DNA from: Telopea speciosissima
Lineage: Eukaryota > Streptophyta > Magnoliopsida > Proteales > Proteaceae
Reading direction: 5' to 3'
DNA: 64,000 nucleotides
Assembly (NCBI RefSeq): GCF_018873765.1
Contig: NC_057919.1
Coordinates: 65,962,984-66,026,983 of the forward strand
Part shown: piece after piece, positions 1 through 64,000 of the stretch
How positions within the stretch are numbered: position 1 is the first letter of the stretch
How the letters are laid out: each line of letters begins with the position of its first letter
Made by a program: the position numbers and the translations under genes
Notes under the pieces: model-generated
What the model saw: only the letters and a program-made list of their open reading frames with translations
Database searches by the model: none
What the model was told of the DNA's origin: nothing

Positions 1-847
1 CTATGCTTTCTGTGGAACTGGTGTTGAATCGCTATGGCACCTTTTCATTTCTTGTGATTGGGTTAAACACATATGGGCAGCTGGACCATTGGGGCTAAGG
101 CCTGATTGTTTGGACTTTGACAACTTCACCCTTTTCTGCCGGTTCTTCTATCTTCACTTTCGTTCAACAAAATCTGTTGCAATCTGGTTCTTTAGTATTT
201 TCATTATCACTTGTTATTTTATTTGGACATGTATAAATAAATTATTAATAGACTCTGTGCAGCTGAATCCCTCATGGATCATTCAGGTCACTGCTCACTG
301 GATTAGAGATCTCAAATTATATGACTTTACCTGTGATTCTCTGTCTAGTTTGATGACTAATATTGTATTTCCGTTGGATCCTTCCATTTTCGCTTTACCA
401 CGTTATGATTTCCTTATCTTAATCTGTGCAGGATTCAGTTCCCCTAGACTGACTACAGCCGGATGGGCCTTTCTCTTTTTGGTTCATGGCAAGTTTAAGT
501 TTTTTGATGTAGGACCGTTGCTTGCAACTGATGACTTGGTCTCCTACATTTTTGCAATCCGTAAGGGTTTGGACCATGCTACCAGTATTTGGTTGTAGAT
601 TAAGGAAATTTAGTGTGATAATCCATGGATCACTGAATCTCTTCCATCTCCAACCAAATGCAATTGGCCGGGACACATGTTCACTACGCTTCTTCACATA
701 TCAGACTTAACTCAGAATGTATATTTTAGGTTATGTAATCGGAACTTTAGTATAGTCATAGCCAAGAACTTGGCCAGGAATGCTTGTATTAACGGACCTG
801 TCTGTCCTTAACTTGGGTTCCTATTTCTTTTCATAAAAAAAAAAAAA
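1..847 (+). mobile_element. LINE 3' fragment with RNase H-like domain (5' end outside window)
   Basis: The reading frame from 89 to 598 resembles the C-terminus of plant L1-type LINE ORF2. It has a Trp-rich linker (FIWTCINKLL), then an RNase H-like core with AGWAFLFLVHGKF near 465-500 and an AIRKGLDHA helix near 555-585. It is diverged: a clear catalytic Asp is not visible and no long ORF surrounds it. The sequence ends at an A-run at 834-847, as expected of a LINE 3' tail. The 5' part lies outside the window, so no target duplication can be checked. It is a dead copy. Confidence 0.6.
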
Positions 848-1592
848 ACTACTCTTCTGAAGAAAAGGTTCCATTTTTTATTCTAATTTAATACTAATTA
901 TTGTGTTTGTGAAGATTTTTGAATGATAAATGTGAGAAAAAAGGAGATGACAGAAGAGGTTTCCCCTCCATTTTGTTTGGTTTCACTTCGATAATCAAGG
1001 GGAAAGTAATAAAGGATTTTACCCAAACACTAGTTCTTTTCCTCTTTCCAGGAAAGCAATAAAACACTGTATAAAGGTTTCAAAATTCAGTTCACATTCC
1101 TGATTGCTATGAATGCAGTAGATCTTGATAGCTCTGACAAGTGACAACCAATATGAAAACTTGATCCAACCATCCCATCGGGTAGATATAATCTGATCAA
1201 TTGAACATTATAGATAGAAGTCCACAATCCAGATGGTCCAACCAAGGTGAGATCATCCCTCACAAATTCCATTATCAAGAAGAATTGAAGAACAAGTGTT
1301 GCTTCATAGATCATTAATTTATAGCTTAAATCTCAACTTACTGTACAGGGGAAAATAACTTCCCCTAAACTTTCCAGCCGCATTAGGCAAAATTTCTACA
1401 CATATATACACAAACCGGAATCATCAAAACGAGCTGTCAAGTGCTTCAGTCCACAATGTGACAAGGATGCAAATCTGTATCTCTGTAACAAAACTGGAAT
1501 AGGGCACCTACTTATATTCTACAGGAAAGACCTCATTAGCACCTTCAGAACTTTCATGGCGTTCCATTTCACCCAGCACCTCTAGTTTCTTC
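848..1592. other. Non-coding stretch, mostly 3' UTR and flank of the membrane-protein gene
   Basis: No credible ORF is present. The part next to 1593 is the 3' untranslated region of the minus-strand gene. The distal part is AT-rich flank up to the LINE tail. I did not identify the exact polyadenylation site. Confidence 0.5.
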
Positions 1593-4500
1593 TTACCGAG
1601 AATTAGACCCAGCAACCTGATCCATGAAACTGCAATGTAAAAACAATAAGGGATATACATGTCAGCAAGACCACAGAAAAATTGTAGCCCTAACGCAATG
1701 AAGAACTAAAACACAGTAAATACTCCTAAATCATGCAAAAATATTCTTATAATGTTGAGTTTTAATCAAGCAGTTCAGAAAGGAAAAAGGAGGATTAAAA
1801 ACTTACTTGGGTGACCGGGCACTGATTCCATTGGCATCACTAGTGGAAAGATTCTTATTAAATTGAATTGAAATCAATCCAACGGCTGATTCAGGAGATC
1901 CCTGGAAGCTGACAGCTGAGCTGCTTTTGGAGCATATTCCTGCAATAAAAATCTTAAAACATGAAAAAGAATACCCATTCAAGACTTGAAATTTTTTTCT
2001 TTCTTGTAGAACATTGCCAGCAAGTTAAGTCAGCTTTAGGGCTGCAAGTGAAACCCATTTATCCGCCCTAGCCCCTTTTTTGGAGGGCAAGGGTAGAAAT
2101 TCTATACCTTTTAGCTAGGCAGGTAGGGTACAAGGTTTATTCCGACAAGTCTAATCCATTTATCCGCCTGATAAATAAATAAATAGTGTAGTATTAAGAC
2201 CAGCTAACATAATAATCCTACATATTAGTTATTTTGGGGTTGTTTATCAGGTTTTATTAAGATATAGCGTAGTATTCTATATATATTGGAAAATAATTAT
2301 CATGTGCATTGAGAAAATGTGTGGAATCTGATTTGAAAATAGGTTTTACCCACTGGGTAATGGCATTTCTTAAAATACCTAGAGTAAGCGTAAGAGGTTT
2401 CTAATGACTAGAAGGGGGTAAGACCATTATCCGACCCTACCCTCCCCATTCGCAAATCCAGATCACCCTAAAGGCGGGTCCCACACCCCCATGAAGGGTT
2501 CAGATCTGTCCCCACCCGTCCCCATGTGGGTAGCAGATCTGAACTCCCCATTCGCAGCCCTAGTCAGCTTTCTTATTCTCCCAGTTTCTATCTCGGCTTG
2601 TTAGGGGCGAAAGCATAGAATTTCTGCTTTATGAGCAGATATAGTTTGGTAGACAATTCCTGTCAAGCCTAGTGGTTTTGGAACAAATGCTTTATGCCCA
2701 AAAAGTTCCAAATTGACAGAGTAGAATAGAAACTAAAAACAAGATACACCTGTAGATCAGATATGTTAACCCAAATGAGAAGGGAAGAAGGGGGAAGAGC
2801 CAATTCTAAAAAAGTGTCAGTCCCTGTTCTAAAAGAAAGCATCAGCAAAAAACCTGAAGTAGAAAAACTGGATTCTGGGCATGGCATGCCCCATACATCA
2901 CCTTAAGAATTCTTAAGATAACAAATCAATAAATATGTTGCCATCTCTCAGTAGGATTAACATTTAATCCATGGCAGGATCAAAGACCCCGAAATGGTTT
3001 CACCAAAAAAATAAGATTCATGGGCCAGACGGGCATACACATGAAAGGGGAATCATGAAATCTAAAGATTACCAGCCTAGTGGCTTGCTTTGTTGCATGG
3101 ACTCTAACTCTTGAAACAGTTTAAGAACAGATCTAGCAATCTCAACATGTGCCAGATCCAACTATCAACCAGGTTCTTTTGTAACATTTCTGCAATCCCA
3201 TTAGTTATTTCTTCCTTATTTGCGAGACAGATCATCTACCAATAAAGACTTCTTTTTTAGGTTTTTAAAATTATAGCAGAAAAACAATGACAAAAGCTCC
3301 AATCCAGCTATATGTGACATAAGAATGAGAATTCATTCTTCTGCTTGGCCTTTTGTTAAGCAGAATATCCAACTTATAGCTTAGTACAAGCCACATGCCC
3401 AAGGAACAGCACAAGAAGGTGAAACCATTTATAGCCGATAATGCAAAGGTCAGAAATGGGACAAGATTTCCAAGATGGTAGCCCATATGTATAAACTAGT
3501 GAAAGTGAAACAGAACTAACATACAGATAGGCTGACAACTTAGATCCATCAAGCTATCAAGCATCGATGTAACTTGTGGATTATCAATTTCCAATCGCTA
3601 TGACAGCAAAAGAAGACTCTAGAGGAAGTGGTACAAGGATTTACTGAATGCAATTGGATGCCGAAACGTCTATGGGCGTGATACATGAGAACCAAGGAAA
3701 CCTGAAAGCCGAAATACATGTAGATTTATTACATTATTTTAAACTATCATCACTGAATGCTTCAGTGCAATAATTTTAACAGACTGAAAGAAAATGATTA
3801 AATTACAAAAGCAAATAATACGTTCATAAATGCCCGATCCAAACTGTTAAAACTTAAAAATGGCAAGTACTCTCCAAAGAGTGTTAAAGAACAAACTTTA
3901 AGAAGAGAATGATTAAAAAACCAAGCCTCATAAGCTGGTAAAGGCCAATTGTGTTGCCTCTTCAGAGGTCAAGTTTCTAAAGTTTTTTAAAAAATAAGTT
4001 CTAACTATACTGCCAAATACATTGAAATTCAGCATTTAAACTCTTGAATGCTTAGTACCACTAATACAACATCAAAACTTGCCATTTAAACTACTTAAAT
4101 GCTTCGTAAGTGCAATCAATCCAATCAACAGGTTAATGTGCAAGATGAAACTACAATTATGATGCCCGAATTAAGGCAGTATTTAGAAATGATTTTTACC
4201 TTCATTCTGTGCTACAATGATAATATCATGAAGTCCTAACAGCATATGTGGATTATATCTATAAATACACAGCATATGTGGATGATATAGAGTTTCTACA
4301 ATATCTAATAAATAAATTGGCACTTGGAAACCCCCATCCAGAAACCCAGTTCAGAGATCCTAGTTACTCAACCAAATGAAATTCCAGTATTATTTGACAG
4401 GAGGGCTCAGATCAAACTTCCGTTCTGATCACTGGGCTTAACCACATGACTGAGCTCATTAAAAGATGCATCATATTCTAGTTTACAAACACATATATGT

Positions 4501-5551
4501 TATCCACAATGGATAACCAATACTACTAAGCTAATAGTGTTTACCTTTTTAAAAAAAATATATACATTATCTGTCATTCTAAATTCTAACTATCAGAAAA
4601 AGATTGACTAGAATATTTGTCAATATGCCAACAGATGTTGGGCATCAACCATTAAGAACAGAATGCCCCTAATAATTAGCCTCGTAAGGAGACTAAAATC
4701 TTAAAGATAACTACAAACACCAAAATTCATCTCACATTGTAACAAACGTTCACCTAAAAGGATTCAACAATTTAGAGTAGCAGGTAGAATCAAATCAATC
4801 AATAATAACGGGAAAGAAGGTTCAGTTGGTTGGTTGTACCTTCTGCAACCTTGAATCATTGGTAAAGTAATAGTCTAACCAACATTATGAAGTATACAAG
4901 AATACAAAGAAATTAAAATGAAATATAGAAGAAACATGCCAAGATGAGGAGTAAAACTGTACACACAAGCAAATGAGTCAGCTCATCACAAAGGGCAACG
5001 TTACCTTGGAAAATTATTACAAGGCAGAAGAGTATGGTGATGACCATAGCACACAGGCTGCCACTTGGTGATGTTGCCTTGGCTGCTTTCATCTTCTTCA
5101 ATGCTTTCATCCGTTCAATCCTTGCCCGCTTCAACATAGCAAGCTCAGAGATCTCTCGAACCAGCTTCATGTCAGCAGCATCCAATGATGGACCTCTGGG
5201 GGGCCGTGGTGGCTTTGGAGGCTTAGCGCTTGTCTTCTTACGTTTCTCCTTTACCACTTTCTTTTCTCCAAGGACCAACGGCTCTTCTTCACTAGACTTC
5301 TTATCTGTCAACATTTCTGGATTCTCGGGACAAACATCAGCAGAACTTGAAGTGTTGACTAAACTCGTGCCATCTTCACCTTTGATTGCCCCATCAAAAT
5401 TGACAACCCCATTCAATACCCTACCCAACAATTTCTTTGTTTGTTTAACACCTGCACTCGGTTCTTTATTTGCTTCTACACTAGTAGTCCCACCACTTTC
5501 AAGATCAACTAAAAGATCTCTTTCTCTCAGACCCATGGCCAACCAACACAT
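1593..5551 (-). CDS. Plant single-pass membrane protein of unknown function (3 coding exons)
   Basis: The minus-strand coding exons are 5551-5005, 1939-1807 and 1629-1593. All junctions are GT-AG and the phases join cleanly to a TAA stop. The product is 238 residues from the first ATG, or 233 from the in-frame Met at 5536, which starts MGLRERDLLVDLESG and is the more likely start. The middle is Lys/Pro-rich (KPPKPPRPPRGPSLDAAD), followed by a basic amphipathic helix (about residues 120-155). One strong membrane segment sits at about 165-184 (LCAMVITILFCLVIIFQ), ending at the first splice junction. A Ser-rich tail of about 54 residues follows. I believe similar unnamed proteins occur across plants, but I know of no tested function. 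The basic helix next to the membrane span suggests a tail-anchored-like layout; that is inference. A hAT-like element lies in the 3.1-kb intron. Confidence 0.85.
2037..2562. mobile_element. Non-autonomous hAT-like element with 8-bp target duplication
   Basis: The ends are inverted repeats: TAGGGCTGCAAGTG on the left and CATTCGCAGCCCTA on the right. The element is flanked by identical 8-bp direct repeats GTCAGCTT at 2029-2036 and 2563-2570. An 8-bp duplication is typical of the hAT superfamily. There is no transposase frame in the 526 bp. It lies in the first coding intron of the membrane-protein gene. Confidence 0.75.
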
Positions 5552-5560
5552 AACCCCAAT

Positions 5561-6660
5561 CTGTTAGCTTCCTTATCCTCCCCTTCTAAATCACGAAACT
5601 GAACACTCTGCTTGGCAATACCAAAAGTTCAGACATTTACAGTCAACCCCATTGACACAGGGTATCCCTCACCTCGTTGCTCTCCTATTAATGAAGATTC
5701 CACACACCAAATCTCGATAATAAAAAATTAAGCAACCTTTATAATTTCAATATATAATTAAGAAAATAAGAGCTAAAAACCTCCTTCAAGATTCTTATTC
5801 ATTCTCCTTTTCATATCTGTCAAAACCTCCTTCACGTCCAGCAAATAGGAATCGAAATCTAAGTATCTATACCAAACTTTTAATTACGAAACAGAATCCT
5901 GCATTGACAATTAAAAGGAATCAAAACATATGGAAAAAAATTAAAAGAAAACTTAGACATAGAGAAGAGCCAAAAATTAAAGAAAGAGCTTAAAAATATG
6001 GCTTGCACATGCCCTTAAAAGGATACAAAATAAACTGAAACCTAATAAACACAAAAGGTTTCAATAAAAAACACAGAGGTTCAAAACCAGAGATAGAAAA
6101 AGTACATACAAAAGAGCATAATGCTTGGATTAAAAGGAAACGAGCTGGAGCTTTAGATGCAGCACCGAAGACGCTAAAAACCCAACCCATTCATGATCAA
6201 AGGGAACTGCACCGTAAGCCCCAGGGTGAGAAAATGAGAAAATTAACCCAGACACAGAAATGTGGCTCATTAAACAAATCACAAAACCATAGCAATCCCT
6301 CCGACGATAAAATCAAAACCCCAACTGCTGCGAAAAATATGCGTAAATCAAAATATAACCAATGAAATAGGGGCGAAATGCAACCAACGGAAGATTAAAA
6401 ATAAAAAGAGAGGGTAGAGGATTATACATACCTTCTCAACGAAAACAGAGAAGCCCTAGATCCAACGCAGACAAGATTATGAAAAGTGGCTCCTCATCGA
6501 AAACGAGAGCTAGAAAAGATCTCAACAAACGAAATCTTAAGACTAAGACGAGGGAAGAAACAAAGAAAGAAAGAGCGAAAGAAACGGATTGAGTGTGAGG
6601 TTTACGAAAGAAATTCCCAGATTTTTACAGCTCTGCCTCTCACTCTGAGCATGGAAAAAA
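5561..6660 (-). other. 5' leader intron and non-coding first exon of the membrane-protein gene
   Basis: An acceptor (ctaacag) lies just before 5560 on the minus strand, and a matching donor (GAGAAG followed by gtatgt) lies at 6431. This predicts a leader intron of about 870 bp and a non-coding exon starting at 6432 and running to higher coordinates. A pyrimidine-rich stretch on the minus strand (about 6530-6760) fits a plant leader/core-promoter region. The transcription start is not resolved. Confidence 0.55.
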
Positions 6661-7090
6661 AAAAAAAAGAGGAGGAAATAGGGGGGAAGGGGAAGAAATT
6701 TGTTAGAAATAATAATAATAAAGGGCAAGAGAGAGAGAGAGAGAAGGATGGGGGGCCTTTGCTTTGATTTGATGATCCGTCGGTGAGACTTGAGATCTCT
6801 CTTGGTTGATGGGTCCCACCTCCCCACCTGTCCCCACCATTTGCCACCTGTCTAATTTAATTTATAATCTTTTATAGTTTAAGAACTGACGGTTTTGATG
6901 TGAGTTCATTTTTAGTAAATGGATAAGTGTTTGCCGTTGCTTGCTTTCTCTGTCTTTCTTCTTTACATGTCTGGAGTCTCTGCAGCAGCACACGTGGGTC
7001 TTACCTTCGTAGAACGCGGCGACTTGCTTTTTCCGTCTCCCTTTCTCTCACGAGTCAAGTGAGGAGAGAGAAGGGGCCAGGCCGGCAGGT
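6661..7090. other. Probable promoter region of the membrane-protein gene
   Basis: No protein-coding signal is present. It holds purine-rich low-complexity sequence (GA repeats at 6729-6745) and then unique DNA. By position it is the upstream region of the minus-strand gene. I see no convincing TATA box. Confidence 0.35.
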
Positions 7091-7821
7091 GTAGGGGTGT
7101 CGAAATTGAGATCGAATTGGGTAAACCGAATCGCACCAATGTCTCATTGGACATGTTTCGGATTGGGGTATTACGATTCTGAAATCTAATTGAAGCACAT
7201 ACAAAATCGAAAATTGGTTGAAACCTGGTCTAGTTTTTTTGGTTACAACCAAACCTGATCAGAAGCACACTTCATTCCGTACCCCATTCGGTGTTTACTA
7301 TGGTTCACCACTTTACCCGACGCTTGGAACAACTAGTCAGATAACATGAAAGGAAGACAAAAAGCTCTGTTCAAAATGATTGGGAGTAATGATCGAATGT
7401 CAATTATACAGGGGTTCCGCACTCTCATTCCCAAAAAGAAAGGTCAGCAGACGAGTGTAGCCATATCGATTCAACCAAGGTTGCTCCTCCGAAACCGAGT
7501 TTAGGAATTGTCCCCCTCTCCCGAAGAGCAGTACTTAGTTGTGATGCATGCCAACTAAGAGAGAGTCCACAAGTATCAACACTCAATCGAAAGAAAGAGC
7601 AATCAATTAGATGCAACACAAATGCTCCGAAACCAAATCGATCTACCCTGATAAGAAAGCGATAACAATCCAAAACCCATTAAAATAATCAGATTTTTTT
7701 CATACTTTTTATATAAATATGTATATTAAACTGAACCCAAACCGAACTTTTCTTATTGGTTTGGTTTCGGATTCGCCATTCCCACACCAAAATCGACCCA
7801 AACAGACCGATTGACACCCTT
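7091..7821. mobile_element. Possible hAT-like non-autonomous element
   Basis: The left end reads TAGGGGTGTCGA and the right end reads GATTGACACCCTTA, an imperfect inverted repeat of the type seen in plant hAT-like MITEs. The flanking octamers GGCAGGTG and GGCTGGTC match at only 6 of 8 positions. The left boundary of the large tandem duplication falls inside it, so the second unit holds only its right part. Confidence 0.35.
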
Positions 7822-8360
7822 AGGCTGGTCGGTCTAGTTGATTTTTGGTCCGATCTAACTAGTAATCATCAATTTAGGTTCCACACCGCATCATTTAGTT
7901 TAGGAATGTACATGTTTATATTTGGCCTGTCAATTATTGGTAGTAATCAGGCTATAATTGATTTTTAAAGAGGTTGATTGAGCTACAAATGAATTATAAA
8001 CAAGACATAAACGAGTTGATCTAGCTACCTATATAAACAATTGACCCCAATGTCAATCGTTCCCAATTAGACATCCATTAAATTACAATCAAGCACCATA
8101 AGCATTAAAATACTAATCAGTCTAAGCTCTGCACCCAATCATTTATTAACCTATTAATCCAATTCGGTGCGTGTCAATTTTTGATACCCCTAATTAGAGG
8201 GAAAAAAAACGTTACTTGGTCACGCTTAGCACAGAGTCTTGTGCCTATATACAAAGCCATATAAAATGACCATCGTACTCCATGAAAAGACGAAAATCCC
8301 TGAAGGCACATCAGTCATTTTGCACGGCCTAAGCCGCACAACGGACGTGACCAGATACTT

Positions 8361-8549
8361 CAATTTGGATCCTCTACTGTCGAGCTGCTCGACAGGACCG
8401 TGCTATCAAGACACAATGAGGCACGCAATGACCGCCTTACCCTTGCCCGAGCACCTTGCCCGAGTGGAGGTAAGGTGATCATTGCGTGTCTCACCGAGTC
8501 TTGGCAGCACTATCCTGCCGGGCAGTTCGGCTGTAGAGGATCTGGATCC
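8361..8549. mobile_element. Hairpin MITE of 189 bp with 9-bp target duplication
   Basis: Long imperfect inverted arms (GGATCCTCTACTGTCGAG on the left, its diverged complement ending in GTAGAGGATCTGGATCC on the right) flank a short loop. Identical 9-bp repeats CAGATACTT lie at 8352-8360 and 8550-8558. The paralogous site near 11943-11951 in unit 2 has a single CAGATACTT and no insert, so this is a true post-duplication insertion. The 9-bp duplication points to the Mutator superfamily. Each arm carries an AGAC(A/T)C...CAATGA core shared with the elements at 46136 and 55407. Confidence 0.85.
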
Positions 8550-9667
8550 CAGATACTTTAGCATTCACACCCTTAGAGAGAAGTTCACACTCTATTGTAT
8601 AGGTAGCATGCGTATACAAATTGAAGTGTTTGGCAGGAAGCTATGGCACGTGTGTAGAGATATCAAGGGCAAGTCAAGGTCAAATGGTTCAGTGGTTCAG
8701 CCTTGCACGTTTGTGGAGGTCCACAGAGTTTGGTTCAGAGGCCCACCACTAGAGATGAAGAATTCTGAAAGATGTCATGGACTCAACTGCCGTAACGTTC
8801 TCCTCAGCCTACACTACTATTCAAGTCTTAAACTTATTTTTAATTTTTTTTTCTAGGAAATTATAGCATAAGGTATCCAATGTTTAAGATAATTACGTTT
8901 GGGATATCTCATGTTTAAAATATGGGAGAGGGTTTGCTGAGCAAGCGGAGAGGTAGAGGAATGCATTTATTTATAGAGAAGGGAAAAAAAAAACAGAGAA
9001 GGATGCACCATTGAGGTGCAACAAAGCATGCAGTTTCGTACATGAGAAGATAGTGAGGTCATTTCATGTAAAGAGGTGAGAATAGTGGCACAAAGAACCT
9101 TTTTCCCGTAGAACATTATGGTTGAGATTTTTTATTTTAATCAATTCCTTTGAAGGATTTTCTTATTGACATTCCGTGTCAAATAATTTGTATTATTTTA
9201 TTTTATTGGATATGACATAAATTTTTTATTTAATGAGGATAATAATATCGTTTTACATGCATACTAAAAAAAAATGTACGTAACAATGACATCTTTTAAT
9301 ATGTCATTTTCTATTTGTTTTTGGAAATTCTTTTATATCCTTATCTTAAAAACCTTTTGAGAATAAGACAAAGGATAATTAAAAGAAAATGTCATATTCT
9401 AAATACACCGATAGAGGTGTCATCAGGCACTCCCTTCTATTAAAGACTAAATATATTTTCATCTTTGCCCATACCCGTCTCCGCCCTCGATCCTCACCTT
9501 TTTCCCACATCCTTCATCTTCCTCTACCTCAACCTCAACCTCACACAACATGATCCCAAATCTATATATATTTTTTGTAAAGGGTTCCGCCGACCGGGGG
9601 GGGGGGGCGTTGTGTGGGCTTAGGGGTTTCCATGTAATGCCTCATCCTAGGAAATAAAAAGTAAGAA

Positions 9668-9810
9668 GGGGAAAGTTTTCATACACAGCTATGAGAAGGT
9701 GGGAGTTTCAAGGCATTAATTAATGGATGAGGGTTTATGATTTTTTTAACTGTTTGTGAGAGGGGACATGACCGTGCACACTTACACGACCGTGTATGAA
9801 AACTTCCCCC
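9668..9810. mobile_element. Small TIR element private to duplication unit 1
   Basis: The inverted ends are GGGGAAAGTTTTCATACACAG and the complement of CGTGTATGAAAACTTCCCCC. The corresponding place in unit 2 (about 13160-13175) lacks the 143 bp, so it inserted into this copy or was lost from the other. The surroundings are A/G-rich, so the target duplication cannot be defined. There is no coding capacity. Confidence 0.65.
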
Positions 9811-10774
9811 AAAAGAAAAAGAAAAAAAACCACGTACCAACATATTAACAATTTACAGGAGACAAAACATAGTGAGAGATTTAAATTTATATTAGACTTT
9901 CTTTACAAGCAATCAGCCTTTTATGACAATGGTTTGTCATTTGTGTGTTTAAGAATCAAAATGGTCAAATCAACCATTGAACATTTCATTACAAACAATG
10001 GGCACCAATGGATACAACCTTATACCAAAGATCATGGTTTAAAATTTTGGAATTAGTTACGGGATTGTTCTCCATTGATTCGTATAATAACAGATGGAAT
10101 TGGCCAAAATCCTAGAAAATGGAATTAAGAAGAAAATACATAGATTTCCAAATATATTTGTTTTTTGGGAGCTTTTTATTTACAAATCTTGTGGATCTAG
10201 CCATAAGAGGTGTATGTTCATTGTTCATTTGCATTTTAGTGACTAAAAGGGAAATTTTATTTTAAAAAAGAGAGATCTATGTGCATTCATGATCATCCAA
10301 ATTAAAGTTTTATGAATTGGGTATATTCAATTTTTTTTGTATCATGCCAAAGATTGTATTTCATAAAAGTTGATTAAAACTAGTTTGATTTAGAAAAGTG
10401 CCAAGCCATGAACCTCTATCAAGAGCGAAGTTTTTAAACCGAAACTAAACCAATTGTCACAACTGGAAAAACCAAAGCTGCATCTTCTTTAGTTTGGTCT
10501 AGTAGCGGATCCATCGTCAACACAAACCAAAATCAAACTAAGCAATTTTCAAAAAACGTCCTAAATTTTCTTCCCAGTAAGGAATATACACACAACTCAG
10601 CAAGTAATTATATCTTCCACGTCAAGCCAATAATAGAGAAAATGCCTTATGATTGTATAAGAAAGGCCGTATAATCTTAAGGAGAGAGAGAATGTGGGAG
10701 ACAATCCTTTTCCCTTTTCTTATCTTTCTTTTTGAATTTTATTTTGAATGAGTATGATATGAGTTAGCAATGTT

Positions 10775-13700
10775 AACCTGGTGTGGTTTTTCTGGTTACA
10801 ACCAAACTTGATCAGAAGCACACTTCATTCTGTACCCCATTCGGTGTTTACTATGGTTTGCCACTTTACCCGGCGCTTGGAACAACTAGCCAGATAACAC
10901 AAAAGGAAGAAAAAAAGCTATGTTCAAAATGATTGGGAGTAATGATCGAATGTCGATTATACAGGGGTTCCGCACTCTCATCCCTAAAAAGGAAGGTCAG
11001 CTGAGGAGTGCAACCGTATCGATTCAACCAAGGTTGTTCCTCTGAAGCCGAGTTTAGGAATTGTCCCCCTCCCCCGAAGAGCAGTACTCAGTTGTGACAC
11101 ATGCCAACTGAGAGAGACTCCACGATTATCAACGCTCAATCAAAAGAAAGAACAATTAATTAGATGCAACACAGATGCTCCGAAACCAAATCAATCTACC
11201 CTGATAAGAAAGCGATAACAATCCGAAACCCATTAAAATAATCAGATTTTTTTCTTACTTTTTTTATATAAATATGTATGTTAAACCGAATCCAAACCGG
11301 TCTGAAACCAAACCCAACTTTTCTTATTGATTTGGTTTCGGATTCGTCATTCTCACACCAAAACCAACTCGAACAGACCGATTGACACCCTAAGCGGGTC
11401 AGTCTAGTTGATTTTTGGTCCGATCTAATTAGTTCTCATCAATTTAGGTCCCACACCGCATCATTTAGTTAATCAGGCTTCAATGCTTCATAGTTTAGGA
11501 ATGTACATGCTTATATTTGGCCTGTCAATTATTGGTAGTAATCAGGCTATAATTGAGTTTTAAACCAGTCGATTGAGCTACAAATGAATTATAAACAAGT
11601 CATAAACGAGTTGATCTAGCTACCTATATAAACAATTGATCCCGATATCAATCGTTCCCAATTAGACATACATTAAACTACAATCAAACACCATAAACAT
11701 TAAAATACTAATCAGTCTAAGCTCTGCACCCAATCATTTACAAACCTATTAATCTAATTCGGTGCGTGTCAATTTTTGATACCCCTAATTAGAAAAAGAG
11801 GAGAAAAGAACGTTACTTGGTCATGCATAGCACACATTCTTGTGCCTATATACAAAGCCATGTAAAATGACCATCGTACTCCATGAAAAGACGAAAATCC
11901 CTGAAGGCATTTTGCACGGCCTGAGCTGCGCGAGGTACGTGACCAGATACTTTAGCATTCACACCCTTAGAGAGAAGTTTTTTTTTTTTTTTTGGAAAAA
12001 CCCTTAGAGAGAAGTTCACACTTTACTGTAGAGGTAGCATGCGTATACAAATTAAAGTGTTTGGCAGGAAGCTATGGCACGTGTGTAGAGATATCAAGGG
12101 CGAGTCAAGGTCAAATGGTTCAGTGGTTCAGCCTTGCACTTTTGTGGAGGTCCTCAGAGTTTGATTCAGAGGCCCACCACTAGAGATGAAGAATTCTGAA
12201 AGATGTCATGGACTCATGGATGATGGGCTCATAACATTCTCCTCAGCCTACTCTACTATTCAAGTCTTAAACTTATTTTTAATTTTTTTATCTAGGAAAT
12301 TATAGCTTAAGGTATCCAATGTTTAAGACAATTACGTTTGGGATATCTCATGTTTAAAATATGGGAGGGAGAGGGTTTGCTGACCAAGCGGAGTGAGAGA
12401 GGAATGCATTTACTTAAGGAGGGAAAAAAAAAAAAAAAAACAGAGAAGGATGCACCATTGAGGTGCAACAAAGCAGTTTCGTACATGAGAAGGCAGTGAG
12501 GTCATTTCATGTAAAGAGGAGAGAGTGGTGGCACAAAGAACCTTTTTCCCGTAGAACATTATGGTTGAGATTTTTTATTTTAATCAATTCCATTGAAGGA
12601 TTTTCTTATTGACATCCCTCAAGGTGTCAAATAATTTGTACTATTTTACTTTATTGGATGTGACATAAATTTTTTATTTAATGAGGATAATAATATCGTT
12701 TTACATGCGTACTAAAAAACATATACGTAACAATGACACCTTTTGATATGTCATTTTCAATTTGTTTTTGGAAACTCTTTTATATCCTTATCTTAAAAAC
12801 CTTTTGAAAATAAGATAAGAAGCAATTAAAAGAAGACGTCATATTCTTTTTTTTTTCTTTTTTTTTCTCTCTGTGGAAGTCATATTCTAAATTTATCGAT
12901 AGAGGTGTCATTCAGACACTCCCTTCTATTAAAGACTAAATATATTTTCAACTCTGTCCATATCCATCTCCGCCCTCTACCCTCACCTTTACCCCACATC
13001 CTCCATCTTCCTCCACCCCCATCCCAACCTCAACCTCAACCTCAAACAACATGATCCCAAATCTAATATATATATTTTTTGTAAAGGGTTGGGGGGTGGG
13101 GGGAAGGGTTGTGTGGGCTTAGGGGTTTCCATGTAATGCCTCATCCTAGGAAATAAAAGGTCAGAAAAAGAAAAAGAAAGAAAACCACGTACCAACATAT
13201 TAACAACCTACAAGATATAAAACAAAGGAATTTAGCTTGTCTCCAGGGAGGCGTGCGCCTAGGGTGCTGCCAAGGGGCATCCAGTGGTTGAGCTGTGCCG
13301 CACGTCTAGGGATATGTGTGGCACAGTCCAACAGCTAGCAGTGCCCTGAGCGTTCCCTGCTCCCTGGAGACTATCCTGATCCAAAACATAGTGAGAGATT
13401 TCGATTTATAGTAGACTTTCTTCACAAGCAATCAGCCTTTAATGACAATGGTTGACATTTGTGTGTTTAGAAATCAAAATGGTCAAATCAATCATTGACC
13501 ATTTCATTGCAACCAATGGAAAATTTTGGGATTAGTTACTGGATTGTTCTCCATTGATTCGTATAATAAACAGATGGAATCGGCCAAAATCCTAGAAAAT
13601 GGAATTAGGAAGAAAATTTATAGATTTCCAAATATATTTGTTTTTCGGAGCTTTTTATTTAAAAATCTTATGGATCTAGCTATAAGAGGTGTATGTTGAT

Positions 13701-14300
13701 TGTTCATTTGCATTTTAGTGACTAAAAGGAAAATTTTGTTTTAAAAAAACGAGATATCTATGTGCATTCATGACCATCCAAATTAAAATTTTATGAATTG
13801 GGTATATTCAAATTTTTTTGAATCATGCCAAAGATTCAGTAACTAAAAATCCTATACCATGATTGTATTTCATAAAAGGATATTAAAACTAGTTCGATTT
13901 AGAAAAGTGCCAAGGCATGAACCTCTATCATGAGCATAGTTTTTAAATCGAAGCTAAACCAAATGTCACAACTGGAAAAAACCAAAGCTGCATCTTCTTT
14001 AGTTTGATCCAGTAGCGGATCTATCTTCAACACAAACCAAAATCAAACTAAGCAATTTTCAAAAAACATCCTAAATTTTCTTTCGAGTAAGGAATATACA
14101 CACAACTCAGTAAGTAATTATATCTTCCACGTCAAGCCAATAACAGAGAAAATGTCTTATGATTGTATAAGAAGGGCCGTATACTCCGGGAAAGAAAATG
14201 TGGGAAAAATGTACACGCCAACCTTTTCCCTTTTCTTATCTTTCTTTTTTGAATTTTATTTTGAATGAGTATAATAAGAGTTAACAATGTTAGCCTCCTC
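10775..14300 (+). repeat. Tandem segmental duplication, unit 2 (~3.5 kb)
   Basis: This is the direct repeat of 7221-10774. It ends near 14300, where similarity to the end of unit 1 (GAGTTAGCAATGTTA) stops. It lacks the two inserts of unit 1 and has its own at 13225-13382. The remaining differences are scattered substitutions and length changes in homopolymers. No gene is recognisable. Confidence 0.9.
13225..13382. mobile_element. Hairpin MITE private to duplication unit 2
   Basis: GTCTCCAGGGAG at 13239-13250 is perfectly inverted as CTCCCTGGAGAC at 13360-13371. Direct repeats AAAACA lie at 13219-13224 and 13383-13388. Unit 1 has one AAAACA (about 9863) and no insert, so the 158 bp are a clean insertion. 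The 6-bp duplication and odd end sequences leave the superfamily open. Confidence 0.75.
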
Positions 14301-14869
14301 ACATCATATTTTTAATTAAATCTTCTATCTTAAAAATCAATATAAAAAATTTATAAAATAATTTTTTATTAATCTGTCAAAAGTTATAACTGGGTTTTTG
14401 AAACAAGAACCAGATCTACAAAGTATAAACTAAAGCACAATGTTAAATTCTTTCCTTTTTTTTTTGAAGGGGGGGGGGGGGGTGGGGTGGGGGTTGGTTT
14501 GGTTTGGAGTATGGTTATAAATCTCGGTGTCAATCTCGCCCAATTCGTATTGGTATTGTCCGCCCATGCCCGATGCAACCTGTTTGATTTTTTTTTTTTT
14601 TTGGGTGAAACAACCTGCTTGATTCTGTATTGGTGGAACGGTTCTTACTAGGGATTAATATGTTCAAAAACTTCCACCAAAAAAATATATATATTGTAAT
14701 CAAATCGGGTTTGGACCCAAGCCCATACCTGCACCCACTTGGGGAAGCTATGGGTCAAGATGGCCCATTAGGGTTAGGGTTAGAGGATGGGGGCCACATT
14801 GTGGTCCCCCAATATCATACTATATTATAAATGTAGGAACTCAAAAATTATGGCAAATCTTTTCTTACC
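14301..14869. other. Low-complexity intergenic DNA
   Basis: It holds homopolymer tracts (a T-run into a G-run at 14455-14483 and a T-run at 14587-14602) and a short GGGTTAGGGTTAG stretch near 14770. No gene or defined element is seen. Confidence 0.5.
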
Positions 14870-15850
14870 AAAAATACCCTTCAACAATATCAATAAGCCC
14901 AAAAAAATACCCTTCATTAATTATTAATTGTTATAATTTTCAGCTAAATTAAATTCTTCCACCATTAATAAACCCCTTCAATGGTACATTAATTATTCTC
15001 TTATAAAAATTAATGGACCAATCATTTCCCTACTCAGTTTTCTCATGTCTTTTCAGATAAATTCAATAAGAGATAATTATTATTAATTATTAATTAGAAA
15101 TTAGAAATTATAAAGAGAGAGTAAAATAATCCCATTTTTCGTTGAACAATGTATAAAACCCCACTTTCCAATGTATAAAATAATCTCATCTTATCTTACC
15201 AAAAAAAAAATTTACAATATTACCCATTATTCCTTGAACAATCGATAAACCCCCCCTCAATTAATTGTTATAATTTTGAAAATACCCTTCATTAATTATT
15301 AATTGTTATAATTTTCAGCTAAATTAAATTCTTCCTCCATTAATAAACCCCCCTCAATGTTACAATAATTATTCTTTTATAAAATTATAGGACCAATCGT
15401 TTCTCTACTCAATTTTCTCACGTTTGTTTAGATAAATTCAATAAGAGATCATTATTATTAATTATTAATTATTAATTAAAAATTAGAAATTAGAAAGAGA
15501 GTAAAATAATCCCATTTTTCGTTGAACAATCTATAAAACCCCACTTTCCAATGTATAAAATAATCTCATCTTATCTTACCAAAAAAAAATTTACAATATT
15601 ATCCATTATTCCTTGAACGATCGATAAACCCCCCCTCAATTAATTGTTATAATTTTCAGCTAACTTCAATTCTTCCTCCATTAATAATATATTATCTTAA
15701 AAAAAATATTACAATATTATCCATGATAAAACCCCTCGCAATGTTGCATTAATTATTCTTTTATAAAAATTAAGGTATCATTCGTTTCACTACTTAGTTT
15801 TCTCACGGTTTTAAAGCTAAATTCAATTCTTTCGCCATTAATAACATCCT
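14870..15850 (+). repeat. AT-rich tandem array, period about 360-375 bp
   Basis: Two near-complete copies and one partial copy repeat in the same order: TTCATTAATTATTAATTGTT (near 14912 and 15288), ATAATTTTCAGCTAA (also near 15648), then CTCTACTCA-type sequence and ATTATTATTAATTATTAATT. Copy spacing is about 375 and 360 bp. It is non-coding and could be a small satellite-like array or tandem copies of an AT-rich MITE. Confidence 0.7.
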
Positions 15851-15859
15851 ATCTTAAAA

Positions 15860-15929
15860 TATATATATATATTACAAGACATAATTAAAAATGTATATAT
15901 TATAAAATGAAAAGAAGTTTTAAAGAAAT

Positions 15930-15960
<31 letters not shown>

Positions 15961-16020
15961 TACAAGGCATAATTAAAAATGTATATATTCTAAAATGAAA
16001 AGAAGTTTTAAAGAAATAAA
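15860..16020 (+). repeat. Two copies of a ~100-bp AT-rich unit with (AT)n expansions
   Basis: The block from ATTACAAGACATAATT to AGTTTTAAAGAAATAAAA is present twice, separated by an (AT)n tract at about 15936-15960. Only scattered bases differ, so the duplication is recent. Confidence 0.7.
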
Positions 16021-16583
16021 AGAAAAAATAGATTACTGTAATATTTGTTATAAATAATTTTATTATTTAAGTAAAACATCTAAAATGTTGGGTGTTCATT
16101 TCGACGATTCATACATGAAAAAAAAGCAAACACGTGCATTTGCATGTGCAACTTTACTAATTATTATATATACGAGAGAGAAGGAGGCAAAAATTAGATG
16201 TTGTGTTTCTAAGAGGCAGTCACTCTCTTTCTCCCATTGAGAGTGGTTGTGTTTCCAAGAGGCTTCCAGCATTGCCTTTGGACCTATCGAGTGCACCGTC
16301 ACAAGGAAGTCGCTTCGCTGTTCATTCAGACATCAATCAAGAACACTTCGATCCACTTCCACTACGTTGTGGATATCACGCTATGAAGGTAACGATCGAT
16401 ATCCATTCTCCTTTTGTTTAATATATATGTTCAAAAACAAATTTTTTTATTAAAAAGTGAGGGTAAAACCATCCGAAATGGCCAATACATATTGGTTTCG
16501 ACATCAACTGAGACGGATTCGAATCTTGACGAAACCGATATCTATAACCATGGGTTGGAGTGGAGAGAAAGAGGAACAGGGAA
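16021..16583. other. 3' flank of the galactokinase gene
   Basis: On the minus strand this is the 3' UTR and downstream flank of galactokinase. A short unassigned low-repeat stretch at about 16200-16390 ends in ATGAAG followed by gtaacg, which looks like an exon donor on the plus strand. I cannot support a gene there. Confidence 0.4.
16446..16451 (-). terminator. Candidate AATAAA polyadenylation signal of galactokinase
   Basis: AATAAA on the minus strand lies about 133 nt past the TAG stop at 16584, a usual plant 3' UTR distance. Plant signals are loose, so this is only a candidate. Confidence 0.35.
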
Positions 16584-40450
<23,867 letters not shown>

Positions 40451-40873
40451 TAAAGAATAATTAGATTCCTGTACAACTCAAATGAAGTTGCGAAGAGTGT
40501 CCGCACTTCTTCTGATTAGATTAGATTACAGAAACTAATGATACGCAAAATAAAATAGAGAATGACTGGATAAACACCTCCAAAATTAGTGGAGAATACC
40601 GAAATTAACGAGATAGCCAAATAGTTTTAGCTTCATAGTCTTCGGAGTTCATACTGACCTCCACCGTTTCGCCTTATATGGTGACAACTGAAGCAATTTT
40701 CTCCGACAGCCAAAGATTCCAAAGTAGGATGGAACTGATGCTTAGTGATACGACGTACATAATAACGATAAACGAGTAATGTTAATCCCCAATATTCCCG
40801 GATCTGGATACGGAAATTTGGCGCGTTGAAACGAGTAACCACTTTCAGAGGTCGGAAAAGGATCCTCTCCCGC
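40451..40873 (-). promoter_or_regulatory. Galactokinase upstream region (promoter and 5' UTR)
   Basis: This is the sequence directly 5' of the galactokinase ATG on the minus strand. It shows no ORF of interest and no obvious TATA box at a usual distance. The core promoter is assigned by position only. Confidence 0.4.
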
Positions 40874-41126
40874 GCATGGTTTTAGTGCACGGTATCGGAA
40901 CGGGCATCGGTGACCTGCAAAACTGATACGATATCGAAACAGTATCAGCCTGGATCGGCTGTATCGAACAAAAATACCCCTAAATTTTCTTTAAAAATGA
41001 GTTTTCTGACCATTTTACCCCTTGCCCGTACTATGCTACCGATTCGGTATCAGTATCGACGACTAGCAAAATTGATACATATCGCCCGTTACAGACGATA
41101 CGATATCAATACTTAGAACCATGCTC
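40874..41126. repeat. Imperfect inverted-repeat element (GGTATCGG-rich)
   Basis: The left end GCATGGTTTTAGTGCACGG is mirrored by the right end ATACTTAGAACCATGC. The interior is rich in (C/G)GATACGATATCG-type words. It looks like a short MITE or foldback repeat with decayed arms. No target duplication was found. Confidence 0.5.
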
Positions 41127-42400
41127 CGCACAGGAGCGGTACCAGCGCATCCAACAGCTGGGCTGCCATGATGCGTATGCCAGCACACATCCTGATGCAC
41201 ACTGCCATAGGATTATTATCCTCTCCAATTCCCTGTAGCTCGGCAGTGCGGCTGTTATACCCGCACCCAAACTACACCTTAATTCTTCGGACCACGTTGA
41301 ACCTTAATTCAACGGTCAACACCTATGACTTTGGGTCGTGACAGTCAACAAGATAACTAGAATTAAAAGGTAGAATTTCGATGTGATGGGTGATGTGACT
41401 GCGTGAAGGTGAGCATGTAATCCTTAAATATCATGTGTACGTGCTCCCTTTGTAACCCTCAAAAGGTGGGCCAAAGTCTGGAATTTATTACCTTGGGTTT
41501 ACCCTATTTCTGGTGGATTGGACCCTGAATTGGATCCGGTGGTGAATCCACACCTACCATATTATTTATTGTGGATAAGGTATTATGGGCCGCATCATCT
41601 CCTTTTGTATTTTAGTGTGGGGTCTTCAAATATCTTAGGGATCCACTAGAGATAAATAAGGGTTTAAGAATTATGTGGATTAATTCAACTATCCATTTAC
41701 CTATTACAAATATCTTAGGGACCCACTAAAGACAAATAAGCTTTTTGGGGTTTGTGGATTAATCTTATCTATCCATTCACTAAGCCATGTGTTAATCCAT
41801 CTATCCACTCACAAAACCACTATGCACCCACTAACTAGCTACTAATTCTTCTAACCTAACAAAACCGTGGAGGTGAGGAGAGAAAGGAAAAGAAAGGAAA
41901 AAGAGAAAGCAAAGAAGAAAGAAGAAAGGAAGAAAAAAGAACCCTAGGGCTTGTGTAGCTCTACCCTAGGAGTGTTTGTCTTGGCTGAGGTAGGTCCTTA
42001 AATCTCTCCCTCTCTCTCTCTCTTCTTTATTTCTTTTGGGTTTGGGAAATAACCATTCAATTGGGGGTTTTTGACATAGGGTTTCATTTGCAACCCAATG
42101 ATGCTTTTGGATTTGGTATCATACCTTCTTGGGGGCTTTAAGCTCACCTCTAAGACCTCTCTTTACCTTCTATTGGGATCTATTTCTTGGTTCTAGGGTT
42201 CTTGATGGAGAAACCTTAGTTTTGAATCATTTGGTTTGATTTACTCTTTGAACCCAACAATCCCTTGATTAGGTTAGGGTATTATGACCCTTGGTGGTTT
42301 AAAGACCCTTCCCCCAAGTCCTTGCGAACTAAAACCCGAGTGAAATCGGGTTTGGGAGCTCAAACCTTGGGATTTTTGGATTCAGCAAAGGGTGGATCCA

Positions 42401-42620
42401 GACCAGAGTCCGCTCTGTGAGTCCGCATGCTTGCTAGTTCACACTGGACCCAGGAGTGGAGCTAGACCAGAGTTCGCTCTGTGAGTCCGTATGCTTGCTG
42501 GTTCGCGCTGGACCCATGAGTGGACCCAGACCAGAGTTCGCCCCGTAAGTCCGCATGCTTGCTGGTTCATGCTGGACCCAGTGGTGGACTCAGACCAGAA
42601 TCCACCCCAGAGTCCAGTCT
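42401..42620 (+). repeat. 64-bp tandem repeat within the solo LTR
   Basis: The unit starting GACCAGAGT(C/T)CGC(T/C)C repeats at 42401, 42465, 42529 and, partially, 42593, a regular 64-bp period with moderate divergence. Confidence 0.85.
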
Positions 42621-43012
42621 TGGATTTTAGAGTATTTTGCCCGGGGTGGACCCAGGCACTGTGCCTCCACTCAAAAGTCCACCTAAACTCTATTGTGTTA
42701 CCTTTAAGCCTAGACTTCGAGACCCCTCTTACCTCCTAACTCACTTTGTTACACTTCTTTAGGCACCATTACTCTTACGGTGAGGCTTATCATAAGTTGA
42801 TCAACGATGAACCCTAATAAACGAATTCGCGAACTAATAGGTGAGTGGGGTTGGGATTTGACTTAATTTGGGAGTGTTTTGCATTATGTTATGCTTGTAT
42901 GTCATTTCTCATGCATACTCATTCTTGTATTTTTATAACTATATTTGTGGAAATTACGAATGTATGCATTATGGATGTGGCTTGTTAATATTTTCATCAT
43001 GCTTATAATTGG

Positions 43013-43216
43013 TCTGTTATGCGCCGTGTCGTGCTGGTACCCGGTACACGATGGTATGGGACGTCATGTGCCGTAATACCTCTCGTTACGATAGTATCAT
43101 ATTGCATCATACAGTTAGTACTATTATATGGTCTGTCATGCGCCGTGTTGTGCTGGTACCCGGTACAAGATGGTATGGGACGTCATGTGCCAGAATACCT
43201 CTCGACACGATAGTTT
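43013..43216 (+). repeat. 119-bp tandem repeat (two copies) within the solo LTR
   Basis: TCTGT(T/C)ATGCGCCGTGT(C/T)GT starts at 43013 and 43132. The copies are over 90% alike up to ATACCTCTCG(A/T)(C/T)ACGATAGT. Confidence 0.85.
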
Positions 43217-44689
43217 ATATAGAATGATTAGGATTTTCGATCCCCTTGCTACGACCCTTACCAACAGTGGTTTAGGTGTTGGGTAACCAAAGCTACCTGT
43301 GGTGCCTGAGGAGTGATACGAGGCCAGGTCAGGTGAGATCATTGGTTATCGGGGTTTGCCTCTGGGTGGCGAGTGGCTTCTACCGACGCGAGCTCCCTTG
43401 TAACAATTGAGGCTTTATCGACGGTGATAAGATAAGTGATCCGTGATGTTTCCCGAGTTGTTGCAGTAGCAAGTACCTAGTGACTTAGATATGCTTGCTA
43501 GGTGGATAACTGTTTAATAATTCATGCATAATGGACTATATGTTATTGCTTGTATGTTCCCCATCCCCTCACTAGGCTTAGTGGAGCTTATCCCTCTTTG
43601 CACAACCTTTTTAGTTGCATTGTAGGTGATGTTTTGGTGGAAATCTATGTGGCTCTTTTTCTTGGATATGTATTGCTCGGTGTTGCTGACGTGCAATCGG
43701 TGATTTATATCTATGATATTGATAAGATGTTGATGACTGTGTCAATGGGGTACTTGGATCGAGATACTTATTTCTTTATTCCTTTTTAGTTTCATCAATT
43801 GTATGGTATAAACTCTCTAATAATTACTATTTGTTCTTAATTTTAATTAATCTCTTGAGAAAGGATGTAATATATTATTTGTCTATCACATAGACTTTTG
43901 AACGCTTCTATTATTGTAAACGCTTCCTTTCTTTGCATCTACGTTTATTTTTATTGTAAATGTATTTCTTCCCGCACTCTGATGTACATATGAGTTGTAT
44001 TGAGTTGACTATGATTAGCAGTGTGAGGTGACACGTGTCATCCTAATTATACTCTTTTTATTGTATTTTATCCCTTTCTGGGATGGGGGTGTAATAGCGG
44101 CAGTGCTAGTGTGGGTGTCCGACCCTTGGCAGCTCGGACATCCTTGGACATCCAACAGTTTGAGCTCAAAATAATCAATGAGCTTGGACCATTGGATGTC
44201 CAAGCTGCCACGTGTCGAACATCCACACTTACATGGCCTCACTGTCGAGCTACAGAAAATTGGAGAAGATAATTTTTTCACTGCCATAATGCGCATGTTA
44301 GCAAACATCCCGATGCACATCCTGGCAAAGGATTTGGAGTTGTAATACATTCTCTAAAATCAGACGTTTTTTATTGAAATCTTGTGCGGATGGACTAGCC
44401 ACATCAACGGCCATAAAATAGAGACAATTACCAATTGATGCTAAGTACCAAACATGTGGATCATCATATTCTTCTTCAATGTCCATTCGCTCGTGTGGTG
44501 TGATTTGGGTGTAGCTTGACGTATATTGTTCAATTCAATAAAGATCCTGAGGTCTGTAAATGGATTCAAGGTTGTAATTCGTTTTTCAGTCTTGGGAAAG
44601 GATTAACAAGGAGACCACCTCCTCTATGTTCTTTAAGTTGTTGGTACCTCTGGTACACTTGAAATGATTTCATTTTTGCAAGAAAGAAT

Positions 44690-45318
44690 TGGACTCCTAT
44701 GGACGTGATCAAGGCTGCACAACAAGCTTGTCAAGAGTTTCTTTTGAGATGTTTCGCTTGGTCTTCGTCGCCTAAAAACTTTTTTAATCTAAACTATGAT
44801 GCTTCCTCAAGTCTGGAGAAGAGGAATAGTGGGCTGGGATTCCTCATCCGTGGGCACCTTGGACGGTCTCGAGTTGTTGTTTCTGTAGATCGTTCAACTC
44901 GGCTTTCGTTTGTTGTTTTTCTTTGGGGATTGGCTAGAACTACGCTCTAGTAGCAGAAATTATGGCAATTAGACACGCTCTTGTTACTGCCTCAAACATG
45001 GGTTTCTCCTACTTGATCATCGAGAGCGATAATCTGATGGTCATAGATATTCTCTCTCGAAAAGTCAATTCCATACCTTGGAGGATCTCGGCTTTAATCA
45101 ATGATTGCTGGTCACTAGTTCCCTTATTCGCAACAGTTCTTTTCAGACACACTCTCAGAGAAGCAAATAGAGTTGCTGATCATCTTGCCTCCATTGGTGC
45201 AGCCTCTCAATCAAATTGTATCTGGAATGGCTCCCCTCCAAGCTGTATTTCCTTATCTATGTTTGTAGACTCTTCGGGAACTTTGTTCCCTCGTTAATAA
45301 AGTATTTTTACCAAAAAA
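44690..45318 (+). mobile_element. LINE 3' fragment encoding an RNase H domain
   Basis: The frames at 44699-44950 and 44962-45297 together give a plant LINE RNase H domain: NLNYDAS (first Asp), VAEIMAIRHAL (Glu helix), IESDNLMVI and REANRVADHLA (later Asp residues). One frameshift near 44940 separates the halves. It ends in an A-run at 45311-45319. The 5' limit and target duplication are unclear. Confidence 0.75.
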
Positions 45319-45339
45319 AAATTGTTGTTTCTAGTCCAA

Positions 45340-45680
45340 TTAATGTCGATGATATCTTAGTGGGGAAGCGATGACCATTCGGGAAGGCATGCTAGAGGCA
45401 CTATCTGGTGGAGCTTAATTACAACTTACGACAGAGTGACAACCTGGAAGTAATCTCGTACTTTCAAGCTATTCCTAAAGCATCAACTCTCCATGTTAGG
45501 CCAGTTATGAGGATTATCTGTCATCTGTCATCCTACTTTGATCATTGTACTTATCCCAAGGGCTGTTAATTGTGTTGCAGACTGTCTTGCTAGGAGTGCT
45601 AGGGCTATGTCTATTGTGAATATGACAATGTGCCCCATTTTCCAATCCTTGGTTATCTGAACTTATTGTTTTGGATTCTA
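45340..45680 (+). mobile_element. Second, more decayed LINE RNase H relic
   Basis: Scattered frames keep REGMLEAL and IVLIPRAVNCVADCLARSARA, typical of the same RNase H region, but stops occur throughout. It directly follows the A-tail of the preceding LINE fragment. Confidence 0.5.
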
Positions 45681-46135
45681 GGAGTGTAATCCGTTCTCTT
45701 TATGATCTGGATAACATCGTGCCTTTTTCTCTTTATGATTTTATCAAGGGTGTAAATTGGTTTGGTTTTAGTTTTTTCGGTTAGGTTTAAGATAAAATAT
45801 GTACAAATTGAAACTAAAATCGAACAAGTTTCATAATCTATAATCAAATATCAACCAATTTGGTTTGATTTTTTTCGGTCATATTGGTTTTTGTTTTATA
45901 TTTCGTTTGCTTTTTACTTGGTTTAAATTCGATTTAAATGGAATGACTCATTGAAACAATAAAGTTGGAAGAGAAATTACAACTTCACGAGGATTTGACC
46001 CCAAAATATAAAATAATTTTTACATACGAAGGTCCAATTAAATTTATTACACAATTCAAAACCTTGCAAAGACATTGTTAGATACTCTAAATATCAAATA
46101 TCTTTTTTCTTATGTGAAATATCAAATATCTTAAA
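45681..46135. other. AT-rich intergenic DNA
   Basis: It includes a GGTTTGGTTTTAG-type repeat (about 45750-45910) common to several places in the window. No gene is seen. Confidence 0.4.
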
Positions 46136-46320
46136 GGGAAAAATGATTATGCTTGGGAGCATGGCTCCTGCGCCTAGACACAGTAGGGAGCGAAATGATT
46201 GGTCCACCCCCATGAAAGGTGAAAATTCTATGGTTTCTACCCCCTGTTGATGCTTGCTCACACTCTGATTGGTGCCATGTTGGCACAGGGGCCATGCTTT
46301 CAAACATAGAACGCATCTCC
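46136..46320. mobile_element. Hairpin MITE of 185 bp with 9-bp target duplication
   Basis: Inverted ends: GGGAGCATGGCTCCTGCGCC on the left matches the complement of GGCACAGGGGCCATGCTTTC on the right. Nine-bp flanks TATCTTAAA (46127-46135) and TATCTTATA (46321-46329) differ at one base. The left arm carries AGACACAG...GAAATGATTGG. Size, duplication length and core match the elements at 8361 and 55407. Confidence 0.7.
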
Positions 46321-46627
46321 TATCTTATAAGAGAAGAGAGGATAGTTGATAGTTGATAGTTGAAGGAGGTGAAAGACATGAAGTGAAAATTGAAATCTTA
46401 GAACTCACATTTTAGTCTTTTAAGATTTAATATGATTTAAGTTTAATCCAGGTTCAATTTATTAGGGTTACACTTTATTCAGTTCAAGTCGGTTCAAACA
46501 AAAAAATCTTAGCCTAAACTTTTACTTTTTAAAATTAAAACCAAACCAATTTGTTTGGTCCAATTTGATTTGATTTTAAATGCATGTTTCAGTTTCAATT
46601 TCAGTTTTCGACTTCGGAGCCCATACA

Positions 46628-46998
46628 ATGATTTAAAAATCGGATTGAGGGCGATTTCGATTCGGGCCGATCTGGATCGGACCAATCCCAATTGAATTGG
46701 TCGGGCTAAGGATCTATAAGCCGATCTAGGGTTTTCCAAATATTTCAGATTTAACCAAGGTCATGATTTAAAAATCGGAATCAGATTGGTCGAATCTTAC
46801 GATTTAGATAGCATTGGCCGTGAGGCCCTGACCGATCTGGCCAATTCTGGTCGATTCCTGCTGATTTTGCTCTGTTTCTGGCCGATTCGGATCGGAATTG
46901 TCACAGACCAATTCGATCCCGATTTCACTTTTTAAAACCTTCGCCGAGACGGATCCGGATCCGATTCCGATTCCGATTCCTGGCTTTTAAACCTTTGA
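46628..46998. repeat. Imperfect inverted-repeat element rich in CGATTC/GATCGG words
   Basis: The ATGATTTAAAAATCGGA motif occurs at 46628 and 46764. The right end reads CCTGGCTTTTAAACCTTTGAA, a partial complement. It looks like a decayed MITE of a family common in plants. The boundaries are approximate. Confidence 0.4.
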
Positions 46999-48210
46999 AC
47001 CATAGCTTCGTTGAGCCTTCGATTGGAAAGTTAGGGCTTGCCCTCGACATTGTTTCTGTCGTGCGTATGAGGAGGGAAAAACCGAAAGGCCCAAGACCAA
47101 TGCAACTTACTGCTGCGGAGCTGCGTTACGGCTCATAAGTGGTGACTCTCCACAGACGAAGAGGACGAAGAGGCGAAAAGCGGGTCGCTAAGAAGGATAG
47201 AAAGTGCAAATCAGCTGATATCGTTGTGGAACCCTTAGGGCCTCAACCTCCAAGAGCATAGAACTATAAAGGTTCGTTCTTTCGATTCATTTCTTTTGCT
47301 TTCTATTGTTTCCCTTTCATGTATGCACCAAAATAATTATTATTATTAGAACCTCCTGTAACTTTTACAGGAATTGCTTCCCCCAACTAGTTGGTATTTG
47401 ATTTGGATTAATATGCAGAAGATTGTTTTATCTCTCTCCTTTTTTTTTTTGAAACTAGTTTTCGTCTCTGCGTGGTTGGTTTGATACATTATCAGTAAAA
47501 CTAGGTTTTTATCATTTCTTGTTTAATGGGTTTATCTGACTTTTCCAGCTACGAGATTTGGTTGGTTTATTTGAGTGAGGATATTTGGTGTATTGTCTTA
47601 TTTCAGTTTTTCTATGCTTGAATCAGTGAATCTAATTTTTATGTATTTTTTGTTATTTCGTGGAATTAATTCTGATTGTGAATCAATTGGCACTTCTGAA
47701 AACATTTCACTCACCAAGTAAATCTCTAAATTTTGACGTGTTCAGAGATTTAAAAAGAAAATAGTTGTTAATAATGTGGGACATTACAGAGATAAATTGG
47801 ATGAAATACTTGAACAATGGCAATTCGAAGCTTGGTTGTAATTTGGAGGACTTACTTGCCAGTTGCCACATAACCGTTATGTCAATGTTTTAAATGTCAA
47901 TGACCATCCACCAGTGTATCATACTTAAGTCTAACAGGTATTACTCTGCTTTACCATCCTCCAATGAAAGGTGAAGGAGCTTCTATTTTTATTGTATTCA
48001 CTTATCGGGTAACCAATGCCTGAAAGCGTGTTGCTGTTCAATAATAATGTTTCTAACAAGTAGCTGTTAACTTATATCATAGGACTAGTTTTTACAATTT
48101 TGACTTGTCCATGATATATCAGCTCTTCTCGTATTCACTCATTAGGTTTTTTGATAAAAGTATGGGTTATTGGTTGATGGTGATGCAGGTGTGAAATATA
48201 CATTTCTCAA
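46999..48210 (+). promoter_or_regulatory. Promoter, leader exon and leader intron of the zinc-knuckle gene
   Basis: A probable non-coding first exon ends at 47271 (ATAAAG followed by gttcgt). A leader intron of about 0.9 kb runs to an acceptor at about 48188 (gatgcag). The remaining ~22 nt lead to the ATG at 48211. The transcription start is not fixed. Confidence 0.5.
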
Positions 48211-51200
48211 ATGGCAAACATTCCGACTCCTGACACAGATGATGATTTTGATGACATTTACAAGGAATATACTGGTCCACCTGTATCAACTGCCACCGCT
48301 GCACAAGAGAAAGCAAAAGGAAACAAAAGGTCACATGCAAGTTCTGATGACGAAGAGGAGCATCGTGATCCAAACGCTGTCCCAACTGATTTTACCAGCC
48401 GAGAGGCTAAGGTATGGGAAGCTAAATCAAAGGCTACAGAGAGGAACTGGAAGAAACGGAAGGAAGAAGAAATGATCTGCAAAATATGTGGAGAATCAGG
48501 TCACTTTACTCAGGTATGATTGATTCATGAGGGTATGTTCTGCTTTCATCAGCTTGCTGTAGCAGATCTTGTAGGCTTGTTGTGTTCTCATTTTTCCAGT
48601 TTCTACCATTCTTTCTTATACAGTAGTTTATTTCTTCGTTTGTTCTTAATTAGGTGATGGAGGTTTTAATTTATTAAGCCAGAGTCCAGAAAAAGATCCA
48701 TATTCCTTTATTTTATTTTATTTTGAATCGTGTGTTGGAAACAAGACTGTATAAGTGTTTGACCTTTACTAAAATTGGGTATTGTCCTTTTTGATACTAT
48801 CTTGTCAGATGTTTCTTTCTGCTTCCTCATTTCCGGCATTATAGCAAGGGAGTATTCACTTTCTGCTTCTCTGTGTGGAGAGATTTAAATCTCTCTGAAT
48901 CCCCCACCTTGTCTGTTGTGTGTATGTCTGTGCAAATAAAAGAGAAACTGGATTCAGTTTCATACACATCCTGGTGAAGGCCATGATAAACCTCCAAGGT
49001 CTTAACCTTCTCCTCAAATATTTGTATGAAGTGAATATTCTGATTTACAGTTTCTTTTTTAGTTTCCTCCAATCCCATCTCCAACCCCAAAAAGGAAGAT
49101 AACTTGTCACTACACTTGGATTTTTGGTGGTCCCTCTTTTCCTCCTCCCATACTTGCCTAGAATAGCATGCTCTTTATTGTCTCGAGTGAGCTGTTCCTT
49201 TGAGCACCTAGAGAAATATAATTCTTGAAATTTTGGTTCTTTGTTGAAGTCTGGAATAGTTTAAAGTATAATACAATCATAGTTATCAAGGCGTCGCCAA
49301 GGCGTCGCGTCCAGACTCCTTGGACGCCTTGGGCGCCATGGCGGGCGCCTTGCCGCCATGGCGGTGTCGCCTTGTTTTTTTACCCTCTAAAACGCCATGG
49401 TCACCTTCCCGCCTTGATAACTATGAATACAATAGTGGACTTATATAAGAAAGTTCTGTTCTTATTTCTTGTTTTTTATCCTCTGTATTTGCTTAGTTTA
49501 AACCATTCAAAAGACATGTTATTTTACCCCATTCTGTGACATGGGTCAATGTTTAGGGTTGCCCTACCACTCTTGGAGCCAATAGCAAGTCTCAAGATTT
49601 CTTTGAGAGGGTGCCCGCTAGAGAAAAACATGTAAAGGCACTTTTCACCGAGAGTGTGATCCAGAAGATTGAAAAGGATATTGGATGCAAAATTAAAATG
49701 GAGGAGAAGTTTATCATTGTTAGTGGTAAAGATAGACTATGCTTGGCAAAAGGTGTGGATGCTGTGCACAAAGTGAAAAATGAGGAGGGTAAGAGAAAGG
49801 GTTCTTCTAGTTCTCAAAGAAACAGATCCAGGTCGCCTGAGGAAAGCCCTGTTGGCTCACGGATGGGGCGTTCGGACTCACAAAAGCCTTTTCCTAGTCT
49901 CCGTAATACAGTGCAGTCACAACACAAGTTTGGTAGACAGGAAAAGGTTATGGAGGACCGTATTCGTGGAGATCTGAAAGAGTTGTCAAGGGGCTCACCA
50001 CAAGGTAGGGACAGCATAGAATATGTTTACGACGTCCGTGTAAAGCTGGTAAACCCATGCTCGGAGCTTGTTAGGAATTTATAAATATTGCATATCTAAT
50101 TGTTTTTATCCCTCTTGACTTTTTAATAATGTTGCTTGTTGCTTATCATTTTGTTTTGCAGCAAGAGGTAAGTTCGTAAGTTTCAGGCATTATGTGTTCG
50201 ATTGTGAAAGTAGTTTTGGGGTGTGGGTCAGGGGTGTGAATTGATTGGATTGTCTCCAAAATGATTTACTGAAAAGCTGTTCGGACTTGTTTGCATTGGG
50301 TGGGTTCACAGTTTAAATATAAGATAGAATGTTTAGTTAAAGGTACCATCTGTGTTATACATCTGGAAATAGAATGGGATGTTTCTTAACATACTCTTTG
50401 TTTCATGAAGCTTACGGTAATGATAGAGCTAGAAGCCGTTCAAGCCACTCAAAATCTCCAGGACGCTCTGCAATTGCCACTGATGCATTTAATTCATATG
50501 ATGGTCATAACCAGAGCATGGGGGTCCATAGAACTGATGGATGGGATTCTGAGAGGCATCGGCCTGACATGCATTCTGGCCATAAGTTTGAATACTCTGC
50601 CAATCCTCAGACATTGGAAGAATTAGAATTGGAATATAAGAGGGAGGCAATGGAACTCGGAAGAATTCGTGACAAGGAAGAAGATGAAGAGAATTACAAG
50701 CATCGCGAGGTATTTGCATCTCTTTATGGTATCCTATTTCTGGTTCAAGTATGAAATGGCTTATTGGAAAAGGCATTTTTTTTATTGCATGTCTTTGATT
50801 TATGAATCCAGCTTATTGTTGTATATGATATATTTTCCTTTGCTTTGTGATCATTATAGTACTTGGCCTTAAATTTTAAATTTGTTGCAAAAGATGTTAT
50901 TGTTTGCTCTTTTTTTTGGGGGGGGGGGGGGAGCAGGTTCTCTACACCAATAGGTGTTGAGGGTGTCTTTGCACTAGCACCCCAAGTTATGCCATGTGAT
51001 GAGGCGGTGGTTTTCAGAACCAAAAGAAAGAATATAGTTTCAACAGTGGTTTTCACATGAAACTGAATGTTGGGTTTTATCTTGCCTCTCTTTTTTCAAC
51101 AAGGTTCAGTAAACCATCTGAATGGAGGGTTTTCACTGATTTTTTACTGACTCAGGCCTTTGCAGGTCTGATGCATGCTATGTTATAACATTCCTCTTCG

Positions 51201-53549
51201 GACATGTTGATTTGGGCAGTGTATCAATCAATAATTCAATATAATTGCCGGTTCAAGCCCATTTTGCATTTGGCTCAGTCAACCTTGTATTATTTTTTGA
51301 TTCAATCCAAGCATAATCATTTCATGGCAGGAGACCCCAAAACCACCCCATGAGCAGTTGTTATTTAACGCACTTAATGAAGTTATTTGTTACTCACTGT
51401 GATCCATTTTCTAGCACAACATAGAGAATAGGTTATTGGAACACATGATGCACACACACATGTATTCACGTAAAAAAAAGTTGTGTACGTGTGGTTTTAG
51501 GATGTACAATTGTATTTGCATATGATTTCTTATTTTATATGTAGCAGATACTGAGCTGAAGAAACAAAGAAATGAGTTGAGTTTCAGATGAACAGTAACC
51601 ATTTAATTTGTTAACACACTAAATAGATGTGTAAGTTCTGAAACTTGAAAAATATGTTAACTATAAAAATATGAAGATACCACAACCATGTGTTTCCAAT
51701 TGCATATCATCTTTTACCATTTTAAAGTTTTGTTTATTTTTGATATATCTATTAATGTAGTTCTAGATTGGTAGGAGACCAACTAGAAGCCAATAACCAA
51801 GATTGGCTATGAACTGGGTAATTCGGATTTCGGCTAGGTCAAAATAGGTGAAAAGTGTGAAATTAGGGTTAAGGTATGATGGGACCTAGGGTTTGATGGT
51901 AGGGTTAGGTAAAGTTGATGTGGTGAGGGTTACGTTAAGTTTTAATGGTTGGAAGTGTGCTGGAATGAATCAGCAGCAGGTTAGGTTTAGGCTTTTGGGT
52001 TTTTGAAAATAAGAAGATGAGGGAATCTAGGGTTTAAAGTGATCAACTAGGGCTAGGGCTTGGATCGAGTTTCCTTTAGGATGAAGGGGAGAATTTGATC
52101 CAAATTTGGAAGGGTTTTTTGATGGTTGAATTGGTCTGGACAGAATTTGGGTTATGGGAAAAAGGTTTAGATGTGGAGGGGATGCTAGGGTTTGGTGGTT
52201 TAGAGGATCAGAAGAAGACAGGTTGGGGTTGGGGATTATTCAACTCACTGTAGTTGCAGAATTTCTTGGGCAGCAGCTTGAATGGTTGAAGATGCTTGAA
52301 TAAAAAGTCGAACTTGAACTAGAGAACTTGAAGAGAGTTTCGAAGGAACCACCTGGGCTTCACACCGCAAGGCGTTGATTGGATCAAACACCAATCCCAC
52401 CAGCCTTGATCAAACACAAGACAAAGTTGTAGGGCAACTTCAAAAAGTTTTGAAATTTCAAAAGTGAGGTCTGAAGAGAGTCCCCATAATTTTATTATTT
52501 ATAATGGCCAAAAGGCCTTCTGTCCTTATCAGCCTAGGAGTCTAAAAGCTCCTAGCCGATTCTAATTACAAATCACAACCTCTCTCAAAATCGTGGAGAG
52601 GTGTGGTCCCAAATATACTTTAAATCTAATTAAAAGAAAGGTGACTCAAGTCACTTAAATTGAACCACTGGTTCAAACCAGTTTGGGACCGGTTCAATTT
52701 ATAACACTAAAACATGAAAATAAACCAAGTATAGAAGCTAATTCCGTATGCAACTTAATTACCCATACTTTAGGTCCATAAAAGTGACCTATTACATTGA
52801 TAACCTTCGGGATCAAAGGCCCAACATCTATATAACCCAACCCTAGACTTATTCCTAAGCAAAGAAGCCCGTTTGGTGATAAATCTGCATCATCTATAGC
52901 TTTATCTTTTCTTTAATTGAAAGTAGCACTGATATTAAAAGTAGGACTCATATTTATAAACTCATGTTTGTAATTCTTACTTTCTTTGCTGTGTATTATT
53001 ATTGCATTTTTTTTTTTTGGATGAAAGTGTAATCACACAAACCACACACCAATCCCAAAAGGTTAACCGTATTATTATTGCATTTGATATATTTTTAGTG
53101 TCTTATTTTTTTGACGTACAAAAATAGTAGAAATAAAAGAAATTTTCTTTTCTACTTCAAGAATAGCTTTGCCACTAACTCTGTTGTGGTACTATTTTTC
53201 CCAGGCAATAAGGGAAATGCGAGAGAACTACATGAAGAAACTGGCTACCATAAGGGGAATGCATACAAAGCAGTGGGAGGAGTTTCTTCAACTTGATATC
53301 CAAAGGCAACAAAGGGCACGCCAGCATATGTCCGCTTCGGGTTTTGGTGGTTACAACCGTCCCAATTACTCTGACTATGACCGTTCATCAAGCAATCCTC
53401 CCTTTGCTGGGGCTAATTTACCTATGGATTCAAGGGGCGGGTACCCATATCCAGGTGAAAATTATCCTACTTCGAGGCCTCATGATGGCTATGGCGAGTT
53501 CCAGCGGCAAAGACATGAGGATTTTGGGAAAACATACAACAGATACTAA
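48211..53549 (+). CDS. CCHC zinc-knuckle / KH-like protein, RS-rich (4 main exons)
   Basis: Exons are 48211-48513, 49557-50004, 50411-50709 and 53205-53549, all GT-AG and phase-consistent, giving 464 residues (466 with the microexon at 50162). The N-terminus is acidic (MANIPTPDTDDDFDDIY). A CX2CX4HX4C knuckle at residues 90-103 (CKICGESGHFTQGC) is split by intron 1. A KH-like region follows at about 119-180 (VIQKIEKDIGCKIKM...IIVSGKDR). Two Ser/Arg-rich stretches (near 185-200 and 255-270) and a charged coiled coil (about 315-385) come next, then a Gly/Tyr/Pro-rich tail. The domain set points to RNA binding, perhaps with splicing factors; that is inference. Start choice: this is the first ATG after a good acceptor, and it opens the conserved frame. 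Intron 3 contains a solo LTR. Confidence 0.9.
49278..49425. mobile_element. Palindromic hAT-like MITE (148 bp)
   Basis: The ends CATAGTTATCAAGGCG and CGCCTTGATAACTATG are perfect inverted repeats. The 8-bp flanks AATACAAT at 49270-49277 and 49426-49433 are identical. The interior is CpG-rich (GGCGTCGC, GGCGCC). It sits in intron 1 of the zinc-knuckle gene. Confidence 0.85.
50162..50167 (+). other. Probable 6-nt microexon (CAAGAG) of the zinc-knuckle gene
   Basis: It is preceded by a strong pyrimidine tract and TTTTGCAG, and followed by a perfect donor GTAAGT. Exon 2 ends in phase 1 (a single G) and exon 3 starts CT TAC. Including the microexon gives GCA AGA GCT TAC; skipping it gives GCT TAC. 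Both keep the frame, so the exon could be constitutive, alternative or a decoy. Confidence 0.5.
51753..52892. mobile_element. Solo LTR (1140 bp), same family as 17853-19128
   Basis: It starts TAATGTAG and ends CTGCATCA, with 5-bp flanks TCTAT at 51748-51752 and 52893-52897. It shares long blocks with the other copy, such as CGTATGCAAC, TAGGTCCATAAAAGTG and CCCAACCCTAGACTTATTCC near the right end. It is non-coding and lies in the last intron of the zinc-knuckle gene, same relative orientation as the first copy in the window. Confidence 0.78.
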
Positions 53550-54479
53550 ATCAGAATGGCAGTTCTTCATTCAGCTTAAACATTCATTACGGAAGTTTTC
53601 GGGGGTCAAATGTTGGTCGGCTACAAGTTCTGGTCACTATATTTTTTTCCCTTTTATAATGAATTTGGGTGATCAGCACCAGAATGCATATTTACTTGAA
53701 AAGTCAAATTACCGTTTCAGCTAGTGGCTGCTTTCTGTTGATGAATGATTTAAAAACGAAATGATTTGTTAACTTGTTAGAGCAACACCAGAAATGAGCA
53801 GGCTCTGTTTTCTTTGACACACAGTTTCGTCTTCTGCACAGAATTTTCCTAGAACCACATCTGCCCTCTTGGATGAAGGTTTTGGGGTCTGAGATGAGAA
53901 GCGTTTTTGGTTTGAAATGTGAAGCAAATCTGGCTTCAAATGGTTGTGTGAAGGCAAAGGAATTTGTTGACAGTGAAGCAAATCAGACCTTAGAACACAG
54001 TGATCTCCGGTGGCAAAGATGGAGATATTGGAAGTGCATTAGAGATTCAGATACAAATGGAAGGGCTGAAACCAACAAGGTAGTGCAATCTTGGTAGGAA
54101 AATAAAGGGGGAAAATGATTTTTTTTTGGGGGGGGGGGGGGGGACTATGGTGCCTGCCCCAGACACAGAATGGGGTGAAATGACCACACGTTCACATCTG
54201 TTGATGCTTCTGTGCGTACATATGCAGGGGTCAGCTCCCCCACAGGAAACTCTTCCAGTCTTTCCTCCAAAAAATAGTATCTCCAGTTGAGCCCCATCCA
54301 TTTGAATTTCTCCGGTTGAGTAGGTGGACAATGAGCTACGGCTAGGACTAATAGTTTGAAATTTCTCTTTTTTTAGAACATCGTTTTCCCACACCCACGG
54401 TGCAACGGATAGTTTCTATAGGGTATTAGACTATTACCCCTAACATATATGGGGCTGGGGTTATAATCATTGATGGTTG
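53550..54479. other. 3' UTR of the zinc-knuckle gene and intergenic DNA
   Basis: The first few hundred bases are the likely 3' UTR. A T-run/G-run at 54119-54143 is followed by CCAGACACAGAATGGGGTGAAATGACC, which resembles the core of the 187-bp MITE family, but no intact ends were found. No gene is seen. Confidence 0.45.
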
Positions 54480-54662
54480 TACTTTCCTTGAAGGTTGTGC
54501 TTGGCTTTGGTCAAGTGCTCACTTGCTGAATTCTTAGTTATGGGTTTAAGTCTTGGAAATATTCTTTCTGAAAATAGGGGTAAGGTTGCGTACATTTGAC
54601 TCTCCCCAAATCCTTGCTAAATACGAGAACCTTATGCACTGGGTACGGTTTTTTTTTTATGG
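54480..54662 (+). mobile_element. tRNA-derived SINE (Au-like), diverged
   Basis: The conserved 3' body is GGTAAGGTTGCGTACATTTG, then CTCTCCCCAAA, GAGAACCTTATGCACTGGGT and a T-run. Upstream, GGGTTTAAGTC stands where a B box is expected. It matches the layout of the SINE at 34335-34505. The 5' end is approximate. Confidence 0.6.
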
Positions 54663-55406
54663 TTATAGTCTCCCCTACACCGGAAACTTTACTTTTTCTG
54701 TTTTCTTTCTTATGTTTCTTCAAACATCAACTATATAATATGATACGATACAAGTGAGAAAGATACATAATTTCTTTCTTAGTATTAGAAGATGCATAAT
54801 TATATCTTAATGTTTTCAATAAAAAGTTACTTGATTTACTCTGCTAGGACATCGATCTTAAGCTAATGCCTATCGGCCAATTCTTAAAAGATTCTTAGCT
54901 AGCGTCTTTCCTTAGTCATTGATTATATATTTGCATAACTTTATGACCCAATATAATATTACTTAACTCAAGGGTGTCAATTAAGAAGCAAAACCGAAAA
55001 CCGAAATTGAAATTGGCCATTTATAATCTAATCAAACCGAAACAAATTGATTTGGCTTTGGTTTTGGTTTTGGTTTATAAAATTGAAAACTTTTCTCGGT
55101 TTGATTTCATGATTGAACCATCAAATTGAACCGAATAAATTAAATCATATTATTTTTTTAATGTTTAATCAATATGGATGATAAATGCTATTATTTTTTT
55201 AATGTTTTGAAGATTTTGGTGGTTTATGATCCAAACAAATAAGGAGGTTTATTGTTGGTGAAGATATAAAAAATTGTCAGAAACACTTAAAATAGGATCC
55301 AAATCGAATATAAGTCAAATCAAAATCGAATAAAAATCAAACAAAATCAATTCGTTTAGTATTTGAAAAATAGATAGTTATTCGGTTTTGGTTCAAATTA
55401 ATTATA

Positions 55407-55593
55407 GGGAGAAAGAACGCTAATCGGTCACGCAACACGGCTTGTACCTGCATTCAGACACAGCCGCACACGAAATGATCAATGCATTCTTGAAGAGGCA
55501 GAAAGGAGCAGGTTTGCACTGATCATTTCACAGCCATTGTGTCTGAGCGCAGGTACATACCGCTCTGCGCGACTAGGTGGCGTTCTTTATCCC
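55407..55593. mobile_element. Hairpin MITE of 187 bp with perfect 9-bp target duplication
   Basis: The inverted arms are GGGAGAAAGAACGC on the left and GCGTTCTTTATCCC-type sequence on the right, continuing through TGTACCTGC and TCAGACACA on both sides. Identical 9-bp flanks TTAATTATA lie at 55398-55406 and 55594-55602. Both arms carry the AGACACA...GAAATGATCA core. It lies about 0.24 kb upstream of the TATA box of exonuclease-like copy A. Confidence 0.85.
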
Positions 55594-55834
55594 TTAATTA
55601 TATCCTAAATCAAACTGAAACTTTGATACACTTAAAGTAGCTATACTCACACAGTTACACTTCAGTTGTCGGCCAGTGGGCCTTGTGGGAGGCAGCCAAG
55701 GGAAAACAAAAGTTGGGCCCACTCAACCCTTTAAGTTTTTAAATTTTGGTGGGAGAATGAAAATGCTGGAAGCCTGCGCGCCCTTTAATAACGAAGTCCT
55801 TTCCTATTTAAGAGTTCCAACTTCCAAATCATCC

Positions 55835-55842
55835 TTATAAAT
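55835..55842 (+). promoter_or_regulatory. TATA box of exonuclease-like copy A
   Basis: TTATAAAT stands about 155 bp before the ATG. The surrounding sequence GTTCCAACTTCCAAA...TCCTTATAAAT is conserved at copy B (62747-62754), which supports function. Confidence 0.65.
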
Positions 55843-55995
55843 TCTCTCAATCCTTTCCTTGGAACGTTGAATCACAGATTCACAGAGGAGGGAAAAGGGG
55901 GATTGGACAGAGAAAGAATTTTGAAATTTTTTTTTCCCTTTTACTTCGCTGTGCTGTTCTTCTCCTTCTTCTAAAACCCTAGATTTGATTCAAAT

Positions 55996-56622
55996 ATGAA
56001 CGAAGACAACATCTCCATCCACGAACATGACAATGGGGATATCCATCTCAATCAAGTCTTCACTGTTAACGTATTTGGCAACAGAGTCTACACAATCGTC
56101 ACTCGCCGAGCTTGTGTTGTGAGGAAATGGATTTACAAAATTCGCTACGATCATCGCTTCAGAAGAGATCGGCTTGTGGTAGGTCTCGGTGTTCAATGGC
56201 GTCCAAGCACGAATAATCCAGTTGCTACTCTGCAGTTATGCGTCGGTCGCCAATGTCTCATCTTCCAAATCATACACGCAAATTCCATCCCTCGAATTCT
56301 GAGTAGGTTCCTCTCCGATGATTCTGTCACTTTTGTTGGGGTCTGTAATCATATTGATTCTTATCTGCTGATGAGGGATTGCAAGCTGTCTGTGAATCGT
56401 CTCTTGGAACTTGGTTCGGTGGCCAATGTTAGGGGTGCTTCGATGGAGATGTTAGCGAGTATGATCCTTAATTTTCATGGAATCAAGAAGCCTGAATGGA
56501 TTGGGAGGAGCGCCTGGGACGATTGGTGGCTTACAGAGGATCAGGTTCAGTATGCTTGCGTTGATGCTTATCTTTCCTTTGAGATTGGAAAGGAACTGAA
56601 TGCATGGAGCCATGATCCTTGA
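55996..56622 (+). CDS. 3'-5' exonuclease-like (DEDDy / WRN-exo fold) protein, copy A
   Basis: A single-exon 208-residue protein of the plant RNase H-like 3'-5' exonuclease family related to Werner exonuclease/RNase D. The hydrophobic first strand is VVGLGVQWRP (61-70). In active enzymes this motif carries Asp and Glu (the FDxE type); here those positions read Gly and Gln. The Exo II Asp (D121 in VCNHIDSYLL) and the Exo III Tyr and Asp (Y186 and D190 in YACVDAY) are kept. Loss of two of the four metal-binding acids predicts weak or no nuclease activity, perhaps leaving nucleic-acid or protein binding. As I recall, a clustered set of Arabidopsis relatives also has a VGVGVQW-type motif; this should be checked. 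A conserved TATA box lies upstream. The start ATG and flanks are shared with copy B. Confidence 0.88.
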   Translation: MNEDNISIHEHDNGDIHLNQVFTVNVFGNRVYTIVTRRACVVRKWIYKIRYDHRFRRDRLVVGLGVQWRPSTNNPVATLQLCVGRQCLIFQIIHANSIPRILSRFLSDDSVTFVGVCNHIDSYLLMRDCKLSVNRLLELGSVANVRGASMEMLASMILNFHGIKKPEWIGRSAWDDWWLTEDQVQYACVDAYLSFEIGKELNAWSHDP

Positions 56623-57100
56623 GCTATTTCCTTATAATTGCAATCTAGATCTTACTTTTTTTTTTTTTGTGGGGTTCTATGCCTTTGGATGCTCTCTTTT
56701 TGGATTTTTGATGGGATGACTAAGGGGGATTCTGAATCTGAATCTGAATCTTAATCTTAAACTCATCTACAGGTGTCTTATTTCTTTGGTCTTTTTGTTT
56801 GAATGGCTGTTTAAAGATTAGGAATATGAACCCCAGCATAGTTTTAGAATGTGAGATAAAGAATTTGGACTATAGTTGGAATTTGTAATTTGAATCATGC
56901 ACATAGAATGGCCAGTATTATCTGTGGAGATTTTCAGAGTTTTTTTCCAGTTTCTATTGCAGAAAGTTTGTCTTAGTCTCTATATTTTGTGTGTGACCAG
57001 ATTTGACGATTGAAGATGGATACATAATCTATCTCCACTTTCATCTTCAAGAACTTAATTCACCATGAACTAAACTCACTGGAACAAAAACCTCAGGCTG

Positions 57101-59221
57101 ATACTGTTATTTGGATTGAAATTTGTTTGATGATCTGTGTTCATAGTTACCTTTGGTTTGGTCTGAAGTAGTGCTTCTTCTTCATCATAACAAAATCAAC
57201 TTCTACCTCCTTTCTTCTTCTTTCTCGCTGCTTGGTCGTGTGGCCCCTACAACCAGACACATCAGCGTGTGAAATTACCATCCTTCCTAGAGAAATAAAA
57301 ATCCTATCCATATTGATGTCTTGTGCATGCTCTCATTGACCTCTGTGCTGGTACAGAGACCATGTGACGAGAAAGCAATCTCTTGCCTGAAAGATTAATT
57401 ATAGGGTTCTTGGACTGTTGGATTAGAAACAGGTTTTTGGTTTGCATGTTTATATTTACCACATGTAGGTTGGATCAAGTTGAAATTTTGTGGAAGCCCC
57501 TTTCATATATTAAGTTTCAGTCCAAACTGAGTTTGCCATAGAACAAAACATTGAAAAATTAGGAGATATTGATTAAATTAAGTACAAGTAGGTGTGCATG
57601 GACATACATGAAGATGTCGGCATAGAATGATATTTGATTAAATTAAGTTTCAAAATTTAACATGTGGCTAATCAAAGTATTGGGGAATTAAGAGGGAATG
57701 GATATAGTAGCAAGTGGAGTACAAATAGCTGTGCGTGAAGATATACAAGGACACATGCCAATACATAGAATGGTTTTTGATTGAATTAGGCTCTGAAATT
57801 TGATTTGGGACTAATGAAATTTGACATAAAGCTAATAAAAACATACCCTCTCTCTCCAACTCTCAAAATAGCCACATCATATTTTAATGTGGCATAATTT
57901 GGGTACAACCCCCCTAAAAAACATAAAGAAAAACAAGAAGAAAAAGGCATGGTCTCTATTAGCCACATATCAAATCTCTAAGCATAATTCAATCAAATTC
58001 CCTCATGTGTATTGGAATGAATCTCTATTTAATGTGTATAGACAAGTGTGCATGGTTCATGCTTATGTGGCTGAATGGTAACTTGTGTGTTGTGTTTTGT
58101 AGGTGTGAATAGTGTAAGTCGTGGGTAGTTAATTATAAGTAGGTAATAATAATGGGAAGTGAGTAGTTTATCAGTAATGGGTAAGTGTTGTAATGGAGAA
58201 GTTGTAGGGCTGATTTTAAGTGGTAGGGAGTTAGCAACTACTTGTAAAGCCAAAACACCCTATTTTCTCCCTTATCTTTTCTATTTCCATTCTTATTTTA
58301 TTTCCCCCCCCCCCTTCCCATCTCCTCATTTTCTCTCCTCCCTTTCTAGTGCACATATCACTTTATATATGTCCAAACACGCCCATCAGCTCATGTTACT
58401 TTGACCACAAATGTGCACTCTCCCATAGCCTTGAATTTTCGAAGTTTCGTTAGATAATGTTGCAAACTCCAATAAGAGTGAAACTTTTTAATGTGGGTAG
58501 GGTATGTGGGAGTCTACGTATTCATAAAATTAAGACCCGACCTGATCTGTCATGTGAAAGTTGATAGCATTTAAAGTGGATGTTGTAGGAAAGGTTCCTA
58601 CTACACCAAAATTACATGAAATTTTTCTTGGTTTGATTTCATGTTGGATTTTTAATTGTATTTAAAATTAAAGATTCAAAACACGTTTTTGTTGGATGTG
58701 TTAGAGGGTTATGTTTTTTTGTAATAGAAATCTAAATAGCCAATGAATGCCTACTGGAAGACTTGTTTGAATGACTAATAAACAAGCTTTATGAGAAAAG
58801 ACACATGTTTTGGGGCATTTCTCTAGGAGACATCTCTTAGTGGTGTCTCCTCCTCTCCTATATAAAGAGAGGAGGTCTTGCTTATTCTCTAACAATTGGT
58901 TTTGAAAATATCTTTAGAAGCATTTCTAATTTGTGTTTTCTTTTCCACTGTAGTCGGTCAATGTCAATGAGTTAGTGAATATAGCTTTTGGACACATGTG
59001 GTAATCATATGGAAATGCAACCTATGTGATTAGAGAGTTGTTTTATTTTGGGGGTATAGATGTATGGTCAACCCGGATTGCAGAATTGGGACATCTAAAA
59101 ACCTTAAGGAGAGCATCGTTTGATGTAACTCAACTCCCCATTTATTGTTCAGATTACACGAGAGAACTTGTATTGTTGACGCGGTACGATACTATCTGCC
59201 ATACCAATCATATTTTCTAAT
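57101..59221. other. Intergenic DNA between the tandem exonuclease-like genes
   Basis: No convincing gene. It includes imperfect tandem repeats (57570-57835) and a stretch at about 57236-57400 with CCAGACACATCAGCGTGTGAAATTACC between weak inverted ends, a possible old member of the 187-bp MITE family. The rest is AT-rich unique DNA. Confidence 0.45.
57570..57835 (+). repeat. Imperfect tandem repeat, ~130-150 bp unit
   Basis: The order GTACAA(G/A)TAG(G/C)TGTGC...CATAGAATG...TTTGATT(A/G)AATTA...AATTT occurs twice in a row with moderate divergence. Confidence 0.5.
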
Positions 59222-59680
59222 TGAATAAATCATATTTTTTAATGTTTTAATCAATTCGGATGATAAACTAAATTCCTTTTTAATGTTTGAAAAAAGTTTA
59301 TTGGATTATGGCCTTAAAGATTAAGGAGCTTTTTTGTTAGTGAAGATGTGAAAAATTGTTTGAAACACTTAAAATAGGACCCAAACCGAATATAAATCGG
59401 ATCAAAACTGAATAATGAATCGAATAAAAAACCGACAGTAACACATGATAACGCACAACCTCAACGGTTACAAGGAGAATTCAAACAAGACTCCTCAACC
59501 AACAAAACTCTTCAAATGTCTCTTTCTTAAATTGCAGTTAACAACCCATGTATTCTCTTATCCTTTGTAACAGTCATATATATGTACAAATTCTTTATAA
59601 ATACAAATGATCTCAACCCACCACACAAGGTGCGTGGGATAATTCAGATTCCATTTGTTTTCAAACTCTTACAACACATA

Positions 59681-60248
59681 GGTCTGATTTGGTATGATTT
59701 TTGTTTGAGTTTAAAAAAGGTGATTTCTATTTCGGAAATTGTTTGGTTTGATTTTTGCATCTTATTTAGTGAAATAAAAATCAAGTGGAATAGAAATTCT
59801 GAAAAAGCTGAGGAGCTTTTCAAAATTTATATTTCATTTGATTTCATTCTTGCTCTTTTGAGTACATGGTCAAATTGATGGGCAAAATAGTAATTTTATG
59901 TTAAAAATAAAACACTATCCTTCTCCTCCTAGTGGTCTCACCATCATCTTGCTTCCACCAACACCATTGCCACCACCTAGCACCACCGCCACCACCACTT
60001 CCATGCCACTGCCACTACCCTATCACCACCACCATGCCACCACCTCACCCCACCGCCACCATCTCGCCTCCACCACCACCACCACCACCACCACCACTTT
60101 CACTTCCATGCCCCATCCACTACCCACCACCGCCCTTCCCAAAAAAATATAATGAATCTATTCTAAGAAATTGAATTACCAAAAGGATTTTGTTTATTAT
60201 TTCATAAAATCAATCCGAACTTAAAATAGAAATCATACAGAATTTGAC
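59681..60248. mobile_element. TIR element containing a (CCA)n microsatellite
   Basis: The left end GGTCTGATTTGGTATGATTTT is inverted at the right end (AAATCATACAGAATTTGACC). The ends resemble PIF/Harbinger-type MITEs, but a 3-bp duplication is not clear. The interior holds CCA/CCT-rich low-complexity DNA (59930-60130). It is absent from duplication copy A. Confidence 0.5.
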
Positions 60249-60739
60249 CACTTACACTGTCACAGTTGAACCAAACCAAACCAAATCCAAACCAAAAAAC
60301 CCGAAACCAGATTAACACCCTTAACTATACACTTACACTTACACAGTTACACTTCAGTTGTCAGCCAGTAGGCCTTGTGGGAGGCAGGCCCATGCAAAGC
60401 AAAAGTTGGCCCAATTAACCCTTTAAGCTTTGGATTTTAATCCTCTCCATTTTCCCATTTGTTATTTCTTATTATTTCTCCCCTGAAATTGTGACACATG
60501 GCACAAGTAAATCTAACAGCCATAATTCATTCGCTCAATTTTAACTAAGAATTTTGGTGGAGAAAAGAAGGCATGGAAGTAAGCCGCAATTGCGACTGGG
60601 TATGGGGTTGCATGTCCAAGCATTGCAGTCTGTTGGATATGTCCTACACATTGTGTCACGCTACAGAGGAGCCCCACGCGCCACGACTCCCTTATTGTTA
60701 CCATATCAAAAGTCCAGTACAGAATTTTTATAGTTTATA

Positions 60740-62665
60740 GGGCAAATTTCACGGACACCCCCTATAGCTATTCGAAATGGCAAGTACACCTTAAATTTTG
60801 TAAAAATATCACAGATACCCCTTACTTTATGACTTTATTTCAACTTAATCTATTTCTACCGGACTGCACAATTAAGTCACTGTTAACTCTTTTATAATGA
60901 CAAAATTACCTTTACCACATGATGAATTTCCCATAATACCCTTAAGATTAAAACCTCAAATACAAATCATTCTCTTCATCATCTTGCCGTTGGCATTGCC
61001 GCTGACTGCTGCCACTGTCGTTGCCGCTAACCGTTGCCGTTGCGATTGCCGCTGTCGTTGCTGCTGTCGTTGCATCTTCTTCATCTTCTCGTACCCCTTT
61101 TATTTCTTCTCCACACTACTGAACCCACTGACCCACTTTCTCTTCCATTTTGTCTATTTGTTTTTCTGTTTCCTGAAATGCAAAATACCATCGCCGGTCC
61201 CATTTTTTTCTCCAACACCCCATTTAAACCTCTTTTATTTTTTTATCTCTCCCACTCAACCAAGCCCAAATCCAACATCTGAAACCCTTTTCATTTTCTC
61301 TTTGAATGACGGCAGAAGAAGCAAGGACAGGGAAGAGGGCCATGGAATCACCAAAATAGGATAACCACATCCTATAAGAACAAAGAACCTACAGGAAGTG
61401 GGGGAGAAGAAGCCAAAAGATCTATAAAATAAAAAGGCATTAAGGTTGTGAGAATGGCGTCTTCCCCTCTCTCTATCCTTAGTTTAACTATTCTCTCTCT
61501 CGTCCTTCTTCCTCATTTGGGTTCCTCTAAATCTGTCGACTTCAGTTCCCTTCCCTTTAAAGACCATGGGGGCCCTCTTCTCACCGGCAATCTAAAACTC
61601 GCCATTCTTTGGTACGGCAAATTCGGCCTTGGCCATAAACAAACCATCACCACCTTCGTTAAATCTCTTAACAGTGTTGCCGTCTCCACTAAACCAAGTG
61701 TCGCCACATGGTGGCGTACCATTGAGAGTTATCAACCTGCACCTAAAGTGGTGTAATCCCTAAAAATAATGTTTAGATTGTGAAGAAGATAACCGACAGG
61801 AATTACTCCATCGGCAAAATCATAACTCAAGACTTCATTGAGAAACTTGTTCAGCTAGCCACCGGTGGTGACAAGAGCTTGTTGCCTGTAATATTTACGG
61901 CGAAGGATGTCGCAGTCGTGGGATTATGCATGGGCAAGTGCTCGGAACACGGCACGGTAGGTGCCGGAAAGTTATCCCAATCGTACATTATTGTTGGGAA
62001 TCCGGAAATCAAGTGCCCTGACACATGCGCATGGCCATTCCATGCCGCTGCTCAGGGTCCGAAGATGATGCCATTGCCACCACCGAGTGGGAATGTTGGT
62101 GCGGATTCACTGGTTCTTGGTTTTGCCACCGCCTTGGCCGGTGTAGTGACCAATCCCTACAATACAGGCTACTTCCTTGGCCATTTCCTCTGTTCTCACT
62201 TTCCCTTACTTCCACCCGCTACATTTTTGGATCCAAAACGAAGTAAGATCCTATACAACAACAAAATGGAAGCTGATTTGGTAGCTCAGAAGTTATTTTG
62301 TAGATGAGTTGATGCAAGTAATTGTCGCCAGAGAAGAAATCGCCGGAGTTACTTGTCGACAGTTGGAGTTGGAGCAATGATGGCGGCCTACGGTGGTTGT
62401 GCTCTCCTACGGTCCCTCAACGCGCTCTAGTGGGAAGAGAAATGTGGAAGATAATAGATTTCTTAGTAATTTTTAGGAAAATTTTCTAAAAAGGTAAAAT
62501 CGACATTGTCACTTTGGATGGTAACTCTTACTAAGAGGGTAAAATTGTCATTTTATCTTTTGGGATAACCTTGCTTAATTTTAAGGGAAAAGTTGATAGT
62601 TTTGTAAAATTTAAGGTGTACTTGCCATTTCGAATTTTTATAGGGGGTGTCCGTGAAATTTGTCC
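60740..62665 (+). mobile_element. Pack-MULE (1926 bp) carrying an EXORDIUM-like gene fragment
   Basis: Terminal inverted repeats of about 61 bp lie at 60740-60800 and 62605-62665. They start GGGCAAATTTCACGGACACC on the left and, on the opposite strand, GGACAAATTTCACGGACACC on the right, with about 90% identity. Perfect 9-bp direct repeats TAGTTTATA lie at 60731-60739 and 62666-62674, diagnostic of the Mutator superfamily. No transposase is present. Inside are a pyrimidine-rich segment (about 60960-61290), an upstream stretch with a TATA-like CTATAAAATA, and an EXORDIUM/PHI-1-like coding region in the plus orientation. A non-autonomous MULE with captured host gene sequence is a Pack-MULE. It inserted between a duplicated gene and its distal promoter. 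Confidence 0.92.
61454..62307 (+). pseudogene. Captured EXORDIUM/PHI-1-like gene fragment, broken
   Basis: EXORDIUM-like proteins are secreted cell-wall proteins linked to brassinosteroid and sugar-responsive growth. The frame opens at ATG 61454 with a clear signal peptide (about 25 residues, ending near GSSKS). It continues with GPLLTGNLKLAILWYGKF and SVATWWRTIESY, typical of the family. A stop at 61754-61756, a frame change and a second stop (TAG at 61774-61776) interrupt it. The other frame then gives YSIGKIITQDFI, GLCMGKCSEHG, CPDTCAWPFHA and GNVGADSLV up to NPYNTGYF near 62172. Similarity ends there, roughly 65 residues short of the usual C-terminus. The frame runs on as unrelated sequence to TGA at 62307. 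No functional EXO protein is expected. Confidence 0.85.
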
Positions 62666-62746
62666 TAGTTTATAACTTTCAATGTAGTAATTTAATAACC
62701 AAATCAATTTCTATTTTTAAGTTCCAACTTCCAAAATCCAAATCCT

Positions 62747-62754
62747 TATAAATG
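62747..62754 (+). promoter_or_regulatory. TATA box of exonuclease-like copy B
   Basis: TTATAAAT in the same context as at copy A (AGTTCCAACTTCCAAAA...ATCCTTATAAAT). It lies 82 bp downstream of the Pack-MULE end, so everything farther upstream at this gene is transposon sequence. Confidence 0.65.
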
Positions 62755-62982
62755 CTGTCAATCATTGTCTTGGAAAGTTGAACCGCAGTGGACAAACGAA
62801 AGATATTTCACTTTCTTCCATGTCCTCTTTTTCTTTGTCCTGTTTTTCTCTTTGTTTTTCCCCTTTCTTTCTTAAACCCTAGTTTTTACAAAGACAGATA
62901 TTTCTGTCTGTCTCTTTTTTCGAAATACTTTTTCTTCTTTGTCCTGTTTTTTCTCTTTCTTAACCTTAGTTTTGATTCGGAA

Positions 62983-63603
62983 ATGAACGAAGACAACATT
63001 TCTATTGAAGAACTCGACAATGGGGATACCCTTCGAACCTCCACTGTTAACGTATTTGGCAACGAGGTATTCACCTTCGTCACTGGACGAGCAGCTGTGG
63101 TGAGGAGATGGATCTATAAGATCCGTTACGAACATCGGTTCAAAAGGGACAAGCTAGTGGTAGGACTTGGAGTTCAATGGAGGCCAAGCATGGCCAATCC
63201 AGTTGCTGTTCTACAGTTCTGCGTCGGTGGCCGTTGCCTCATTTTCCAGATCTTACACGCAAATTCCATCCCGCGAATCCTTAAGAGATTTCTCGCGGAT
63301 GATTCTACCACTTTTGTGGGGGTCAATAATTACAACGATTCTTATCTTCTGATGAGGGATTACGGTTTGTCTGTGAATCGTATCTTTGAACTTGGATCGG
63401 TGTCCAGGATTAGGAGAGCTTCGATGGAGACGTTGGCGAGAAGAATCCTTGGTTTCAATGGAATCAGGAAGCCTCAGTGGATTGGTAGGAGTGATTGGGA
63501 CGATTGGTGGCTTACAGAGGATCAGGTACAATATGCTTGTGTCGATGCATATCTTTCCTTTAGGATTGGAAAGAAACTGAAAGCATGGAACCACGATCGT
63601 TGA
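62983..63603 (+). CDS. 3'-5' exonuclease-like (DEDDy / WRN-exo fold) protein, copy B
   Basis: A single-exon 206-residue tandem paralogue of the protein at 55996. The first motif again reads VVGLGVQWRP, without the Asp and Glu of active enzymes. Exo II is VNNYNDSYLL and Exo III is YACVDAYLSF, both retained. The two proteins align end to end, with two residues fewer here near the N-terminus (LDNGDTLRTSTVNVF versus HDNGDIHLNQVFTVNVF). The frame is open upstream of the ATG, but that part is a pyrimidine-rich leader with a ~100-bp direct repeat (CTTTGTCCTGTTTTT... near 62835 and 62937), so I start at MNEDN as in copy A. The proximal promoter is kept; the distal one was displaced by the Pack-MULE. 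Confidence 0.88.
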   Translation: MNEDNISIEELDNGDTLRTSTVNVFGNEVFTFVTGRAAVVRRWIYKIRYEHRFKRDKLVVGLGVQWRPSMANPVAVLQFCVGGRCLIFQILHANSIPRILKRFLADDSTTFVGVNNYNDSYLLMRDYGLSVNRIFELGSVSRIRRASMETLARRILGFNGIRKPQWIGRSDWDDWWLTEDQVQYACVDAYLSFRIGKKLKAWNHDR

Positions 63604-64000
63604 GCTATTTCCTTATTTGAATGCTCTCTTTTTGGATTTTCAGATGGGATTACCAAGGGGATTCTGAATCTGAATCTTGAACTCTTCTGAAGGAGTTTTG
63701 TTTCTTTGGTCTTTTTGTTTGAATGACTGTTGAAGGATTAGGAACGATGAACTCTAGCATAGTTTTAGAATGTGAGATAAGGAGTATAGACTTTAGTTGA
63801 AATCTGTAATTTGAATCATGCACAGAATGGCCAGTTTTACTTGTAGAAATTTTTCTGAGTTTTCAGTTTCTATTGCAGAAAGTTAATCTTGATTTCATAA
63901 TTGAAGAACTTGATTTCTGTAGGATGATATAGTTCATTGGACTGAAATTTGTTTGATGGTCTGAACAATTATATATAGTTCAGTTCCTTAGCTTTTAATC

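Follow-up and report, generated by a model that had tools for sequence, protein, structure and literature searches.

The question raised by this locus was whether a 1926-bp stretch (60740-62665) in a 64,000-nucleotide window of the Telopea speciosissima genome, the window being the whole stretch of DNA analysed, is a Mutator-like element (MULE) carrying a captured gene piece, that is, a Pack-MULE, and from where and by which route that piece could have been acquired. A sequence-only reading had proposed terminal inverted repeats of about 61 bp, a perfect 9-bp target duplication and an EXORDIUM-like (EXO) cargo. The ends of the element were mapped as follows:

60731..60739: left target site duplication, 9 bp, TAGTTTATA
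60740..60811, plus strand: left terminal inverted repeat, 72 bp
62594..62665, minus strand: right terminal inverted repeat, 72 bp
62666..62674: right target site duplication, 9 bp, TAGTTTATA

The inverted repeats were found to be real but slightly longer than proposed, with 65/72 positions identical between left and right (BLAST E 6.7e-22 within the window), and the duplication stood as described, TAGTTTATA being exact and immediately outside both ends. When random intervals of element length were sampled, an exact 9-bp match at the same offsets occurred in 4 of 200,000, and in 41 of 200,000 when the offsets were allowed to vary by up to 2 bases; the former figure is slightly weakened because the TAGTTTATA word is over-represented in the window (5 occurrences vs 0.77 expected). 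Among the seven inverted pairs listed in a survey of the window, the ends of the element had the second-lowest E-value and formed one of the two pairs with a direct flank duplication. A longer degenerate inverted repeat was also looked for at the element (13 of 500 shuffles). The left terminal repeat matched at all 40 places scored in the host genome, out of 278 candidates, and a search of the literature with the terminal-repeat letters returned one unrelated paper. The inverted repeats of Pack-MULEs are typically 100–500 bp in the available text of a published account (PMC3310237), and the shorter 72-bp repeats count against the Pack-MULE explanation.

Some other features were noted separately. 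A possible second MULE-like element lies at 41210-44278; its inverted ends are imperfect and 38 bp long, and it is flanked by a direct 10-bp repeat, CACTGCCATA, which was found after 17 x 17 end offsets had been tried. Remains resembling a non-LTR retroelement, with zf-RVT and DUF4283 domains, are present on the minus strand at 24754-30080, an RVT_3 piece at 44938-45294, and, at 37016-37541 and 39043-39480, the two diverged arms of a long inverted repeat that align over 527 columns at 68% identity. Outside the host, one viral contig (L001, 1448-1480) contains an exact 20-mer of the terminal repeat, the sole such match among viral contigs. This contig reads like a tailed phage, its match to the element extends over 33 bp at 88%, and no inverted partner was present in the 6,761 of its 32,810 bases examined; the 20-mer was treated as a coincidence.

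The cargo between the ends was characterised by its reading frames and by comparison with the Pfam family PF04674 (Phi_1), and the following features were assigned:

61340..62182, plus strand: captured EXO segment, 843 bp, 94% identical to an intact gene on contig C11
61454..61753, plus strand: first cargo reading frame, Phi_1 positions 2-63 of 276, ending at a TAA at 61754-61756
61774..61776, plus strand: in-frame stop after the frame change
61777..62182, plus strand: second cargo reading frame, Phi_1 positions 78-213 of 276

Both pieces of the cargo matched the EXORDIUM/PHI-1 family (E 1.8e-17 and 7.8e-44) and represent the family core, so the family identity proposed for the cargo, as part of a cell-growth gene, holds. 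An intact gene is not present: the frame changes near 61748, the stop follows, the C-terminus of the family is missing, and the full Phi_1 domain is absent from any one frame. The cargo is thus a broken gene copy, truncated, frame-shifted and carrying a stop, which sets it apart from the family, and it probably yields no EXO protein. Searches with the second cargo piece gave 50 pattern-matching stretches and no relative among prokaryote genome contigs, and nothing convincing among solved structures (best E 0.24). Within a limited literature collection, no paper pairing “Pack-MULE” with “EXORDIUM” was found, nor one that combined three or more of four EXO and transposon terms.

The stretch C11:3493925-3494766, on a contig other than that of the element, aligns with 61340-62182 of the window; the 841 aligned bases contain 51 substitutions, and the alignment has 3 gap columns. 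The stretch belongs to an intact relative of the cargo, a gene that is open over 308 codons and covers the whole Phi_1 profile (1-276 of 276). The captured segment begins 112 bp upstream of the ATG of this gene and includes 730 of its 924 coding bases; the two are collinear at the frame break, which rules out an intron there. The gene copy on C11 has no intron, likewise 29 of the 39 EXORDIUM genes of cotton in the part of that survey available (PMC8481617). Neither an end or body of the element family nor a second EXO gene was present in the 67.5 kb around it. A search of the 823-Mb host genome with the whole element returned one full copy, which is the window's own, one EXO-only locus and many loci with ends and bodies only (at least 130 matches overall, as 40 candidates were scored out of 1426). 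When only the EXO segment was used, the three candidates, all scored, were the window copy, the C11 gene and a match on C8 of 86% over 129 bp only. Thus, one EXO-bearing copy of the element was found in the host genome, and the parental gene lacking the inverted repeats that the earlier reading had called for was recovered. The C11 gene is the donor or a close relative of the donor.

The possibility that the cargo still has a function, by encoding a short secreted peptide or by giving rise to small RNAs that target the donor gene, was considered. The first frame is open for 100 codons with a hydrophobic start, judged by eye to be a putative signal peptide, and the 94% identity to the donor would suit such a role. 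A TATA-like motif at 61423, 31 nt before the ATG, is the only TATAWA on the plus strand between 60700 and 62700; TATAAA occurs at 1.6 per kb over the two strands of the window. The motif had been read as the cargo's own TATA-like sequence: it is present, but it is absent from the donor locus on C11, and there is no support for a working gene driven by a TATA element of its own. Together with the frame change, the stop and the lost C-terminus, this would make a functional cargo very improbable. In the coding part, cargo and donor are separated by 20 synonymous and 23 non-synonymous changes and by 1 stop, and the synonymous share (20/43) exceeds the 25% expected without selection (p 0.002). Such an excess would also fit past constraint on the cargo. 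In our reading of a broken copy, it means that some of the changes accumulated under constraint, whether in the donor itself or in a close relative of it from which the piece was later captured; no such relative was found among the three candidates of the EXO-segment genome search.

What stood in the element before the EXO piece was examined in 18 sister loci (L011-L028) fetched from the host genome, of which 16 had both parts of the junction, L023 and L026 being left out of this count. Comparison with the sisters defined the following parts of the window copy:

60740..61345: left family body, element positions 1-606, 82–94% identical to the sisters
61340..61345: left junction microhomology CCATGG, 6 bp, common to the donor and the element family
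62183..62665: right family body, element positions 1444-1926, shared with the sisters

All 16 sisters hold 506–587 bp of family interior in place of EXO, and it is for this reason that the EXO piece is said to have replaced the interior of the element. CCATGG is exact in 12 of the 16, and no microhomology between donor and family was seen at the right junction. The suggestion that 60960-61290 and 62175-62600 came from other loci, making the element a multi-source chimera, failed at this step: 60960-61290 (with TTGCCG-type repeats at 60984-61073, inside the left family body) and 62183-62600 are shared family sequence, and no second captured gene is present in the window copy, both sides of the cargo being family sequence. 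Both ends are present in 14 sister loci; six have an exact 9-bp duplication lying precisely at the ends (a run of T in one case), and eight do not.

The sisters showed some variation of their own. Two subtypes were seen among L011-L028, one with an extra piece of 449 bp on the left and the other with an extra 304 bp on the right; the window copy has neither, and trees in which it would be a mosaic of the two were weakly supported (0.75 and 0.77). In L012, open frames of the family body at 1036-1790 resemble a gene piece by eye and are possibly an old capture; the seven ORFs scanned in this sister had no Pfam match. In L023, a nested Copia-like retroelement, recognised by eye from its frames, accounts for a length of 7.6 kb.

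Elements with the same ends and other cargo were looked for using the ends alone, with facing pairs picked by eye, and three were obtained (L059, L060 and L061) that were absent from the whole-element search. They share 205–247 bp on the left and about 134–139 bp on the right with the element at 78–84%, and their insides differ. L059 (G000:C2:62666094-62667528) carries a DnaJ piece (E 1.7e-11) and L060 (G000:C8:52129550-52131495) a PADRE piece (E 1.2e-13), whereas L061 combines the same ends with an interior different from that of the EXO element. The 9-bp flank duplications are exact in L060 and L061 and match at 8/9 positions in L059. Pieces of no fewer than three genes (EXO, DnaJ and PADRE) are therefore found between the ends of this family, and the sister elements sought by the earlier reading exist. 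A Pack-MULE with a captured EXORDIUM-like sequence is strongly supported by the parental gene without repeats and the sisters with different insides. Taken together, the element is almost certainly a real Pack-MULE that had its interior replaced by the 843-bp EXORDIUM-like piece from another contig and has since decayed. As far as the consulted portions of two reports on rice and tomato Pack-MULEs go (PMC3310237, PMC8903248), it resembles these in being non-autonomous, in its inverted repeats and 9-bp duplication, in carrying a gene fragment whose donor lies elsewhere and in having sisters with other cargo.

The claim that the element has no transposase was borne out, as none of its 35 ORFs with a length of 35 aa or more (2 of them slightly trimmed) matched a transposase in Pfam; Phi_1 was the sole match above cut-off, and four other weak matches were far below theirs. 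The host genome has at least 150 places with a MULE domain (150 of 827 candidates scored), and no autonomous partner with the element's ends was found among 20 of them taken with about 1.5 kb of flank, in which respect the element differs from the rice and tomato Pack-MULEs as covered by the available text of PMC3310237 and PMC8903248. The only end match among those 20 places, a single 43-bp match at L050, has no inverted partner and faces away from the FAR1-like transposase gene of that locus. L058, in which a MULE-domain gene lies close to one repeat-like stretch, was rejected, as was the 7.6-kb sister L023, the extra length of which carries the separate Copia-like frames.

These features may be brought together in a mechanism. 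The starting element was Mutator-like and non-autonomous, belonged to a family that is present many times in this plant genome, and had its interior (about 510–590 bp in the sisters) swapped for the 843-bp EXORDIUM-like gene piece. The EXO piece was most likely copied by template switching during break repair, begun at the shared CCATGG, and the element, lying upstream of an exonuclease-like gene, has decayed since. We infer the movement of the element in trans by a MULE transposase, the repair-type copying of the EXO piece, and the order of EXO capture and element insertion. The retained ends, replaced interior, one-sided microhomology, unlinked donor and single copy all fit template switching in gap repair. 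Counting against the overall explanation are the short 72-bp repeats, the failure to find an autonomous partner in the 20 places taken with about 1.5 kb of flank, the right junction without microhomology, the synonymous excess between cargo and donor, and the eight sister loci lacking an exact duplication at their ends.

An EXO-free MULE could have inserted at this site and had its interior replaced later in gap repair, in which case the target duplication dates the insertion and not the capture. We give this order an even chance: a single EXO-bearing copy was found, the interior was replaced with both ends and bodies retained, and the 6-bp microhomology lies at one breakpoint, as in most animal single-copy Pack-TIRs in the available part of a report that supports capture in place by gap filling in animals (PMC8277862). 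The element shares with those cases its one copy, changed interior, kept ends and one-breakpoint microhomology; it differs in its plant host, in the replacement of most of the interior and in its unlinked donor, and the last of these speaks against this order, since animal donors are mostly close by (within 15 kb in 56.9% of 281). That gap repair at the insertion site, with template switching to an unlinked gene, would be the plant counterpart of the animal transposition-independent route is a tentative proposal to which we give slightly less than an even chance. Acquisition of EXO at another site, followed by movement of the finished Pack-MULE to this one, is possible though somewhat doubtful. 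Capture first and movement afterwards is the usual reading of Pack-MULEs and favours this order, as do the same-end elements with other cargo, which carry their own duplications. It would also be helped by joint movement of neighbouring insertions, proposed for other superfamilies from hAT, PIF, Mariner and CACTA cases in the accessible part of PMC8903248. On the other side, no further EXO-bearing copy appeared among the three genome candidates, and the lack of family sequence within 67.5 kb of the donor argues against joint movement of donor-flanking insertions. On gene acquisition by Pack-MULEs, PMC8903248 and PMC8277862, as far as their available text goes, favour different routes.

The age of the element was assessed from its divergence. 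The Jukes-Cantor distance between cargo and donor is 0.063. In its family parts, the window copy has 38 private substitutions in 1083 sites (3.5%), the highest of 13 copies (0.9–2.5% in 12 sisters), a count that depends on the sisters sampled and leaves out the more diverged L016 and L024. The left and right repeats differ at 7 positions in the element, at 1–12 of 72 in 13 sister loci and at 37 in L024. The perfect duplication is no sign of youth, as 9-bp duplications stay exact in 39% of cases at 10% divergence and in 13% at 20%. Nothing marks the window copy as young, and its description as young-looking is contradicted.

The element sits in front of one member of a tandem pair of exonuclease-like genes, whose divergence from each other is Ks 0.57 and Ka 0.16 across 212 codons; the features of the insertion site are as follows:

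55975..56622, plus strand: tandem exonuclease-like paralogue, PF01612, no element upstream
60334..60431: distal upstream block, 87% identical to 55642-55739 at the paralogue
62691..62788: proximal upstream block, 80% identical to 55784-55877 at the paralogue
62983..63603, plus strand: 3'-5' exonuclease-like gene (PF01612) downstream of the element, with its ATG 309 bp beyond the right duplication

Upstream of the paralogue, counterparts of the two blocks that flank the element are present and the element is missing; distal and proximal blocks are 44 bp apart there vs 2259 bp at the element-bearing gene. This region does not represent an exact empty site, because the exact target site and some flank (at least 57 bp on the left and 15 bp on the right) are also missing from it. 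At the distal block, the similarity exceeds that of synonymous sites with a p of 7e-9, a value that is too small since BLAST chose the block for its similarity. A 114-bp upstream stretch at 60432-60545, separate from the element, is also missing from the paralogue. The element may affect expression of the downstream exonuclease-like gene. A similar arrangement is OsMULE, upstream of rice PsbS1 by about 0.4 kb, with repeats of about 80 bp and a 9-bp duplication; the available part of that report (PMC4178011) names no gene capture, and expression was tested for OsMULE only.

The EXO Pack-MULE is unusually well documented and is otherwise ordinary for Pack-MULEs, and it leaves the general understanding of these elements unchanged. 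Because it separates two shared upstream blocks of one tandem gene, an effect on expression would be measurable against the sister gene. With donor, replaced interior and breakpoints all visible, related genomes could decide whether the capture came before or after the insertion.
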